The notes below the pieces were generated by a model that saw only the letters and a program-made list of their open reading frames with translations, did not search any database and was not told the DNA's origin. A stretch of DNA of 64,000 bases from Bacteroidota bacterium (GTDB lineage Bacteria; Bacteroidota; Bacteroidia; B-17B0; Aurantibacillaceae): positions 62,001 through 126,000 of the forward strand of contig JAJONO010000003.1 in NCBI GenBank assembly GCA_021323535.1, read 5' to 3'. Made by a program: the position numbers and the translations under genes. Positions 1-64,000 of this stretch are shown piece by piece. Numbering within the stretch: position 1 is the first letter of the stretch; every line of letters starts with the position of its first letter.

Positions 1-851
1 TCGAATTTACTTTTGTAGATATTGGAATCGGTAACTGGTACACCGCACCGGTGATTGCACGCTTATTAATCGGACTTGAATTTTTTGTAGGCTTGCTGCT
101 CATTCTCAATTACAACTTAAAAAAATTTACGCTTCCCTTAACAATAGGTTTGCTGGCGTTCTTCATCATTTATCTTATCATTCAGATCATGGTAAGCGGT
201 AACGAAGGAAACTGCGGTTGTTTTGGCGAACACCATAAAATGACACCCTTGCAGGCTATTATCAAAAACGTGATCATGATAGCCTTATCATTAGTCGTGT
301 ATTTCTTTTATGAAGGCTGGAAAATTAAATTCAATAAATTATTTCTGAGTTTTATTTTTCTGACATGTGCAACTGTAACAATGATGATAAATCCTATTGA
401 TTACAGCTATACTTCCAATAACATGGAGGAAAAAATAAATTATCCTCTTGAGCTGAACCTGCTGTATCAACCCGAGGATACTTCAAAAGTAGAAATTCCG
501 AAAGTTGAACTCAGAAAAGGAAAACATGTTCTGGCGTTTATGAGTTTAACCTGCGCGCATTGCCGCATTGCCGGAAAAAAATTCCGACTCATTAAAAAAA
601 ATAATCCCGAACTACCGATCTATTTTGTATTGAACGGCGATAAACCTAAATTGAAAGAATTTCATGACGATACCAACTCCGACAATATTCCGTATTCGTT
701 TTGCCTCGGTAAATCGTTTATTCAATTAGCCAGTGCGCACTTACCACGTATTTATTATCTCGATAATGGAATCGTTGTGAAAAAAGTGGATTACTTTGAA
801 CTGAACCAATACCATATTGAAGAGTGGATAAAGTCGGGAAAAGTCGATTGA
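1..851 (+). CDS. MauE/DoxX-like membrane protein with thioredoxin-like C-terminal domain (5' partial)
   Basis: The reading frame is open back to base 3, so the gene enters from outside the window. The GTG at 51 lies inside a conserved MauE-type stretch (residues TAPVIARLLIGLE) and is probably not the true start. The N-terminal half has about four membrane segments with a CxC pair in NCGCFGE, typical of MauE/DoxX-like membrane oxidoreductases. The C-terminal third is periplasmic and thioredoxin-like, with a CAHC redox motif near base 550. By family, such proteins pass electrons between quinones or thiols and periplasmic disulfides. I infer a membrane thiol-disulfide system; the substrate is unknown. 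The rhomboid gene follows after 27 nt on the same strand. Confidence 0.75.
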   Translation, partial: EFTFVDIGIGNWYTAPVIARLLIGLEFFVGLLLILNYNLKKFTLPLTIGLLAFFIIYLIIQIMVSGNEGNCGCFGEHHKMTPLQAIIKNVIMIALSLVVYFFYEGWKIKFNKLFLSFIFLTCATVTMMINPIDYSYTSNNMEEKINYPLELNLLYQPEDTSKVEIPKVELRKGKHVLAFMSLTCAHCRIAGKKFRLIKKNNPELPIYFVLNGDKPKLKEFHDDTNSDNIPYSFCLGKSFIQLASAHLPRIYYLDNGIVVKKVDYFELNQYHIEEWIKSGKVD

Positions 852-878
852 TCATCATTAAAAGAAAACAGGGTTAAT

Positions 879-2363
879 ATGGCATTTGGTTTTAATCCAA
901 AACACGAACAGGAAATTTTGCTAAAAGATTGCACAAGGGAAGAATTTTTAATACTGGCCGTTGAAACAGCAAAAAGACTTGAGTGGGACATACATTACAT
1001 AAGTAACACGGGTTTTATTGCTTATACGAATAACCGAACGTTTTCATGGAATAGGGAAGTCACTATTAAAGTGATGGAGAACAGCGCTTTGTTAAGGAGC
1101 GCTTCTACCGGTTCGGAAATGGCCGACTGGGGAAAGAATAAAAGAGTCATTGAAGATTTTATAACTATTTTCGAAAGAAGTAAAGCGGAACTTCCGAAAC
1201 AGGAACTGCACAACCGTTACAATGCTATGCAGGAGCATCTTTCAGGCATGCAGGAAGATCTTTTACAAGCTCCCCCTCCTACAGCAAAAGAAAAAATCAG
1301 GAATTTCTTTTCCATTTTTAAACCCGTTGAAGGATACTTTATTACTCCTGTTATCATTAATGTGAATGTGTTGATCTTCCTTGTGATGATCTCAACAGGA
1401 ATTAATTTTCTTTTCCCAAATGGCGAAAGTCTTCTCAGGTGGGGCGCTAATTTTAAACCCTATACCCTTGAAGGCGAATGGTGGCGAATGATTACAAGTA
1501 CATTCCTGCATTTTGGAATTATTCATCTTTTAATGAACATGTACGCCCTTCTTAATGTGGCTATTTTACTGGAGCCCTTATTGGGCGCTAAGAAATTTGC
1601 AACGGCCTATCTTCTTACGGCGTTAACTGCCAGTGTAACCAGTTTGTGGTGGAACGACTATGGTGTGAGTGCAGGAGCCTCGGGCGCAGTGTTTGGCATG
1701 TATGGTGTTTTTCTTGCACTGCTAACAACACATCTTATAGAAAAAACAACACGGAAAGCGTTACTTACAAGCATTGGTGTTTTTATTGTGTATAATCTTG
1801 CTTTTGGACTGCAATTAAAAATTGTTGACAACTCAGCGCATATCGGAGGTTTAATTGGAGGGATCCTAATTGGTTATGCCTTTGTACCTGCCCTTAAAAG
1901 CCGCGAAAATAAAAGAGTTGAAGGTATAAGTATTACAATTGTAACAGTTGTTATTGTAATGGCGGCCATTTTTGCATGTAGTAAAATCCCAAATGATATT
2001 GTTATCTATGAGAAGAAAATGAATTTATTTTCAGAAAGAGAAAAAACAGCCCTGGCAATTTATAATCTTCCTGATAATGCTCCACGAGACACTGTTTTAT
2101 TCAGACTTAAAGAACAAGGTATACAAAAATGGAGAGAGAATATTCAATTACTGGATAGCGTAAATCGTCTTAAAATTCCATCCAATCATAAATCCCAAAA
2201 CGATAAATTAAGAGCTTATTGTGAACTTCGTATCAAAGCCTATGAATGGATTTACGCGGCTGTTTGGGAAGATACAGATAAGTACAAAGATTCAATTCAC
2301 TTTTACAACGTACAAGTGGAACAGAAGCTTAATGAACTGAACGGAAATACGAAAACTGATTAA
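879..2363 (+). CDS. Rhomboid family intramembrane serine protease
   Basis: A 494-residue protein. Residues 1-110 form a soluble domain of unknown type, followed by a rhomboid core at about 155-345. The core shows H211-x4-H216-x3-N220 in the second helix, the nucleophile Ser268 in GASGAVFG and the catalytic His321 in NSAHIGG, so it should be active. A seventh hydrophobic stretch at about 350-365 is followed by a roughly 125-residue soluble tail. Rhomboids cut transmembrane helices of substrate proteins within the inner membrane. The soluble domains on both sides are larger than in GlpG-type proteins and may recruit substrate. The DUF6157 gene begins 11 nt downstream, so co-transcription is likely. 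Confidence 0.9.
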   Translation: MAFGFNPKHEQEILLKDCTREEFLILAVETAKRLEWDIHYISNTGFIAYTNNRTFSWNREVTIKVMENSALLRSASTGSEMADWGKNKRVIEDFITIFERSKAELPKQELHNRYNAMQEHLSGMQEDLLQAPPPTAKEKIRNFFSIFKPVEGYFITPVIINVNVLIFLVMISTGINFLFPNGESLLRWGANFKPYTLEGEWWRMITSTFLHFGIIHLLMNMYALLNVAILLEPLLGAKKFATAYLLTALTASVTSLWWNDYGVSAGASGAVFGMYGVFLALLTTHLIEKTTRKALLTSIGVFIVYNLAFGLQLKIVDNSAHIGGLIGGILIGYAFVPALKSRENKRVEGISITIVTVVIVMAAIFACSKIPNDIVIYEKKMNLFSEREKTALAIYNLPDNAPRDTVLFRLKEQGIQKWRENIQLLDSVNRLKIPSNHKSQNDKLRAYCELRIKAYEWIYAAVWEDTDKYKDSIHFYNVQVEQKLNELNGNTKTD

Positions 2364-2374
2364 CCCGGATAGTT

Positions 2375-2788
2375 ATGAAAATACATACCACCAACTACAT
2401 TAACACTTTCATTGAAATTGCCGAAGACTCTCCTGTAGACTTTGGCGAAGTGCCACCGGTAAAGGACGAGAAATCGATTGCCAGAATGCAGTATGAAATT
2501 CTGGAGAAACATCCTTATAAATATACTTCCGATGATGTTTTATTTATGGTGTTTGCCCAACGTAATGATCTTACAAAAAGTGAGCTGAAAGAGGCGAGAG
2601 AAAAATTCTTTTCAAAAGGACAACCATGCTTCAGATCATCGCCTTTAACAAAACGTTATGGCTGGGGTATTCATAATGATAAGGACGGGAAAATTGCCAT
2701 GTACGGATCCGAGACAAAGGAGTATAAAAAATACTGTTCCGATAAAAAATTACCTTGCGTAAAAGCAATGAGGTCAAAAAGGGCTTAA
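2375..2788 (+). CDS. DUF6157 family protein
   Basis: A 137-residue soluble protein that matches my memory of DUF6157: an N-terminal HTTNYINTFIEIAEDSP segment, a central SDDVLFMVFAQR segment and a C-terminal RYGWGIHNDKDGKIAMYG segment. The function of the family is unknown. The Lys/Arg-rich C-terminus ends in a TAA stop whose last A is the first base of the next gene's ATG (TAATG), so translation of the two is probably coupled. No signal peptide or membrane segment is visible. Confidence 0.8.
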   Translation: MKIHTTNYINTFIEIAEDSPVDFGEVPPVKDEKSIARMQYEILEKHPYKYTSDDVLFMVFAQRNDLTKSELKEAREKFFSKGQPCFRSSPLTKRYGWGIHNDKDGKIAMYGSETKEYKKYCSDKKLPCVKAMRSKRA

Positions 2789-3351
2789 TGTCTGATTTCA
2801 ATTTTAAAATACGATCAAAGAAAATTATTTCGGAATGCTTTAAAGAAGCAGGCATACATGATTTCTATGAAGCGTGTTCTTACATCACTTCTCTTCCGTA
2901 TAAGCGCAACGAAGATAAAAACGATCTTACAACGGTTTTCTCCGACGGTTTTGGGACCTGCAGCACCAAACACGCCGTCTTAAAACAATTAGCAATGGAA
3001 CACAAAAAGGATGAGGTTAAACTTATGCTAGGCATTGTGAAAATGAGCGGGGTTAATACTCCAGCAGTTAGATCAACGCTTGAAAAAAACGGATTGACAT
3101 ATATTCCCGAAGCGCATAACTATCTTTTTGTTAATGGAGCGAGGATCGATTGTACGAAGAAGAATTTTGTAGTTACTGAGAATGATATTTTCCTGCAAAC
3201 CGAAATACAACCGGAAATGATCACGGAATTTAAAGTGGGATATCATCAGCGTTTCCTTCTGAAATGGCTGAACGAAAACCCAACTATTAAATTGTCTTTC
3301 GAAGACTTGTGGAAGGTGAGGGAAGAATGCATTAAGGATTTATATAATTAA
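2788..3351 (+). CDS. Transglutaminase-like protein of unknown function
   Basis: I chose the ATG at 2788, which overlaps the upstream stop by one base, over a TTG at 2755 that would lie inside the DUF6157 gene. The 187-residue product has a Cys in FGTCSTKHAVLKQLA, a later His in PEAHNYLFVNG and an Asp in ARIDCTKK. That order of Cys, His and Asp resembles the transglutaminase/papain-fold triad, where the Cys sits at the start of a helix. I infer a transglutaminase-like fold, without homology evidence beyond these motifs. It has no signal peptide and is presumably cytoplasmic. It lies in a five-gene plus-strand run with tight spacing. Confidence 0.6.
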   Translation: MSDFNFKIRSKKIISECFKEAGIHDFYEACSYITSLPYKRNEDKNDLTTVFSDGFGTCSTKHAVLKQLAMEHKKDEVKLMLGIVKMSGVNTPAVRSTLEKNGLTYIPEAHNYLFVNGARIDCTKKNFVVTENDIFLQTEIQPEMITEFKVGYHQRFLLKWLNENPTIKLSFEDLWKVREECIKDLYN

Positions 3352-3354
3352 AGT

Positions 3355-3948
3355 ATGTACCGAATAGTTACCTGGATTATATCTACTTTCATCTTTTTAC
3401 TGTTTTTCCTGTTTTATCACAGCTATGTAATACCTTTTGATTTCTCGGATATTTTTGAAGCTTCTCCTTTCATAAGTATCGTAATTATGACCGTGGCTTT
3501 AATATCTATTTTAGTACTCTTATCCGCACTGGTTCCCTTTAGAAAATTAAATTACCCAAGAAGATTGCTCGTGCTTTTACCATATTGTATAATTTCTGTT
3601 TGCGTATTCCTGACGGCTTTTTTTTATTCGATGGGCCCGGGCTATAAGACCATTAAAGGCACGACTGCAAGTTGCGAAAGCGTGAGGAATGGAATATTTG
3701 CCGGCTATTTTTATAAAGTTGAACGAAAAGGGACATTGCAAACAGACACGGATTTTCGGGTTGGTGACACGGTTGAATTTTATGTAAGATGGATCTCAGA
3801 TAACGAGTATGTTCTCGAAAATGGTCTTGATAACCGTACGGTGAAAATAGTTGAAGTAACTGAAAATGGCTATGCTTGTTATGTAACGTCAGAAGGATAT
3901 ACTTCTTCAAAGTATTGGCTTAGTAAAGTGAAATTGCCACAAGACTAA
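3355..3948 (+). CDS. Hypothetical membrane protein
   Basis: A 197-residue protein, not recognised. It has three hydrophobic helices at about residues 5-27, 38-60 and 70-92, followed by a roughly 100-residue polar domain rich in beta-forming residues (RVGDTVEFYVRW, TVKIVEVTENGYACYV). The second half resembles a small beta-barrel or SH3-like fold, but this is inference. The start codon lies three bases after the upstream stop, so it probably belongs to the same transcript as the transglutaminase-like gene. Confidence 0.7.
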   Translation: MYRIVTWIISTFIFLLFFLFYHSYVIPFDFSDIFEASPFISIVIMTVALISILVLLSALVPFRKLNYPRRLLVLLPYCIISVCVFLTAFFYSMGPGYKTIKGTTASCESVRNGIFAGYFYKVERKGTLQTDTDFRVGDTVEFYVRWISDNEYVLENGLDNRTVKIVEVTENGYACYVTSEGYTSSKYWLSKVKLPQD

Positions 3949-3979
3949 ATATTCTTAAATTAGATGAAGGTTAGAACAA

Positions 3980-4555
3980 ATGGTAGATAAGCTTCTGAAA
4001 TATTTTAATCAGATTATGCCCTTAACAGAAGAGGAGGCGCATGCCATAGCAGAAACTACCACAATAAAAACGTTTAAAAAAGGCACCATTTTATTAAGAG
4101 AAGGACAAATTTCTGCCGAAGCATATTTTGTCCTCGATGGTTGTGTGCGACAGTTTTATCTCGTTAACGGCGAAGAAAGAACCAATAACTTTTTTACTGA
4201 AGAGCAGTGGGTGGTTTCTATCAAGAGTTTCAGCGAAAATATTCCTTCCGATCATTTTCTTGAATGCTGTATCGAATCAACACTCGTTGTTGGCAACCGC
4301 GAAAAAGAAGAAGGTTTGTACAGGCGCTTTCCAAAGTTTGAAACCATCTCCCGAAAAGTCATGGAGAAAGTTTTCGCCGATCAGCAAGCCATCATGGCTA
4401 CTCATCATACCGATACTCCGGAAGAACGCTATCTACGATTATTAAAATCACGTCCCGATCTTTTTCAGAAAATTCCGCAATACCAGATCGCCAGTTACAT
4501 TGGCGTAAAACCCGAATCTCTGAGTCGCATCAGAAAACGACTCACAGAGAAATGA
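3980..4555 (+). CDS. Crp/Fnr family transcriptional regulator
   Basis: A 191-residue protein. Residues 10-120 form a cyclic-nucleotide-binding-like beta roll (TFKKGTILLREGQ, AEAYFVLDGCVRQFY). Residues 160-190 form a short helix-turn-helix (IPQYQIASYIGVKPESLSRIRKRL). The signature around the phosphate-binding cassette is degenerate, as is common in Bacteroidota Crp-like proteins, so cAMP binding is not assured. The gene meets the downstream dehydrogenase tail to tail: the stop codons are at 4553-4555 and 4556-4558 with no bases between them, so there is no room for an intergenic terminator. Targets are unknown. Confidence 0.88.
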   Translation: MVDKLLKYFNQIMPLTEEEAHAIAETTTIKTFKKGTILLREGQISAEAYFVLDGCVRQFYLVNGEERTNNFFTEEQWVVSIKSFSENIPSDHFLECCIESTLVVGNREKEEGLYRRFPKFETISRKVMEKVFADQQAIMATHHTDTPEERYLRLLKSRPDLFQKIPQYQIASYIGVKPESLSRIRKRLTEK

Positions 4556-5512
4556 TCAGTTTATTTCAACTGCAACATTTCCTTTCTTATGTCCTTTTTC
4601 AACGTAAGCATGGGCCTCTGCCATTTTCTCCAATGGAAATGTTTTGTCGATCACCGAACGCAGCCTGTCTGTTTCAATGAGCCATCGTAAAAAGGCAATG
4701 TCTTCTGCGCTTTCCTTTATTACCCCGAATATTACTTTTTGTTTCCCCACCATCGCCACCAAGCACCCTCTCAGCATTTGTTTAAGCATAGCCGCGCCCA
4801 GTAAAAGTGTTCCGTCTTTTTTAAGTGATTTGAGGCATTCCGATACAGGAAGTTTATTCACAGTTTCATAGATCACATCATACTTTTCTCCTCTGTCATT
4901 AAAATTCTCTTTTGTGTAATCAATAACATGATCGGCCCCAAGTGATCTTACCATTTCTAAATTAGAAGTACTACACACAGCTGTTACCTCTGCACCGAAA
5001 TATTTTGCAAGCTGAATGGCCGCTGTACCAATGGCTCCCGATGCTCCGTAGATCAATACTTTTTGTCCGCTTTTTATTTTCGCTTTTTTAATAAAATATA
5101 ATGCGGTTGTACCTCCGAAAGGAATAACTGCTGCCTCGGTATGCGAAAGGTTTACTGGCTTTAAAGAAAGTACTGCAGTTTCAGGCAGACAAACATATTC
5201 AGCATAAGTTCCGAAACGCATTCCGGCAGAGCCAAAGACCTCGTCGCCTACATTAAATAGCTTTACGTCTTTTCCGGTATGTTCTATAACACCAGAAAGA
5301 ACGCCGCCAAGAATTTGTTTTTTTGGTTTTGTAAGACCAAAGAAAAATCTCACGGCAAAGGGATCTGCTTTTCGCAATCTGTAATCGCCCGAATTTACGG
5401 CTGTGGCTTTTATTCTTATTAATAACTCATTGTCTTTTGGCTGAGGTTTATTTACCTCTTTTAATTGGAGAACCTCAGGACCTCCATACGTATTATACAC
5501 TATTGCTTTCAT
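4556..5512 (-). CDS. NAD(P)-dependent alcohol dehydrogenase (zinc-less MDR, quinone reductase-like)
   Basis: A 318-residue medium-chain dehydrogenase/reductase. The N-terminal catalytic half begins AIVYNTYGGPEVLQLKEV. The Rossmann half has the nucleotide-binding stretch IYGASGAIGTAAIQLAK near residues 153-169. The cysteine-rich structural zinc lobe of classical alcohol dehydrogenases is absent, which places it with the quinone oxidoreductase-like branch. It likely reduces a quinone, enone or aldehyde with NADPH in the cytoplasm; the substrate cannot be read from sequence. It is divergent from the VOC gene at 5608, and a TAnnTTTG element sits just upstream of its ATG. Confidence 0.85.
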   Translation of the reverse strand: MKAIVYNTYGGPEVLQLKEVNKPQPKDNELLIRIKATAVNSGDYRLRKADPFAVRFFFGLTKPKKQILGGVLSGVIEHTGKDVKLFNVGDEVFGSAGMRFGTYAEYVCLPETAVLSLKPVNLSHTEAAVIPFGGTTALYFIKKAKIKSGQKVLIYGASGAIGTAAIQLAKYFGAEVTAVCSTSNLEMVRSLGADHVIDYTKENFNDRGEKYDVIYETVNKLPVSECLKSLKKDGTLLLGAAMLKQMLRGCLVAMVGKQKVIFGVIKESAEDIAFLRWLIETDRLRSVIDKTFPLEKMAEAHAYVEKGHKKGNVAVEIN

Positions 5513-5529
5513 TTGATTTATTTACGTGA

Positions 5530-5537
5530 CAAAGGTA
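5530..5537 (-). promoter_or_regulatory. Bacteroidota -7 promoter element for the MDR dehydrogenase
   Basis: The minus strand reads TACCTTTG here, an exact match to the Bacteroidota -7 consensus TAnnTTTG. It ends 17 nt before the ATG at 5512, giving a predicted leader of about 10 nt. No clear TTTG -33 element was found at the expected distance. Confidence 0.45.
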
Positions 5538-5564
5538 GAACGGAGATTTTTGGATTTCATTGAC

Positions 5565-5596
5565 TTGGGTTAAGAAATAAAAAAAATGTAACTTTA
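5565..5596 (+). promoter_or_regulatory. Bacteroidota promoter for the VOC/LOG genes
   Basis: TTG at 5565-5567, a 21-nt spacer and TAACTTTA at 5589-5596 match the Bacteroidota -33/-7 layout with one mismatch in the -7. The -7 element ends 11 nt before the ATG at 5608, so the leader would be only a few bases. Confidence 0.5.
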
Positions 5597-5607
5597 AAGG
5601 ACCTGCA

Positions 5608-6267
5608 ATGAAAATAACGGAAATAGAAATTTATACCGACGAACTTAAAGAAACCGAAAGATTCTATTCTGAGTTTTTAGGATTTCAAGAAATTTCATCC
5701 ACTGATAACACAATAGAATTTAAAACTGGCTGGTCTAAACTGATCTTTAAAAAATCAATAAGCCAGAATCCGGAATATCATTTCGCGTTCAATATTCCTT
5801 CTAATAAATTTGAAGAAGCTCTTGAGTGGATCTCTTCAAAAACAGAACTGATTAAAGTTACAGGCAACAGTGTCATAGCCGATTTTAAAAACTGGAATGC
5901 GAAATCGGTTTACTTTTACGATAACAACGGAAATATTTTAGAGTTCATAGCCAGATTTGATCTGAAGAATAACTCAGATAAAATATTTGATGCATCTTCT
6001 ATTGAATGCATCAGCGAAATTGGACTTGTGACAGATAACGTTATTCATTACTCAGATAAACTCATTGAAGAATATAATCTCCAGCATTTTTCCAGGGGTG
6101 GAGAAACTGATGTTTTTGTTCCCCTGGGCGATGATAATGGATTACTGATTGTTGCTGGCCTTTCTAAGCACTGGTATCCAACAGAGAAGTTTGTAAAGAA
6201 AAGTACAGTTAAAGTAATTTTCACTGTAAGAAATAAAACGCATGAATTAATTTTAAATGGAGATTAA
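5608..6267 (+). CDS. VOC (glyoxalase/dioxygenase fold) family protein
   Basis: A 219-residue cytoplasmic protein. The first 120 residues have the vicinal-oxygen-chelate pattern: ITEIEIYTDELKETERFYSEFLGF at the start and SVYFYDNNGNILEFIAR at the end of the first module. A second, less regular module follows at about 125-215. The first-module Glu of EFIAR is a plausible metal ligand; the others are not clear. It could be a ring-cleavage, lyase or antibiotic-binding protein, and the sequence does not decide. It overlaps the next gene by 11 bases, which implies translational coupling. Confidence 0.82.
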   Translation: MKITEIEIYTDELKETERFYSEFLGFQEISSTDNTIEFKTGWSKLIFKKSISQNPEYHFAFNIPSNKFEEALEWISSKTELIKVTGNSVIADFKNWNAKSVYFYDNNGNILEFIARFDLKNNSDKIFDASSIECISEIGLVTDNVIHYSDKLIEEYNLQHFSRGGETDVFVPLGDDNGLLIVAGLSKHWYPTEKFVKKSTVKVIFTVRNKTHELILNGD

Positions 6268-6844
6268 AAGAATTGTTGTGTTCTGCGGCTCAAGTCCGGG
6301 GACAGAAAAAAAATTTGAAGAGCAGGCCTACGAACTTGGAAAAACTCTGGCCCGGAGAAAAATCGGACTCGTGTATGGTGGAGCAAAAGTAGGGCTTATG
6401 GGCGCGGTTGCCAATGGCGCTTTAGAGAGTGGGGGAGAAGTAATTGGCGTTCTTCCCAACTTTTTAAAAAGTAAGGAAATAGCGCATGCCAATCTTACAC
6501 AATTGATCATGGTAGAAAGCATGCACGAGCGCAAACTCAAAATGCACGAACTGTCCGACGCTGTTATTACTTTGCCGGGTGGTTTTGGAACAATGGAAGA
6601 ATTTTTTGAAATGCTCACATGGGGCCAGTTGGGTCTTCATAAAAAACCTATTGCCATTTTGAATGTGAATGGTTTTTATGATGAACTTTTATCTCTCGTA
6701 CAAACCATGGTGAATAAAGGATTTCTTAAGAAATTGAATCAGGATATGTTATTATCATCAGATAACATAAATGATCTGCTCGGTAAGATCATCAGTTACA
6801 AAGCGCCTGAAGTAGGGAAGTGGATCAGTAAGGAAGAAGTTTAA
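6257..6844 (+). CDS. LOG family (TIGR00730) nucleoside-5'-monophosphate phosphoribohydrolase
   Basis: A 195-residue Rossmann-fold protein with the family signatures SMHERKLKMHELSDA and LPGGFGTMEE near residues 90-115. The PGGxGTxxE motif binds the ribose phosphate, and the Arg and Glu are catalytic in characterised members. The family removes ribose 5-phosphate from cytokinin nucleotides or AMP, and in bacteria probably acts as a nucleotide salvage or clean-up enzyme. Its start lies inside the end of the VOC gene. Confidence 0.92.
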   Translation: MEIKRIVVFCGSSPGTEKKFEEQAYELGKTLARRKIGLVYGGAKVGLMGAVANGALESGGEVIGVLPNFLKSKEIAHANLTQLIMVESMHERKLKMHELSDAVITLPGGFGTMEEFFEMLTWGQLGLHKKPIAILNVNGFYDELLSLVQTMVNKGFLKKLNQDMLLSSDNINDLLGKIISYKAPEVGKWISKEEV

Positions 6845-6865
6845 AAGATAAAAGATATTCGCGGG

Positions 6866-6897
6866 TTTGTACAAATTTACTTAACATTGTATCCTTA
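6866..6897 (+). promoter_or_regulatory. Predicted promoter for the lipoprotein gene at 6905
   Basis: TTTG at 6866-6869, a 20-nt spacer and TATCCTTA at 6890-6897 fit the Bacteroidota promoter layout with two mismatches in the -7. The element ends 7 nt before the ATG, implying a leaderless or nearly leaderless message. Confidence 0.45.
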
Positions 6898-6904
6898 AAT
6901 TATT

Positions 6905-7612
6905 ATGAAAAAACTGTTCATTCTCCCTTTACTCCTGCTTCTTTTCAGTTGTGGAAAAAACAATAATCTCCAGAAAGGGGCCGGGCCCGTTGGAGCGATC
7001 TTTAAGGCAAAATCTATTACGGTAGAAACGTCTGTACTTGTTGATGCTGGTAGAGATGTTAATCAGATTACATTAAGAATGAAAGATGTGGCCGTGATAG
7101 ATGAAAAGGATTATTCTAAAACGCATGTAGCTTCACTTTCGTCCAAACTTTTGTACGATAATCTTTCAAAGGAAGACATTGGTGAAGCCGAGCAGATTGA
7201 AGTGATGATTGACAGCAAAGGGAAAACCTATAGGCATGTTTATGGCATCAATGATCTTAAAAATCTGGATGCACATATTAAGGTGGCGCAGGATTATCTT
7301 GCCGATGTAAAAGAAATGAAGTACGATAAGCTTTATAATTATTATGATACCACTCGTCTCTCACGTGGCGATGCGGACGTACTAATAGGTCTTTTTAAAA
7401 AAAATGATTCTATTATGGGAAAACAGGATCATCTTAAAATACTTGGGTTTACTTTTGTTAAAATTCAGGCTGATGTGGAGTTGCCGGTAGTTGAACTATG
7501 GGCCGAAATGAAATCAACCGATCTGAAATACTATAACACGTATCATTTTTATCTGAGCAAAGATCTGCTCGCTACAAAAGTTCTGGGTGTGGCTCTTAAT
7601 GATGAAAATTAA
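6905..7612 (+). CDS. Hypothetical lipoprotein
   Basis: A 235-residue protein with a signal sequence ending in the lipobox LLFSC (Cys16), so it is probably anchored to an outer or inner membrane leaflet. The mature part is rich in charged beta-strand patterns and has no motif I recognise. It overlaps the 3' end of tamB on the opposite strand by four bases. Its closest functional hint is position next to an envelope-assembly gene, which is weak. Confidence 0.75.
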   Translation: MKKLFILPLLLLLFSCGKNNNLQKGAGPVGAIFKAKSITVETSVLVDAGRDVNQITLRMKDVAVIDEKDYSKTHVASLSSKLLYDNLSKEDIGEAEQIEVMIDSKGKTYRHVYGINDLKNLDAHIKVAQDYLADVKEMKYDKLYNYYDTTRLSRGDADVLIGLFKKNDSIMGKQDHLKILGFTFVKIQADVELPVVELWAEMKSTDLKYYNTYHFYLSKDLLATKVLGVALNDEN

Positions 7613-10600
7613 TTATTCGGAACTTTTTCTTCCTTTTTAGTGTCTTTCTTTTTCAGCTTCGCTAAGTAGCGAGTGAATAATTGGTTCACTGTTTCAAATT
7701 CTTCACGGTAAAATAAACCAATTCCCTGCGTGTACGGACCACCACTCGTAGCAACCTGGTTCACGTCATTACTCCGGTTAAAACCTTTCACACGGTAACG
7801 GCCATCGTCGGTAAGTTTATATTCAATGTTCACGTCAATGATACCGCTTGAGTTTTTTGTAGTCTGACTGTTGTTCACGCCGAAGTTTCCGTCAATAGAA
7901 ACTTTATTGTTGAATAATTGTTTGCTTAATGCAAGATCCACTTCGTTGCCAGTATTAGATCCGGCGCGGTAATTCAAGCCAACTTCCAGGTCATTTAGTC
8001 CCGTCAGATTTCCTACATAGTTGTTGAGGAACGAACTTAATCTGTTACTGAGCATTTCACTTCCGGTGGAAGCCGCGGCGCCACCAGCTGTTACACCACC
8101 GCTGTTATTATTGTAAATAGCCGGTGTCACAAATGTTCTGAATAATAAAAACGAAAATACTTGTCGGTTTAATTCAGCTTCATCGGCAAGTACGTTCTGT
8201 ATTCTCGATTTTGCAGTCGCGTCAACCGTTGGAAAATCAATAGCGAAATCAATGTCAGGTGAAAATAATTTGTCAGATATTTTTAATTTACAATCAATCG
8301 GTACGCGTCCCCTGTAATCGCCGCTCGTGTCATTCAAAAGAGGCGCCACAGAAGCGCGTTGCCTGTAGCTGGTAACAATATCAATTTGCGCGGCTAAAGG
8401 ATCGCCGCTCCAGCTGATGCTACTTCCCGCGTCGATATCAAATTTTTTATTGATCACATTTTCAAGGGTGAATAAATAATCCCCGTTCGTCATGATGTAA
8501 TCTCCAAACATTTCAAATTTACCAAGCGTATTTATCTGTAAACGTAAATCGCCAAGTCCCTGCACGTTCAGCATATCTCCTGATTTGCTATCGAGTATGA
8601 TCTGCATTTGCGCGTCGGGTGTTGCTGTCACAAACATTTCAAGATTAAAGCCGGTTAGGGGATCGTCGGGTTTTGCTTTGGCTGTATCCTTTTTTACAAA
8701 GGTGATAAAATCGCTTTCATCTACTTCTTCCGGGCCATCCAGCGGTAAAAAGAATTTAGAGCCTTTTGTGGTTGTATCTCTTACCTGCATATGCAGATTG
8801 TTAAGGAAACCCCAGATACCAACATTTCCTGATCCGTAAATTTTTCCGTAGAATGTTTTATTTTCTTTTTGTGTTGTATTCAGAACAAGCATGTTCCTGT
8901 AGGTAACATCATAGTCCAACTGTATCCTGCTGAAATTGTTGTGGAAGATGTTTCCGTTAATGGTTCCCTGTGGCGTGGCTTTTAATCCCTTGTCTTTCGC
9001 CGTAGGAATAATTTCTTTCATGAGCAAGTCTGAGAAACGTATCTGGTCGGGCATGATCTCCACGTCACCTTCTATCTGATAAGTTACGTTAGTGTAATCT
9101 ACTTTGATCTCGCTTTTAAATATTTTCAGTTTACCATCTATTTTCAGGTTGTCGGGCGTTCCGTGAATTTTTCCTTTCCCCGAAACAGGGGCGTTGTTAA
9201 TGGTTAGTATTCCTTCAAGAAAAGGGTTAAGAAGTTTCAGGTTGGCTGGGGTACATCCGAAATCAATATCAATGCTTTCTTCTTTTTTATCGAGATAATA
9301 ATAGCCGCTGAAAGAAATATTCTTCGCCAGTTCTCCGGTAAAATCTGTGAGGCCAAGTGAGGTGTATCCATTGAGATAAAAACTTTTTTCTTCTGGAATA
9401 TTTTTTGTCTTAAGCGAAAGAATGTTGAGTGTGTTGCCATTAATTTTTAACCCCTTGAAATTTAAATCGCTGTTGAACGTGAAATTTTTCGAGTTGTTCA
9501 ACACTACATTCCCTGTAAGATTTCCTTCGAGCTTTAGTTTAATGGAAGAAAGTAATGGATTGAACTGGTGAAGAACGACGTTAGAAGTTTTTATAACGAG
9601 ACTATCCTGCGGCTTGCCACTCAGGTTTCCGGCAATGGAAATGGACTGATCGCCATTGGCAAATACCAGTGGATTTACAAGCACGCCGTTTGTGTCAACA
9701 ATAGTAGGATTAGAAGTTGTAAGGTTCCAGGTGGTGTCCTTTGCTGTGATATAAAACGTTTCAAAGTTGAGGGTTGCTAAATTATTACTGAACGATGCTT
9801 TCCCGGCAATCTTACCCTTTGTTTCAGGTTTGGTTCTGTTGTTCCATTCAAGATTATATTTTGTGTCCTTGTCCTTCGAAACAAAATACATGAAATAATT
9901 GTTCAGTTTAATACTGTCGGTTAACTGTATATCGCTTCCTTTAAATACAAGATTTATTTTGTTGTTCTGCGAATACGATTCAATCACATTGTTATGAAAT
10001 CTCAATGAACCATAGCGAATGGAGTCTGATTTGGAATTAATGTTGAAAAGATTCTTGGTTACATCAAATTCGCCCCCGAAAATTGTACCCGGACTCACCA
10101 TCAGGTCAGGGACAAATAATTCGCGGATAACATCGAATTTTTTTATGGTGAGTTTAAATTTGAATGCGTCGCTGTAAACTGTTTTCCCTTTGTTCTTTTC
10201 AAAGAATGCAGGATAGTATGAACTCAGGAATTGATTAAATGCCGGTGGAAGATTGGTAATGTTGAATTTTCCGTTTACACCAAGATTAAAGTAACTGGAG
10301 TTTATGTTAATGTTTTTTTCGTCGGTAGCCTGGTCGAGTTTTAAGTCAAACGTACTGAACTTGTATTCTTTTTTTCCGTTTTTATAAATGGTATTGTCAA
10401 AGTTAATATCTCCGGTAAGGTTATTTACATTATCACCATTTAAAATAATAAGGATCTGTGTTGAGAAAATGGCTGAGTCCTTTGTAAATCCAAGTTTTTT
10501 CAGGTCGAGATGATTAACAGTAGAAATAAAATCCATGGCCGGGACTTTTTTCTGGAAATTGATACTGCCGTTAAAATCAAAGTCGGCATTCGGGTCTTTG

Positions 10601-12111
10601 CTCATCACCATACCGTTGAATACTTTTTCTTTGATGCTTCCGTTTAATAAAACATTTTTATAATCGTACTTGTCGTAGGTTACATTCAGGATGTGTCCTT
10701 CCAACTCGGCCTGAATAGCTTTTAAGGAAAGTCCTTTGCCTTTTATTTCAGTATTAATGGTGAGCGATTTTAATTGTGGTGCCCCGAACAATGCACCAAG
10801 ATTGAAATTCTGCGTTTTTATTTTCCCTTTGTATTTTATATCGTCGGTTTTTTCTCCGAGTTTAATACTAAGGTCGGTGCTCATGTTTCCAAGCGCGGTT
10901 TTAAATGATCCATACGTTGTAAAGTCTCCAACGAAACCATCAAATTTTCCTTTGTAACTAATGGTTCCGAATTGCGCGACCTGTTTTGGTAGTTCCAGTT
11001 TTTTTCCTTCGGTGAAAGGGTAGGAAGGAATTTGCTGAAGATCTTTATAATTCGTTGAAATTACATTGGCGTCGAAATGAAGAAAACTATTATTAAAATC
11101 TGGTAGACCGCTGATGGTAAGGTTACCGTTGAATTGAGTGTACTTTCCGTATCGTAATTTAAAGTCGTTCAGGCTCAGATCGCTTACATAACCTTTTACT
11201 CTTCCCGAAAGATAAATGGTTTCGTTTAATCCGTTAAGTTCAGAAGTAAAAGCGGCAATGTCTTTGAACGATACATGAGTATGATCTTCAAGTTCACTAT
11301 TGATTTTTATTTTATTGAGAAAATCAGAATAATCGTTCCATTCGTTGTATTTAAATGAGAGTTTGCCTTTTAGTAAAGTGTTTGGTGTTCGCAGATAGAG
11401 CCGCCCCATATTTAGCTCCTTACTGCTGATACGCGCTTTTGTGGTGAGATTGGTAAGTTCAAAACCGCATTGTTCTTTAGTAGTGAATCCCGAAATATTA
11501 ACGTTGATCGTATCTCCGTTTATTTTGAGATTGGAAAATTTCCCTGAAGTTTTCCTGAATGCAAGATTACTGAAGTTCATGTTCTGTGTCACCTTGGTGT
11601 CGGCGTTCTCATCTTTGTAAGCAAAGCCTACATTGTCAAAAATAATATCCACCAATTTTACATCCCATGGCTCGCTTTTACTCGTATCGGTAGTTTCACC
11701 GCCTACAAAGTAATCGTACATGAACTGGTAGTTGAGCGTTGAATCTCCTTTGTAAGTAATAAGTTTCGTAGAAATGTTGCTGAAGATGATTTTCTCCAGC
11801 GTCAGTTTTTTCTTTTTGTAATCAAAGTTCTTAATGTCTACATAAAGATCGCCGGTGAGTAATGTGTCTTTATGAAGGTCGGTAACATAAACACCCTCAA
11901 GTCTTGCTTTTGTAAAAAAATCGAGTTGGATCTTATTGATGGAAATGCTCGTGTTCAACTCATCGCTCATATAATTTCCTACTTTTTTTCCGAGCCAGGT
12001 CTGAAAGCTATAGGATTGCACACCAAAATAAAGCGCAACGGCAAGAATTATCACCAGCAAAAACAAAATGCCGGTCGTTTTCAATAATATTCTTGTAATT
12101 TTGCGGAGCAT
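7609..12111 (-). CDS. tamB: TamB-like translocation and assembly module protein (DUF490, AsmA-like)
   Basis: A 1500-residue protein with one N-terminal transmembrane anchor (about residues 8-30). It continues with a very long region of repeated beta-strand patterns and the TamB C-terminal domain (about 1080-1440, including a PLAAQIDIVTSYRQR segment). The AsmA/TamB group spans the periplasm as a hydrophobic groove that carries phospholipid, or helps insert outer-membrane proteins, between inner and outer membranes. Length and single N-terminal anchor are usual. The C-terminus is Lys-rich and polar (DTKKEEKVPNN). It is transcribed away from tsaD, with a 50-nt gap between the two starts. No TamA homologue is visible in the window. 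Confidence 0.92.
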   Translation of the reverse strand: MLRKITRILLKTTGILFLLVIILAVALYFGVQSYSFQTWLGKKVGNYMSDELNTSISINKIQLDFFTKARLEGVYVTDLHKDTLLTGDLYVDIKNFDYKKKKLTLEKIIFSNISTKLITYKGDSTLNYQFMYDYFVGGETTDTSKSEPWDVKLVDIIFDNVGFAYKDENADTKVTQNMNFSNLAFRKTSGKFSNLKINGDTINVNISGFTTKEQCGFELTNLTTKARISSKELNMGRLYLRTPNTLLKGKLSFKYNEWNDYSDFLNKIKINSELEDHTHVSFKDIAAFTSELNGLNETIYLSGRVKGYVSDLSLNDFKLRYGKYTQFNGNLTISGLPDFNNSFLHFDANVISTNYKDLQQIPSYPFTEGKKLELPKQVAQFGTISYKGKFDGFVGDFTTYGSFKTALGNMSTDLSIKLGEKTDDIKYKGKIKTQNFNLGALFGAPQLKSLTINTEIKGKGLSLKAIQAELEGHILNVTYDKYDYKNVLLNGSIKEKVFNGMVMSKDPNADFDFNGSINFQKKVPAMDFISTVNHLDLKKLGFTKDSAIFSTQILIILNGDNVNNLTGDINFDNTIYKNGKKEYKFSTFDLKLDQATDEKNININSSYFNLGVNGKFNITNLPPAFNQFLSSYYPAFFEKNKGKTVYSDAFKFKLTIKKFDVIRELFVPDLMVSPGTIFGGEFDVTKNLFNINSKSDSIRYGSLRFHNNVIESYSQNNKINLVFKGSDIQLTDSIKLNNYFMYFVSKDKDTKYNLEWNNRTKPETKGKIAGKASFSNNLATLNFETFYITAKDTTWNLTTSNPTIVDTNGVLVNPLVFANGDQSISIAGNLSGKPQDSLVIKTSNVVLHQFNPLLSSIKLKLEGNLTGNVVLNNSKNFTFNSDLNFKGLKINGNTLNILSLKTKNIPEEKSFYLNGYTSLGLTDFTGELAKNISFSGYYYLDKKEESIDIDFGCTPANLKLLNPFLEGILTINNAPVSGKGKIHGTPDNLKIDGKLKIFKSEIKVDYTNVTYQIEGDVEIMPDQIRFSDLLMKEIIPTAKDKGLKATPQGTINGNIFHNNFSRIQLDYDVTYRNMLVLNTTQKENKTFYGKIYGSGNVGIWGFLNNLHMQVRDTTTKGSKFFLPLDGPEEVDESDFITFVKKDTAKAKPDDPLTGFNLEMFVTATPDAQMQIILDSKSGDMLNVQGLGDLRLQINTLGKFEMFGDYIMTNGDYLFTLENVINKKFDIDAGSSISWSGDPLAAQIDIVTSYRQRASVAPLLNDTSGDYRGRVPIDCKLKISDKLFSPDIDFAIDFPTVDATAKSRIQNVLADEAELNRQVFSFLLFRTFVTPAIYNNNSGGVTAGGAAASTGSEMLSNRLSSFLNNYVGNLTGLNDLEVGLNYRAGSNTGNEVDLALSKQLFNNKVSIDGNFGVNNSQTTKNSSGIIDVNIEYKLTDDGRYRVKGFNRSNDVNQVATSGGPYTQGIGLFYREEFETVNQLFTRYLAKLKKKDTKKEEKVPNN

Positions 12112-12161
12112 AAGGACTTGCTATAAAGATAAGTCAAAAAGCAGAACGCAGGTTTAAAAAA

Positions 12162-13184
12162 TTGCAAAAAACGGGCACATACATCTTAGCGATAGAAAGC
12201 AGCTGCGACGACACTTCCTGTGCTGTTCTTATAGATAATCATGTTCTTTCTAACATTACCGCCAATCAGAGTATTCACGAGCAATACGGGGGTGTAATTC
12301 CCGAACTGGCCAGCCGCGATCATCAAAAGAACATTGTCCCTGTTGTGGAAGCAGCGTTAAAAAAAGCTAATATAAAATTAACGGAGATCAACGCCGTCGC
12401 AGTTACATCTGGTCCCGGCCTCATGGGAAGCCTTCTTGTTGGATTGTCTTTCGCTAAATCGCTATCACTCGCGCTTAATGTTCCGTTAATAGAAGTAAAT
12501 CATATGCAGGCGCATATACTCGCTCATTTTATTGAGGAAGAAAATGATGTAGCGCCTGGATTTCCTTTTCTATGTCTTACTGTCAGCGGTGGGCATACGC
12601 AGCTTGTAAAAGTAAACGATCATCTTGATTTTGAAATATTAGGACAAACTATCGACGATGCGGTAGGCGAGGCATTTGATAAAGCGGCCAAGATACTTGG
12701 ATTGCCTTATCCGGGAGGACCCCTCATTGATAAACTTGCAAAAGAAGGAGATCGCACTAAGTTCAGATTCGCGACAACGAACGTTCCGGGACACGATTAC
12801 AGTTTTAGTGGAATAAAAACTTCTTTCCTGTATTTTGTTCAGAATGAAATGCACAAGAACAAAAATTTCATTGAGGAAAATCTGAAAGATATCTGCGCTT
12901 CTTATCAGCATCATCTCATTAACGTGTTATTGAAGAATGCAAAAAAGGTTCTGAAAGAAACCGGCATTCAATACTTCGCTATTGCAGGAGGCGTTTCTGC
13001 TAACTCCGAATTACGTTCGCAGGTGAAACAAATGGCTGAAGAAAATAATCTGAAGTGTTTCATTCCCAAATTTGAATATTGCACCGATAATGCGGCAATG
13101 ATAGGTGTTACGGCCTTTTATAAATTCCAGAAGAAACAATTCTCAGATGTTTCTGTTGTGCCGCAAACGAGAATGGAACTTTAA
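12162..13184 (+). CDS. tsaD: tRNA N6-adenosine threonylcarbamoyltransferase
   Basis: A 340-residue ASKHA-fold enzyme that transfers threonylcarbamoyl to A37 of ANN-decoding tRNAs. The family signatures are present: IESSCDDTSCAV near residue 11, the metal ligands H114 and H118 in NHMQAHILAHF, and the late Asp in CTDNAAMIG. The next in-frame Met lies far inside the conserved core, so the TTG at 12162 is the only reasonable start. TTG is rare in this phylum. The 50-nt gap to tamB must hold both promoters. The partners TsaB, TsaC and TsaE are not in this window. Confidence 0.96.
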   Translation: MQKTGTYILAIESSCDDTSCAVLIDNHVLSNITANQSIHEQYGGVIPELASRDHQKNIVPVVEAALKKANIKLTEINAVAVTSGPGLMGSLLVGLSFAKSLSLALNVPLIEVNHMQAHILAHFIEEENDVAPGFPFLCLTVSGGHTQLVKVNDHLDFEILGQTIDDAVGEAFDKAAKILGLPYPGGPLIDKLAKEGDRTKFRFATTNVPGHDYSFSGIKTSFLYFVQNEMHKNKNFIEENLKDICASYQHHLINVLLKNAKKVLKETGIQYFAIAGGVSANSELRSQVKQMAEENNLKCFIPKFEYCTDNAAMIGVTAFYKFQKKQFSDVSVVPQTRMEL

Positions 13185-13208
13185 CAGGATAAAGGACAAA
13201 TAACAAAA

Positions 13209-13238
13209 GATAAATGATCTGTCTTTAATCGTTTATCA
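13209..13238. repeat. GATAAATGAT-type intergenic dyad
   Basis: GATAAATGAT (13209-13218) faces ATCGTTTATC (13229-13238) across a 10-nt loop and pairs fully if one T-G wobble is allowed. The same 10-mer forms a dyad at 23695-23757, and similar words occur at 40688-40719. Confidence 0.5.
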
Positions 13239-13265
13239 TAAATCTTTTATCAAACGAAGAGAAAT

Positions 13266-13293
13266 GAAAAAAGCCCTCCGTTTCCGAAGAGCT
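13266..13293 (-). terminator. Rho-independent terminator of the T9SS subtilase gene
   Basis: On the minus strand a 9-bp stem (AGCTCTTCG / CGGAGGGCT, two wobble pairs) closes a GAAA tetraloop and is followed by a run of six T. It lies about 30 nt past the stop codon at 13325. Confidence 0.85.
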
Positions 13294-13324
13294 CTTTATT
13301 AATTTGTGCATTTACCGGGAGTGG

Positions 13325-16300
13325 CTATTCAATCACTAATTTTTTCATGATCTTGTCATTTCCTTTTTCAATCACGATCATATAAATGCCTTTAGCGTAT
13401 TGGCTCACCTGTAAAACAGCTACATCTTTATTGTTGTTTTTCTCAACGATAAGTTGTCCTATGCTGTTATACAATGTAAATCCAAATTCAGATCCCGCAT
13501 ACTCGATCGTTAAATCAGATTGCGCGGGGTTAGGGAAGATTCGTAGTTCGCCGGAAGTTGTATTTATCGTTAATCCTGTAGGGAAACCTACGCAGGTCGA
13601 CTGACTTGAAGAACACATATTGGCATCTGTTATTGTTACCGTGTAACAGGCTGGTACCACTCCAAAAACGTAAGCAGTATTGTTTCCACCAGGATTCCAG
13701 CTGTACGTGTAAGGACCCGTGCCACCTGAAGCAACAACATTAATTGCGCCATTAGGACAATTGCTGCATGTAGCGTCGGTGCTTGACGGAGCAGCAGAAG
13801 GAAGTGAGTTAACAGTTACAGCAACAACACTATTAGTTGTACATCCTCCAGGTCCGTTTCCGGTTACTGTGTAAGAAGTATTCGAGGTTGGATTCACTGC
13901 GATTGATGTTGCAGTCGTTGTAGGAGCTGTCCATACAAACGAAGTATAGAATCCGCTTGCAGTCAATGTAGTTGTGTTACCCTGGCAAATGCTGTTTGAA
14001 GGTGATGAGGCCAATGCAAATGAAGGAGTAGGAACAACTGTCATTGTTGAAGTGTTGTTTCCGCTACAGGTTCCGTTAGAACCAATTACAGAATAAGTTG
14101 TTGTAAGAGCAGGATTAACAACAATAGATGTTGCGTTTGATCCTGTGTTCCATGTGTACGATGTAGCGCCACTCGCTGTTAATGTAGCAGCACCGCTTGC
14201 ACAAACTGTTGGCTGGCTTGGCGTAATTAAAACCGAAAGTGATGAACCAACGTTTACACTTACTGTTTTTGAGTTGGTACAACCAAGGCTGTTTCCGATC
14301 ACAGTATAAACTGTATTTGAAGCCGGTGAAACAAGTAGCGGATTTCCGGTGAAACCAGTGTTCCACGAATAAGTTGTGGCTCCCGCAGCTGTAATGGTAG
14401 CAGTTCCGCCAGGACAAATAGTCTGGTTATTTACTGTTACGTTAGGAATCGGATTTACAACAACAGTTGCAATTTTTGTACTGATACATCCTGCGCTTGT
14501 TCCGTTCACCGTGTAAGTTGTAGTTACTGTAGGAGAAACAGAAATGCTGGCCGTATTAGGTCCAGTGCTCCATGTATAGGTTGTTGCTCCCGCCGCTGTA
14601 ATTGTAGCAGGTGATCCGGCACAAATTGTTGGTGTATTTGCTGTAATAGCTGTACCACTTGTAATGTTTATGGTTTTAGTTGTTGAAGCAAATGTGGTTC
14701 CGTTCTGCGAGTTTAGTGTAATGGTATAAACACCAATAGACGGATAAGATACTACAGGGTTTGTTGCATTTGAAGTAGCAGGGCTTCCGCCCGGGAAACT
14801 CCAGGTATACGATGCCGCGCCTGTTGTAGAGTTGGTCATTGTAACCGAGGCTCCGGCGCATGTGGCAGCCGGTTGATTAAAATTGGTAGTAGGAGTAGGG
14901 AATGCCAGGTTGATATTGTCAACGTACATGGATTGTCCGTACCAACCACGGTTAACGAACGACATCATTACATTTCCTTGTCCGGCCGATAAAGCAGAAA
15001 TGTCAATTGAATCTCTTCTCCATTGCGTTGCGGTAGGAACGAATTGTGTTGTTTGCTGTGTTCCTGCTACAGTTGATAAGATGCTTCCGCCTTTCATGTA
15101 AATGCTCGTCCAGCTTGTTCCGCAATTGGTAGATAATTTCACCTGGAGAGTATCTGAATATTGGTTGTCATACTGGCGATAAGCTACATCAAAACGTAAA
15201 CGTGCAGAAACAACATTTGTGAAAATATATTTCGGAGTGCGCATTTCATCTCTTTCACCTCCGGCATCAATGTTATAGTCGTCAAATCTGGCACAGGCTG
15301 CAGAAGCATTCACCGTAAATCCTCCAATACCTGTCTGGCGGTTCCAATAAACATTATCGTTACCGATATTGAATGAGCTCCAGTTGTTTGGAAGGAACGG
15401 TAAAGTCTGGAAACCTTCAACCAATGGCAATGCGATTGGATTTGTTACTGTGATGTAAGAAATTTTTGTAGTACTGTTACTTCCGTTCGCGTTTGAAACA
15501 GTGAGCCCCACTGAATAAGTTCCCGGGGTTGACCACTGAACAGTTGGTGCCGAAGAGGTTGATGTTGCAGGAGTGCCGCTCTGGAAGGTCCATGTAAAGT
15601 TGGTTGGTGCATAAAGACAGCTATCCTGGAAAGCGATTGGTGTATTAGGACAAGTAACTCTTGTTAATGTAAAGAAGTTAGCAACCGGAGGAATAGTTAA
15701 AAACCCAGCGGCACAATTCATTGCTGCGAAAGCTTCTATACGACCTTTTCCTAATTGCTGGTTAGTTGCATAAGTTGAGTTGGCAGCTATAGTATAAATA
15801 TTAGCTGCCGTATTATTGATACAGTTAATTACGTCGGTTTGTGTCATGAAAGAACACTTCGATAACATCAGTCCGCATAAACCCGCTACCAGTGGTGTAG
15901 CCATCGATGTTCCTGATTGGTTACCATAGGTTCCTGTACCGGCATTTGGTAAAGTACTGTAAATATTTTCTCCCGGTGCGGCGATATCAACCCAGGCATT
16001 GGTGGTTGTTCCAAAACATGAAAAAGAAGATTTTACGTTGGATGAACTTACCGAAGCCACGCAATACACATTGGTATAAGCTCCGGGGTAGTGAAGAACA
16101 TTGTTTCCGTCATTTCCTGCTGCGGCAACAATGATAGAGCCTTTGTTCCAGGCATAATCAATAACAGTTTGTTCAGCGGCCGAACTTCCAGCGCCGCCCC
16201 ATGAACAGGAAATAACGCGGGCCTTACATTTTGCAGCATAAATAATTCCACCGTAACCATTGGCAATACCCGTTGTAGAGCCCCCATCTGTCTGGCACTT

Positions 16301-17050
16301 TACAGGAATGATCTTGAGGTTCCATCCAATTGAAGCAATTCCAACAGCGTTATCTGTACGCGCTCCGGCAATACCGGCGCAATGTGTACCGTGGTTCATC
16401 GCGTTGTTGGTTGGAATGGCATTGTTATCTCCATCAGCAACGTCATACCCGTTGATATCATCAATATAACCGTTCGCGTCATCGTCAACACCGGCTGTTC
16501 CTGCAGCTTCTGCCGCATTGGTGTAGGTATTGGCGATAAGATCGGTGTGAGAATATTTTACGGCATTGTCGACAATGGCAACAGTGATATTTGAATTTCC
16601 GTTAAACACATTCCAAGCGTTAGGCGCATTGATCTGTGTAAGAAATGGCTGTGAACCATATGAAGGATCGTTTGGCGTAGCATCCAGTTTCATTAACGGC
16701 ACTTTTTCAGCGTATTCAATTCCACCGGCATACCGTAATTCATTGATAAGCGCATTTACATTATTTTTCTGCGTAAATTCTAATTTAAGAATATATGGGA
16801 GGCGAGCGTCATCATCGGCCTGGTAAAAAGGCTTGTATGCTTTCGTAACACCATATTTTGTAAGAATCTTACTAATACTGGTAAGCTTTGAAACGGGAAT
16901 ATTATTGGGATTTTCTTTTGCAACGCTTTTCAACGCGCCCGTGTAGAACTTAACATAGACCTGACCATCTACATAATCTTTATGAACGGTTTGTGCCGTC
17001 AGAAAATTAATGCAGCTGCAAATACTTAATGCCAGTAGAGTTTTTTTCAT
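13325..17050 (-). CDS. Secreted S8 (subtilisin-like) peptidase with PKD, Ig-like repeats and T9SS sorting domain
   Basis: A 1241-residue protein with a signal peptide ending near residue 20 and a propeptide to about 125. The subtilase domain has D161 (VAIVDNAV), H220 (NHGTHCAG), the oxyanion N313 and S382 (GTSMATP). A PKD domain lies near 460-540, a jellyroll-like module near 545-715, and another PKD-like module near 725-800. Then come about four tandem Ig-like units of roughly 80 residues (each with a TxxGATTYTWNTG-type core) and a SprB-like CSNCPNGAINV unit. The final roughly 75 residues (LRIFPNPAQSDLTIEY to KKLVIE) form a T9SS type A sorting domain. It should be secreted and cell-surface attached or released as a broad protease. 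Confidence 0.95.
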   Translation of the reverse strand: MKKTLLALSICSCINFLTAQTVHKDYVDGQVYVKFYTGALKSVAKENPNNIPVSKLTSISKILTKYGVTKAYKPFYQADDDARLPYILKLEFTQKNNVNALINELRYAGGIEYAEKVPLMKLDATPNDPSYGSQPFLTQINAPNAWNVFNGNSNITVAIVDNAVKYSHTDLIANTYTNAAEAAGTAGVDDDANGYIDDINGYDVADGDNNAIPTNNAMNHGTHCAGIAGARTDNAVGIASIGWNLKIIPVKCQTDGGSTTGIANGYGGIIYAAKCKARVISCSWGGAGSSAAEQTVIDYAWNKGSIIVAAAGNDGNNVLHYPGAYTNVYCVASVSSSNVKSSFSCFGTTTNAWVDIAAPGENIYSTLPNAGTGTYGNQSGTSMATPLVAGLCGLMLSKCSFMTQTDVINCINNTAANIYTIAANSTYATNQQLGKGRIEAFAAMNCAAGFLTIPPVANFFTLTRVTCPNTPIAFQDSCLYAPTNFTWTFQSGTPATSTSSAPTVQWSTPGTYSVGLTVSNANGSNSTTKISYITVTNPIALPLVEGFQTLPFLPNNWSSFNIGNDNVYWNRQTGIGGFTVNASAACARFDDYNIDAGGERDEMRTPKYIFTNVVSARLRFDVAYRQYDNQYSDTLQVKLSTNCGTSWTSIYMKGGSILSTVAGTQQTTQFVPTATQWRRDSIDISALSAGQGNVMMSFVNRGWYGQSMYVDNINLAFPTPTTNFNQPAATCAGASVTMTNSTTGAASYTWSFPGGSPATSNATNPVVSYPSIGVYTITLNSQNGTTFASTTKTINITSGTAITANTPTICAGSPATITAAGATTYTWSTGPNTASISVSPTVTTTYTVNGTSAGCISTKIATVVVNPIPNVTVNNQTICPGGTATITAAGATTYSWNTGFTGNPLLVSPASNTVYTVIGNSLGCTNSKTVSVNVGSSLSVLITPSQPTVCASGAATLTASGATSYTWNTGSNATSIVVNPALTTTYSVIGSNGTCSGNNTSTMTVVPTPSFALASSPSNSICQGNTTTLTASGFYTSFVWTAPTTTATSIAVNPTSNTSYTVTGNGPGGCTTNSVVAVTVNSLPSAAPSSTDATCSNCPNGAINVVASGGTGPYTYSWNPGGNNTAYVFGVVPACYTVTITDANMCSSSQSTCVGFPTGLTINTTSGELRIFPNPAQSDLTIEYAGSEFGFTLYNSIGQLIVEKNNNKDVAVLQVSQYAKGIYMIVIEKGNDKIMKKLVIE

Positions 17051-17075
17051 GTGTTTGTGTTGTTATTAGATTATA

Positions 17076-17106
17076 TAAAAATATAATATTTCGCCTAAAA
17101 AACAAA
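17076..17106 (-). promoter_or_regulatory. Promoter of the T9SS subtilase gene
   Basis: On the minus strand TTTG (17106-17103), a 19-nt spacer and TATTTTTA (17083-17076) fit the Bacteroidota promoter pattern with one mismatch. The -7 ends about 25 nt before the ATG at 17050. Confidence 0.55.
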
Positions 17107-17127
17107 AGGATTGGCTAAATATTTGAG

Positions 17128-17135
17128 TATCTTTA
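17128..17135 (+). promoter_or_regulatory. -7-like element directly before the Ppx/GppA start
   Basis: TATCTTTA resembles TAnnTTTG and ends four bases before the GTG start at 17140, so transcription would begin at or next to the start codon. No TTTG lies at the ideal distance; the nearest TTG is 14 nt upstream. Confidence 0.35.
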
Positions 17136-17139
17136 AACA

Positions 17140-18078
17140 GTGAGACTAGCTATTATAGATTGTGGTACAAATACGTTTCATTTGCTCATTGCAGACACAA
17201 AAGAAAACGGAAAATACCAGAAGGTTTTCAGTACCAGGATTCCGGTAAAACTTGGCGAAGGCGCCATCAACAAAGGCTTCATTGCGGAGCTTCCTTTTCA
17301 GAGAGGAATTAACGCGTTGAAAATCTTCAGTACACATGCAAAAAACCATAACGTTGATAAAATCATGGCTTTTGCAACTTCGGCAGTAAGAGACGCGTCT
17401 AATGGCAAAGAACTGGTGGATGTTATTAAAAAAGAAACCGGTGTTGAAATTGATATCATTGACGGAAACAGAGAAGCCGAATTGATTTATCTCGGTAACC
17501 GTGAGGCTGTAGAAATGAATAATTCTGTTTCGCTCATTATGGATATTGGCGGAGGAAGCACGGAATTTATCCTGGCCGATAAAGAAGAAATTTTCTGGAA
17601 ACAAAGTTTTAATCTGGGCGCGGCACGTTTATTGCAGCGTTTCGATCCTTCTAATCCTGTTACCGGGCAGGAAATTACAGAGATAAAAAATTATCTGAAG
17701 GAAAATCTCACACCACTTTTTATCGCTTCTAAAAAATATATTCCTTCAGAACTAATTGGCTCCTCAGGAGCTTTTGATTCTGTTGTAGAAATGATCCACG
17801 GTGAGTTGGGAGGTGAAGTTTTAACGGATTCAAAAACGGGTTATGAAATAAATATTCCCGCATATCATAAAGTGTCGCAGATTGTAAAATCATCAACACT
17901 CGAGCAACGGAAGCAGGTAAAGGGCCTTACGCCAATGCGTTTTGATATGATCGTTGTTTCGTGCATTCTCATTGATTTTGTAATGGAACAATTTCATCTG
18001 GAAAAAATGAGAGTGTCCACATATTCTCTCAAGGAAGGCGCGCTGGTGGATTTTATTACGAAGCAGGGAGGCAGGTAA
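17140..18078 (+). CDS. Ppx/GppA family phosphatase (exopolyphosphatase-like)
   Basis: A 312-residue ASKHA-fold protein. It shows the phosphate-1 motif IIDCGTNTFHLLI at residues 4-16, the AFATSAVRDASNG motif, the catalytic Glu region DGNREAELIYLG and the phosphate-2 motif LIMDIGGGSTEFIL. This short form (about 300 residues) lacks the C-terminal HD-like domain of long Ppx proteins. The family hydrolyses polyphosphate or the 5' phosphate of pppGpp, linking it to stringent control. The GTG start is the only one that keeps the phosphate-1 motif near the N-terminus. It is divergent from the subtilase. Confidence 0.9.
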   Translation: MRLAIIDCGTNTFHLLIADTKENGKYQKVFSTRIPVKLGEGAINKGFIAELPFQRGINALKIFSTHAKNHNVDKIMAFATSAVRDASNGKELVDVIKKETGVEIDIIDGNREAELIYLGNREAVEMNNSVSLIMDIGGGSTEFILADKEEIFWKQSFNLGAARLLQRFDPSNPVTGQEITEIKNYLKENLTPLFIASKKYIPSELIGSSGAFDSVVEMIHGELGGEVLTDSKTGYEINIPAYHKVSQIVKSSTLEQRKQVKGLTPMRFDMIVVSCILIDFVMEQFHLEKMRVSTYSLKEGALVDFITKQGGR

Positions 18079-18086
18079 GTCAGACT

Positions 18087-18153
18087 AAGTCAAAAATTAT
18101 TAAGCCAGAAGTCTAAAGCTGTTGAACTTAATAAGAAATGCTACTTTTGACTT
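18087..18153. repeat. AAGTCAAAA inverted repeat
   Basis: AAGTCAAAA at 18087-18095 and its exact complement TTTTGACTT at 18145-18153 flank a 49-nt AT-rich spacer between ppx and the NtrC-like gene. The same 9-mers recur in both orientations at 56529-56589. Confidence 0.5.
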
Positions 18154-18186
18154 TTGAATTTAAGAACTTTTGAATTAAAATAAATT

Positions 18187-19338
18187 ATGGCAAAAATCTT
18201 AGTTATCGACGATGAAAAAGCGATCCGTCGTTCTATCAAAGAAATTTTAGAATTTGAAAAACACCAGGTCGAAGAAGCCGAAGAAGGAAACATGGCCCTT
18301 AACATGTCACTCAAAAATAATTACGATATTATTCTGAGCGATATCAAAATGCCAAAGCTTGATGGTATAGAGCTTCTGCAAAAACTGATCGAGAACCAGG
18401 TTCAGAGTTCCATCATTATTATGAGCGGACATGGAACCATTGAAACTGCCGTAGATGCAGTGAAAAAGGGCGCCTACGATTATCTTGCCAAACCAATCGA
18501 CCTTAACCGCCTGTTAGTATGTGTACGTAACGCCCTGGAAAAAGGCGAGCTTGTTACAGAGACAAAAGTGCTCAAGAAAAAAATCACTAAAACCGTGGAT
18601 ATGGTTGGAAATTCGCCTGCCATTCAGCATATAAAAGACATGATCGAAAAAGTTGCCCCAACCGATGCTAAAGTTCTTATTACAGGCAGCAACGGAAGTG
18701 GGAAGGAATTAGTAGCAAAATGGCTCCACGAAAAAAGTAACCGCTCAGGCGGGCCCCTTGTGGAAGTAAACTGCGCTGCCATTCCTTCTGAACTGATCGA
18801 AAGTGAATTGTTCGGCCATGAAAAGGGTTCTTTTACCAGCGCCGTCGCTCAACGCAAAGGCAAATTTGAATTGGCGGAAGGCGGAACCTTATTTCTCGAT
18901 GAGATCGGCGACATGAGCCTTAGCGCCCAGGCCAAAGTATTGCGTGCACTCCAGGAAAATAAAATTACAAGGGTAGGGGGCGATAAGGAAATTAAAGTGA
19001 ACGTTCGGGTTGTAGCTGCTACCAATAAGGATCTTGAAAAAGAGATAGAAAAAGAAAGTTTCCGTCGTGATTTATTTCACCGTCTGGCTGTTATTCCCAT
19101 TCACGTGCCATCACTCGATGAGCGCAAGGATGATATTCCTATTCTGGCAGAATATTTTTCAGAAATGATCTGTGAAGAAATGGGGATCGCTAAAAAAGTT
19201 GTTTCTGTAGATGCTGTTAAGGCCCTTCAGAGCCGCGGCTGGCCGGGTAATATCCGCGAATTCAGAAATGTTATTGAACGCCTCATTATTCTCGGTGGAA
19301 AAGAAATTTCGGCTGCCGATGTGAAGCAGTTCGGGTAA
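18187..19338 (+). CDS. NtrC-family sigma-54-dependent response regulator lacking a Fis DNA-binding domain
   Basis: A 383-residue protein. The receiver domain (1-120) has D9/D10, the phospho-acceptor D52 and K102. The AAA+ sigma-54 activator domain (140-375) has Walker A GSNGSGKE at 167-174 and Walker B LFLDEIGD at 235-242. Two departures are visible. The sigma-54 contact loop usually written GAFTGA reads GSFTSA (214-219). The protein ends right after WPGNIREFRNVIERL, with no Fis helix-turn-helix, so it is about 70 residues shorter than NtrC. I recall similar short forms in other Bacteroidota. It may activate RpoN from solution rather than from enhancers. No cognate kinase lies next to it. Confidence 0.9.
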   Translation: MAKILVIDDEKAIRRSIKEILEFEKHQVEEAEEGNMALNMSLKNNYDIILSDIKMPKLDGIELLQKLIENQVQSSIIIMSGHGTIETAVDAVKKGAYDYLAKPIDLNRLLVCVRNALEKGELVTETKVLKKKITKTVDMVGNSPAIQHIKDMIEKVAPTDAKVLITGSNGSGKELVAKWLHEKSNRSGGPLVEVNCAAIPSELIESELFGHEKGSFTSAVAQRKGKFELAEGGTLFLDEIGDMSLSAQAKVLRALQENKITRVGGDKEIKVNVRVVAATNKDLEKEIEKESFRRDLFHRLAVIPIHVPSLDERKDDIPILAEYFSEMICEEMGIAKKVVSVDAVKALQSRGWPGNIREFRNVIERLIILGGKEISAADVKQFG

Positions 19339-19374
19339 ATAGAGCCAGGATACAAGACTCAAGATATAAGACTG

Positions 19375-19403
19375 ATGAAAAAAGACATTTTGTCTTTTTT
19401 CAT
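19375..19403. terminator. Terminator-like hairpin after the NtrC-like gene
   Basis: A perfect 13-bp stem (19375-19387 with 19391-19403) with a TTT loop. The 3' arm contains a run of six T and the 5' arm six A, so it could work in either direction. It lies 37 nt past the stop at 19338. Confidence 0.7.
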
Positions 19404-19498
19404 AGATCCTGTCCTGATTCTTTAATCTTGCTTCTATTTGTATTTTTTTAAGATTTTAAGCCCTTCTACCTCCTGATATTTCTTTATTTTTACTCCTT

Positions 19499-20854
19499 AT
19501 GATGAAACGTATTGCATTACCATTAATCATAATGGTACTTTTTTTACAGAAATCGAACGCGCAGCAGCAAGTACTGGATAAAGTTATTGGTGTTGTTGGA
19601 AAATATCCTGTGTTATACAGCGATCTGCAAAACGCCATGGTGGAACAGGAAAAAAATGAAATGCCATTGGATAAATGCAAAGCCTTTGAATTATTATTGT
19701 TCAAAAAATTACTGATAGCGCAGGCCGATAGGGATAGTGTTGTGGTAGGTGATCAGGAAGTTGAAACAGAACTCAGCCGCAGGATGGCTTACTTCATTCA
19801 GCAATTCGGAAGCGAAGAAAAACTGGAAGAATTTTATGGCAAAAGAACAAATGTTCTTAAAGATGATTTTCGTCCCGAAGTACAGGAACAACTCATTGCC
19901 CAGAAAATGCAGGGAAGAATTACAGGAGATGTAAAACTATCACCCGCAGAAGTACGCTTATTTTATAAAACTATTCCTACGGATAGTCTTCCTTTAATTA
20001 ATTCAGAAGTTGAACTTCAGCAAATTGTAAAACGCCCTACATTTAGCGAAGAAGCTAAAAAAGAAGCGAAAGATAAACTTGAAGAGATCAGGCAGGAGGT
20101 TATAAAAGATCCTTCAAAAATGTCGTTTAAAGCCAAACTTTATACCGATGATCCTGGTTCTAAAGATGCCGGCGGGTTTATTCCGAATGTGGCGCGAGGT
20201 ATGATGGTTCCGGAATTTGAAGCTACAGCATTTAAACTTAAGAATGGCGAGATCTCCAACGTGTTCGAAACATCATACGGTTATCATTTCATTATGCTGG
20301 AAGCGCGAAAAGGTGAATTACTCGATCTTCGTCATATCCTGGTTATTCCTAAAATGACTAACGCCGATTTCTTCAGAAGTAAACAACAGCTTGATACCAT
20401 TCTTAACAAAATCAATTCAGGAGAAGTTACCTTCGAAGAAGCTGCCCGCAGATACAGCGATGACAGAGATACCAAACAAAACGGCGGACTTATGGTGAAT
20501 CCTGCAACAGCGAGTACAAAATTTGATAATGAAGACCTGAGCCAGGTAGATGAAAAGATCATTGTAACGCTCAATGCTATGAAGGTGGGCGAGATCAGCA
20601 AACCTATGCAATTTGTAAGTACTGTTGACGGTAAACCGGGCTTCAGAATTGTGAAGTTAAAGAACAGGATTGATCCTCATAAACTGAATATGAAAGACGA
20701 TTACCAGAAGATTTCTGCGATGGCTACCAGCGACAAAAACAAAAAGCAGGTAAAGGACTGGATCAAAAAACGTTCTAAGATCACTTATATCAAACTTGAT
20801 CCCGAATTTAAATGTAAGTTCGAAAACGACTGGTTTATTTCCGAAGCGAATTAA
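19499..20854 (+). CDS. SurA-like periplasmic peptidylprolyl isomerase/chaperone
   Basis: A 451-residue protein with a signal peptide (cleavage after SNAQ, about residue 22). It has a SurA-type N-terminal helical domain (about 25-160) and two parvulin (PpiC) domains: one at about 170-275 (GGFIPNVARGMMVPEFEATAFKLKNGEISNVFETSYGYHFIML) and one at about 280-395 (RHILV, EAARRYSDD, NGGLM). The family escorts unfolded outer-membrane beta-barrels through the periplasm. The start is the first of two adjacent ATG codons; either is possible. It is tail to tail with the STAS-like gene, only two bases apart. Confidence 0.92.
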   Translation: MMKRIALPLIIMVLFLQKSNAQQQVLDKVIGVVGKYPVLYSDLQNAMVEQEKNEMPLDKCKAFELLLFKKLLIAQADRDSVVVGDQEVETELSRRMAYFIQQFGSEEKLEEFYGKRTNVLKDDFRPEVQEQLIAQKMQGRITGDVKLSPAEVRLFYKTIPTDSLPLINSEVELQQIVKRPTFSEEAKKEAKDKLEEIRQEVIKDPSKMSFKAKLYTDDPGSKDAGGFIPNVARGMMVPEFEATAFKLKNGEISNVFETSYGYHFIMLEARKGELLDLRHILVIPKMTNADFFRSKQQLDTILNKINSGEVTFEEAARRYSDDRDTKQNGGLMVNPATASTKFDNEDLSQVDEKIIVTLNAMKVGEISKPMQFVSTVDGKPGFRIVKLKNRIDPHKLNMKDDYQKISAMATSDKNKKQVKDWIKKRSKITYIKLDPEFKCKFENDWFISEAN

Positions 20855-20856
20855 CT

Positions 20857-21252
20857 TTACAGAAAACCTTTCAACCACTCAATCGCTTTCTCTCTTGTCA
20901 TAAATACCTTGTAAGGAGATTGTGTCTTTTTTATAGTAAGGTAAAAATTAGCTACCAACTGATAAGCTCTCGACGGGGCTATAACAGCGTAAGCCGACCC
21001 TGGCGCCTGCGATTCAATTCTCAAGGCATTTTCTTTGGCTTCTTTCGTGATCTTTACACCACTCGATGCTTCAAAAAGAAAAGGATATCTTTTTCCGTCC
21101 GCAATTTTATTATAAATATTAAGCAGCAGCATTTGAAGCGCAAGGTCAAGCACAATGTTCTTGTGAAACAATACGGTGATAATTCCGTCGGAACGGAGGC
21201 TAACAGTTGCTTCGTTGATTTTAATCTGTTTCAGTACTTTTTCTTCGTTCAT
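20857..21252 (-). CDS. STAS/SpoIIAA-like small protein
   Basis: A 131-residue soluble protein. It alternates strands and helices (GIITVLFHKNIVLDLALQMLLLNIYNKIADGKRYPFLF, then APGSAYAVIAPSRAYQLVANFYLT) and ends in REKAIEWLKGFL. This layout resembles the STAS/SpoIIAA-like fold of small Bacteroidota proteins and anti-sigma-factor antagonists. The phosphorylatable Ser of classical antagonists is not obvious. Such proteins often partner with SpoIIE-type phosphatases; two of these exist in this window (45724 and 53318) but far away, so a link is speculation. Confidence 0.6.
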   Translation of the reverse strand: MNEEKVLKQIKINEATVSLRSDGIITVLFHKNIVLDLALQMLLLNIYNKIADGKRYPFLFEASSGVKITKEAKENALRIESQAPGSAYAVIAPSRAYQLVANFYLTIKKTQSPYKVFMTREKAIEWLKGFL

Positions 21253-21292
21253 TTACTATGTTCGTAAACGTGAAGGGGGATGATAAATTGTT

Positions 21293-22921
21293 TTAAGTTT
21301 GCAGTACGCCTACGTTATATTGTTTGGTAATAGGGGAGTGGTTAGCCATTTCAATTCCCATGCTTATTACTTTGCGAGTTTCAAGAGGGTCGATAATGGC
21401 GTCGAGCCATATTCTTGAAGCCGCGTAATAAGGTGTGGTTTGTGAATCGTAGCGATCCTTTATTTTATTGAACAAAGCGGTTTCTTTTTCCGTTGTAATT
21501 TCTTCTCCCTTTGCCTTAAGACTTGCCACTTCAATCTGCACAAGAACCTTTGCTGCCTGGGCCCCGCCCATTACCGCCACCTGCGCCGTTGGCCATCCAA
21601 CAATTAAACGGGGATCATAAGCTTTTCCACACATAGCGTAATTAGCGGCCCCGTAACTGTTTCCAATAATAATGGTGAATTTCGGAACAACAGAATTGCT
21701 CATAGCGTTCACTAATTTGGCTCCATCTTTTATAATTCCTCCATGCTCGCTTCTCGACCCAACCATGAACCCGGTCGCGTCCTGCAAAAACACAAGAGGG
21801 ATCTTTTTTTGGTTACAGTTCATTATGAAACGCGCCGCTTTATCGGCACTGTCGCTGTAAATTACACCGCCAAATTGCATCTCGCCTTTTTTACTTTTTA
21901 CCACTTTACGTTGGTTAGCAACAATTCCCACGGCCCAGCCGTCTATCCTCGCGTAAGCGCAAATGATGGATTGGCCGTATAATTCTTTGTATTCTTCGAA
22001 ATCGCCATTATCAACAATGCGTTCAATGATCTCGTGCATGTCGTATTGCTTGTCGCGTGTATCAGGAATGATACCGTAAATTTCTTTTGGATCTTTTTTC
22101 GGAAGGGCCGGAGTTTCGCGGTTAAAACCCGCTTTTTCGTAATCGCCAACCTTACTCATGATGTTGCGGATACGTGTAAGGCAATCGGCATCATCTTTAC
22201 ATTTATAATCGGTAACGCCACTTATTTCACAGTGTGTGGTGGCGCCTCCTAAAGTTTCATTGTCTATATTTTCGCCGATAGCGGCTTTCACAAGATAACT
22301 TCCCGCAAGAAAAATAGACCCTGTTTTATCTACGATCATGGCTTCATCGCTCATGATGGGAAGATAGGCCCCGCCTGCTACACAACTGCCCATAACAGCG
22401 GCAATCTGTAAAATACCCTGACTGCTCATTACGGCGTTGTTACGGAAAATTCTTCCGAAATGTTCTTTATCAGGGAAAATTTCATCTTGTAAGGGAAGAT
22501 AAACCCCGGCGCTGTCAACCAGGTAAATGATCGGGAGACGGTTCTCCATGGCGATTTCCTGGGCGCGCAAATTCTTTTTTCCTGTAATTGGGAACCAGGC
22601 TCCTGCTTTAACTGTAGCGTCGTTTGCAACCACGATACATTGTTTGCCACTTACATAACCAATAACAATAACAACCCCACCTGCAGGACAACCGCCATGC
22701 TCGGCGTACATTTCATAACCTGCAAAGGCTCCCATTTCAACACGTGGTGTATTTTTATCGAGAAGAAAATCGATACGCTCGCGGGCGCTCATTTTTCCCT
22801 GTTCGTGAAGTTTGTCAATGCGTGATTTTCCCCCGCCAAGATAGATCTTCTGTAAACGCTGCTCCATCTGACTGATGAGAAGGCGCATTTTATCATCATT
22901 TTTGTTAAACTCTAAGTCCAT
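21293..22921 (-). CDS. Acyl-CoA carboxylase carboxyltransferase (beta) subunit, methylcrotonyl-CoA carboxylase-like
   Basis: A 542-residue carboxyltransferase with two crotonase-fold halves. The N-terminal half shows YLVDSAGVYLPLQDEIFPDKEHFGRIF and the ATVKAGAWFPITGKKNLRAQ segment. The C-terminal half shows FLQDATGFMVGSRSEHGGIIKDGAKLVNAM and IIIGNSYGAANYAMCGKAYDPR. The PLQDEIFPDKEHFGRIF pattern is closer to methylcrotonyl-CoA carboxylase beta than to propionyl-CoA carboxylase. It moves carboxyl from biotin to the acyl-CoA in leucine breakdown. The biotin carboxylase alpha subunit is not adjacent. An HMG-CoA lyase, the next-but-one step of the same pathway, is at 56599. Confidence 0.9.
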   Translation of the reverse strand: MDLEFNKNDDKMRLLISQMEQRLQKIYLGGGKSRIDKLHEQGKMSARERIDFLLDKNTPRVEMGAFAGYEMYAEHGGCPAGGVVIVIGYVSGKQCIVVANDATVKAGAWFPITGKKNLRAQEIAMENRLPIIYLVDSAGVYLPLQDEIFPDKEHFGRIFRNNAVMSSQGILQIAAVMGSCVAGGAYLPIMSDEAMIVDKTGSIFLAGSYLVKAAIGENIDNETLGGATTHCEISGVTDYKCKDDADCLTRIRNIMSKVGDYEKAGFNRETPALPKKDPKEIYGIIPDTRDKQYDMHEIIERIVDNGDFEEYKELYGQSIICAYARIDGWAVGIVANQRKVVKSKKGEMQFGGVIYSDSADKAARFIMNCNQKKIPLVFLQDATGFMVGSRSEHGGIIKDGAKLVNAMSNSVVPKFTIIIGNSYGAANYAMCGKAYDPRLIVGWPTAQVAVMGGAQAAKVLVQIEVASLKAKGEEITTEKETALFNKIKDRYDSQTTPYYAASRIWLDAIIDPLETRKVISMGIEMANHSPITKQYNVGVLQT

Positions 22922-23002
22922 AAAAAAGAATAGGTTCTAGCTTTAATTAAAGGCTAAAAATAGGAAAATTAATGAAATAATAAGGAAAGCTGGACAGGAG
23001 CG

Positions 23003-23584
23003 TTACTCGAGCAATTCTGAGCGGTAAATATCCCTTACGGAGACATATTTATTGGCGAAGTTGCTGCCCGACATTCCCTCGCTGGATGCAATTTTTTTAT
23101 CGGTTCCAATTTCTTTAGGATCGCACACATGAACGCCCAGACCTGAGCGGTAGATCTTCCAGATGAACTCAGCATTATAAAACTCATCGCTGTTTAAATT
23201 TTCTTTAACGTCGTAGGGAGTGCCTAGTTTTGCTGTAGCGAAGGTGTGCATGGAGTTAATAGCTTCTTCAGTAAGCAGGGCCGATTCCATGAGCCATTTT
23301 ACACTGTACTTTTTATCTTCCGACATGGCAATGAATTCAGAGATCTGGCACTTTTTTAAAGGGTCGCCGGCATAATACACCATGGCGTGACCGTTTTCTT
23401 TAAAAATTATACCCGCGCAGTTGAATTTGTTCTTGTCAGTGGTAGCTGTTGCACTAACCATTTTAGGATTTCTGATAAAGACAATGTCGCCGTTCTGCCA
23501 GTTGTTTTCACTGATTTCCTGCGAAAAGCAGGTATTGCTGAAACTTAAACAGGTAAACGTAAAAAGTGTTGTAAATAACTTCAT
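23003..23584 (-). CDS. YiiX-like (permuted NlpC/P60) secreted protein, predicted inactive, copy 1
   Basis: A 193-residue protein with a signal peptide to about residue 21. The rest follows the YiiX/YebB-like layout: WQNGDIVF near 29-36, a GIIF strand near 58, PLKK...SEFI near 75-85, LGTPYDVKENLN near 120 and FYNAEFIWKIY near 135. In active family members the catalytic His lies in an SHxG motif and the Cys in a YCSE motif. Here the equivalents are C56 (FNCAG) and N137 (YNAE), so hydrolase activity is unlikely. It is followed upstream by a second copy at 23776, probably from a tandem duplication. Its role could be to bind peptidoglycan or lipid without cutting; this is inference. Confidence 0.7.
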   Translation of the reverse strand: MKLFTTLFTFTCLSFSNTCFSQEISENNWQNGDIVFIRNPKMVSATATTDKNKFNCAGIIFKENGHAMVYYAGDPLKKCQISEFIAMSEDKKYSVKWLMESALLTEEAINSMHTFATAKLGTPYDVKENLNSDEFYNAEFIWKIYRSGLGVHVCDPKEIGTDKKIASSEGMSGSNFANKYVSVRDIYRSELLE

Positions 23585-23694
23585 AAAGGATATGCTGGTG
23601 GCATTTTATACGCAAACATCCTTCTTTAAGTTTCTTTTGACATCAGAAAAAACATCTGAATAAATCTAAAACCTTAAAGGCGATTGGGACACAA

Positions 23695-23757
23695 GATAAA
23701 TGATTAAGGACTTATGACCTGGATAAGTCTTTTATCATATGTCATTGATCATTTATC
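23695..23757. repeat. Nested GATAAATGAT dyad
   Basis: The outer arms GATAAATGAT (23695-23704) and ATCATTTATC (23748-23757) are exact complements. An inner stem GACTTAT (23709-23715) pairs with ATAAGTC (23723-23729). The element lies between the two YiiX-like genes and could fold as a long hairpin or cruciform. Confidence 0.55.
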
Positions 23758-23775
23758 CTAATGAAATTAGTGAGG

Positions 23776-24351
23776 CTATTGAAGAATCTCAGACCTGTAA
23801 ATATCTCTTACCGAAACATGTTTATTTGCTAAACCATGTCCGATGAATTTTTTATCGGCTGAGGCGGTTCCATTCTCTTTAGGTTCGCAAAGATAAACTC
23901 CCAGGCAGGTTTTGTAGATGGTCCATACAAATTCGGCGTTATAGAACTCCTCATTGTTGAGGGCCTCTTTAGCATCATAGGCTGAGCCCAGTTTTGCAGT
24001 AGCAAAAACCTGCATGGTGTTAATGGTTTCGTTGGTAAGAAGGGCAGGATCAATAAGACGTTTTATGTCATACTTTTTTCCTTCCGAGCTTTTGATGAAA
24101 TCTGATAAGGCACACTTTTTCAGCGGCTCATCAGAAAAATAAACAATTGGATACCCGTTTTCCCAGAAGATGATGCCGGCAAAGTTATATTTGCTTTTTT
24201 CATCGGTTCCGTGCTGGTTGTGAAAACCGCTCTTTTTTATGAATACGACATCCCCGTTAAGACAGTTGTTTTCGTTAATTTCCTCCTGTGCGAAAGCGCC
24301 TGTGGCAAGCAATACGATAAGGAGGCCCAGAATAAATTTGAAGATTTTCAT
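23776..24351 (-). CDS. YiiX-like secreted protein, predicted inactive, copy 2
   Basis: A 191-residue paralogue of the gene at 23003, recognisably similar along its length (GDVVFIKK, YNFAGIIFWENG, LGSAYDAKEALNNEEFYNAEFVWTIY, ANKHVSVRDIYRSE). The signal peptide ends near residue 22. The His-equivalent position is F57 and the Cys-equivalent is N138, so it too lacks the expected catalytic pair. Both copies share the C-terminal segment VSVRDIYRSE, which must matter in this lineage. The genes are in tandem with 191 nt between them, holding the nested dyad at 23695-23757, so they may be transcribed separately. Confidence 0.7.
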   Translation of the reverse strand: MKIFKFILGLLIVLLATGAFAQEEINENNCLNGDVVFIKKSGFHNQHGTDEKSKYNFAGIIFWENGYPIVYFSDEPLKKCALSDFIKSSEGKKYDIKRLIDPALLTNETINTMQVFATAKLGSAYDAKEALNNEEFYNAEFVWTIYKTCLGVYLCEPKENGTASADKKFIGHGLANKHVSVRDIYRSEILQ

Positions 24352-24558
24352 GTGTCATTGTTTTTAGGTTAATACTTTATATCCTGGAGACGGGAACCGG
24401 GATATCATGACAATAATTTTTAGGGGATGATCAAACTATCTGCCTTATTGTACGGGCATATAAGGAATGGGTTCGCTTTTTTTGAGATTATTATATGAAC
24501 GGGGTCTTTTAGTAGATGAATGTTGGAAGTCAATAGTTGATAGTCTATAGATCATAAA

Positions 24559-25203
24559 CTATAAACCATAAACTTTTCTGAGAACCATAAGTCCGTCGCG
24601 CACCGGTAAAAGAAGAGGCTCCACGCGACTGTCGCTGCTGGTTCTTCTGTTAAAGTCATGGATGGCTTCAGTGTCCTTATCCATTTCTTTATTCAATACT
24701 TTTCCGCTCCATAGCACATTATCGGCTATGATGAGTCCGCCCGGACTGACCTTATCCACTATCAGATCAAAATAAGCGGAATAATTTCTCTTATCGGCGT
24801 CAATAAAAACAAGGTCCCATGTGTGGTTTAATGTTGGAATGATCTCCTGCGCATCGCCTTGCAGCAATTCTATTTTGTTTTTATGTTCTGATCGGTTAAA
24901 GTAGTGTTTAGCAAAACGGTTGGTTTCTTCGTTAGGATCTATTGTATAGAGTTTTCCGTTGGAACTTAACCCTTCGGCAAGGCATAATGCTGAGTAACCG
25001 GTATAAGTACCTATTTCAAGAATATAAGATGGTTTTAAAAGTGTTGAAATAAAAGAGAGAAAACGCCCCTGTAAATGTCCGCTCAGCATTCTTGGCGAAC
25101 TTATTTTTAAATGTGTTTGCCTGTTGAGTTCGGCGAGTAAATCGTTTTCAGGTGAGGTAAATTTTTCACAGTAATTGAGGAGCTCTTCGCTGATGAATTC
25201 CAT
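24559..25203 (-). CDS. SAM-dependent O-methyltransferase (caffeoyl-CoA OMT-like)
   Basis: A 214-residue class I methyltransferase. SAM-binding motif I is ILEIGTYTGYSALCLAEGL near residues 61-79, the acidic loop is YTIDPNEE, and motif II is WDLVFIDADKRNYSAYFD. The catalytic and metal-binding stretch is GGLIIADNVLWSGKV. These match the cation-dependent catechol O-methyltransferase-like family (COG4122), which methylates catechols or similar small molecules. The natural substrate is not predictable. It stands alone on the minus strand, divergent from the lipoprotein at 25247. Confidence 0.92.
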   Translation of the reverse strand: MEFISEELLNYCEKFTSPENDLLAELNRQTHLKISSPRMLSGHLQGRFLSFISTLLKPSYILEIGTYTGYSALCLAEGLSSNGKLYTIDPNEETNRFAKHYFNRSEHKNKIELLQGDAQEIIPTLNHTWDLVFIDADKRNYSAYFDLIVDKVSPGGLIIADNVLWSGKVLNKEMDKDTEAIHDFNRRTSSDSRVEPLLLPVRDGLMVLRKVYGL

Positions 25204-25246
25204 TTTTATTTCTTAATTTAGATTTGTACAAAGTAAACTATTTAAA

Positions 25247-25573
25247 ATGAAAATTTCTCTTTCTGTATTATCAGTTATATTCTTTATTTGTTTGCTTATT
25301 TCGTTCTCATGTAAAAAGGAGGAAGCGCCTCAATGTGACGGAACAGCCTCTACTTACAACTCAAATATTAAACCCATTATCGACGCTAATTGCACCTCTT
25401 CAAAATGCCATCCGAAATTTAATTCATACGATGGCTTAGGAAAATACCTCAATAATGGAGAATTTAAAAAGAAAGTCGTTGACAAAAGACAAATGCCAAA
25501 AGGAGGTAGTTTAAGTTCATCAGAACTGTCAAAGATTCAATGCTGGATCGATGCGGGGTATCCTGAAAATTAG
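25247..25573 (+). CDS. Cytochrome c-like lipoprotein with a CxxxxCH motif
   Basis: A 108-residue lipoprotein; the signal ends in the lipobox ISFSC (Cys22). The mature part fits the Bacteroidota mono-haem lipoprotein pattern: NSNIKPIIDANC, then KCH, then VDKRQMPKGGSLSSSELSKIQCWIDAGYPEN. The MPKGG Met could be the distal haem ligand. The haem motif is C-x4-CH rather than C-x2-CH, so standard haem attachment is uncertain; extra spacing is known in a few cytochromes. An alternative is that it is a non-haem relative held by a disulfide. It overlaps the end of the minus-strand acpH gene by four bases. Confidence 0.7.
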   Translation: MKISLSVLSVIFFICLLISFSCKKEEAPQCDGTASTYNSNIKPIIDANCTSSKCHPKFNSYDGLGKYLNNGEFKKKVVDKRQMPKGGSLSSSELSKIQCWIDAGYPEN

Positions 25574-26136
25574 AGGAACATTTTTATTGCATCCTTAAAG
25601 AACAGGTCAAAATTTTCTTTCAAACGTTCTTCATTCTTTTTGAAAATATCTACCGATTCGTTCAGCCAGACACCATGATTAATGCGTTGCGACAAATGAT
25701 ATAATACGCGTTCAATACCATCAATAGACGAATAAGCAAAGTAAACATTGTTCTTTAAAACATATTCGAGAAAGCCAGCGCTGCTTTGTGGAAGAAATTC
25801 AGTGTGCTTATTATATACATCATAAGTGCTTTTGCAATAATCTTCCAGGTTTAATTGTGAATAGTTATGGAAGTTGGCAGCGAGTAAATGATCAAAATAA
25901 ATATCAATAAGAATGCCGCTGTACTTTTCAAAACCGTTATAAAAAAGCCGTTTGCTTTCCTGGAACTTCAGGTGCGAATCGGTAAACGTATCAATTCTCC
26001 GGTGAAGTTTAACTCCCTCAATAATTTCGGGAGGAAAATTCTCGAAATGGTTACCGTGAATATGATCGGCAATAAAATTGCCTACGATCAGCCCGGGCTG
26101 GTTGTTCGATAAAAAGGAGTGTGCCAGGTAATTCAT
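25570..26136 (-). CDS. Acyl carrier protein phosphodiesterase (AcpH-like, DUF479)
   Basis: The ATG at 26136 gives a 188-residue product beginning MNYLAHSFLS. The open frame continues upstream to 26367, but that extension lies antisense within rsmE and lacks family similarity, so I reject it. The family pattern is present: NYLAH, GNFIADHIHG, GVKLHRRIDTFTDSH and IDIYFDHLLA, whose His and Asp residues bind metal in an HD-like helical fold. The enzyme removes the 4'-phosphopantetheine arm from acyl carrier protein. Its length equals that of AcpH. The start codon lies 28 nt from the divergent rsmE start. Confidence 0.88.
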   Translation of the reverse strand: MNYLAHSFLSNNQPGLIVGNFIADHIHGNHFENFPPEIIEGVKLHRRIDTFTDSHLKFQESKRLFYNGFEKYSGILIDIYFDHLLAANFHNYSQLNLEDYCKSTYDVYNKHTEFLPQSSAGFLEYVLKNNVYFAYSSIDGIERVLYHLSQRINHGVWLNESVDIFKKNEERLKENFDLFFKDAIKMFL

Positions 26137-26141
26137 TATTG

Positions 26142-26149
26142 CAAAATTA
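26142..26149 (-). promoter_or_regulatory. -7 element directly before acpH
   Basis: The minus strand reads TAATTTTG, an exact TAnnTTTG match that ends five bases before the ATG at 26136, implying a leaderless or near-leaderless mRNA. A second candidate, TATTTTTA at 26152-26159 on the plus strand, ends four bases before the rsmE GTG. No good -33 TTTG was found for either. Confidence 0.45.
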
Positions 26150-26163
26150 CGTATTTTTAGTGT

Positions 26164-26859
26164 GTGAATATTTTCATTGCTACTATACAGGATAAAATCG
26201 CGGTTCTTACACCCGAAGAAAGCTGGCATTGCACCAAAGTGCTCCGTAAAAAAGAGGGCGACCCTATCCGTATCATTGATGGGAAGGGAAATTTCTACGA
26301 CGGGACCCTTGATCTTGTTTCCGAAAAAAAATGTACGGCAATTATAACGGCGGGGCCAACAATACAATCGCCACGTAATTACTACTTACATCTTGCCATT
26401 GCTCCTACAAAACAAATAGACCGTATTGAATGGATGATCGAAAAATGTGTGGAGATCGGCATCGATGAAATATCGTTCATTCAGTGTAAAAACTCGGAAC
26501 GTGTTAACATTAAACATGAGCGTATTATTAAAATCGCTGAAAGCGCAGTTAAACAAAGTCTACAGGCTTTGATTCCAAAAATAAACGACCTTACTTCGTT
26601 TTCAGATTTTATTTCAAAAAATAAACTCGACCAGAATCTTATCGCTCATTGTTTTGACTCTGAAAGAAAAAGTATAAAGACGATGGAATTTGGAAACACA
26701 AAAACGCTTGTGTTAATAGGACCCGAAGGAGATTTTACCAAAGAAGAAACCCAGCTTGCCGAGGCAAAAGGATTTTTTTCAGTGGATCTGGGTGAGAATC
26801 GTCTGCGTACCGAAACCGCCGGACTTTTCGTGTGCCAGGTAGCTTCTATTTTGAGTTAA
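26164..26859 (+). CDS. rsmE: 16S rRNA (uracil1498-N3)-methyltransferase
   Basis: A 231-residue SPOUT methyltransferase. The N-terminal PUA-like part contains ESWHCTKVLRKKEGDPIRIIDGKG. The knot domain has the signatures APTKQIDRIEWMIEKCVEIGIDEI, AVKQSLQALIPKI and LIGPEGDFTKEE followed by LGENRLRTETAG. It methylates U1498 of 16S rRNA in the 30S subunit. The GTG start places MNIFIA directly before the first strand; there is no upstream alternative in frame. Its 3' end overlaps the convergent thioredoxin gene by 14 bases. Confidence 0.95.
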   Translation: MNIFIATIQDKIAVLTPEESWHCTKVLRKKEGDPIRIIDGKGNFYDGTLDLVSEKKCTAIITAGPTIQSPRNYYLHLAIAPTKQIDRIEWMIEKCVEIGIDEISFIQCKNSERVNIKHERIIKIAESAVKQSLQALIPKINDLTSFSDFISKNKLDQNLIAHCFDSERKSIKTMEFGNTKTLVLIGPEGDFTKEETQLAEAKGFFSVDLGENRLRTETAGLFVCQVASILS

Positions 26860-28042
26860 GTTTTGTTCTGATCTGTTTTAAAAGTTCAGAAGTTTCTTTG
26901 TATTCATCTTCCGACATTTTATCGAGCTTGGCCTTGTCAATCGCTTTAAGCGCCATTTTTTCCGCTTCAGAATAATTGCCTGCTTTGTAAAGCACCGCCG
27001 CGTAAGTATCCATAAAAGCATAATATTCTTTAAGTTCATTGGCACGTCGGGCCATTTCCACTCCGGCTTTTAATTGTGAAGCATCCGTCACTTTTTCATA
27101 GAATGTCCAGGCCATGGAATTAAGCGCGGGGGCATTGTCGTTGTTGTATTTTAAAAAGCCTGAGGCAGCGAGTTTGTAATAGGCATCTTTATCAAATTTT
27201 TTGTTTACACGCATATCGGCATCAAATAAAATTTTCTCCGAGTTGGGCCACTTCATGGCTTCGAAATCTTTTTTAGCTTTTTCATAAGCGGCTTTGTCAA
27301 GTGTTGCTGCCTTAACATGGTCCGAAAAATAGCTTGCGCCTAAAGCTGCCAGTTTTAAACTTACGGTATCTTTTCCGAATTTAGTTTCATAGGCCGGAAT
27401 ATTTTTGAGGAAATAAGTCATTTCGCGTGAACGGTGATCCGATACATAATCGCGCATCAATACCCAGTTGGTGCGACTCATGAGATCTTCTTCCTTCACT
27501 GTTTTAATGTAACTGGTCACTTTTTCAGAAGGATCAAGACAAGCGCCAGACAAAAGATCGATGTAAGCGGTAATGTTACTTTCATTCACACCGGTTTTTT
27601 CATAAGCGGTTTTCATTGCAGTGAAATTCTCTTTAGGGTTCATGCTGTTTCCTGCAAAGGAAATAAAATCCTGTGTGCCCATAGAGCCTGCGCCCCTGTG
27701 AACAAGGTTTTCATTACCGTCGATGAACAATAAATTTGGATAACAGTTTACCTGGTATTTTTTCGCGAATTCAATACCTTCACCTTTTTCCATGTCCATT
27801 TTATAGTTCACGAATTTTGAATTGAAATAATCGGCCACCGAATCCTTAGTGAAAACATGTTTTGCCATGTGTTTACACGGACCACACCAGGTAGTATAAG
27901 CGTCAATAAAAATAAGCTTGTTTTCTTTTTTAGCTTTCTGAAGCACAGAAGCCCAGTTACCTGTTTCGAAAGTGATCTGGCGGTTTTGTGCAGTTAAAAA
28001 TGAAAGGGAAAATACTGAACAGAATAAAATAAGTTTTTTCAT
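26846..28042 (-). CDS. Secreted thioredoxin-family protein with helical C-terminal region
   Basis: A 398-residue protein with a signal peptide (cleavage after FLTAQ, about residue 19) and a thioredoxin domain at about 25-135. The domain carries the redox motif WCGPC (C53, C56) and the cis-Pro loop NCYPNLLFIDG. The remainder (140-398) is helical, with TPR-like patterns (NSMAWTFYEKV, AVLYKAGNYSEAEKMALKAI). Such proteins act in periplasmic disulfide reduction or in thiol control of envelope proteins. A TAACTTTG promoter element lies upstream at 28067-28074 on its strand. Confidence 0.88.
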   Translation of the reverse strand: MKKLILFCSVFSLSFLTAQNRQITFETGNWASVLQKAKKENKLIFIDAYTTWCGPCKHMAKHVFTKDSVADYFNSKFVNYKMDMEKGEGIEFAKKYQVNCYPNLLFIDGNENLVHRGAGSMGTQDFISFAGNSMNPKENFTAMKTAYEKTGVNESNITAYIDLLSGACLDPSEKVTSYIKTVKEEDLMSRTNWVLMRDYVSDHRSREMTYFLKNIPAYETKFGKDTVSLKLAALGASYFSDHVKAATLDKAAYEKAKKDFEAMKWPNSEKILFDADMRVNKKFDKDAYYKLAASGFLKYNNDNAPALNSMAWTFYEKVTDASQLKAGVEMARRANELKEYYAFMDTYAAVLYKAGNYSEAEKMALKAIDKAKLDKMSEDEYKETSELLKQIRTKLNSK

Positions 28043-28066
28043 GTTGATAAATTATGGCTTACTTAT

Positions 28067-28074
28067 CAAAGTTA
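28067..28074 (-). promoter_or_regulatory. -7 element of the thioredoxin-family gene
   Basis: The minus strand reads TAACTTTG, an exact TAnnTTTG match 25 nt before the ATG at 28042. No well-spaced TTTG -33 was found. Confidence 0.45.
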
Positions 28075-28155
28075 GCAAAATATACGCAACAATGCGTATT
28101 AGGAATAAACAGGAAAAAGTATAATTTTAACATTGGTAAAACAAAAACAAAACCC

Positions 28156-28572
28156 ATGAAAAAATTACTATTTATTTTATTCTTAGGAACACTTTCCTTT
28201 GCTAAAGCACAGTTCACCGATTTAAAAGGATTGACCTTTGACGCCAAAAAAATTATTTATTCCGACAGCGGTACGGTAAAATCTGTGGAAGCATTCCAGA
28301 TCTTTAATTTCTCATTTAAGGACATGATGCTGATGCATAACATTATTAAGAGTAACAATATTGAATCGCAACTTTACAAGTTGCAGAACATCTCTAAGGT
28401 TTACAGCGAGTCTACAAAAAAAACCACTTTTTGGGTAGAAGCGGTTTCAGGTTTAAGCGGACTGGTTTACAAGTATGAAATAAATATTAATAATGATGGC
28501 GTTGCGGAATTATTGCTCAATGGTTATCTTTACTCGGGTGATAGCTATAAAATTAAAACCTACACCCAGTAG
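28156..28572 (+). CDS. Hypothetical secreted protein
   Basis: The ATG at 28156 gives 138 residues starting with a clear signal peptide (KKLLFILFLGTLSFAKAQ). The longer open frame from 28054 would add a non-signal N-terminus and is rejected. The mature part is a small beta-rich domain with no motif I recognise. The C-terminal half (TTFWVEAVSGLSGLVYKYEI) suggests a single compact fold. The uracil-DNA glycosylase gene starts five bases after its stop, so the two are likely co-transcribed. Confidence 0.75.
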   Translation: MKKLLFILFLGTLSFAKAQFTDLKGLTFDAKKIIYSDSGTVKSVEAFQIFNFSFKDMMLMHNIIKSNNIESQLYKLQNISKVYSESTKKTTFWVEAVSGLSGLVYKYEININNDGVAELLLNGYLYSGDSYKIKTYTQ

Positions 28573-28577
28573 CGCCT

Positions 28578-29246
28578 GTGATTGATCCCGAAATACATGA
28601 AAGCTGGAAGAAGCCTTTAAGGGCCGAGTTTAACCAGGATTATTTTCAAAATCTCAAGAGTTTTCTCGTTGAAGAAAAAAAGAACAATATCATTTATCCT
28701 CCGGGAAAACTTATTTTCTCCGCATTTAATTTTACACCTTTCGATAAGATCAAAGTTGTTATAATAGGCCAGGATCCTTATCACGGGCCGGGGCAAGCCA
28801 ATGGCTTCTGTTTTTCGGTGAACGACGGCGTGCGTTTACCACCGAGCCTTGTCAATATTTTTAAAGAAGTAAAAGAAGATTGCGGCTGTGAAATTCCTTT
28901 TACCGGAAACCTGGAAGGCTGGGCAAAGCAGGGTGTATTTCTTCTTAACGCCACATTAACAGTAAGAGCAAATACTGCAGGTAGTCATCAGAACAAAGGC
29001 TGGGAACAATTTACCGACGCGGTTATAAAATTAATTTCCGATGAGAGAGAACACGTTGTATTTATGTTGTGGGGAAATTATGCAAGAGCAAAGGCGCAGC
29101 TAATCGACGGATCAAAACATCTTATTCTTGAAGCGGCGCACCCTTCTCCGCTGGCACGCGGCGCATTTTTTGGAAGTAAACATTTTTCGAAAGCGAACGC
29201 CTATCTGAAGGATTTGGGTAAGGAGGAGATTGACTGGTGCCTATAG
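28578..29246 (+). CDS. ung: Uracil-DNA glycosylase
   Basis: A 222-residue family 1 UDG that removes uracil from DNA and starts base-excision repair. The water-activating loop is GQDPYHGPGQANGFCFS (catalytic D66), and the Leu-intercalation loop is AAHPSPLARGAFFG with its catalytic His. The KQGVFLLNATLTVRA strand is also diagnostic. The GTG start at 28578 is chosen because MIDPEIHESWKKPL aligns with the usual N-terminus. It sits five bases after the secreted-protein gene. Confidence 0.96.
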   Translation: MIDPEIHESWKKPLRAEFNQDYFQNLKSFLVEEKKNNIIYPPGKLIFSAFNFTPFDKIKVVIIGQDPYHGPGQANGFCFSVNDGVRLPPSLVNIFKEVKEDCGCEIPFTGNLEGWAKQGVFLLNATLTVRANTAGSHQNKGWEQFTDAVIKLISDEREHVVFMLWGNYARAKAQLIDGSKHLILEAAHPSPLARGAFFGSKHFSKANAYLKDLGKEEIDWCL

Positions 29247-29341
29247 GTTGAACGTTGAATGATGAACATTGAAAGGGTATGGTTCTATTGTGTGAAAAGC
29301 CCGCAGGGTTGATTGTAGGCTCCTCATGACAATAATAAATT

Positions 29342-29395
29342 CTATGTGTCTATGCGCCTTCGCTGAAGCTTTAGCGCAAGCGTTGTGGTTAAAAA
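29342..29395 (+). repeat. Interspersed repeat of the CTATGTG / GTGGTTAAAAA type
   Basis: The spacer after ung holds CTATGTGTCTATG (29342-29354), a short dyad (CGCT 29361-29364 with AGCG 29373-29376) and GTGGTTAAAAA (29385-29395). Related sequence appears inverted at 43251-43273. The rest of the 29247-29403 spacer shows nothing else I can name. Confidence 0.45.
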
Positions 29396-29403
29396 TTTGA
29401 TGT

Positions 29404-29928
29404 ATGCCTGAATTTATATTACAACAACCATTAGAAAACGATATCGTAAAACTGGTTCCATTAAAGGAATCAGATTTTGAGTTATTGTATAAAGTAGCAA
29501 GCGATCCGCTGGTTTGGGAACAGCACCCTAATAAGGACCGTTATAAAAGAGAAGTGTTTCTCAATTTTTTTGAAGGCGCCATCAAATCAAAAGGAGCGTA
29601 TCTTATTCTCGATAAACAAACAAACGAAGTTATTGGCAGTTCGCGTTATTACGATTATAAAGCAGACGAAAAAGTGGTAGCCATTGGTTATACATTTTTT
29701 GCAAGGAGCCATTGGGGAGGAAAATACAATCCTTCAGCCAAAAAATTAATGATGGATCTCGCGTTTAAATACGTGGATTCTGTTTTATTTTATATTGGCG
29801 CTATGAATGTGCGTTCTCAAAAAGCGATTGAGCGATTGGGCGCCATTAAAATCGGAGAAGAGGAAATCGCTTATTATGGAGAAGCCTCCAGGCTTAATTT
29901 TATTTACAGAATTGGGCTACATCGTTAA
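29404..29928 (+). CDS. GNAT family N-acetyltransferase
   Basis: A 174-residue protein of the RimJ/RimL-like GNAT subgroup. It begins with a VKLVPLKESDFELLYKVASDP strand-helix and continues with GSSRYYDYKADEKVVAIGYTFFARSHWGGKYN, the acetyl-CoA-binding region near residues 80-110. It ends with the typical MNVRSQKAIERLGAIKIGEEE segment. It transfers acetyl from acetyl-CoA to an amine, often a protein N-terminus or small molecule; the acceptor is unknown. It stands alone between two spacers. Confidence 0.9.
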   Translation: MPEFILQQPLENDIVKLVPLKESDFELLYKVASDPLVWEQHPNKDRYKREVFLNFFEGAIKSKGAYLILDKQTNEVIGSSRYYDYKADEKVVAIGYTFFARSHWGGKYNPSAKKLMMDLAFKYVDSVLFYIGAMNVRSQKAIERLGAIKIGEEEIAYYGEASRLNFIYRIGLHR

Positions 29929-30011
29929 AACTTCAGGTGTTTTGTCAATGTGATTTCTTGTGGATCATTCATTAACTTTATTATATTTACGTAGTTTTAG
30001 TGAGATAAATC

Positions 30012-30767
30012 ATGTTAGAACTTATTGAATATTTTTCCTTCTTCTCTTATTTTATTATTTTCCTCCAAGGTATTTGTGTTTTTCATTGCATCAAAAAAGG
30101 GAACGATCAAAAATGGATCTGGCTCATTGTATTTCTTCCTTTTATTGGAAGCCTTATCTATTTATTTACAGAGGTGATCCAGAAACGTCACGTATCTTCG
30201 GTGCAAAGTGTCGTGGGGGATGTTATTAATCCCAAAGGCAGGATCAGCGATCTTGAAAAACAATTCAAATACTCTAACACATTTACTAATCGTGTAGCGT
30301 TAGCCGATGCTTACCTGGCAGCCGGACAAAATGAAAAAGCCATTGAATTATACGAGCCCGGACTTACAGGAATTTTTCATGATAATGAACTCGCTGTAAA
30401 AAATCTTATACAGGCGTATTATAATGTGGGTCGTTATGAAGATATAGTCAGAATGGCTCCGCGTATAGAGAAGAACATTAATTTCTCGAGGAGCCATGCT
30501 AATTTTCTTTATGCTATTGCGTTGGAGAAAACAGGTAAGAAAGATCTTGCTGAAAAACAATACAAGGCTTTAAATCACCGCTTCTCCAATTACGAAGCAA
30601 GATATCACTATGGAGAATTTCTTTTAAACGAAGGAAGAAAAGAAGATGCCGCGCTGGTGTTTTTTGAAATGGTAGACGAAGGCGAGCAGATGAGCAGGAA
30701 GGAAAGAAGCGCTGGCTCGGCCTGGATCAATAAAGCAAAAGATAAATGCAAAGTGCTTGCGAATTAA
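30012..30767 (+). CDS. PLDN-type membrane anchor with tetratricopeptide repeats
   Basis: A 251-residue protein. Residues 1-55 form two transmembrane helices of the phospholipase-D-nuclease N-terminal (PLDN) type, with the hallmark KWIWLIVFLPFIGSLIYLF. Residues 80-245 hold about four TPR-like helical hairpins (ALADAYLAAGQNEKAIELYEP, FLYAIALEKTGKKDLAEKQYKAL). It probably assembles a protein complex at the inner membrane. A promoter-like TTG (29958-29960), 21-nt spacer and TATATTTA (29982-29989) lies upstream. The GIDE-like gene follows after nine bases. Confidence 0.8.
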   Translation: MLELIEYFSFFSYFIIFLQGICVFHCIKKGNDQKWIWLIVFLPFIGSLIYLFTEVIQKRHVSSVQSVVGDVINPKGRISDLEKQFKYSNTFTNRVALADAYLAAGQNEKAIELYEPGLTGIFHDNELAVKNLIQAYYNVGRYEDIVRMAPRIEKNINFSRSHANFLYAIALEKTGKKDLAEKQYKALNHRFSNYEARYHYGEFLLNEGRKEDAALVFFEMVDEGEQMSRKERSAGSAWINKAKDKCKVLAN

Positions 30768-30776
30768 TTTCAAATT

Positions 30777-31463
30777 ATGGTATTCCCCCTCAGATTTCAT
30801 CATCATGGACATGGTAGCATGGATAATCCTACGTTCATTGTTATCATTGTCATAATTGCTATTTGTCTTATTATTTATCATTTGTATTTTACAAAGCAGG
30901 CAAGGGTACTAAGAGCGTTAAAAACTACAGAGGAAAAAGATATTGATCAGATTAAAACCGGTGATCGCGTTAGAGTAACCGGTACAGTTCAGCTTCTTGG
31001 AACTACACTTAACGCTCCTTTGTCGGGCAGAAAATGCGCTTACTGGCATGTGTTTGTTGAGAGCCGTTCTGGTAAAAGCTCCTATACGATTGCCGATGAA
31101 GAAGAGGCTGGTGATGTGATCCTGAAAAAAGGTCCGCATATTGTTGTTGTAAGAACAAGAAAGATAAATACCTATCTTTTAAAAGACGCGAATTATTCAT
31201 CAGGCTTTTTAAACGACGCGACCGATACACTTAAACGTTATCTCAAAAAACACAATGCAAAGAGCACAGATCTTTTAGGCATGAATCGCTCTATAACTTA
31301 TGAAGAAGGCGTTTTAGAAGAGGGAGAAACTGTTTCGGTTGCCGGAGTAGCCGAATGGGTATCAAAATCCAAATTCAGATTTAAATCTCCCGGAGATAAA
31401 ATTCTTACCATAACAGCTTCAGAACAGGATCCTGTTTATATGACCGATGAGCCGGGAGTGTAA
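30777..31463 (+). CDS. Membrane-anchored GIDE-like domain protein
   Basis: A 228-residue protein with a His-rich N-terminus, one transmembrane helix at about 18-38 and a soluble domain. The domain resembles the GIDE region of membrane E3 ligases (PF12483 type): GDRVRVTGTVQLLGTTLNAPLSGRKCAYWHVFVE, then SYTIADEEEAGDVIL and a late GVLEEGETVSVAGVAEW. There is no RING domain. Bacterial members are uncharacterised. ATG at 30777 and at 30819 are both possible starts; I used the first. It probably forms an operon with the TPR protein. Confidence 0.65.
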   Translation: MVFPLRFHHHGHGSMDNPTFIVIIVIIAICLIIYHLYFTKQARVLRALKTTEEKDIDQIKTGDRVRVTGTVQLLGTTLNAPLSGRKCAYWHVFVESRSGKSSYTIADEEEAGDVILKKGPHIVVVRTRKINTYLLKDANYSSGFLNDATDTLKRYLKKHNAKSTDLLGMNRSITYEEGVLEEGETVSVAGVAEWVSKSKFRFKSPGDKILTITASEQDPVYMTDEPGV

Positions 31464-31487
31464 CCGGAACAAGAGACAAGAAGTAAT

Positions 31488-32060
31488 CTATAACAACCCT
31501 GTAATATCTTTACTCAACGGATCAACTTTACTTGGAAAAAATTTGATCACTTTTCCGTTTTCGTCAATAAGGTATTTGCAGAAGTTCCAGTTTGGAGCAT
31601 CGCTGCAAGAGCCGTTCTCTTCTTTGGTACTGAGCCATCTGTAAAGCGGGTGCATATCCGAACCTTTCACGCTTATCTTTTCCATCATCTGAAAACTAAC
31701 GCCGTAATTTTTTGTACAGAATTCTTTGATCTCTTTACTTCCGCCTGGTTCCTGTGAACCAAAATTATTTGCGGGAAATCCAACAAGAACAAGTTTGTCT
31801 TTATATTGTTCGTGCAGTGCCTGGAGATTTTTGTATTGCGGGGTAAAACCACATTCGCTGGCCACATTGATCAGCAACATTTTCTTACCCTTGAATTTTG
31901 CAAGTGTGATATCTTCTCCGTCGAGCGTTTTTAATTTAAAATCATAAATAGTTTTTGGATCGCCATTACTTTTTGGCGGGTTTTTAAATGCCGAGAAACT
32001 GAAGAATGAAACAGTTGCTATGAATATACCTGAGAAAAATCTGAATAATGCTTTTTTCAT
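31488..32060 (-). CDS. Glutathione peroxidase family protein, secreted
   Basis: A 190-residue thioredoxin-fold peroxidase with an N-terminal signal or anchor (residues 5-24). The peroxidatic Cys is C70 in NVASECGFTPQYKNL. The second motif reads GFPANNFGSQEPG, so the usual tetrad Gln of FPCNQF is replaced by Asn. The Trp/Asn motif NWNFCKYLID is intact. It probably uses thioredoxin rather than glutathione, reducing peroxides in the periplasm through C70 and a Cys in EFCTKNYG. It faces the plus-strand GIDE-like gene tail to tail. Confidence 0.9.
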   Translation of the reverse strand: MKKALFRFFSGIFIATVSFFSFSAFKNPPKSNGDPKTIYDFKLKTLDGEDITLAKFKGKKMLLINVASECGFTPQYKNLQALHEQYKDKLVLVGFPANNFGSQEPGGSKEIKEFCTKNYGVSFQMMEKISVKGSDMHPLYRWLSTKEENGSCSDAPNWNFCKYLIDENGKVIKFFPSKVDPLSKDITGLL

Positions 32061-32114
32061 GATGTTGGGTTTGTGTAACGAAGGTAAACAAATTCATTAA
32101 CAAATCAGCTTGCT

Positions 32115-33347
32115 TTAATGTGCACCGCTTACATGACCGCTTAAAAGTCCATAAATGGTATAACTGATCATGACAAGGAGGGTTAAAACAGCTATTACAC
32201 TAATTATCGGGATATTCCTGATATTTCCCGGAACATGGAAAGGACGTTTTACAGCGGGTTTCTTTATTCTTAAATAAATAACTGTCAGGTTCACGATGAT
32301 GAAGGTGACAAATACAAAAAAATTAGTGATCAGGGCCACTTGTTCAATATTACCAATTAACGAGAACAGGGATGCTATAACAGCCGCGGCAATTAATGCA
32401 TAAACAGGGGTTTTACGTTTTGGAAGTAATTTTCCAAAGAAGCTGAAAACAGTTTTTTCTTTTCCGATGTTATATAATACGCGCGACGAGCCAAGCATAT
32501 TCGACAATAAAGAATTGGAAGTTGAGAATAGGGCCACTAATGCAATAATAGTTGCTCCGGTGTGCCCGAAACGTTTTTCAACTACATCGGATAAAGGGCT
32601 TTCTGATTGTGATAACTCCTCGAACGGAATCATACTTACCACCACCAGCGAAACACATAGATAAATACACGTAATAATAAGCGAAGAAATAAATAAACCC
32701 TTTGGGATATTTTTCTCGGGTTGCTTTGTTTCTTCTGCAAGTTTTACCGCGTCTTCAAAACCTGTAAATGCAAAAAAGCAAATGGCGGCACCTGTCAAAA
32801 GTCCATGTATGTTGTCTGGCGGAGCTTCAAAATAATTAATATCGCCCAACGAAGCACTGGCTGAGTAAATAACAAAGAGTAAACCACATGTTTCAAGAAT
32901 GGTGAAAATAATATTTACCACGGACGAGTGACGGATTCCAAGAATGTTAATGCCAAGAATAAGAAGTATTATTCCCAGGGCGGTTAATTGTTTTGGCGCT
33001 TCTATGAGTTCAGACAAATAACCTGAAAATCCAATAGAAATAGTAGCCGATGAAACTATACCACTCAGGGCAACCATGGTGCCAACCACGTAAGCCCATT
33101 TAAGGCCCACACCTTCTTTAACAAATGAGTATTCGCCACCCGATTTTGGAAACATAGAAACCAGCTCAGCGTACGAAAAAAGTGAGAGTAGGGCGGTGAA
33201 CGCTGTAATGCTGAAAGAGAGCCAAAGCATATTACCCGCAACCCCGGCAGCTTTTCCTATAACGGTATAAATACCCGCACCAAGTATTACGCCTGAAGCA
33301 AAGAACACAACTTCGGCCAGGTTAAGGGTACGCTTTAATCCGCTCAC
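32115..33347 (-). CDS. APC family amino acid permease
   Basis: A 410-residue inner-membrane transporter with about 12 hydrophobic helices. The N-terminal GVILGAGIYTVIGKAAGVAG is the substrate/ion-binding helix 1 signature (GSGIF-like). Helix 6 contains FFAFTGFEDAVKLAEETKQPEKNIPKG, the other unwound binding helix of the LeuT fold. These place it in the APC superfamily, transporting amino acids or amines by proton or sodium symport. The specificity cannot be read. It lies between glutathione peroxidase and the divergent histidine kinase. Confidence 0.92.
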   Translation of the reverse strand: MSGLKRTLNLAEVVFFASGVILGAGIYTVIGKAAGVAGNMLWLSFSITAFTALLSLFSYAELVSMFPKSGGEYSFVKEGVGLKWAYVVGTMVALSGIVSSATISIGFSGYLSELIEAPKQLTALGIILLILGINILGIRHSSVVNIIFTILETCGLLFVIYSASASLGDINYFEAPPDNIHGLLTGAAICFFAFTGFEDAVKLAEETKQPEKNIPKGLFISSLIITCIYLCVSLVVVSMIPFEELSQSESPLSDVVEKRFGHTGATIIALVALFSTSNSLLSNMLGSSRVLYNIGKEKTVFSFFGKLLPKRKTPVYALIAAAVIASLFSLIGNIEQVALITNFFVFVTFIIVNLTVIYLRIKKPAVKRPFHVPGNIRNIPIISVIAVLTLLVMISYTIYGLLSGHVSGAH

Positions 33348-33415
33348 TTTTAGAATTTAAAACATTTAGATAAAAAATGGTGCCCGGTGGTTTACCTCCA
33401 TAAAGCTTTAACGGG

Positions 33416-33445
33416 TTTGTTTTTTGAAATAAAATCTTAACTTTA
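33416..33445 (+). promoter_or_regulatory. Promoter of the GAF histidine kinase gene
   Basis: TTTG (33416-33419), an 18-nt spacer and TAACTTTA (33438-33445) match the Bacteroidota pattern with one mismatch. The -7 ends seven bases before the ATG at 33453, so the leader is a few bases or none. Confidence 0.55.
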
Positions 33446-33452
33446 ATAGACA

Positions 33453-34604
33453 ATGCTTGACAGATCGATAAACTTACTGGAAGAACTGGATAATATTTCC
33501 AGGGTGCACTGGTTAGAGAGAGAGAATATTGATCATATCATGATCGATTTTGCAAAACGAATTGTTTTTTGTCTCCGTATTGAACGTATCAGCATCTGGT
33601 TGTTGAATTCGGATCACAGCGCCCTTGTTTCAATGGGTGACTATGATTCCCGCAATAAAGTGTTCCGTAAAGAGAGTGTCCTGCTTAAGAAAAACTATCC
33701 CGGGTATTTTAAGGCCCTTGAGGAGAATAAAATTATTCTCGTAGAAAATATCCATACACATGAATCAACACGCGAACTGGATATGGATTACTCCAGGCCG
33801 CTTGGTGTAGAATCATTGATGGATATTCCCATTCGTATTGCAGGCGAATTAATTGGAGTGATGTGCTTTGAGAAGACAAGCGTACAGAAAGTCTTTACAA
33901 GAGAAGAACAAAGTTTCGCTTTCAGCCTTTCGCTTGTGCTGGCATCTAATCTGGAAGCCAGGCACCGGAGAGCTGTACAGCATAAGTTAGAACTGGCGCT
34001 TCGTGAAAAAGACCTTTTGATCAAGGAGATCAATCACCGGGTAAAGAATAATTTCTCGATCCTTATTAGTCTTCTGCGTATCAGTAAAGAACAGGGAAAG
34101 ACAACCGACCCGAATACCATCTTCGATGAATACGAGCAGCGCATCATGTCAATGCTCAAGATACACGATCTCTTGTACCAATCGGAACATTATACAGAGA
34201 TAAAACTCACCGATTATATTAAAGAACTAGTGAGCGAGTTTAAACGTTCACACATTGGCCTGGTTAATTCGGTATTAATGTTGATTGATGATATTGATTT
34301 TCGTTTGCCAACCAAGAGCGCTATCCATATGGGTTTGCTTATCAGTGAAATTTTCCTGAATTCGATTAAATACGCGCTTCCGGGAAATAGTAATTACCAG
34401 ATGTTTATTGAAGCAACGTTAAACCGCGATGAAGATATACTGATCAGGATAGGAGATAATGGTCCCGGTTTCGACTTCAATGAAAAAGTAAAACATTCCA
34501 CATTAGGACTTCATATCATACAGGATCTTGCCGAAGGACTTGATCTTAAAGTCAGTTATCCTACACAGAAGGCGGATCTTTATGAGTTCGTTCTGTATAC
34601 TTAA
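33453..34604 (+). CDS. GAF-domain sensor histidine kinase (HisKA_2/HWE-like)
   Basis: A 383-residue soluble kinase. Residues 15-170 form a GAF domain (ISIWLLNSDHSALVS, SLMDIPIRIAGELIGVMCFEK). A short coiled linker leads to a HisKA_2-type dimerisation helix with the phospho-acceptor His195 in EINHRVKNNFSIL. The ATPase domain has the N-box ISEIFLNSIKYA and the G-box IGDNGPGFD. With no transmembrane segment it should sense a cytoplasmic ligand. There is no response regulator next to it. The promoter lies just upstream, at 33416-33445. Confidence 0.92.
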   Translation: MLDRSINLLEELDNISRVHWLERENIDHIMIDFAKRIVFCLRIERISIWLLNSDHSALVSMGDYDSRNKVFRKESVLLKKNYPGYFKALEENKIILVENIHTHESTRELDMDYSRPLGVESLMDIPIRIAGELIGVMCFEKTSVQKVFTREEQSFAFSLSLVLASNLEARHRRAVQHKLELALREKDLLIKEINHRVKNNFSILISLLRISKEQGKTTDPNTIFDEYEQRIMSMLKIHDLLYQSEHYTEIKLTDYIKELVSEFKRSHIGLVNSVLMLIDDIDFRLPTKSAIHMGLLISEIFLNSIKYALPGNSNYQMFIEATLNRDEDILIRIGDNGPGFDFNEKVKHSTLGLHIIQDLAEGLDLKVSYPTQKADLYEFVLYT

Positions 34605-34605
34605 G

Positions 34606-34687
34606 GTTTCTCGCAGATGTACGCAGAAGATTCGCAGAAGCCGCAGAAGAACATTACCCATTTTACTTTGGTGACTTTGCGAGAAAC
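34606..34687. repeat. CGCAGA repeat element bounded by 10-bp inverted repeats
   Basis: GTTTCTCGCA (34606-34615) and its exact complement TGCGAGAAAC (34678-34687) bound an 82-nt element. Inside, CGCAGA occurs at 34612, 34622, 34633 and 34642, at steps of 10, 11 and 9 nt. The right half, read on the minus strand, carries CGCAAAG and CAAAG units like the element at 39076. It begins one base after the kinase stop codon. Confidence 0.6.
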
Positions 34688-34700
34688 ATAGGTAGTCTGT

Positions 34701-34736
34701 AAAACAAAAGCGGCTGGTATTTCTACCAGCCGCTTC
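34701..34736 (-). terminator. Terminator of the citrate synthase gene
   Basis: A perfect 11-bp stem, AGCGGCTGGTA (34709-34719) with TACCAGCCGCT (34724-34734), closes a GAAA loop on the minus strand and is followed by TTTGTTTT. The plus strand also has a T-rich tail, so it may stop transcription from both sides. Confidence 0.9.
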
Positions 34737-34754
34737 TTTCTTCATAGTGATATT

Positions 34755-36077
34755 TTATTTAGCAGCAGCTTGAGCCGCTTTGATTTTTGCTTTGATATTG
34801 TCGGTTGTTAATGAACCTGGACGCTCAATTGGCGATCCTGTTGCACGATCCCAAATAAGACTGGCTAATACACCAAGCGCACGGCTTACACCGAATAACA
34901 CGGTGTAGAAATCATACTCATGCATTCCGTAGTGAACGAGCAATGCTCCGGAGTGAGCGTCAACGTTAGGCCATGGATTTTTAATTTTTCCTGTTCCTTC
35001 AAGTATCGGAGGAGCAACTTCATAAACCATCTGAACGATTTCACAAATGTCGTCGTGCTTGATGTATGTTTTATAAAAATCCTGTTGTGCTGCAAAGCGA
35101 GGATCTGTTTTACGAAGTACTGCGTGTCCGTAACCCGGAACAACTTTTCCTTCGGTAAGAGTTTTCTTGATATACTCGGCGATCTGTTCTTTTGTTGGAA
35201 GACCACCTCCTAAAGTTTCCTTCAGTTCCATGATCCATCCAAGAACTTCCTGGTTAGCTAATCCGTGTAAAGGACCGGCAAGACCGTTCATACCAGCTGC
35301 GAAAGCAAGATAAGGGTCAGATAAAGCGGAACCTACAAGGTGAGTAGTATGAGCCGATACGTTTCCACCTTCATGATCAACGTGAATGGTAAGGTATAAA
35401 CGCATTAAACGCTTCATGTCAAATTCTTCATAACCTAACATGTGTGCAAAGTTGGCTGCCCAGTCGAGTTTATGATCTGGTTCAATATGAACTCCGCCTT
35501 TGTATTTACGACGGTAGATATAAGCTGCAATGCGTGGTAAACGGGCAATAAGATTCATGCTGTCTTCGTACGCATAATCCCAATATTCTTTTTTGCTCAT
35601 TCCTTTAGCGTATGCTTTCGCGAATACGCTTTCGGTTTGCATAGCCATTACACCAACCACGAACTGGGTCATTGGATGTGTATCGGCAGGAAGTTTTTCG
35701 ATTACATCGAATACATGTTTAGGAACATTATTTCGTTTTGCCCATTCAGTAGTGATGAAAGTGACATCCTCCTGAGTTGGTAATTCACCCACCAACATAA
35801 GATAAAAAATTCCTTCAGGAAGCGGTTCAGTTCCTCCCGGAGCTTTAGGCAATGCCTTACGAAGTTCAGGAATGCTGTAGCCTCTGAAACGGATCCCTTC
35901 TTCAGGATCGAGACGAGATGTTTCGGTAACCATACCAACCATTCCGCGCATCCCTTGGTATACCTGCGCTACAGTGATATCTCCTAATTTAAGGTCACCG
36001 TGATTTTTAATTATGTCTTTGATCTCTGATGCTAAAACCTCGGCTTTAGCTTTGAACTTTTCTTTTAATGGATCCAT
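34755..36077 (-). CDS. gltA: Citrate synthase, eukaryotic (mitochondrial)-like type
   Basis: A 440-residue type of citrate synthase more like the mitochondrial enzyme than the hexameric bacterial one. Signs are the N-terminal DITVAQVYQGMRGMVGMVTETSRLDPEEGIRFRG and the conserved PTQEDVTFITTEWAKR. Catalytic segments are present: HVDHEGGNVSAHTTHLVGSALSDPYLAF with LHGLANQEVLGW, GYGHAVLRKTDPRF, and the Asp in NVDAHSGALLVHYG. It condenses oxaloacetate and acetyl-CoA, the entry step of the TCA cycle. A strong promoter overlaps the 3' end of the enolase gene, so it has its own transcript. Similar bacterial enzymes are known in Geobacteraceae and some Bacteroidota. Confidence 0.93.
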   Translation of the reverse strand: MDPLKEKFKAKAEVLASEIKDIIKNHGDLKLGDITVAQVYQGMRGMVGMVTETSRLDPEEGIRFRGYSIPELRKALPKAPGGTEPLPEGIFYLMLVGELPTQEDVTFITTEWAKRNNVPKHVFDVIEKLPADTHPMTQFVVGVMAMQTESVFAKAYAKGMSKKEYWDYAYEDSMNLIARLPRIAAYIYRRKYKGGVHIEPDHKLDWAANFAHMLGYEEFDMKRLMRLYLTIHVDHEGGNVSAHTTHLVGSALSDPYLAFAAGMNGLAGPLHGLANQEVLGWIMELKETLGGGLPTKEQIAEYIKKTLTEGKVVPGYGHAVLRKTDPRFAAQQDFYKTYIKHDDICEIVQMVYEVAPPILEGTGKIKNPWPNVDAHSGALLVHYGMHEYDFYTVLFGVSRALGVLASLIWDRATGSPIERPGSLTTDNIKAKIKAAQAAAK

Positions 36078-36124
36078 GTTGTGTGAATTTTGTGCTACTA
36101 ATTTACAATCTGCTCTTTTATAAA

Positions 36125-37453
<1,329 letters not shown>

Positions 37454-37585
37454 TTAGTTTAGGTGCAAAATTGAGCCCCGAAGTTAGGGATTTTTGAAAG
37501 AAGGATTATTCACTATTTTTAAACAAAAAATAAAGCGGGCCGTAATGTTTTCCCCACAACACACTAATTTCCCCGTTATTCCGTT

Positions 37586-37593
37586 TATATTTG
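37586..37593 (+). promoter_or_regulatory. -7 element directly before the lipoprotein gene at 37600
   Basis: TATATTTG is an exact TAnnTTTG match. It ends six bases before the GTG at 37600, which puts the expected transcription start on or beside the start codon. It also overlaps the alternative TTG start at 37591, arguing against that start. No clear -33 element was seen. Confidence 0.5.
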
Positions 37594-37599
37594 CAACCA

Positions 37600-39069
37600 G
37601 TGAAATTATTTGTAAAAATAACCCTTGTTTTTGTAGTTCTGCTGAATGCTTTTTCCTGCAAGAAAAACAAGCTTACCGATGATCCTTCGGCTATTGTAGC
37701 CTTCTCGCAGGATTCGGTGCTGTTTGATACTGTGTTCACTACCATTGGTTCAACCACCCGCCATATCCGCGTTATCAATAATAACAGTCAGAGAGTAAAG
37801 ATTTCCAATATTAATCTTAAAAGCGGTGGAACCTCTGGGTTTAAACTGAATGTTGACGGACTTTCGGGCCTTTCTTTTGATGACGTTGAAATTGCCGCGC
37901 ACGACAGCATGTACATTTTTATCCAGGTAAACGTTAATCCAACAAATCAGAATTCTCCCCTGGTGATCAGGGACGAAATTGATTTTACAGTTAACGGAAA
38001 TCTTCAGAAGGTGCACCTGGAAGCGTGGGGACAAGATGCCTATTATCACCGCCCGACCGATGCTATCAAATTTAAAGACGGAACTTATCTTCCATATTCT
38101 TATCTCAACAACGATACGCTTCCCCAGAACGCTGTATGGAACAATGATAAACCGCACGTCATTTACGGATATCTTGTCGTGTATAACCAACAGAAGCTCA
38201 CGATTAACGCCGGGGCAAGAATCTACCTGAATTATAAAGCAGGGTTATGGGTTTATACCGGGGGCGAATTAAAAGTGCTTGGACAAAAAGGAAATGAAGT
38301 TATTTTTCAGGGAGTGAGAAGGGAAGAGGACTGGAAAGATGAACCCGGGCAGTGGGACAGGATCTGGATCAACGAAGGCAGTGTGAATAACGAGATCAAT
38401 TACGCCATTATTAAAAACGGATACATTGGCGTTCAGGCCGAATTACTCGGTACAAACTTCAGCGCACCACGTCGTCTTAAAATTACCAATACAAAGATCC
38501 AGAACATGAGCCTGTGGGGACTTTACGGATTGGCTTATAACATTTACGGTGCAAATAACATTATCAGTAATTGTCAGGAACATAGTGTGAATCTTGTTCT
38601 GGGAGGAAAGTATACATTCATCCATTGTACTTTCGCTAACTTCTGGACAAAAGATAAGGCACGCGAAAAAGAATTGCTCTTCATCAATAATTATACATCT
38701 ACACAGGTGTTACCGCTCGATTCAGCTTATTTCGGAAATTGTATCATTGACGGAAGTTTAGGAAATGAAATAAAATTGGATCTTCAGAACGACGCCACAT
38801 TTCCGCCAAAATATACATTCAGCAATTGCTGGCTTAAAACCGATATTAACACCGGCGATGCTACAAAGTGGATCAATGTAAGAACGGGTGGAGGATTATT
38901 GTTTGTGGATAAAGAAAATTACGACTGGCACACAAAACCTGAAGAAACGCAGGTGAAAAATTTCGTTCATGCTCAGGCGACAGCCGATGCTTCAAAACAT
39001 ACTTCTGATTTAGATGGTGGTACAAGGAATACCATGAGTGTTACAGCGGGGGCGTATCAAATTAACTAA
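37600..39069 (+). CDS. Hypothetical lipoprotein, predicted beta-rich/beta-helical
   Basis: With the GTG start at 37600 the product has 489 residues and begins KLFVKITLVFVVLLNAFSCKK, a normal lipobox signal with Cys at 19. A TTG nine bases upstream is an alternative. The first 120 mature residues look like an Ig/abnormal-spindle-type beta sandwich (DSVLFDTVFTTIGSTTRHIRVINNN). The next about 300 (TINAGARIYLNYKAGLWVYTGGELKVLG, NYAIIKNGYIGVQAE, NIISNCQEHSVNLV) have the repeating short strands of a right-handed beta-helix. I do not recognise a catalytic motif. It probably sits on the outer membrane and may bind a polymer. Confidence 0.75.
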   Translation: MKLFVKITLVFVVLLNAFSCKKNKLTDDPSAIVAFSQDSVLFDTVFTTIGSTTRHIRVINNNSQRVKISNINLKSGGTSGFKLNVDGLSGLSFDDVEIAAHDSMYIFIQVNVNPTNQNSPLVIRDEIDFTVNGNLQKVHLEAWGQDAYYHRPTDAIKFKDGTYLPYSYLNNDTLPQNAVWNNDKPHVIYGYLVVYNQQKLTINAGARIYLNYKAGLWVYTGGELKVLGQKGNEVIFQGVRREEDWKDEPGQWDRIWINEGSVNNEINYAIIKNGYIGVQAELLGTNFSAPRRLKITNTKIQNMSLWGLYGLAYNIYGANNIISNCQEHSVNLVLGGKYTFIHCTFANFWTKDKAREKELLFINNYTSTQVLPLDSAYFGNCIIDGSLGNEIKLDLQNDATFPPKYTFSNCWLKTDINTGDATKWINVRTGGGLLFVDKENYDWHTKPEETQVKNFVHAQATADASKHTSDLDGGTRNTMSVTAGAYQIN

Positions 39070-39079
39070 TCATTTTTCT

Positions 39080-39117
39080 CGCAAAGGCTCGCAAAGATTA
39101 CGCGAAGTTTCGCAAAG
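39080..39117 (+). repeat. CGCAAAG repeat with a 10-11 nt period
   Basis: CGCAAAG occurs at 39080, 39090 and 39111, with the variant CGCGAAG at 39101, so the step is 10, 11 and 10 nt. It starts 11 nt after the stop of the lipoprotein gene. Confidence 0.55.
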
Positions 39118-39147
39118 ATAAATTCACCTAAAACAAAGATCTAAAGG

Positions 39148-39166
39148 AAATTTCCGAAGGAAATTT
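39148..39166. terminator. Short GAA-loop hairpin, possible terminator
   Basis: AAATTTCC (39148-39155) pairs with GGAAATTT (39159-39166) around a GAA loop. It lies between the convergent lipoprotein and sugar dehydrogenase genes and could end transcription from either side, although the T-run is short. Confidence 0.35.
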
Positions 39167-39194
39167 TAATCAGTGAAATTTTTTAGGTACACAG

Positions 39195-39220
39195 ATTCGT
39201 GCTAATTCGTGAAATTCGTG
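39195..39220 (+). repeat. ATTCGTG triple repeat
   Basis: ATTCGTG occurs at 39195, 39205 and 39214 in the spacer before the sugar dehydrogenase stop codon. The step of 9-10 nt equals that of the CGCAAAG repeat 100 nt upstream. Confidence 0.5.
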
Positions 39221-39237
39221 TCAAAAACCGACAAAGT

Positions 39238-40425
39238 TTATTTGACCTGCTCGATCAACATCACGACTCCATTCGACGCAAAGCTCCCGGTTAGTTTTTG
39301 TGCAATAATGTAAATTTCGCCGTTTTCATCTTCGCCAAAACTATTGATGTCGTAATCCAGGTCGTTGTTCTTTTTTCCTTCAATGACCATGTCGTTAAGC
39401 GTCCATTTTCCTTTCGTTTCTTCGAGGTAAAACATGTTTCCTCTCCAGTCGGCGAAAATATATTTACCTTCAAATGCGGGCATGTTCTTTCCCCTGTAAA
39501 CATAACCTCCGGTAACACTAATGCCTTTATCGTGCGCATATTCCGCGATAGGCGGTTCAAGATTTTTAGGGTCACAATTCTGTGAAGGATTAAAACAATG
39601 GTTGCCCTCCATAATTCTCCACCCGTAATTTTTTCCTTTCTGAATGAGATTTATTTCTTCCCATTTATCCTGACCAACATCAGCGCAAAATAACCTGTTT
39701 GTTTTTTTATCAAAGGAAAAACGCCAGGGATTCCGTAAACCCCAGGCCCATATTTCTGATTTTGCATTTTTGTTTGAAACGAAGGGATTGTCCTTAGGAA
39801 CCGTGTAGGGCGATTCTCCATTAACATCGATCCTGATAATTTTCCCGAGTAAGGTTTCAAGATTTTGCCCGTTGCCTTTAGCGCCATGCTGATCACCCGC
39901 GCCGCCGCCGTCGCCAAGGCCAATGTATAAATAACCATCAGGACCAAAGGATAACTGTCCGCCATTATGATTAGATTCTGGTTGCGAGATCTGCATAAGA
40001 ATTGTTTCTGAAGCGGCGTCGGCCACATTGGGATCTGAAGAAACTTTGTATTCGGAGAGAATACTTTTGTGATTTTCGCCCTTGGTCCCCGGAGCGCTGT
40101 AATACACGAAAACACGTCCGTTTGTTTTATATTTCGGGTGAAAGGCCATTCCAAGCAACCCTTTTTCGGAATACACTTTACTGATATCGTCGAGTTTTTT
40201 ATTGATATCAAGGAAAGGCTTTTCAAGAACTTTACTGTCTTTAATAATTTTGATCTTTCCTCTCAGTTCACAAACGAACATACGTTTACTTCCATCTTTA
40301 GGACATTCCATTGCAACTGGTGCAGTAAAGTCTTTTGCAATGATTTTGGTGCGGATGGTAGGCTTCTGAGAGTAAACAGAAATAGTAAAAAGGAAGAGGA
40401 TGGATGAAAAGACGCTTTTGATCAT
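39238..40425 (-). CDS. PQQ-dependent sugar dehydrogenase (GSDH/sorbosone dehydrogenase family), secreted
   Basis: A 395-residue protein with a signal peptide (cleavage after SVYSQ, about residue 20) and a six-bladed propeller of the glucose/sorbosone dehydrogenase family. Family segments are LLGMAFHPKYKTNGRVFVYY, SNHNGGQLSFGPDGYLYIGLGDGGGAGDQHG, IWAWGLRNPWRFSFD and VGQDKWEEINLI. The last blade has GGYVYRGKNMP. The HNGG and NPWR segments lie near the PQQ and calcium site in characterised members. It would oxidise aldoses in the periplasm or outside the cell. No pqq synthesis genes lie in the window. Confidence 0.9.
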   Translation of the reverse strand: MIKSVFSSILFLFTISVYSQKPTIRTKIIAKDFTAPVAMECPKDGSKRMFVCELRGKIKIIKDSKVLEKPFLDINKKLDDISKVYSEKGLLGMAFHPKYKTNGRVFVYYSAPGTKGENHKSILSEYKVSSDPNVADAASETILMQISQPESNHNGGQLSFGPDGYLYIGLGDGGGAGDQHGAKGNGQNLETLLGKIIRIDVNGESPYTVPKDNPFVSNKNAKSEIWAWGLRNPWRFSFDKKTNRLFCADVGQDKWEEINLIQKGKNYGWRIMEGNHCFNPSQNCDPKNLEPPIAEYAHDKGISVTGGYVYRGKNMPAFEGKYIFADWRGNMFYLEETKGKWTLNDMVIEGKKNNDLDYDINSFGEDENGEIYIIAQKLTGSFASNGVVMLIEQVK

Positions 40426-40755
40426 AAGCTAAATTAGTTTTTATAAATGTAAAATGTAGCGGGAAAACGGAAAATGGACATCTTGAAATGCAAAAAAAAT
40501 ATGCCATACCAATTTAAAATACCAAAGGATATTCCATGTCTTCACAAAGGTTCCACAGAGATTCACAAAGCTATAGGTAAGTAATGTATTTCCGCTGAAG
40601 CGGAAAACAAAGGGCCGCAACGGTGTTTAATTTCCAACGTTTTTTGATCTGAGAAAATCAGTGCGATCTGTGTCAAAAGCCATGTAGTCTTTAATCTTTT
40701 GTCATTTATCTTTTATCAACTTCGTGCAAAAAAACTCTATACCTTTACACTTCTA
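40426..40755. other. 330-nt non-coding spacer with short repeats
   Basis: No credible gene. It holds the CACAAAG/CACAGAG repeat (40541-40570), a TGAA-loop hairpin TTTCCGC/GCGGAAA (40589-40606), GATAAA-type words on the minus strand (40688-40719) and a -7-like TACCTTTA (40740-40747) that ends eight bases before the hrpB start. The rest is unremarkable AT-rich sequence. Confidence 0.6.
40541..40570 (+). repeat. Three tandem 10-mers of the CACAAAG type
   Basis: TTCACAAAGG, TTCCACAGAG and ATTCACAAAG follow one another with a 10-nt period. They share the C(A/G)CA(A/G)AG core with the elements at 34606 and 39080. Confidence 0.55.
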
Positions 40756-43242
40756 ATGCCTTTCGACCCTTTTAAAATAGATTTACCCGTTACCGAAATT
40801 ATTCCGCAGATAAAGGAACACCTTTCCACTAGTAATACACTCATTGTAAATGCTCCTCCTGGTGCCGGAAAAAGTACGCTGTTACCATTAGCACTTTTTG
40901 ATCAGCCCTGGCTTGAAGGAAAAAAGATAATCATGCTGGAGCCACGACGTCTTGCAGCAAGAACCATTGCAACGCGTATGTCGTCTTTGCTCAATGAAGA
41001 GGTTGGTGATACAGTTGGCTTTCGGATACGTTTTGAAAACCGCATCTCATCCAAAACAAAAATTGAGGTAGTTACAGAAGGAATTCTAACCAGGATGCTT
41101 CATCACGACAATGCACTGGAAGATGTTGGTCTCGTTATCTTTGATGAGTTTCATGAAAGAAGTATTCATGCCGATGTGGCGCTGGCCCTTTGTCGCGAGG
41201 CGCAGCAGGTGCTACGTCCCGATTTAAGAATACTGGTCATGTCGGCCACTCTGAATCTTCCTGAACTTACATCACTCTTAAAATCTCCTGTTGCCGAAAG
41301 TAAAGGACGACAATATCCTGTAGATGTTATTTACACCAATGATGCCGATGAAATGGTATTACCTGATCTTACAGCCCGTGTGGTTATGCGTGCCGTGAAA
41401 GAGCAGGAGGGAGATATACTTGTATTTCTTCCTGGTGAAGGTGAAATAAAAAAATGCGAAGAAATTCTCAGCGCTGAGCTACACGATATTTCCATTCATC
41501 CGCTTTATGGAATGCTTCCGCAACACGAGCAGTTTCTGGCTATCATGCCCAACAAATATGGAAAACGTAAAATTGTACTTGCTACTTCTATTGCCGAAAC
41601 CAGTTTAACCATTGAAGGAATTCGTATTGTTGTGGATTCAGGTTTTGGAAGAAGTTCGCGCTTTGATCCGCGCTCAGGTTTATCGCGACTGGAAACATTA
41701 CGCATTTCAAAAGATTCGGCCGATCAGCGTGCCGGTCGCGCCGGACGTTTAAGCAGCGGCGTGTGTTACAGAATGTGGACTAAAGCTACACACGAACGCT
41801 TACAGCTGCACCGCATTCCTGAAATCATGGAAGCGGATTTATCTTCACTTGTTCTTGATATGGCGCAATGGGGTGTGAATGATGTTTCGCAACTTACCTG
41901 GTTAACCCCTCCGCCAAAAGCTTCATTAGCGCAGGCAACTGATACGTTACATCAATTAAATGCGTTAGAGAATAATCGTATTACTGAACACGGAAAACAA
42001 ATTCATAAGCTGGCGTGTCATCCCCGCATTGCCCACATGCTCTTGCTGGCAAAAGAAGAAAAGCTGAAACAGCTGGCTACTGATATTGCAGCTTTGCTCG
42101 AAGAACGAGATCCATTGCCAAGAGAAAGTGGAATTGATATTAATCTTCGAATAGAAGCGCTGCGAAGATGGAGAGGAAATAAAAATTCAGGAGGGAAGTT
42201 CGGGCGTATTGAAAAAGTGACCCAATCGTATAGAAAAATGTTAAGCATTGATGCGGATAATGGTCCGGTTGATGTTTACGACACAGGACTCCTTCTTGCT
42301 TATGCTTATCCCGAACGAATTGCTTCGGCCCGTCCTGGAAACAACGCGCAGTTTCAATTGGCCAATGGTAAAATTGCCATGGCGGGACATAAAGATGATC
42401 TTGCTCATGAATCCTGGCTGGCGGTGGCTCACATGGATCTGCGTGACGGACTGGGAAAAATATTTTTAGCGGCACCATTAAATCCAAAGGACCTGGTTTC
42501 TCTCGTAAAGGAACAGGAAGTTATTACATGGGATACGCGACGTGGAGGATTGATTGCCGCGAAGGAACTTAAGATAGGAAGTATTGTTTTACAATCTAAA
42601 CCGCTGGCTATTCCTGGTGGCGAAAAAGTAATTGAGATTATTTCAGGGGCGATAAAAAACGAAGGAGAAAATCTGCTCGACATCAGCGAATCTTTTGTGC
42701 AGCTACAAAACCGTATTAGTAGCCTTGCTACCTGGAACAAGGACCAAAGCTGGCCGGATGTAAATACGCAAGAGTTATTAAAGACGAATAAAGAGTGGCT
42801 CGGTCCATATCTGAAAGATGCGCGTAAACCTGAGGATTTGAAAAAAATAGATCTTGGTGAAGCCTTATTTCATTCGCTGGATTGGGACAAACAGCAATTA
42901 CTCAATCAGCTCGCTCCGCAAAAACTGGAAGTCCCAAGCGGCTCCTCAATAAGAATTCAATATTTCGTGAATGGCGCCCCACCTGTGTTATCGGTCAGAT
43001 TACAGGAGGTTTTCGGACTTGCGGATACGCCTAAAGTGAACAATGGAAAAGTAGCAGTGGTGATGCACTTATTATCGCCGGGATACAAACCTGTGCAGGT
43101 AACATCGGATCTAAAAAGCTTTTGGAACAATATGTATTTTGAAGTGAAGAAAGAATTGCAGCGCCGTTATCCTAAACACTCCTGGCCCGAGGACCCATGG
43201 ACAGCGCCTGCCGTAGCGAAAGGGAAGAGCCATAAGAAATAA
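40756..43242 (+). CDS. hrpB: ATP-dependent helicase HrpB
   Basis: The ATG at 40756 gives 828 residues starting MPFDPFKIDLPVTEII, the usual HrpB N-terminus; the 19-residue upstream extension from 40699 is rejected. It is a DEAH-type helicase with Walker A PPGAGKST at about 34-41, a DEFHER motif II variant (LVIFDEFHERSIHAD), motif III SATL, motif V ATSIAETSLTIEG and motif VI QRAGRAGRL. The C-terminal HrpB domain ends RRYPKHSWPEDPWTAPA, a family hallmark. HrpB acts on RNA, though its precise job is unclear. It is monocistronic, with a near-leaderless promoter candidate. Confidence 0.95.
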   Translation: MPFDPFKIDLPVTEIIPQIKEHLSTSNTLIVNAPPGAGKSTLLPLALFDQPWLEGKKIIMLEPRRLAARTIATRMSSLLNEEVGDTVGFRIRFENRISSKTKIEVVTEGILTRMLHHDNALEDVGLVIFDEFHERSIHADVALALCREAQQVLRPDLRILVMSATLNLPELTSLLKSPVAESKGRQYPVDVIYTNDADEMVLPDLTARVVMRAVKEQEGDILVFLPGEGEIKKCEEILSAELHDISIHPLYGMLPQHEQFLAIMPNKYGKRKIVLATSIAETSLTIEGIRIVVDSGFGRSSRFDPRSGLSRLETLRISKDSADQRAGRAGRLSSGVCYRMWTKATHERLQLHRIPEIMEADLSSLVLDMAQWGVNDVSQLTWLTPPPKASLAQATDTLHQLNALENNRITEHGKQIHKLACHPRIAHMLLLAKEEKLKQLATDIAALLEERDPLPRESGIDINLRIEALRRWRGNKNSGGKFGRIEKVTQSYRKMLSIDADNGPVDVYDTGLLLAYAYPERIASARPGNNAQFQLANGKIAMAGHKDDLAHESWLAVAHMDLRDGLGKIFLAAPLNPKDLVSLVKEQEVITWDTRRGGLIAAKELKIGSIVLQSKPLAIPGGEKVIEIISGAIKNEGENLLDISESFVQLQNRISSLATWNKDQSWPDVNTQELLKTNKEWLGPYLKDARKPEDLKKIDLGEALFHSLDWDKQQLLNQLAPQKLEVPSGSSIRIQYFVNGAPPVLSVRLQEVFGLADTPKVNNGKVAVVMHLLSPGYKPVQVTSDLKSFWNNMYFEVKKELQRRYPKHSWPEDPWTAPAVAKGKSHKK

Positions 43243-43250
43243 CTGCTCCG

Positions 43251-43273
43251 TTTTTACCACATAGGCACAGAGC
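43251..43273 (-). repeat. CACAGAG/CTATGTGG repeat, inverted copy
   Basis: The plus strand reads TTTTTACCACATAGGCACAG then AGC, nine bases after the hrpB stop. Read on the minus strand it resembles the element at 29342-29395 (CTATGTG with GTGGTnAAAAA), so the two spacers carry the same family in opposite orientation. Confidence 0.45.
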
Positions 43274-43314
43274 TTAGGAAATATTATTGGAATCGCAGCA
43301 GTTCCTACATAAAG

Positions 43315-43331
43315 AATAACCTTCGGTTATT
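43315..43331. terminator. Short hairpin after hrpB, possible terminator
   Basis: AATAACC (43315-43321) pairs with GGTTATT (43325-43331) around a TTC loop and is followed by TT. It lies 72 nt after the hrpB stop. A second, 4-bp GAA-loop hairpin (CGCC/GGCG) lies at 43396-43406. Otherwise the 257-nt spacer to 43500 shows no gene. Confidence 0.35.
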
Positions 43332-43499
43332 TTCATAGGATAAAACTATCTTTGCTATTCATTTTCTGCCGGGGCTGAAAACTTTGTGTTTCTTCCGCCG
43401 AAGGCGCACCACCTGCTTGTTAAAAAGCTATGTTTCTATGTAATTAACTGCATCAACAGATGCAAAAGATTTACATTGAAGCTGGCGGGTCTCGTTCTT

Positions 43500-44312
43500 T
43501 CAGTCTTTCATGTTGTCCATTATTTCCTTTTCATCAGAAATACATTTAAGACTGTCGTACACTTTCCATTTTCGTGTAAAGAAGGTCTGGAAATTTAAAG
43601 GAAGAGATTTTAATTTTGGATCAAAAATAGTTTTTGGAATTTTTTCATAACGTTTCATCATCTCCCAACCGTAACCCGAAGGACCTGCTATTTTATATTT
43701 AACGGAATCAGCGTGCAGGATCATTTTTACCATGTCGAAATGATCCATGGTTCCTGTGCCTGCCGACCTTCGGTACGTAAAAAGGCTTTCTCCAACGCCA
43801 TTACTATCTATATCAGAAATCAGCAAACTGTTTTTATTGTAAGTCATCACAATATCCGTTGCCGAAAAATCAAAATCATTCAGGGTCCAGTAGAGTCGCC
43901 ATTTTTTTTCAGTCCTGTTAAAAATATAATGGTAGGCAAACACTTCAGCAAGCCCAAGATCACTCAATTTAGCCACCTGGTCTTCTTCTTTGAGATATTT
44001 TTCCGCGTGTTTTAGCATAGACGGTTTAAGAGTCTGCCAATCGTAACGGTATTCAGCTATTTCGGAGAAAATGATAATATTTGAACCATTGGCGTCTTCC
44101 CAGCTAACTGAAGCGGTAAGAGTACCCTGCCACGGTGTTTTTTGTTTATCGGGCGTGAAATTATAGTTAAGATTTGTGACGCTTTTTTTTAATACATCGT
44201 TAACAACAAGTGAATCTTTGCCTGAGTTCTTGCCACTATGCTCTTCTCTTTTGGCTTCTGAACAAGAGATTAAAACAACCATAAAGGATATAAGTATGAA
44301 TGCCGGCTTCAC
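43500..44312 (-). CDS. Hypothetical lipoprotein
   Basis: A 270-residue protein with a lipoprotein signal ending VLISC (Cys17). The mature part has the pattern of an unknown Bacteroidota beta-rich family: YNFTPDKQKTPWQGTLTASVSWEDANGSNI, DWQTLKPSMLKHAEKYLKEEDQ and AEVFAYHYI, with GVGESLFTYRR near the centre. The phrase DIDSNGVGE resembles surface proteins that bind calcium, but this is weak. No enzymatic motif is visible. It follows the small membrane protein gene by 20 nt on the same strand, a likely two-gene operon. Confidence 0.75.
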   Translation of the reverse strand: MKPAFILISFMVVLISCSEAKREEHSGKNSGKDSLVVNDVLKKSVTNLNYNFTPDKQKTPWQGTLTASVSWEDANGSNIIIFSEIAEYRYDWQTLKPSMLKHAEKYLKEEDQVAKLSDLGLAEVFAYHYIFNRTEKKWRLYWTLNDFDFSATDIVMTYNKNSLLISDIDSNGVGESLFTYRRSAGTGTMDHFDMVKMILHADSVKYKIAGPSGYGWEMMKRYEKIPKTIFDPKLKSLPLNFQTFFTRKWKVYDSLKCISDEKEIMDNMKD

Positions 44313-44332
44313 AGATTTTTTCTACTATAAAC

Positions 44333-44587
44333 TTAAGAATTTCCTTTGGTTTTATTTAGGTTTCGCAGGATCCTTCCCGCAACCACAACTATAAAAGGCA
44401 AAAGTATAGGAAGGAAAAGCAGCCACAGATTGGAATAACACCAGCGGCTGAACACCATAAAGACAAAGGCATTAAATGTAAAGAACACAAGTATGTAAAT
44501 AACTCCATATAAAGGCTTTTTTCTGAAGTCGGCAAAAATCACGAATGGGCTTATAATGGCCACAAGATATAAGGCATCAAACAGCAT
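44333..44587 (-). CDS. Small three-helix membrane protein
   Basis: An 84-residue protein with three hydrophobic helices (about residues 3-20, 27-46 and 51-70) and a short basic tail (RILRNLNKTKGNS). I do not recognise the family. The first helix has a DALYLVAIISPFVIFAD pattern. It is the first gene of a probable pair with the lipoprotein downstream. Confidence 0.65.
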   Translation of the reverse strand: MLFDALYLVAIISPFVIFADFRKKPLYGVIYILVFFTFNAFVFMVFSRWCYSNLWLLFLPILLPFIVVVAGRILRNLNKTKGNS

Positions 44588-44626
44588 TGCTTTCCTAAGT
44601 TAACTTTCTTATCGTTTATAATGCAT

Positions 44627-44657
44627 TTTGTTTAATTCAGGTAAAAATATATCTTAG
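44627..44657 (+). promoter_or_regulatory. Predicted promoter of the Lys-tailed VOC gene
   Basis: TTTG (44627-44630), a 19-nt spacer and TATCTTAG (44650-44657) fit the Bacteroidota layout with one mismatch in the -7. The ATG at 44682 follows after 24 nt. Confidence 0.45.
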
Positions 44658-44681
44658 TACTCCCTTTTAAAAATTATTATT

Positions 44682-45290
44682 ATGGCAAAGAAAGCAAAAA
44701 AGAAACCTGCGAAAAAAGCAGCGAAAAAAATAGTTAAGAAAGCAGCGAAAAAATCTGCTCCCAAAAAATCTGCTCCAAAAAAGGCAGCAAAAAAAGCAAC
44801 GAAAAAACCAGCAAAAAAAGCAAGTAAACCCGCGGTGAAAAAAGCTGAACCAAGAACAAGATCAATTCATCCGTATTTAACCTTCGCAGGAAACTGTGAA
44901 GACGCGTTTAATTTCTACAAATCAGTTTTCGGTGGAAGCTTTGGTTATGTGGGAAGATTCAAAGATATGCCGCCTAGCGACGGACAATCGGTTCCAGAAT
45001 CGGAATTAAACAAGATCATGCATATTTCATTAGCAATTGGTGGCGGCACAACCTTAATGGGAAGCGACAGCTCTGATTCATTCGGGCACGCTACTGTGAT
45101 AGGGAATAATTTTTCGATATCACTTAACGCGGTGAGCCAGGCTGATGCAGATAAAATGTATAGTGGTCTTTCTGATGGCGGTATTTCAACAATGCCAATG
45201 AGCAAAACATTCTGGGGTTCATATTTCGGGATGCTGGTTGATAAATTCGGAATTAACTGGATGATCAGCTTTGACGAAAAACCTATGTAA
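44682..45290 (+). CDS. VOC/PhnB-like protein with histone H1-like lysine-rich N-terminal tail
   Basis: A 202-residue fusion. Residues 1-54 are almost only Lys, Ala, Pro, Ser and Thr, with 26 lysines, in KKxA/KKAAKK repeats like bacterial H1-type proteins and the AlgP tail. Residues 62-202 form one PhnB-like VOC module: SIHPYLTFAGNCEDAFNFYKSVFGG, then KIMHISLAIGGGTTLMGSDS and the closing FWGSYFGMLVDKFGINWMISFDE. The VOC part usually binds a metal or small molecule, and the tail would bind DNA or RNA by charge. Tail codons are AAA/AAG rich, so slippage during replication could vary its length. A strong terminator follows. Confidence 0.88.
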   Translation: MAKKAKKKPAKKAAKKIVKKAAKKSAPKKSAPKKAAKKATKKPAKKASKPAVKKAEPRTRSIHPYLTFAGNCEDAFNFYKSVFGGSFGYVGRFKDMPPSDGQSVPESELNKIMHISLAIGGGTTLMGSDSSDSFGHATVIGNNFSISLNAVSQADADKMYSGLSDGGISTMPMSKTFWGSYFGMLVDKFGINWMISFDEKPM

Positions 45291-45310
45291 TTCTATAATT
45301 CAAAATATGG

Positions 45311-45348
45311 AATGCCATATAGCACAAACTATATGGCATTTTTGTTTT
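45311..45348 (+). terminator. Terminator of the Lys-tailed VOC gene
   Basis: A perfect 12-bp stem, AATGCCATATAG (45311-45322) with CTATATGGCATT (45329-45340), closes a CACAAA loop and is followed by TTTGTTTT. The T-run touches the stop codon of the minus-strand gene at 45347. Confidence 0.9.
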
Positions 45349-45589
45349 ATTTAAGTTCGCATTCCCTGGTATAATTTCCACCCACGAGATCGGTTCCGGT
45401 TGTTTCCTGTTCATTGCAACGACTGACGGCGCGGGCATGTGAGTCTCTGAATGCATAGTCCCCATCATTCTGCGAAACAGTGGTACTGTTTCCTGTATAG
45501 ATCTTTTTGCATTCGCACACATATTCTTTTTTACAAGACGTAAAGAAAAAAGCAGACGCAAGTAAGGCAAAACCTATTAACTTTTTCAT
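45347..45589 (-). CDS. Small cysteine-containing lipoprotein
   Basis: An 80-residue lipoprotein; the signal ends FFFTSC (Cys19). The 61 mature residues contain four further Cys (CECKK, SRCNEQ and the final RECELK), which could form two disulfides or bind a metal. Not recognised as a named family. Similar short YxCxCK lipoproteins occur in Bacteroidota, as far as I recall. Confidence 0.65.
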   Translation of the reverse strand: MKKLIGFALLASAFFFTSCKKEYVCECKKIYTGNSTTVSQNDGDYAFRDSHARAVSRCNEQETTGTDLVGGNYTRECELK

Positions 45590-45723
45590 AATTAACGTTT
45601 ACCATAAACGCTTAAAGTTTTATGCCTTCGGCGTTTTTTTAACTTTACTTATGAAGGATTATGATCGGATTCCAATTTCGCAAACGTTCCTTCGACTAGG
45701 CTCAGGGCAGGCTACTTGTTTGC

Positions 45724-47871
45724 TCATAATTTTATTCCAATTACGCAAACATCGTCTACCTGTTCGTTCACGCCTCTCCATTCTTCGAAGCGTTGGTCGA
45801 GAATGTTTTTTTGTTCTTCTTCTGGTTTGTCAACCACAGAAAGAATGAGTTCATGGAGCTGTTTATACTTGAATTTTTTGCCTTTTGGTCCGCCAAACTG
45901 GTCAGCATATCCATCGGTAAACAAAAACAGGGTAGAACCTTTTAGCAACTGAAATTCATGAGTTACAAAGTTTTTTGCTCCGTCAAATTTTCCGATCGGT
46001 TGTTTATTGGCAGTGATCTCTTTCAATTCTCCGTTTTCGATATACCATAAAGGATTATTAGCACCCGACCATTTTACCGACACTTCTTTTGAATTTTGAC
46101 CTGAACCTTGAATACTTACCATTGAAATATCCATTCCATCTTTTACTTCCGCTCCCGATCGTTCAAAGGTTTCTATAACAAGCTCGCGTGTTTTGTCGAG
46201 TATTTTCCCCGGATCTGTAATTCCAAATTCTTTTACCGTTCGATGCAGAGCGTTGCTGCAAACCACACTTACCATAGCTCCCGGAACTCCGTGCCCGGTA
46301 CAATCGGCGGCGGCGATTAAAATAAGTTCAGGCTTATTGGTTGTAGGTTCGGAACCTTTAACGTTTAACGAACTTCCCACTACCTCCATCCAATAAAAAT
46401 CTCCCGCTACAATATCTTTTGGTTTATACAATACAAAACTCCCGGGAAGATGCTGTTTCACAGATTCTACCGAAGGTAAAATGGCTTCCTGTAATCGTTT
46501 TGCGTAAGTAATACTGTCTGTTATCTCTTTGTTTTTTTCTTCGATAATGTGTTTTTGTTGTTTGAGTTCAAGGTTAGTTTGTTTACGAAGCATGTTACTT
46601 CTGATAACAAAAAAGATCATAACAATTGATATCAGCATTCCTATAACAAAAATGACAATTACCTTATTAGCGCTATCAACCTGCGCTCTCCTGCTCTCTA
46701 AAGTTAATTGTGACAGCTCCTGCTGATTTTTGAGATCCTGTATTTCTTTTTCTTTTTTCTGGTTTTCAAGTTTGGTTCCAAGTTCGGCCACTTTGGAAGC
46801 AAGATTGTTTGTAGAGGCCTTTGTGGAGTTAAGCAGATCAGCCAGGATTTGCGATTCGGCATTTTTAATTTCAAGCTCCGTGTTTTTCAATGTCAGCAGT
46901 ATTACAGGCAATGTTACATATCTGAAATTTATTTCAACCCAGCCATGATTTTCACCTTCATCGTCCATTACCGGTTCAGTGTCAAGATTTATCCCTGCCC
47001 TGATAATATTTCTGCTTTCCTCACTTACCAGATTTATGCTTGAGTCCCTGTACCGGTCAATAACAGATTTTAATTCCAGTCCCGAATACCTTCCGCTTCG
47101 GGGTCTGCTTTCATCAATTCCCCAGATTTCATTTGTTATGGCTTCATAACTTAAAAGATTATTCATTTCGCTTTGCGAAAGTGAGTCGGCCTGCGCTTCC
47201 GCGATCCCCTCATTTACAGATATAATGTGCCGTCTGAACTTTTTAACGTATGATGCGGCCGTATCTGTCAAAGATTTCAGTTTCATCGCTTTCTGGTAAT
47301 GAACATTTGTGCTCTTATCGGGAATTTGTTCAAATGCTTCGTAAAGCTGTTTGTTTTTTAGTTGTAATCTTGAGACAGAACTTTCAGTTTGTTCTGTGTT
47401 TTTAGAAAACGAATTCGCAATCCCGATCATTCTTGATGCCGAACTGCCTATTCCTCCAATGACAAGGGAACCGAGGAGGAAAAGCACCATGATGATGTGA
47501 AACTGAGCAACTGTCCTTGTTCCCGATCTGAAAAGCTGCACAAGAGAAATGGGTAGTATAATAAATAACGAGGTGAAGATCCAGATGTTGAACAGAACTC
47601 CACCAAAGGGCCAATGCATTGTTTTAAAAAGGAAGGCAAGACTGGTAAGAAAAACAATAAATAACCTGTAGATAACAGCAATCATTTTGCCTTTCTTGTT
47701 TTCGTGAATGAACCAAAGTGGCAGATAAAACAGTAGAAAAGAAACTGTTCCAAAAATCAATAACAGGGATGCGCCCGGCCAGTGCATCACTTTGAACAAG
47801 GTTCCAATTGAAAGAAATGCCGCGGCAAGCCAGCCGGATACTAAAACAGATGAAGGAATCTTCTTTTCCAT
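45724..47871 (-). CDS. Membrane SpoIIE-type protein phosphatase with GldL-like N-terminal membrane region
   Basis: A 715-residue protein. The N-terminal about 140 residues hold five or so membrane helices with the motif FKxMHWP twice (26-32 and 82-88), as in gliding-motility protein GldL. A roughly 260-residue extracytoplasmic helical region follows, then a transmembrane helix near 410-430, a coiled coil ending EITDSITYAKRLQEAILPS and a SpoIIE PP2C domain (about 490-715). The metal-binding segments AAADCTGHGVPG, KDGMDIS and FTDGYADQFGG are intact, so it should dephosphorylate Ser/Thr, usually of an anti-sigma-factor antagonist. The coiled-coil linker is nearly the same as in the protein at 53318. 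Confidence 0.88.
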   Translation of the reverse strand: MEKKIPSSVLVSGWLAAAFLSIGTLFKVMHWPGASLLLIFGTVSFLLFYLPLWFIHENKKGKMIAVIYRLFIVFLTSLAFLFKTMHWPFGGVLFNIWIFTSLFIILPISLVQLFRSGTRTVAQFHIIMVLFLLGSLVIGGIGSSASRMIGIANSFSKNTEQTESSVSRLQLKNKQLYEAFEQIPDKSTNVHYQKAMKLKSLTDTAASYVKKFRRHIISVNEGIAEAQADSLSQSEMNNLLSYEAITNEIWGIDESRPRSGRYSGLELKSVIDRYRDSSINLVSEESRNIIRAGINLDTEPVMDDEGENHGWVEINFRYVTLPVILLTLKNTELEIKNAESQILADLLNSTKASTNNLASKVAELGTKLENQKKEKEIQDLKNQQELSQLTLESRRAQVDSANKVIVIFVIGMLISIVMIFFVIRSNMLRKQTNLELKQQKHIIEEKNKEITDSITYAKRLQEAILPSVESVKQHLPGSFVLYKPKDIVAGDFYWMEVVGSSLNVKGSEPTTNKPELILIAAADCTGHGVPGAMVSVVCSNALHRTVKEFGITDPGKILDKTRELVIETFERSGAEVKDGMDISMVSIQGSGQNSKEVSVKWSGANNPLWYIENGELKEITANKQPIGKFDGAKNFVTHEFQLLKGSTLFLFTDGYADQFGGPKGKKFKYKQLHELILSVVDKPEEEQKNILDQRFEEWRGVNEQVDDVCVIGIKL

Positions 47872-47967
47872 AAACGAATTACTTCGTGGTACTAAATTAA
47901 CAAATAATGGCTCACCGGCAATGTATCGGGTGGTATGTATTTTGAAGATGAATTAAAAAAGAATATC

Positions 47968-48282
47968 ATGAAAACTATAATCATTATTGCTGTTTCGTTA
48001 CTTTGCCTGAGCGCCAGCTCGCAAGTTGATAAACCAGGGCCCACAGATAAAAGCTCAGCGTTTTATTGTGCCAAATTAAAAGATGGTATGATGGTATTGG
48101 TTAATGAAGGGAAAGAAGTAATTACAGATGTAGTGCTTGCCAACGGAGGAAAAATAACCTCTGATTGTACATTGATCAAACCCGATGGAACAAGCGTTAA
48201 GTTGCAAAACGAAGAATGCGTTTCTCCTGAAGGAAATGTGGTGAAACCGATACGTAAAGAGAAGCAAAACGGTTCAAGATAA
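47968..48282 (+). CDS. DUF6799-like secreted protein
   Basis: I chose the ATG at 47968 (104 residues, signal peptide KTIIIIAVSLLCLSASSQ) over the upstream ATG at 47935, whose extra 11 residues would precede the signal. The mature part, YCAKLKDGMMVLVNEGKEVITDVVLANGGKITSDCTLIKPDGTSVKLQNEECVSPEGNV, has the two-repeat layout of DUF6799. That layout is a short K-D-G strand, a threshold of L-x-N-G and a closing D-G-T strand. The function is unknown. It faces the SpoIIE gene divergently, so the two may share a control region. Confidence 0.72.
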   Translation: MKTIIIIAVSLLCLSASSQVDKPGPTDKSSAFYCAKLKDGMMVLVNEGKEVITDVVLANGGKITSDCTLIKPDGTSVKLQNEECVSPEGNVVKPIRKEKQNGSR

Positions 48283-48357
48283 TTTAAAAATTGTTTAAGG
48301 AAATGATTTGAAATAATTTAAAAGTGATCCTTTAAACTATTTAAAACAACTATTAAA

Positions 48358-48924
48358 CTACTTTAATGAATGTCTCGCTGTCTTCATCGCTTCTCCCCAT
48401 AATACAACCTGGTCTATCATAGTGTCAAGTGTTTTCTTGTGATGCTCACCGGGTTTAAATTTGCTGTAATTTTCAAAATCTGAGTGAAGTAAAAAAGTTA
48501 CCTGCGCCCTTACATCAGCAATCTGCAATTCGGCCATTATTTGTCTCAGTTGTTCAACGGCTCTTGTGCCTCCAACACTTCCATAACTTACAAATCCCGC
48601 TGCTTTATTGTTCCATTCGGCGTAAATAAAATCCAACGCATTTTTCAACGCTCCCGATGTGCCATGATTGTATTCGGGCGTTACAAAAATAAACGCGTCA
48701 AATGTTTTTATTTTCGCTGCCCATTTTTTTGTGTGGTCCTTTGAGTATTTTCCCTGCGATGGCGGTATGGGTTCATCGAGCAATGGCAAGGCATAATCTT
48801 CAATATCTACCAGTTCAAATGTAGCTTCATTTCTTTTTGTGGCGTTCTCAAGCACCCATTTCGCCACAGCTTCATTGTTGCGGCCAGGACGTGTGCTTCC
48901 TGTAACGATTGCAATATTGATCAT
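48358..48924 (-). CDS. NADPH-dependent FMN reductase (flavodoxin-like fold)
   Basis: A 188-residue protein beginning INIAIVTGSTRPGRNN, the FMN phosphate-binding loop of NADPH-dependent FMN reductases. The second signature is FVTPEYNHGTSGALKNALDFIY, the flavin ring site, and GFVSYGSVGGTRAVEQLRQI is the third. It would reduce FMN or quinones with NADPH in the cytoplasm. It follows the cytochrome c gene by nine bases and ends the OsmC-basic protein-cytochrome c cluster, suggesting a role in redox stress. Confidence 0.92.
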   Translation of the reverse strand: MINIAIVTGSTRPGRNNEAVAKWVLENATKRNEATFELVDIEDYALPLLDEPIPPSQGKYSKDHTKKWAAKIKTFDAFIFVTPEYNHGTSGALKNALDFIYAEWNNKAAGFVSYGSVGGTRAVEQLRQIMAELQIADVRAQVTFLLHSDFENYSKFKPGEHHKKTLDTMIDQVVLWGEAMKTARHSLK

Positions 48925-48933
48925 AAGTAAAGT

Positions 48934-49383
48934 TTAATTGATTTCGCGAAGAACATGAACAAACAGAATAATATTCTTCACGTCTTCTTTAGATAATTGG
49001 TCTTTCTTAAATGCAGGCATGTCTCCCAGTCCCTGCCTTACCTGGAAATGGATCAGAAAATCGGGAAGTTTTTTATCATTAAGCGCTGGCCCTTGTCCCT
49101 TTTCTCCGCCAGGGTGACATTTATTACAATGTTGCATGAACAATTTCATACCCTTGTATTCTCCTTTTGTGAAAAGTACATTTCCGTCTTCACGGTTTTT
49201 GTTTCTCAAACTGTCTTTCAAACGTTCATTTTCAAGATCGTTGATCTCCTCGCGTGTAATAAGATCTTCCTGGCTCTCCTTTTGTTCTGTTTTACTATTG
49301 TCTTTGCAATAAATGAGCGTTGCAGTAGTGCCCATAATGAGAAAAATGGCAATCTTATTTTTTATTCCGTTTAAGAGCGTCAT
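48934..49383 (-). CDS. Mono-haem class I cytochrome c
   Basis: A 149-residue protein. The N-terminal hydrophobic segment (about 10-26) ends in LIYCKD; Tyr before Cys is unusual for a lipobox, so it may be an anchor rather than a lipoprotein signal. A charged linker (30-70) precedes the haem domain with MQHCNKCHPGGEKGQGPAL (CxxCH). The distal Met is in GLGDMPAFKKDQLS, and the final ILFVHVLREIN helix is typical. It should carry electrons in the periplasm. The ATG overlaps the upstream stop in ATGA, so it is translationally coupled to the small basic protein. Confidence 0.9.
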   Translation of the reverse strand: MTLLNGIKNKIAIFLIMGTTATLIYCKDNSKTEQKESQEDLITREEINDLENERLKDSLRNKNREDGNVLFTKGEYKGMKLFMQHCNKCHPGGEKGQGPALNDKKLPDFLIHFQVRQGLGDMPAFKKDQLSKEDVKNIILFVHVLREIN

Positions 49384-49583
49384 GCAGCTTTTAATTTTCT
49401 TGCGGTGGTTTTCTTTCCATCGTCGCGCTGAGATTTTTTACGGTCACCTTTTTTACCGGTTTTTTTAATGTAACCGCTTTCTTTACTTTGGCGACTATCC
49501 ATATCGTCCCTGATCTCAGGTCTTGGTTTTTTAGAATTACCTTGTTTATTCTGTCGGGTTGTTGTGCTTCGTGAAGTTTTCAT
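49380..49583 (-). CDS. Small basic low-complexity protein
   Basis: With the ATG at 49583 the product is 67 residues, rich in Lys, Arg, Ser, Thr, Gln and Asp (TTTRQNKQGNSKKPRPEIRD, GKKGDRKKSQRDDGKKTTARKL). The longer open frame from 49658 would overlap osmC and lacks similarity. It probably is intrinsically disordered and could bind nucleic acid; this is inference. The four-base ATGA overlap with the cytochrome gene and the 10-nt gap after osmC support a real, translated gene. Confidence 0.5.
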   Translation of the reverse strand: MKTSRSTTTRQNKQGNSKKPRPEIRDDMDSRQSKESGYIKKTGKKGDRKKSQRDDGKKTTARKLKAA

Positions 49584-49593
49584 ATAGATAGAA

Positions 49594-50040
49594 TTATAAT
49601 TTGAATGTTTCGTCGGGGCTGTGCTCATCAACCAGCGTTGCCTCCATAGTAATTTCAATGCTTAGCGCTTTTGAAACCGGACATTCGTTCATGGTTTTTT
49701 CAGCGTAGCTCTGAAACTCTTCATCATCAAGGTCGTGAACTTTTGCTTTTACAACGAGGTGCGATGATTTTATTCCGCCTTTGTCTAGACTTACTGTACA
49801 TTTTGTTTCAATGGTATCGGCGGTGTAATTATTTTCGTTTAACACGAAACTAAGTTTCATGGTAAAACAACTGGCGTGAGCCGCTGCAATAAGCTCCTCG
49901 GGATTTGTCCCTTTTTCATTGAGGAAACGAGTGTTGTAAGCAAACGCCGAATTTTCAATCACTGTGCTTTCGGTGCTTACTTTACCACTGCCTTCTTTGC
50001 CGGTACCGTGCCATACAACGGTGGAGGATCTTTTGATCAT
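49594..50040 (-). CDS. OsmC/Ohr family peroxiredoxin-like protein
   Basis: I chose the ATG at 50040 (148 residues, IKRSSTVVWHGTGKEGSGKVSTES, the usual OsmC N-terminus) over an upstream ATG at 50088, whose 16 extra residues are hydrophobic and unlike the family. The two redox Cys lie in AAAHASCFTMKLSF and NECPVSKAL, as in OsmC, which detoxifies organic hydroperoxides with lipoyl or thiol reductants. It heads a four-gene run with the small basic protein, the cytochrome c and an FMN reductase. Confidence 0.92.
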   Translation of the reverse strand: MIKRSSTVVWHGTGKEGSGKVSTESTVIENSAFAYNTRFLNEKGTNPEELIAAAHASCFTMKLSFVLNENNYTADTIETKCTVSLDKGGIKSSHLVVKAKVHDLDDEEFQSYAEKTMNECPVSKALSIEITMEATLVDEHSPDETFKL

Positions 50041-50167
50041 TTTTCTGATTATTTGAATAAAAAAATGAAATTTTTGTACCAGCTTCAATGAAAAGGATTG
50101 AGAAATTAATTCCCTAAATAAATCTGTTGCAGGTATGTATTATTTTGTTTAGTTTAACGTTTAAGAG

Positions 50168-50638
50168 ATGAAGGGAAATTTAAAATATTCACTCTGTTTG
50201 CTCCTGGTTTGTTTCTATGGCTTAGCCAATGCACAGTTTGCGATTGTAAGAACCGACAGGCATGCCTGTATACTTGATTCAACCGGTAAAAAACTTGATT
50301 CACTGAAGATCCCTAAAATGTCTCCCGATATTCGTTTCGCTGTAGATAGTGTTATTGTTGTTTCGGTTCACGCTACAGGCGATACTGTTTCATTTACCGA
50401 CAAAGGTTATATGCTTATGTTTTATTCAATGAGTGAAAATAAATTGAAATCACTATTCAATTACCAGGTTACAACGATGGATGCGGAAGAAATGAAAAGG
50501 ATGCAGATAAAACTCGGACAAAATTCAATTTTACTGAATAACGGTAGTATTTTTAACAACACGTTCAGTATTCCTGTAAGAACGTGTATCCGTAAACCGG
50601 AGCTTCTTAAAATGATCAGAATGGTAGGAACAAAATAA
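50168..50638 (+). CDS. Hypothetical secreted protein
   Basis: A 156-residue protein with a signal peptide (cleavage after GLANAQ, about residue 22). The mature part is beta-rich (FAIVRTDRHACILDSTGKKLDSLKIP, RFAVDSVIVVSVHATGDTVSF) and has no motif I recognise. It is divergent from osmC and ends at the hairpin that terminates the opposite T9SS gene. Confidence rests on the clean signal peptide and codon use. Confidence 0.72.
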   Translation: MKGNLKYSLCLLLVCFYGLANAQFAIVRTDRHACILDSTGKKLDSLKIPKMSPDIRFAVDSVIVVSVHATGDTVSFTDKGYMLMFYSMSENKLKSLFNYQVTTMDAEEMKRMQIKLGQNSILLNNGSIFNNTFSIPVRTCIRKPELLKMIRMVGTK

Positions 50639-50682
50639 CCGTGAAGCAGATTCCAATTGTCATTAGAAATTGCTTCACGGTT
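50637..50682 (-). terminator. Terminator of the T9SS cargo gene at 50690
   Basis: A 12-bp stem, AACCGTGAAGCA (50637-50648) with TGCTTCACGGTT (50671-50682), with a 22-nt loop. Followed on the minus strand by ATTTTGTT, it likely stops transcription from 53167. It also lies directly after the plus-strand gene at 50168. Confidence 0.75.
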
Positions 50683-50689
50683 ACTGAAT

Positions 50690-53167
50690 TTAATTTACAA
50701 CTACTTTATATGTTGCTCTCGCGTTTGGAGTACTTACTGTTAAAGTATAAATGCCTTTTGCAAGCTGGCTCACGTCAATTGATTTTATATTTGTTTCAAA
50801 ATTACCCTTGTAAACAACAGATCCGAGAATGTTAGTCATAACAATTCCGGCTTTCATTAGATCGTCTTTCTGCCCAATCATTTCAAGATTTATTACAGCG
50901 TTAGAAGGGTTAGGATACATTTTCAGAGATTGAAGCATTAAATTTTCTATCATGCCAATGGTTCGGTTATTCTGAATATTACTACGTGACCGTGATGAAA
51001 GAACCATTACGTTTTGTCCCGCAATTGGTTTCATAGTAGCGTTACAGGCGTAACCAAGATCAGCTTCCACGCGCCAGTCGGCCGTAGCCTGGTAAATGTT
51101 GTAGAACGGATCGTTGAGCGTGCTCTGATTTCCTGTTGTTGTTCCTACAAGAGAATAGGATGGGGACACGGTAGGATTTACACAAACCATTAAACTGTAA
51201 GTCTGCACCGGATTAATTCCGCCTTCGATCATGTAGTTGTTGGTCCAGAAGAAAGTTCCTCCCGTATGTGTAAAGTAAACTGTATTATGCCAGTCGCTTT
51301 TCGGCCCGTATGATCCGCATGTATCGCGAATCTGGATTTTATAACGATATGTTGAAATGTTAGGATCTCCGTTAGCCGGTCCAACACTTCTTGTGGTATC
51401 AATAAACATGCTGATGGCATTTTTAGAAACGACACCGATTCGTTTGTAGGTATTGGCAATAACTTCCCTTTCAATGATCATTGAATCAAGCATAGGATAA
51501 TCCTGTTTGTTCCAGTAAATGTGATTGTTCACATTGGCGCTGTCAACGGTCACCATGCAAATTTCAGGCTTAGGAACCCCCGGAACAACAATTACTCCCA
51601 CAGCGGAACTTGAACATCCATTAGTTGTTCCTGTTACAGTATAGGTTGTTGTTACATTCGGAAATGCCGAGATGGTAGAAGTAAGTGCGCCGGTGTTCCA
51701 TGTATAAGTATTGGCTCCGCTTGCGGTTAAAACAACATTGCTTCCGCCGCATGGTGTAACACTTGAAGAGGATACAACGGGCGGAATGGGATTGATAGAA
51801 ATAGTTTTTGAAATGGTGGCGCTTGAACCAAATTGGTTACTGCAGATCATGGTAATGGTTTTTGTTCCGGCTGTGTTGTAAATAACCACAGGGTTTTGCG
51901 CGGTTGAGCTTCCGGGATTTCCACCTGGCATGATCCAACCCCAGGCGTTGGCCATGTTAAATGAATTATCAATGAGTTGAACCGGTTGCCCAACGCAGCC
52001 TACAGGAGGTGTAATAAAACTTGATATAGGAAGTTTTTGAGATTTCATGTAAAAATTATCCACTTTTAGATCCGATCCTATATATGAAAACTGCGCGGGC
52101 CACATGGATGATTCAAAAGAAAACTGTACGGTATCAGGGGCCTGTGACAAGTTGAAAGGAATAACCATTGCCTGGTAGGAAGCAGAAACGCCAAGTTTTT
52201 TATAAAGGTTGCCAATGAACACGCCATTCTTTTTAAAGTTGGCAAAAAAGCGACCGCTGTCTTGTGGCGTGGCAGGAAGATATTTGTAATAGAACACGAG
52301 CGTATCTATCTGGTTGCTGAAAGGTGTTCCTCCAAGAGTTGTGGTTTGTGAAGGAATTCCGGTCATAGCAATACCCGTACGAACAGAGTTGTCGCCAAAG
52401 GAAGGTCCTGCAGTTTGTAATTCAAGTGCGAAGTTACCAGAGAAAAAATCGGTGGTGCGTTGAAAATCTCCGCTAAGCCTCCAGCCTGGAAGTTTATAAT
52501 CTGTTTTGCTTATCCAGTTTTCGAAATTACCGTTAAGTAATGCCGGTTGTGAAGCAACACCTGTAAATGATAAGCTATCCACCTGCATCATGTTTCCGGG
52601 AACAAACCCTGTTTGAAGGAACGCGTTACTCGAAGCGCATGCAATCATGATAGTGTCAGGATTCATTGGAAGAGCCGGTGAAAGAGTTTGATTAAACAGA
52701 GTATATACAGTTTTTGACTGTGTAAATTTATAGATGTAAGATCCGATCTGAACACCGTTCTTTTTGAATCTCAAAAGAACCAAAGCTGAATCGGTACCGT
52801 TGATGGTACTTTTGTAATAAAAACGTAGCCCCGTAGGTTTCTGGCTGTAAGGGATACCTCCTTTAAATACGGCTCCATCAGGATTTCCATTCGCGAAAAA
52901 ACCGAAAACAGTAGCTGTTCCCGCAGTTGCGGTAGTAAGTTTGATAGCATATTGCCCCGCATACGCGTCGGTGGTTTTACTGGTATTGAAGAAAAAGCCA
53001 GGCTGATTGATGGCCTCTTCCTTCTGATCGGTATTGGATGTCTGGTAATTGATCGGATCTTCGAAATTTCCGACCTGCCAGCTTTCAAACCCACCGTTAG
53101 GAACGGATTGCGCTATTGCGAAACAACTAATAAGGGAAGAACATACGAGCGTAAAAATTTTTCTCAT
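50690..53167 (-). CDS. Secreted T9SS cargo protein with carbohydrate-binding-like, PKD and Ig-like domains
   Basis: An 825-residue protein with a signal peptide (cleavage after FAIAQ, about residue 20). Two related modules of about 180 residues (residues 20-200 and 210-380; each begins with a GGFESWQVG/NGNFENWISK pattern) resemble PCMD/carbohydrate-binding folds. A PKD domain follows (about 385-455, with WIMPGGNPGSS), then one Ig-like unit (VTPCGGSNVVLTASGANTYTWNTG), an unassigned region and a final T9SS type A sorting domain (LQSLKMYPNPSNAVINLEM to YKVVVN). No catalytic motif is visible, so it is likely an adhesin or glycan-binding protein. Confidence 0.9.
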   Translation of the reverse strand: MRKIFTLVCSSLISCFAIAQSVPNGGFESWQVGNFEDPINYQTSNTDQKEEAINQPGFFFNTSKTTDAYAGQYAIKLTTATAGTATVFGFFANGNPDGAVFKGGIPYSQKPTGLRFYYKSTINGTDSALVLLRFKKNGVQIGSYIYKFTQSKTVYTLFNQTLSPALPMNPDTIMIACASSNAFLQTGFVPGNMMQVDSLSFTGVASQPALLNGNFENWISKTDYKLPGWRLSGDFQRTTDFFSGNFALELQTAGPSFGDNSVRTGIAMTGIPSQTTTLGGTPFSNQIDTLVFYYKYLPATPQDSGRFFANFKKNGVFIGNLYKKLGVSASYQAMVIPFNLSQAPDTVQFSFESSMWPAQFSYIGSDLKVDNFYMKSQKLPISSFITPPVGCVGQPVQLIDNSFNMANAWGWIMPGGNPGSSTAQNPVVIYNTAGTKTITMICSNQFGSSATISKTISINPIPPVVSSSSVTPCGGSNVVLTASGANTYTWNTGALTSTISAFPNVTTTYTVTGTTNGCSSSAVGVIVVPGVPKPEICMVTVDSANVNNHIYWNKQDYPMLDSMIIEREVIANTYKRIGVVSKNAISMFIDTTRSVGPANGDPNISTYRYKIQIRDTCGSYGPKSDWHNTVYFTHTGGTFFWTNNYMIEGGINPVQTYSLMVCVNPTVSPSYSLVGTTTGNQSTLNDPFYNIYQATADWRVEADLGYACNATMKPIAGQNVMVLSSRSRSNIQNNRTIGMIENLMLQSLKMYPNPSNAVINLEMIGQKDDLMKAGIVMTNILGSVVYKGNFETNIKSIDVSQLAKGIYTLTVSTPNARATYKVVVN

Positions 53168-53317
53168 GCGGTTAATTTTATCTATTAAATGTACTTAAAC
53201 TTATTTAAACTGCAAAGACCGAATTTCAATTCAAACCAACCGAATTGTTAACTATCATCCAATAGTTTTTTAGAGATGGATTAAGAAATAAAATTAAATT
53301 TATGGCTGGCTTTACTT

Positions 53318-56300
53318 ATGAGATCATTTGGAATAACCGTTCTTTTTCTGCTCGCGGCTTTTATCATTCCCGCGCAGAAAGGAAATTATTTTATTCATAA
53401 TTATCTTCCGGCGCAATACAACGCGGCCGATCAGAACCGCTGTGTGATACAGGATCTTTACGGAAGAATATTTGTAGCTAATAACGACGGTATTCTTATT
53501 AACAATGGAACCGATTGGGACAAAGTAACACTTCCGTTTCTATGCCTTTCTCTCGCTAAAGATGAAAGCGAACAGGTGTTTGTTGGCGGTGATGGCGATT
53601 TTGGCCTCGTGAAACAAAACAAGAATGGAAATTATGTTTTTTCGTCACTCAAACATCTTCTTACTGCCAATGAAAAAGAACTGGGCAGATTCTGGAGCAT
53701 TATTGCCCTGAAGGGTCATGTTTATTTTTGCAGCAACGAAAAAATAGTTGATTATAACTACAAAGACATAAAAATTATTAATGCGGGCGAGGAAGGTTTT
53801 CATACGTTTTACAAAGTTGAAAACACGCTTGTTCTCAGGGAAAAGGGAAAGGGATTAAAATATCTCGGTGTAAACAACGAACTCAGCTTTTTTAAAGGTG
53901 GAGAACAGTTTGCCGATAATAGTAACCCGGTTCGTGGTATTATCAGGGGAAAAGATGCCGGGAAATGGTTCATTATTACTCCGGCTAAAGTTTTCGAATT
54001 CAATTTCAATAAACAGGTTCCTGATCTTTCTGAAATAAAAGAAACGGAAGTCGCCATTAAAAACTGGCTCTCCGAAAAAACAGTTTACTGCGCTGCAAAT
54101 ATCGGCTCATCTAATTTCGCGTTTGGTTCTGTTAATGGAGGATTACTGATCACCGACAATGATTTTCGTCCTGTGAAATACATCAATAGTCAGAACGATT
54201 TGCAGGATGATGGTGTGAATTATATTTACAACGACGAGCAAGGGCATGTATGGCTGGCACTTGCTAAAGGGATCAGCTTCATTGAGTTTAACAGCCCTGT
54301 AACGCAATTCACAAAAGCAGATGGAATTAAGGGAACAGTAGAAGGTTGTATCTTTTATGATAACCGTACCAACCATCAGTTGGATGTTGGTATTGAACCT
54401 CCCAATTATGTTCCATATCTGGCCACAGATAAAGGAGTTTTAAAATATAACAGCGCTACTTTAAAGTTTGAAGAAACCAATTTAACTGAAACGTCGTGGT
54501 GCCTGGCACAGGTAGACGGTAAACTTTTAGCGGGAACACGTTCGGGTTTATACATTCTCGAGAATAATGAGTTTAAACTTATTTATGAAACACCCAGCGC
54601 GCTTCACTGTATTTATGTTGCAAGAAATGTTCCGTACGGACTTTTATATTTAGGAACGGAAACAGGATATGCCAAAGGGATCCTTGGTCTGAGATCGCCA
54701 CAGATAACATTCACTCCTCAGAAAGAAAATTTTGAGTTAAACGCGGATATACGTTCCATTACAATGGACCAGGAAAGAAACGTTTACTTTAGTACAACCG
54801 AAACTGGTTTATATATTGAGCCTGCAGCAACAAATACGCTTGTACAGATCAATGAAAAGGATGGTATTTCCACTAAGGAAACTTATCTTTTTAAATATAA
54901 AGATGATATTCTTCTTGCAACTGAAACAGGATTGAAATCGATCAGGAAAAAGAATGGTAGGTTTGTTGCTGAAAATGATCCGGCTTTTGCCGCTTTTAAC
55001 TCTAAATATTCGGTAATAAAAGCTATAACCATTCGTAATGAAATATGGCTCACAAGTAAACCAAAGTATGATGCCAAAGGAAACGAAACGTTTCAGTGCT
55101 TGCATAAAGTGAATGGTGTTTTCGAAACCAAACCGGTTCTTCTTTCCCGTATTAAAGAATCGAATGTAAAATCGTTTTGCTTTAATGATTCGCTGGTTTA
55201 CATTGGTACCAATAACGGTTTGTATTGTTACGATGTTACGCTTAAAAAACCAGGATTCTTTCTGAATACGTTTGTCAATAATTTTAATTGCGGAAGTGAT
55301 TCTTCGAAGTATTTCAATAATGTGAGTCCAAGAACAGAACTGGGTTCAATTATTCTCGATTACAAAAATAATTCCATTGAAATTAAACTGGGAGCTTCCG
55401 ATTACCTCGATAAAAACGAGTTACTCTTTTCATATTATCTCAAGGGGCGCGATAAAGGTTATGGTCCGTATTCTAATAGTAAGGTTATAAAGTTCGATCA
55501 TCTCGGTGAAGGGGATTATGAATTTCACGTACGTTCAAAAAATATTCTTGGAATTGAAGGGCAGGAAATAAAAATTGCGTTCACCATTCTTCCTCCATGG
55601 TACCGCACCATTTGGGCCTATATTTTATACGCTGTTGCAGTTCTTGTGTTAATATATTTCCTTATCAAACTTAATGTACGTCGTCTGCGGGAACAGAATA
55701 TACGCCTCGAAAATATTATTACGGACCGTACGAAGGAGATTAACACACAAAAACTGGAGATCGAACACAAGAACCAGGAAATTACCGATAGTATAAACTA
55801 CGCGAAGGGAATACAGGATTCAATTCTTCCGGGGATCAGTGAGATCAGAAAAGTGTGGAGCAATCTTTTCATTTTCTTCCAACCGAAAGATATAGTGAGT
55901 GGAGATTTCTACTGGTTCAAGCAGATAAACAACGATGAGTTTCTGATTGCCTGCGCAGATTGTACGGGCCACGGCGTTCCCGGAGGCTTTATGAGTATGA
56001 TCTGTTCCGATAAACTGCACGACGCCGCGAGAACAAATAGCGATCCCGACCAGATCTTATTTCACGCGAACAACAGTATTAAGGAAACCTTGCGTCAGCA
56101 AAACGAAGGAAAAAGTAAAGATGGAATGGAGATCTGTCTCCTGAAAATAAATACAAAAACAAGAAAAGTAAAATACGTGGGAGCTAATCGTCCGCTCTGG
56201 ATCCTGAATCACACCACAAAGGAATTATCGGAGATAAAACCTACCAAGGCCAGCGTTGCCAGTTTTACAGAATTTAATTTCAGTTACCAGGTTCACGAAC

Positions 56301-56530
56301 TACAATTAAACGATGGAGATATTTTATACAGTACCAGTGATGGTTATGTTGACCAGTTCGGAGGGCCCGAAGGAAAAAAATACATGAGTAAAAACCTGAA
56401 AAATTTCCTCATCTCAAACTCGCATTTGCCAATGAACGAGCAGGGCGACATTCTTAAAAAGGACATCAACGACTGGATGAAAAAATACGAGCAGGTGGAT
56501 GACCTTTTAGTAATTGGAGTCAGGTTATAA
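53318..56530 (+). CDS. Propeller-sensor SpoIIE-type protein phosphatase
   Basis: A 1070-residue protein built like hybrid two-component sensors: signal peptide (to about 20), a periplasmic beta-propeller of ligand-sensor repeats (about 20-660) and a Y_Y_Y domain (about 680-755). Then come one transmembrane helix (about 762-785, WAYILYAVAVLVLIYFLIKL), a coiled coil and a SpoIIE PP2C domain (about 840-1070). Metal sites are ACADCTGHGVPGG, KDGMEICLLK and STSDGYVDQFGG. It senses an extracellular ligand and controls a phosphatase rather than a kinase. The linker EHKNQEITDSINYAKGIQDSILPG matches that of the protein at 45724. A promoter-like TAAATTTA (53295-53302) lies upstream. Confidence 0.9.
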   Translation: MRSFGITVLFLLAAFIIPAQKGNYFIHNYLPAQYNAADQNRCVIQDLYGRIFVANNDGILINNGTDWDKVTLPFLCLSLAKDESEQVFVGGDGDFGLVKQNKNGNYVFSSLKHLLTANEKELGRFWSIIALKGHVYFCSNEKIVDYNYKDIKIINAGEEGFHTFYKVENTLVLREKGKGLKYLGVNNELSFFKGGEQFADNSNPVRGIIRGKDAGKWFIITPAKVFEFNFNKQVPDLSEIKETEVAIKNWLSEKTVYCAANIGSSNFAFGSVNGGLLITDNDFRPVKYINSQNDLQDDGVNYIYNDEQGHVWLALAKGISFIEFNSPVTQFTKADGIKGTVEGCIFYDNRTNHQLDVGIEPPNYVPYLATDKGVLKYNSATLKFEETNLTETSWCLAQVDGKLLAGTRSGLYILENNEFKLIYETPSALHCIYVARNVPYGLLYLGTETGYAKGILGLRSPQITFTPQKENFELNADIRSITMDQERNVYFSTTETGLYIEPAATNTLVQINEKDGISTKETYLFKYKDDILLATETGLKSIRKKNGRFVAENDPAFAAFNSKYSVIKAITIRNEIWLTSKPKYDAKGNETFQCLHKVNGVFETKPVLLSRIKESNVKSFCFNDSLVYIGTNNGLYCYDVTLKKPGFFLNTFVNNFNCGSDSSKYFNNVSPRTELGSIILDYKNNSIEIKLGASDYLDKNELLFSYYLKGRDKGYGPYSNSKVIKFDHLGEGDYEFHVRSKNILGIEGQEIKIAFTILPPWYRTIWAYILYAVAVLVLIYFLIKLNVRRLREQNIRLENIITDRTKEINTQKLEIEHKNQEITDSINYAKGIQDSILPGISEIRKVWSNLFIFFQPKDIVSGDFYWFKQINNDEFLIACADCTGHGVPGGFMSMICSDKLHDAARTNSDPDQILFHANNSIKETLRQQNEGKSKDGMEICLLKINTKTRKVKYVGANRPLWILNHTTKELSEIKPTKASVASFTEFNFSYQVHELQLNDGDILYSTSDGYVDQFGGPEGKKYMSKNLKNFLISNSHLPMNEQGDILKKDINDWMKKYEQVDDLLVIGVRL

Positions 56531-56589
56531 GTCAAAAGATTTAAGTCAAAATTCAAAAAGGTGGCGGTGAGTTTTTGACTTTTTGACTT
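56529..56589. repeat. Double AAGTCAAAA inverted repeat
   Basis: AAGTCAAAA at 56529-56537 and 56543-56551 faces TTTTGACTT at 56573-56581 and 56581-56589. The first copy overlaps the stop codon of the SpoIIE gene, and the arms could form a long hairpin between two convergent genes. The same 9-mers appear at 18087-18153. Confidence 0.55.
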
Positions 56590-56598
56590 TTGATTTCT

Positions 56599-57456
56599 TT
56601 AATGGTAGTTGTTGAATATCTTCCAGCTCGATTCGTAACAATCCACCAGAAGGTTTTTATCAAGTCCTAGCTCAATTCCGTTTTTATCCGCGAATAATTC
56701 TAAGTCTTCCGTGGCTAAATTTCCGGTAAGATCGTCTTTCGCCATGGGACAACCGCCAAATCCATGAACAGCTACATCAAAATTACGACAGCCGCTTTTA
56801 TAAGCTGCTTCAATTTTTTCGGCGGCAGTGGGACGTGTAGAATGAAGGTGTGCTCCAAATGTTACATCTTTTAATTCGGGAATTAAGGCGCTGAATAATT
56901 GTGTAATGTTTTCGGGAGTTGAACAACCAATGGTATCGGCCAATGGTAAAATATTAATTCCTAAAGCGTGAAGTTTTTTGCACCAGCTAATAGCGAGTTC
57001 AGGACTCCAGGCATCATTGTATGGATTACCAAAGGCCATGGAAATATACACCACTAATTTTTTATTGTGTTTAACGCAAAGGTTCTGAATCTCTTCAACG
57101 CGTGTTAATGATTCGGCAATGGAAGAATTAGTATTTCTCTGCTGAAATGTTTCAGAGATAGAGAAAGGAAATCCTAAATACGAAATTTCGTCAAAAGCGC
57201 ATGCGTCCTGTGCACCACGGGCATTGGCAATAATGGCCAGAAGTTTTGATTTGGTATTGGAAAGATCGAGTTGTTTCAGAACTTCAGCTGTATCCTGCAT
57301 TTGCGGAATAGCTTTGGGAGAAACAAAACTTCCAAAATCAATGGTGTCGAAACCAACTTTTAAAAGCTTGTTAATGTATTCCACTTTCAATTCTGTTGGT
57401 ATCATTTGCTTTATGCCTTGCATGGCATCGCGCGGACATTCGGTTATTTTAATCAT
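56599..57456 (-). CDS. Hydroxymethylglutaryl-CoA lyase
   Basis: A 285-residue TIM-barrel lyase. The N-terminal ITECPRDAMQGIKQMIP corresponds to the VGPRDGLQ active-site strand. LGFPFSISETFQQRNTNSS, YISMAFGNPYNDAW, PLADTIGCSTPENI and GAHLHSTRPTA follow, and the catalytic Cys lies in VHGFGGCPMAKD. It splits HMG-CoA into acetoacetate and acetyl-CoA in leucine breakdown. Two family residues differ slightly (CPRD for GPRD, GCPM for GCPY). Its ATG overlaps the stop of the lipoprotein gene in ATGA, so it is translationally coupled to it. Confidence 0.92.
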   Translation of the reverse strand: MIKITECPRDAMQGIKQMIPTELKVEYINKLLKVGFDTIDFGSFVSPKAIPQMQDTAEVLKQLDLSNTKSKLLAIIANARGAQDACAFDEISYLGFPFSISETFQQRNTNSSIAESLTRVEEIQNLCVKHNKKLVVYISMAFGNPYNDAWSPELAISWCKKLHALGINILPLADTIGCSTPENITQLFSALIPELKDVTFGAHLHSTRPTAAEKIEAAYKSGCRNFDVAVHGFGGCPMAKDDLTGNLATEDLELFADKNGIELGLDKNLLVDCYESSWKIFNNYH

Positions 57457-58079
57457 TGTTGTAATTCTCTGAAATCGGTTTTTATAATGCTGTCTTTGTC
57501 GGTAAGACTTTTTATTTTTTTCGTTGCACTGTCTATCGCAACCTGTAAACGTAATTTGCGGATATAACTGCCACTTTTTTTATCATCAGATCCTACAATA
57601 AAATTGGCCACATACGTTTGCGGAGTTTTTACAAAATAAGGAAACTGATCTTTTGTCCAGGCTTTGTCTTTAAGTTCGGGTGCTACTCTCAGGAGACTGT
57701 CCAGATCTTTGATCATGCGGTACTGTTTGTCTGTTTCATTATAGATAACTTCACGCATATCTTTTTTGTAATACTTATTGAGTTCGTGATACGAATTCAT
57801 GTTGAAGGTTTCAATACTGTCGCCCAATGATTCGCTGATGATGCAACCTGCGGCAAAAACATTAACGATGTTGTATTTTTTTGCAACGATATCTTCAGCG
57901 TTGATGTATAGTGGGGGAGGAGGTAAGCCGGCCTGAAGAATAGTAAAAGATCTAACAGAACGAGTGGAATCGCTTTTAATGGTAAGTGTTCCTGAAGGAT
58001 TGGTAATGGTAACGTTGTCGCAGCTAAAAAGTGCGACCATTGATAAAAAACAGCAACTATTTTTTACGAAGGATGGCAT
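57453..58079 (-). CDS. Hypothetical lipoprotein between pyrD and HMG-CoA lyase
   Basis: A 208-residue protein with a lipobox ending VALFSC (Cys20). Its mature part has no motif I recognise ([75 protein letters not shown]). It overlaps pyrD by 23 bases at its start and the lyase by four at its end, so translation is coupled in an unusual pyrD-lipoprotein-lyase operon. A cofactor or import role would be speculation. Confidence 0.72.
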
Positions 58080-59091
58080 TATTTATTTCCTTAATGAGCT
58101 TAGGCCCTTTATAAATAAATCCGGTATAGAGCTGAATAAGATCGGCCCCGGCTTCCAGTTTTTCAAGAGCGTCTTCCGCGGTATGAATTCCTCCAACGCC
58201 AATCACGGGAAAAGCATTTCCCGATTTCTGCTTTAGGTAACGGATCACTTCTGTACTTCGTTTTGTAAGAGGTTTTCCGCTTAAGCCACCCATTCCTATT
58301 TTCTCCAGTTCAGCTTTAGAAAAAGTAAGCCCTTCTCTCGATATGGTTGTATTTGTCGCAATCACACCTTCAATTTTTGTGGCTCTTACGATATCAATGA
58401 TATCGTCGAGTTGACTATCGGTCAAATCAGGTGCAATTTTCAGGAGAATAGGTTTAGGATTTGGTTTGGTTTTATTGAGATCTTTTAAAGTGTTCAGTAA
58501 TTTGGTAAGAGGTTCTTTTTCCTGGAGGTCGCGAAGGTTTGGCGTATTTGGTGATGAAACATTCACCACAAAATAATCCACCACCTCATGCAGAGCGTTA
58601 AAACACTGGATGTAATCGTCGGTAGCATTTTCATTGGGGGTCACTTTGTTTTTTCCGATGTTACCTCCAATGAGAACAGAACGATCTTTTCTGTTCTTAA
58701 GCTTTTCAGCTGCGGCAAAGGCCCCATGATTATTAAAGCCCATGCGGTTAATAATGGCTTCGTCCTGTATCAGGCGAAATAACCGTGGTTTATCGTTTCC
58801 GGGTTGAGCCTTTGGAGTAACCGTACCAATTTCAATAAATCCGAAACCCAGGTTTCCGAGCTCGTTAAAAGCTATGGCGTCTTTATCGAGGCCTGCAGCC
58901 AGCCCAACGGGGTTTTTAAATTCCAGCCCAAAAAGTTTACGTTTAAGAGCGGGGTCGTTTGAGCCGTAAAGACCTCTGCTGATTGCACCGAATCCGGGAA
59001 TGAACCTGGAGGTTTTCAGGAGCGAAAATGTTAAATGGTGGGCTTTTTCGGGGTCTAAACTAAAGAGAAATGGTTTTAAAAGCGAATACAT
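58057..59091 (-). CDS. pyrD: Dihydroorotate dehydrogenase (quinone), class 2
   Basis: The ATG at 59091 gives 344 residues starting [19 protein letters not shown], the membrane-associating helix usual for class 2 enzymes; the 28-residue upstream extension from 59175 is rejected. The core has [63 protein letters not shown] (catalytic Ser), [28 protein letters not shown] and [27 protein letters not shown]. It oxidises dihydroorotate to orotate, passing electrons to the quinone pool. It starts the three-gene operon. Confidence 0.95.
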
Positions 59092-59178
59092 ATCAAGGTT
59101 TAAATTTACTCTAAATTGCCTTGTAGAAGAGGGGTACAGGTTCAAAATGTTGAAAAAAGGCGAGGATTTTTTCATTTT

Positions 59179-59211
59179 TTTGTATTTGTGTGGAAAAAAG
59201 TCATATTTTTG
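59179..59211 (+). promoter_or_regulatory. Strong promoter of the small lipoprotein gene
   Basis: TTTG (59179-59182), a 21-nt spacer and TATTTTTG (59204-59211) are an exact Bacteroidota promoter. The predicted leader is about 29 nt and A-rich (ending in CACAACAA before the ATG), as expected for a highly expressed gene. Confidence 0.75.
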
Positions 59212-59245
59212 CGCCTAAATTTTAAACCAAATAAAAACACAACAA

Positions 59246-59515
59246 ATGAAAAAAGTATTATCAATCGTTGCTATCGCTGCTTTAACTGCAGGTTTCGTAG
59301 CTTGTGGTCCTTCTAAAGAAGAAATTGAAAAACGCGAAAAAGAAAAAGCTGATTCAATTGCTGCTGTAGAAAAAGCAAAACAAGATTCTATCGCTCAAGC
59401 TGAAGCTGATGCTGCTAAAGCTGCTGCTGAAGCTGAAGCACGTTCTAAATTCGTTGCTGATTCAACTCACCAGGCTGATTCATTAGCAAAAGTAAAGCCA
59501 GTTAAAAAACACTAA
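59246..59515 (+). CDS. Small Ala/Glu/Lys-rich lipoprotein
   Basis: An 89-residue protein with signal peptide and lipobox GFVAC (Cys20), so an 18-kDa-class short lipoprotein is expected at a membrane. The mature 70 residues are a highly charged helix (KEEIEKREKEKADSIAAVEKA, EADAAKAAAEAEARSKF) and probably form a coiled coil, much like Lpp-type or cell-wall-linker lipoproteins. A perfect promoter, a tidy leader and a strong terminator suggest high expression. It may be the Braun-lipoprotein-like abundant envelope protein of this organism, but the family is not recognised. Confidence 0.8.
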   Translation: MKKVLSIVAIAALTAGFVACGPSKEEIEKREKEKADSIAAVEKAKQDSIAQAEADAAKAAAEAEARSKFVADSTHQADSLAKVKPVKKH

Positions 59516-59537
59516 TCTTAACGATTAAACATTAAAA

Positions 59538-59563
59538 AACCCGACGTTTGGTCGGGTTTTTTT
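59538..59563. terminator. Bidirectional terminator between the small lipoprotein and DUF2779 genes
   Basis: AACCCGAC (59538-59545) pairs with GTCGGGTT (59551-59558) around a GTTTG loop. T-runs follow on the plus strand (59557-59563) and, as a run of A in the plus sequence, on the minus strand. It ends inside the stop codon of the DUF2779 gene. Confidence 0.88.
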
Positions 59564-61028
59564 ATTTTATAAGGTTTCGTAAATGATCTGCCAGTTTGAG
59601 CGTGGCCCTGGCGTCGTTCAGGCAGTATTCCACAAGGTCATTTTCTATTTTTACCTTGTCCTGCGGTACTTCAGACGATCTCCACTGTTCATAAATGTTC
59701 ATGGCCTCCAGTCCCGATTGTATCCCGCTATAGGTAATACCCGTATTAAAGATCTCAGTAACGCTTTTGAGTGAAAAATTGCTTTTAAAGGTAGGATGAT
59801 AATAATCCAGGTTCTTGAAAATATCAAAAAGATCCACAAATTTATTTTTAAGATCATCCAGTTCCTTTCCCAGTTCCGGAACCACTTCCTTAAGTCCTTT
59901 TAGGGCCAGCTCTTCCATGGTGCGGTCGTAAACCAATATGGTTTTATAGATCGAGGTTTGGGTTATTAGTTCCTGCGCAAATTGTTTGCGGCTATCGGGT
60001 TTATGCTCGGTAAGAAAATGATTTTCTTTTTCACTTTCGGAGATACAGAACAGAAAAGGAATCTGCTGGAAGGGTTTTGTGCCTTGTAATACCGGAATGG
60101 CAGCCGACCATATTTCCATATCCAGCGCGGCATATGGAGCTTCAATACGACCAAGAAGACGAGCGATCTTTTCTTTGTTAAGAATGGGCTTGTTTTCAGC
60201 GAACGAGGCCCTGATGCGCGCGTGTATATCATTATCGAACATATCGTCGTATAACTGTTCTATGGTTTTTATGCCAAGGTCATACCATTCAAAGAGCTTG
60301 TCTTTGCTTATCAGAGGCAGATTAAAAATACTTTTATCGTTCATCACATCTTTCCAGCAACTTCCGAAAAAATCGCATTGATAAGGTTTAAAACAGTGTT
60401 TGCCTACAGGTACGTTAGGGATAGCGTTTTGTTCAATGATCAGATAAGCATTTTTTATTTTTTCTTCGAAATAGGGAAGATTGTTTTCCGCTTCTTTTTT
60501 AACGCTTCTTTTCTTGAACATTTTTTTTGGCTCCACATTTCCGCTAAGAACATAATCGCCGTTCATAGTGGTTAAAAAAAGATCCTCGAAGCCGGGTAAA
60601 CTATTCTTAAGCACGTAATATTGCAGACAAGCATCCCGAAGATAGGTTTCGGAAACTTTAATGGAACTTTTGATCTCATAAGCATAATACTTTTCCTTAT
60701 CTAAATGAAGAATATCTACCATTACCAGAACACCATTGAAAATAAAGGTGGCCTCGTAAATGACAGGAGTCTTTTTTTCTAAAAGAGTTTTAGTTTGTTC
60801 ATACGCTTCTAAAACATTTTTAGATGTTTTTGAAACATCTTCGCCTCCAGGAAATAATTGCTGGGCAAAAAAACCGATATCGTTACCCCGTCTGAATGTT
60901 AGCTGTTTATCGGTAGAAAGCTTATCGCGTAAATAAGGATGTTTTTTGTACAAAAAAAAGGATTTTGAACACTGCTCAAATTTTAAAAATGAGGATTTGC
61001 TTATGGAATAATTAACAGCGTTCATCAA
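59562..61028 (-). CDS. DUF2779 protein: Cas4-like nuclease fused to an RNase H-like exonuclease
   Basis: A 488-residue protein. Residues 7-230 resemble Cas4/AddB-type PD-(D/E)xK nucleases: one N-terminal Cys (C20, FEQCSKSF), then the catalytic D105 (VMVDILHLD) and E118-x-K120 (YEIKSS). A Cys triplet C212, C218 and C224 (HCFKPYQCDFFGSC) completes the usual four-Cys iron-sulfur site. Residues 298-488 resemble a DnaQ-like exonuclease with D303-x-E305 (LDMEIWSAAIPVLQGTKPFQQIPFLF) and a late Asp in EYCLNDARATL. It likely trims DNA or RNA in repair or defence. No cas genes or CRISPR array are nearby. The start is the first of two adjacent ATGs. Confidence 0.85.
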   Translation of the reverse strand: MMNAVNYSISKSSFLKFEQCSKSFFLYKKHPYLRDKLSTDKQLTFRRGNDIGFFAQQLFPGGEDVSKTSKNVLEAYEQTKTLLEKKTPVIYEATFIFNGVLVMVDILHLDKEKYYAYEIKSSIKVSETYLRDACLQYYVLKNSLPGFEDLFLTTMNGDYVLSGNVEPKKMFKKRSVKKEAENNLPYFEEKIKNAYLIIEQNAIPNVPVGKHCFKPYQCDFFGSCWKDVMNDKSIFNLPLISKDKLFEWYDLGIKTIEQLYDDMFDNDIHARIRASFAENKPILNKEKIARLLGRIEAPYAALDMEIWSAAIPVLQGTKPFQQIPFLFCISESEKENHFLTEHKPDSRKQFAQELITQTSIYKTILVYDRTMEELALKGLKEVVPELGKELDDLKNKFVDLFDIFKNLDYYHPTFKSNFSLKSVTEIFNTGITYSGIQSGLEAMNIYEQWRSSEVPQDKVKIENDLVEYCLNDARATLKLADHLRNLIK

Positions 61029-61104
61029 AAAAATGTAAAATTAAGGGTAAATTATTGAAAATAATAGGTTATCTTTCAATCAGTTAATTGTAAACGTTTG
61101 TACC

Positions 61105-61506
61105 ATGAAAAAATTTTTCCCCATTGTACTTCTTGGTTTGCTCTCTTTTTCTCTCTTTTCAAAATCAGGATCTGCCCGCTTTACTAGTCCACCGGGCGAT
61201 ACCCTTGATTTGGTAATTGGAGTAACAGTCACCGATCAGGCGGCGATAAACAACGTACGCTCAAATCTTCAATCTGTTGCCAATGCGCAACTCATTTGTT
61301 TTTGCACCAATTTAAATGTGTTTATCATCAGGTCGTCGGGTTTATCCTATACTACGAAGGAAGAATTTTTCACTGCCTGTAAGAAAGCAAATAGTGATAC
61401 GCCCTTGTATCTCAAAGAGGGATCTGTAAGTGAAATAGTTCAAGCCTGTTCTTATTCAACAGAGGATGATCCGGATAAGGTTAAAGGAATCCTAAGTAGT
61501 CATTAA
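61105..61506 (+). CDS. Hypothetical secreted protein
   Basis: A 133-residue protein with a signal peptide ending near residue 20 (FSLFSKSGSA). The mature part has a compact pattern: LDLVIGVTVTDQAAINNVRSNLQSVANAQLICFCTNLNVFIIRS, then TTKEEFFTACKKAN and EGSVSEIVQACSY, with four Cys that could form two disulfides. Not recognised. It lies 41 nt before the giant surface-protein gene on the same strand and may be co-transcribed. Confidence 0.7.
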   Translation: MKKFFPIVLLGLLSFSLFSKSGSARFTSPPGDTLDLVIGVTVTDQAAINNVRSNLQSVANAQLICFCTNLNVFIIRSSGLSYTTKEEFFTACKKANSDTPLYLKEGSVSEIVQACSYSTEDDPDKVKGILSSH

Positions 61507-61547
61507 TTGCATTGATGTATAATTTCCCTGCATAAATCAAACAACAC

Positions 61548-64000
61548 ATGAAAAAAATATTTTTCCTGTTCATATTTTTAATTTCAGGCACTCTTGTATC
61601 ACAGACGTTCAACATGTCTAATTCCACGCAGGTAATTAATTGCGGGACAACGTATTCATTCTATGATTCGGGGGGGCCATCCTCTAATTACAACAACAGC
61701 GAAAATTTCACGCTTGTTATGACAGCGGGTACGGCTGGTCAATGCCTTCAGTTAACAGTAAACGGATTCACAGTTCAGAATAACGGAAACGATAACCTTA
61801 CAATTTACGAAGGAACCAGTGTAGCTTCAGGAACTCTTATGGGAACCTATTTTGGTGGAGCTGCTCAGCCTCCTCCGGCGGTTATTACGTCTACATCCGG
61901 CAATCTTACTTTCGTGTTTGCTTCAAATGCCAATAACAATTTTGCGGGTTGGGATATGTCTGTTGCCTGCGTTGCCTGTTCAACTCCAACAAGTGGTGGT
62001 TCTTCCTATAACATGAACAATACCACGGTGAATCTTACCTGTCCTTCAACAAGCACGTTTTATGACAGCGGTGGCTCAGGAAGTGCTTATGGCAATAGCG
62101 AGAATTTTGTAAAGACATTTAACGCGCCTGCCGGCTCATGTTTGTCTGTTGTGTTCGGTGCATTCAGCACCGAAAGCTGCTGCGACGAATTATCCATTTT
62201 CGATGGTGCTTCGGGAGCAAGTCCGCTCATCGGAACCTATTTCGGAACCACCGGCCCGGGAACCATTACGTCTTCGGGAACCTCCCTAACATTTAGTTTT
62301 ACCTCCGATGGTTCAATTACCAATGCGGGGTGGACAGCTACAATTTCCTGCCAGGCGCCTTGCAGCGGTGCTCCAACCGGAGGAACATCTGCCATCAGCC
62401 CTTCCGTTTCATGCTCAACATTTACATCTAATCTTACTTTAAGTGGAAATTCCAGCGGTTGTGGCATTACCTATCAATGGCAATCCGCGTCCGCGCTGGC
62501 CGGTCCGTATTCGAATATTGCCGGAGCTACTTCGCTTAGTACTACTGTTACAAATAATGCAACTACTTACTATCGCTGCGTGGTATCCTGCGGATCTTCT
62601 TCGGTGGCAAGCACCGTGTCTACTGCTTCAATAACTGCCGTAGGTTCATGTGCCATCTGCAGCATGATAAACATTGTTTCCTTACCTTTTACGTCTAATG
62701 GGCAAACAACCTGCGGACAAGGAAATGATATTACGAGTTCTAACGTAACCAATGTCTGTAACTCTACATTTTATTATGGTGGAGAAGACGTTGTATATTC
62801 TTTTACGCCAACAGCATCAGGAGCAGTAACGGTGGGCGTTACTTCAACCGGTTCCTATATGGGAATTATGTTATACAACGGTTGTCCTATTTCAGGTGGA
62901 ACCTGCTCAGGTTATGCCCAAAGCTCAGCGGGTAACCAGTCTATTTGCGCGAGTGTGGTGGCGGGACAAGTGTATTATCTTATAATTGATTCCTGGCCTT
63001 CTCCAACGTGTAACCCATATAATGTCAGCATCAGCGGCCCTACAGGGTGTTCGGGTTCTATTTCAGGAGCTGTTGCCGCAGCCTCGCCAACATCGGCTTG
63101 CGGAACGTTAACTACAAATTTATCATTAAGTGGATTCAGTGCATGTGGACCATCGTTTCAATGGCAATCAAGTACTTCTGCAGGCGGTCCGTTTTCAAAT
63201 GTAGCAGGTGCCACTTCTCAGAATGTTACACTTACAACAACAGTATCAACCTATTATCGTGCTTTACTGACCTGTGGAGCAAGTACAGCATTGAGTACAG
63301 TCGTTCAGACCAGCGTAATGCCTTTTACACCGCCAAGTTGTGGTATGTCAAGCTACACTGTAGGAACAACTACATATTCGTTTGATACATTTGTAGGCAC
63401 AGTGCTCCCTACAACCGACGACGTTTTATTCACAACATCAGTACCATTCGGGTTTAATTTCTGTTTTGGCGGAACACAATACACACAAGGTTATGTTGCC
63501 TCAAATACATCTTTCGTTTTTGACGGAGTACCTTGTTTCCCAAATATTCAAACGGCAACTTATGCCGCAGGGGGTGTTGGTACAGGTTATACTATTCCAA
63601 GTCCCGCACCTGTAAACGGTACATCTATTCCCAGAAACGCTATTTTGGGTCCATGGCAGGATGCACATCCGGGACTTGGTGGAACCATGCGTTACGGAAC
63701 TTTAGGAACAGCGCCTAACAGACGCTTCGTTGTTTCTTTTGAAAACATTCCAATGTTTTCATGCGGAACATCGAGCCCTGCAATTTACTTTACGGGACAA
63801 ATTAAACTTTATGAAACAACGCAGGAAATTGCAATTCATATTGGTAACAAGGGAGTTTGCCCTGGATGGATCAATGGCCAGGCGGTTTTAGGTCTTCACA
63901 GTTACGATGGGGCCGTTTACATTCCTCCTGTAAATGCTACAATGCACAATGCTACTTCTGCGGCACCATACAATCAATGGACAATGACCAATACTGCTTA
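61548..64000 (+). CDS. Giant secreted CUB/Ig-like/nidogen-like surface protein (3' partial)
   Basis: The frame from the ATG at 61548 stays open to the window end, giving at least 817 residues. It has a signal peptide (cleavage after TLVSQ, about residue 19) and two CUB-like domains (about 25-145 and 150-265, each with an SENF, IYEG/IFDG and FxFxSDGxxxxxGW pattern). Two related Ig-like units follow, near 270-360 and 510-600, each with YQWQS or FQWQS and TTYYR or STYYR. A PPC-like segment lies between them, and a nidogen-like region (FGFNFCFGGTQYTQGYV, NAILGPWQDAHPGLGG) follows. A C-terminal T9SS domain is expected beyond the window. Likely role: adhesion or matrix binding. Confidence 0.88.
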   Translation, partial: MKKIFFLFIFLISGTLVSQTFNMSNSTQVINCGTTYSFYDSGGPSSNYNNSENFTLVMTAGTAGQCLQLTVNGFTVQNNGNDNLTIYEGTSVASGTLMGTYFGGAAQPPPAVITSTSGNLTFVFASNANNNFAGWDMSVACVACSTPTSGGSSYNMNNTTVNLTCPSTSTFYDSGGSGSAYGNSENFVKTFNAPAGSCLSVVFGAFSTESCCDELSIFDGASGASPLIGTYFGTTGPGTITSSGTSLTFSFTSDGSITNAGWTATISCQAPCSGAPTGGTSAISPSVSCSTFTSNLTLSGNSSGCGITYQWQSASALAGPYSNIAGATSLSTTVTNNATTYYRCVVSCGSSSVASTVSTASITAVGSCAICSMINIVSLPFTSNGQTTCGQGNDITSSNVTNVCNSTFYYGGEDVVYSFTPTASGAVTVGVTSTGSYMGIMLYNGCPISGGTCSGYAQSSAGNQSICASVVAGQVYYLIIDSWPSPTCNPYNVSISGPTGCSGSISGAVAAASPTSACGTLTTNLSLSGFSACGPSFQWQSSTSAGGPFSNVAGATSQNVTLTTTVSTYYRALLTCGASTALSTVVQTSVMPFTPPSCGMSSYTVGTTTYSFDTFVGTVLPTTDDVLFTTSVPFGFNFCFGGTQYTQGYVASNTSFVFDGVPCFPNIQTATYAAGGVGTGYTIPSPAPVNGTSIPRNAILGPWQDAHPGLGGTMRYGTLGTAPNRRFVVSFENIPMFSCGTSSPAIYFTGQIKLYETTQEIAIHIGNKGVCPGWINGQAVLGLHSYDGAVYIPPVNATMHNATSAAPYNQWTMTNTA

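Follow-up and report, generated by a model that had tools for sequence, protein, structure and literature searches.

A VOC-fold protein with a lysine-rich, histone H1-like tail, one of several lysine-tailed proteins in a Bacteroidota lineage

Introduction

VOC proteins of the PhnB/YjdN type (PF06983) include E. coli YjdN and PA1353 of Pseudomonas aeruginosa (structure 1u6l), neither of which has a lysine tail. The VOC fold is also that of the mitomycin (MRD), bleomycin and phenazine (EhpR) resistance binders, and the passages of PMC3175449 that concern such binders describe no tail. In EhpR the ligand is held by aromatic stacking without catalytic residues, and the same passages raise the possibility that PA1353 and other uncharacterised relatives clasp planar aromatics between two aromatic side chains (PMC3175449).

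Disordered tails of Lys/Ala/Pro repeats are found on AlgP, PhaF, HupB/HupS and actinobacterial TopA. Studies of TopA and HupB (PMC7398561, PMC5676037) reportedly describe lysine repeats in both proteins. Peptides of KPAA repeats bind DNA in vitro, and AlgP, whose tail is rich in KPAA, localises to polyphosphate (polyP) granules and has been proposed as a link between these granules and chromatin (passages of PMC9239181). Lysine-rich stretches of P. aeruginosa EngA and SrmB and of E. coli YihI and Rnr bind polyP according to parts of PMC12077175 and PMC12345225, and the two polyP-positive proteins in the former hold nine lysines in 20 residues, with four in a row.

Here we analyse a gene from a Bacteroidota bacterium (Aurantibacillaceae; assembly GCA_021323535.1) that lies in a stretch of 64,000 nucleotides of contig JAJONO010000003.1 (positions 62,001 to 126,000), called the window below; genomes, loci and families compared with it carry our own handles (G, L and f numbers). 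The encoded protein is a novel combination of already known parts. It has the same whole VOC domain as YjdN (33% identity over 144 columns) and PA1353 but differs from both in its lysine tail; the tail resembles those of AlgP and similar proteins, which sit on nucleoid or DNA-working proteins, whereas here it sits on a VOC domain and polymer binding is only predicted.

Results

The gene (44682..45290, + strand, stop included) starts with ATG and encodes 202 amino acids in two parts: a lysine-rich histone H1-like tail, residues 1-56 (44682..44849, + strand), delimited by lysine composition and low pLDDT, and a PhnB/YjdN-type VOC domain, residues 61-200 (44862..45281, + strand), delimited by PF06983 and by a structural match to 1u6l. 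A preliminary description, made from the letters and their translations, had counted 26 lysines in residues 1-54. We confirmed this count and found no Asp or Glu in that segment, while residues 57-202 hold 7 lysines. Lysine density in the tail reaches a maximum of 11 per 20 residues, and the longest lysine run is three. Because the matches to PF06983 (E 4e-10, 40.7 bits against a cut-off of 24, profile positions 3-115 of 116) and PF00903 (E 2.8e-6, above cut-off) both cover residues 62-195, the VOC module is whole and reaches almost to the stop codon, as had also been claimed. The NCBIfam equivalog model for YjdN (NF007537) scored 68.6 bits and did not reach its cut-off of 122; by these profile scores the protein is a relative of YjdN, not a YjdN equivalog. 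The curated H1-like model hist_H1_lk_Burk (NCBIfam) also stayed below its cut-off (18.5 bits against 80), and a Pfam search of the protein returned no match to an H1-like family. Judged from its sequence, the likeness of the tail to bacterial histone H1-like protein is one of composition only.

AlphaFold2, run with a 46-row alignment, modelled residues 1-50 at a pLDDT of 56-66 and without secondary structure. The VOC fold was predicted confidently, the ten-residue blocks from residue 61 scoring 88-96 with the exceptions of residues 131-150 (71 and 80) and the last two residues (65). The closest solved structure was PA1353 (1u6l; sequence E 3.2e-26), which matched residues 61-200 of the model with Z 17.5 and an rmsd of 2.0 over 130 residues; other solved PhnB/YjdN-type matches were 3oms (Z 15.4) and 1u7i (Z 15.2). 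The MRD, bleomycin and EhpR binders are much less similar in structure to this VOC domain than PA1353 is, and the matches to 1kll, 2a4w, 2a4x and 1ewj had Z values of 9.3-9.8.

The preliminary description had also called the VOC part an enzyme; the VOC fold stands, and the classical metal site is weakened. The four metal ligands of glyoxalase I are H5, E56, H74 and E122 of GloA. Motif register and strand order, read without coordinate superposition and with a GloA profile alignment of 18 columns that was not significant, place P64, M126, S145 and M194 at these positions, and none of the four is a usual ligand. A canonical VOC metal site in the window protein appears unlikely on this register. 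A relative, 5kef, was solved with zinc according to its title, and the NCBIfam label for YjdN is metalloprotein. Two aromatic positions are strongly conserved: F93 is Phe in 18/18 tailed rows and Phe or Tyr in 82/83 untailed rows, and W178 is kept in 18/18 tailed and 82/83 untailed rows. In the AlphaFold2 model, read without coordinate superposition, F93 follows strand 2 and W178 precedes strand 7. The passages of PMC3175449 give no residue names for PA1353, and F93 and W178 are candidates, assigned by position, for the aromatic pair that those passages envisage. We regard it as possible, though somewhat doubtful, that the VOC domain holds a planar aromatic compound rather than performing classical metal catalysis.

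To place the tail in its lineage we searched 150 genomes, the window's own and 149 relatives. Any match to the VOC protein was found in 73 of the 150 (own included), and a match running from the tail into the VOC domain in 18 of the 149 relatives, namely 5 of the 39 same-genus genomes (G001-G039), 12 from other genera of the family to which the window's genome belongs (f1) and G137 of a different family, f6. Homologues with the same order of tail and VOC domain, for which the preliminary description had proposed a search, are found within the lineage, one of them broken. This copy, of G084 (L024 / L052), has two stops inside and is either a decayed gene or an assembly error; it was left out of the intact tailed set, which comprises 17 relatives and the window copy (n = 18). 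In this set the tail measures 42-99 residues up to the VOC core, varying between relatives in the length comparison that had been suggested, and has 34-47% Lys and at most one acidic residue. The VOC part has a net charge of -2 to -7 in tailed copies and, since it is acidic, the positive charge sits in the tail. The charge and composition of the tail are kept across the 18 copies and its sequence is not, which suggests a tail under selection for charge, with a drifting sequence. Conservation of the VOC core is alike with and without the tail.

Between the start of the tail and the VOC core, all 18 intact copies lack an ATG, and a further ATG 5' of the tail occurs only in L011. In the window copy the sole nearby alternative start is an in-frame GTG at residue 52 (44835), which could in principle initiate a nearly tail-less product; L012 and L019 lack ATG, GTG and TTG alike between the start of the tail and the VOC core. 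To look outside the lineage, we scanned contigs of one genome per species (84,980 species), in a search that may omit records near the window's genome and shows the absence of the tail, not its frequency. Among the best 80 loci of at least 168 confirmed relatives, 79 had no tail, their VOC core following directly on a Met; the sole tailed one, L107, is the same contig as that of G066, and L118, a tail-less locus among the matches listed, has an in-frame stop. Homologues that lack the tail and start at a later Met had been named beforehand as speaking against the fusion. Such homologues prevail outside the lineage, and no intact tailed orthologue has a later ATG of this kind before the core: the gene includes its tail, and the tail-VOC fusion is lineage-specific and conserved.

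In trees of these proteins (the first with 106 rows; the second without 26 of them, 23 near-copies or close relatives and 3 long-branch rows) the 18 tailed rows fell into one group of 15, all from f1, and one of 3, drawn from f1 and f6. Twenty further untailed loci were fetched, of which five were recognised by motif and placed in the tree. The starred branches force two changes and the AU test of a single origin was borderline (p = 0.0508); two separate gains of the VOC tail are likely, more so than a single origin, on these alignments. The VOC protein of L172, a 5.7-kb contig labelled Streptomyces sp. ISL-12, groups with Chryseobacterium (82/93, not starred), and this contig may be a contaminant. 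The preliminary description had expected copy-number change by slippage from the simple codon make-up of the tail. This went unsupported, the longest exact repeat in the tail DNA lying within the range of 200 synonymous-codon shuffles in 17/18 genes; in the exception, L021, p was 0.045, uncorrected. Lys codons are mixed AAA and AAG, Ala codons are mixed as well, and the longest A-run per tail is 7-8 bases. Length differs among species, and the tail DNA shows no sign of recent copy-number change.

An own promoter and terminator, also claimed for the gene, are supported by a promoter-like box and a hairpin. The candidate -7 element of Bacteroidota type, TATCTTAG (44650..44657, + strand; motif TAnnTT[AT]G[TC]), stands downstream of a weak candidate -33 element, TTTG (44627..44630, + strand), 19 nt before the -7 box; the assignments of TTTG (44627) and of the box (44650) follow the Bacteroidota-type promoter consensus. 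The motif begins 28-33 nt ahead of the tail ATG in 11/18 intact tailed genes and, counted 20-45 nt before the ATG, in at most 3 genes in 500 dinucleotide shuffles, a post hoc test for which the motif had been picked after inspection of the same sequences. A scan for an E. coli-type sigma-70 promoter gave 5 sites (3.9 ± 2.4 in shuffles), none of them rightly placed, and a promoter of that type finds no backing here. Downstream, at 45309..45342 on the + strand, lies an intrinsic terminator-like hairpin with a 14-pair stem followed by a T-rich stretch, which also scored on the - strand (45340-45311); the region has 6 terminator-like sites compared with 1.1 ± 1.0 in shuffles.

A conserved operon was sought by comparing 19 tailed loci (window and 18 relatives), and the commonest neighbour group occurred in 6 only. 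This group consists of mixed signalling proteins, SpoIIE-type by eye, that lie 3' on the opposite strand in the window, L039, L040, L042, L044 and L045, directly adjacent in 4 of the 6; the VOC gene has its own terminator, and we attach no meaning to the arrangement. In the window, the neighbour at 45724-47871 (- strand) is a 715-residue membrane protein, one end of which resembles a SpoIIE-type phosphatase by eye; it is convergent with the VOC gene. In 5 of the relatives' 18 loci the tailed VOC gene is likewise followed by a related signalling protein.

Searching the window's genome for the codon pattern of KKxAKK gave 50 matches forward against 28 in the backwards control and, because of these 28, many single sites are due to chance. 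Sites were counted only where the frame holds a lysine-rich stretch: of the 50 frames, 30 were read, 15 belong to the tails of VOC and peroxiredoxin, and the remaining 5 went unread. A protein-level search with the tail alone returned only the VOC tail itself and a weak match (E 0.11) at the SWIB locus, and the codon pattern was the more informative of the two. Lysine-rich tails or proteins occur at nine places in the genome, VOC included. The others are adenylate kinase (L058, 8251-9303), topoisomerase I (TopoI) and ribosomal Thx (L094, 1429-1575), all with C-terminal tails; HemD (L061, 7114-8220) and a START_2 protein (L080, 709-1650), both with N-terminal tails; a SWIB protein; a peroxiredoxin; and a free lysine-rich peptide of 36 residues. 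TopoI and the free peptide were named by eye and the six other hosts besides VOC by Pfam. In same-family relatives, two further loci (L064, 7744-9720, in G065; L072, 3876-5855, in G074) encode a two-domain pyruvate/2-oxoacid:ferredoxin-type oxidoreductase with a lysine-rich N-terminal tail, an assignment supported at L064 by Pfam POR and POR_N.

Adenylate kinase, HemD and the peroxiredoxin were each searched in 60 genomes (own, 36 same-genus and 23 other-family). Adenylate kinase has the lysine-rich C-terminal extension in 28/28 readable loci of the 30 same-genus loci, own included, L257 and L265 not being recognised, and the extension is also present in the genome of L107. Among the 23 other-family genomes, judged by the extent of the match, the match stops before the tail in 20, spans it in G091 (f6), runs to residue 230 through stops in G109 and is absent in G104; the frames of G093, G094 and G106 are longer than the match. 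HemD has a lysine-rich N-terminus in 29/30 same-genus loci, own included, with L284 unreadable, and in 23/23 other-family genomes its match starts at query residue 104-122. We found no lysine-tailed adenylate kinase in such a setting in a search limited to the open-access literature.

The 26 same-genus peroxiredoxin loci (own included), sorted by eye, take several forms. In 15, tail and peroxiredoxin form one ORF (the frames of L210 and L211 end in peroxiredoxin and count as fused), and in 8 a separate lysine-rich ORF lies beside the peroxiredoxin (L212, L213, L218, L224, L225, L227, L232 and L234). Two encode endonuclease III, a lysine-rich linker and peroxiredoxin in one ORF (- strand; L220 of G002, 1501-2850, and L222 of G027, 1495-3030; Pfam HhH-GPD and AhpC-TSA), and L230 runs off its contig. 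Three of four other-family loci are tail-less and L236 was not recognised. In the window's genome nth stands just upstream of the tailed peroxiredoxin. By their gene order, the free, fused and three-part nth loci resemble stages by which a free H1-like gene became joined to the genes beside it. A literature search limited to open-access papers returned no fusion of endonuclease III, a lysine-rich segment and peroxiredoxin in Bacteroidetes. Since many proteins of this genome, unrelated to VOC, have a comparable tail, the tail is, as far as sequence comparison goes, a recurrent appendage of the lineage and not a device particular to VOC.

Discussion

We tentatively favour the view, to which we give somewhat less than an even chance, that the disordered lysine-rich tail of this one protein anchors its small ligand-binding VOC domain on a polyanion, for which chromosomal DNA is the most likely candidate. 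That the protein would bind polyanions in vitro is highly probable, and its location on the nucleoid in the cell is an evenly balanced matter. The tail would bind DNA electrostatically in the cell, and the VOC domain would grip a planar aromatic ligand with the candidate residues F93 and W178 on either side of it, in the manner of the mitomycin, bleomycin and phenazine binders. The tail would put a scavenger or carrier beside DNA; a scavenger of DNA-active aromatics held there would fit both halves of the protein. DNA is favoured as the target on the strength of TopoI, SWIB and endonuclease III, which have such a tail or linker too. Adenylate kinase, HemD and the POR-type oxidoreductase carry such tails as well and have no known role on DNA, and a DNA-specific reading does not explain them.

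The main rival to nucleoid DNA as the target is polyP or RNA. The tail would tether the protein to polyP or to RNA/ribosomes, and the tailed enzymes would gather on polyP granules or condensates, perhaps in starvation. Tails on adenylate kinase, HemD and ribosomal Thx suit such a broad polyanion target, and the genome carries ppk (above the Pfam cut-off); a tail with up to 11 lysines in 20 residues may be set beside AlgP on polyP granules (passages of PMC9239181) and beside the lysine-rich stretches of EngA, SrmB, YihI and Rnr (parts of PMC12077175 and PMC12345225). Its longest lysine run is three, however, against four in the examples of PMC12077175, and the endonuclease III linker and the TopoI and SWIB tails point to DNA. 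We consider polyP or RNA tethering rather unlikely, and still more improbable that the tail has no specific target, being tolerated or serving solubility, expression or stability while the VOC domain works as in tail-less relatives. Functionally unrelated hosts with a tail at either end, the wide range of tail length (42-99 residues) with drifting sequence, a VOC core equally conserved with and without it and the patchy occurrence of tailed VOC (5/39 same-genus relatives) would all agree with such an idle tail. Against it, widely diverged copies retain the charge and composition of the tail, and every readable adenylate kinase (28/30) and HemD (29/30) locus has a lysine-rich tail, which would be unexpected under neutral drift.

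The chain combines a VOC pocket with a tail that probably binds polyanions, and its gene is solitary, with a promoter-like box and a terminator of its own. Such a protein could also be a sensor or regulator whose VOC domain, on binding its ligand, would govern the hold of the tail on DNA or RNA. Yet neither an allosteric route nor sequence specificity is obvious for a tail that is disordered and acts electrostatically, and no target operon is conserved (commonest neighbour group in 6/19 loci), and we hold this regulatory reading to be very improbable.

The tether to a polyanion, with DNA as the likeliest partner, extends to a broader and more speculative idea, which we think has a modest chance of being correct: a portable H1-like tail would be a general address tag that holds unrelated enzymes on the nucleoid, or on a polyanion condensate linked to it, and free H1-like genes would spread the tag by fusing with adjacent genes. 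Such a spread is suggested by the locus of nth, the lysine-rich protein and peroxiredoxin, which occurs in free, fused and three-part forms, and the enzymes so addressed may include VOC, peroxiredoxin, adenylate kinase, HemD, the START protein and others. For annotation, the warning is that a histone H1-like tail can mark lineage rather than function. The more interesting lead is the presence of such tails on housekeeping enzymes across the genus. If the tail is an address tag, a charged polymer would place protective and metabolic enzymes on DNA or polyphosphate; this, if true, would be a general, membrane-free way to organise the bacterial cytoplasm.
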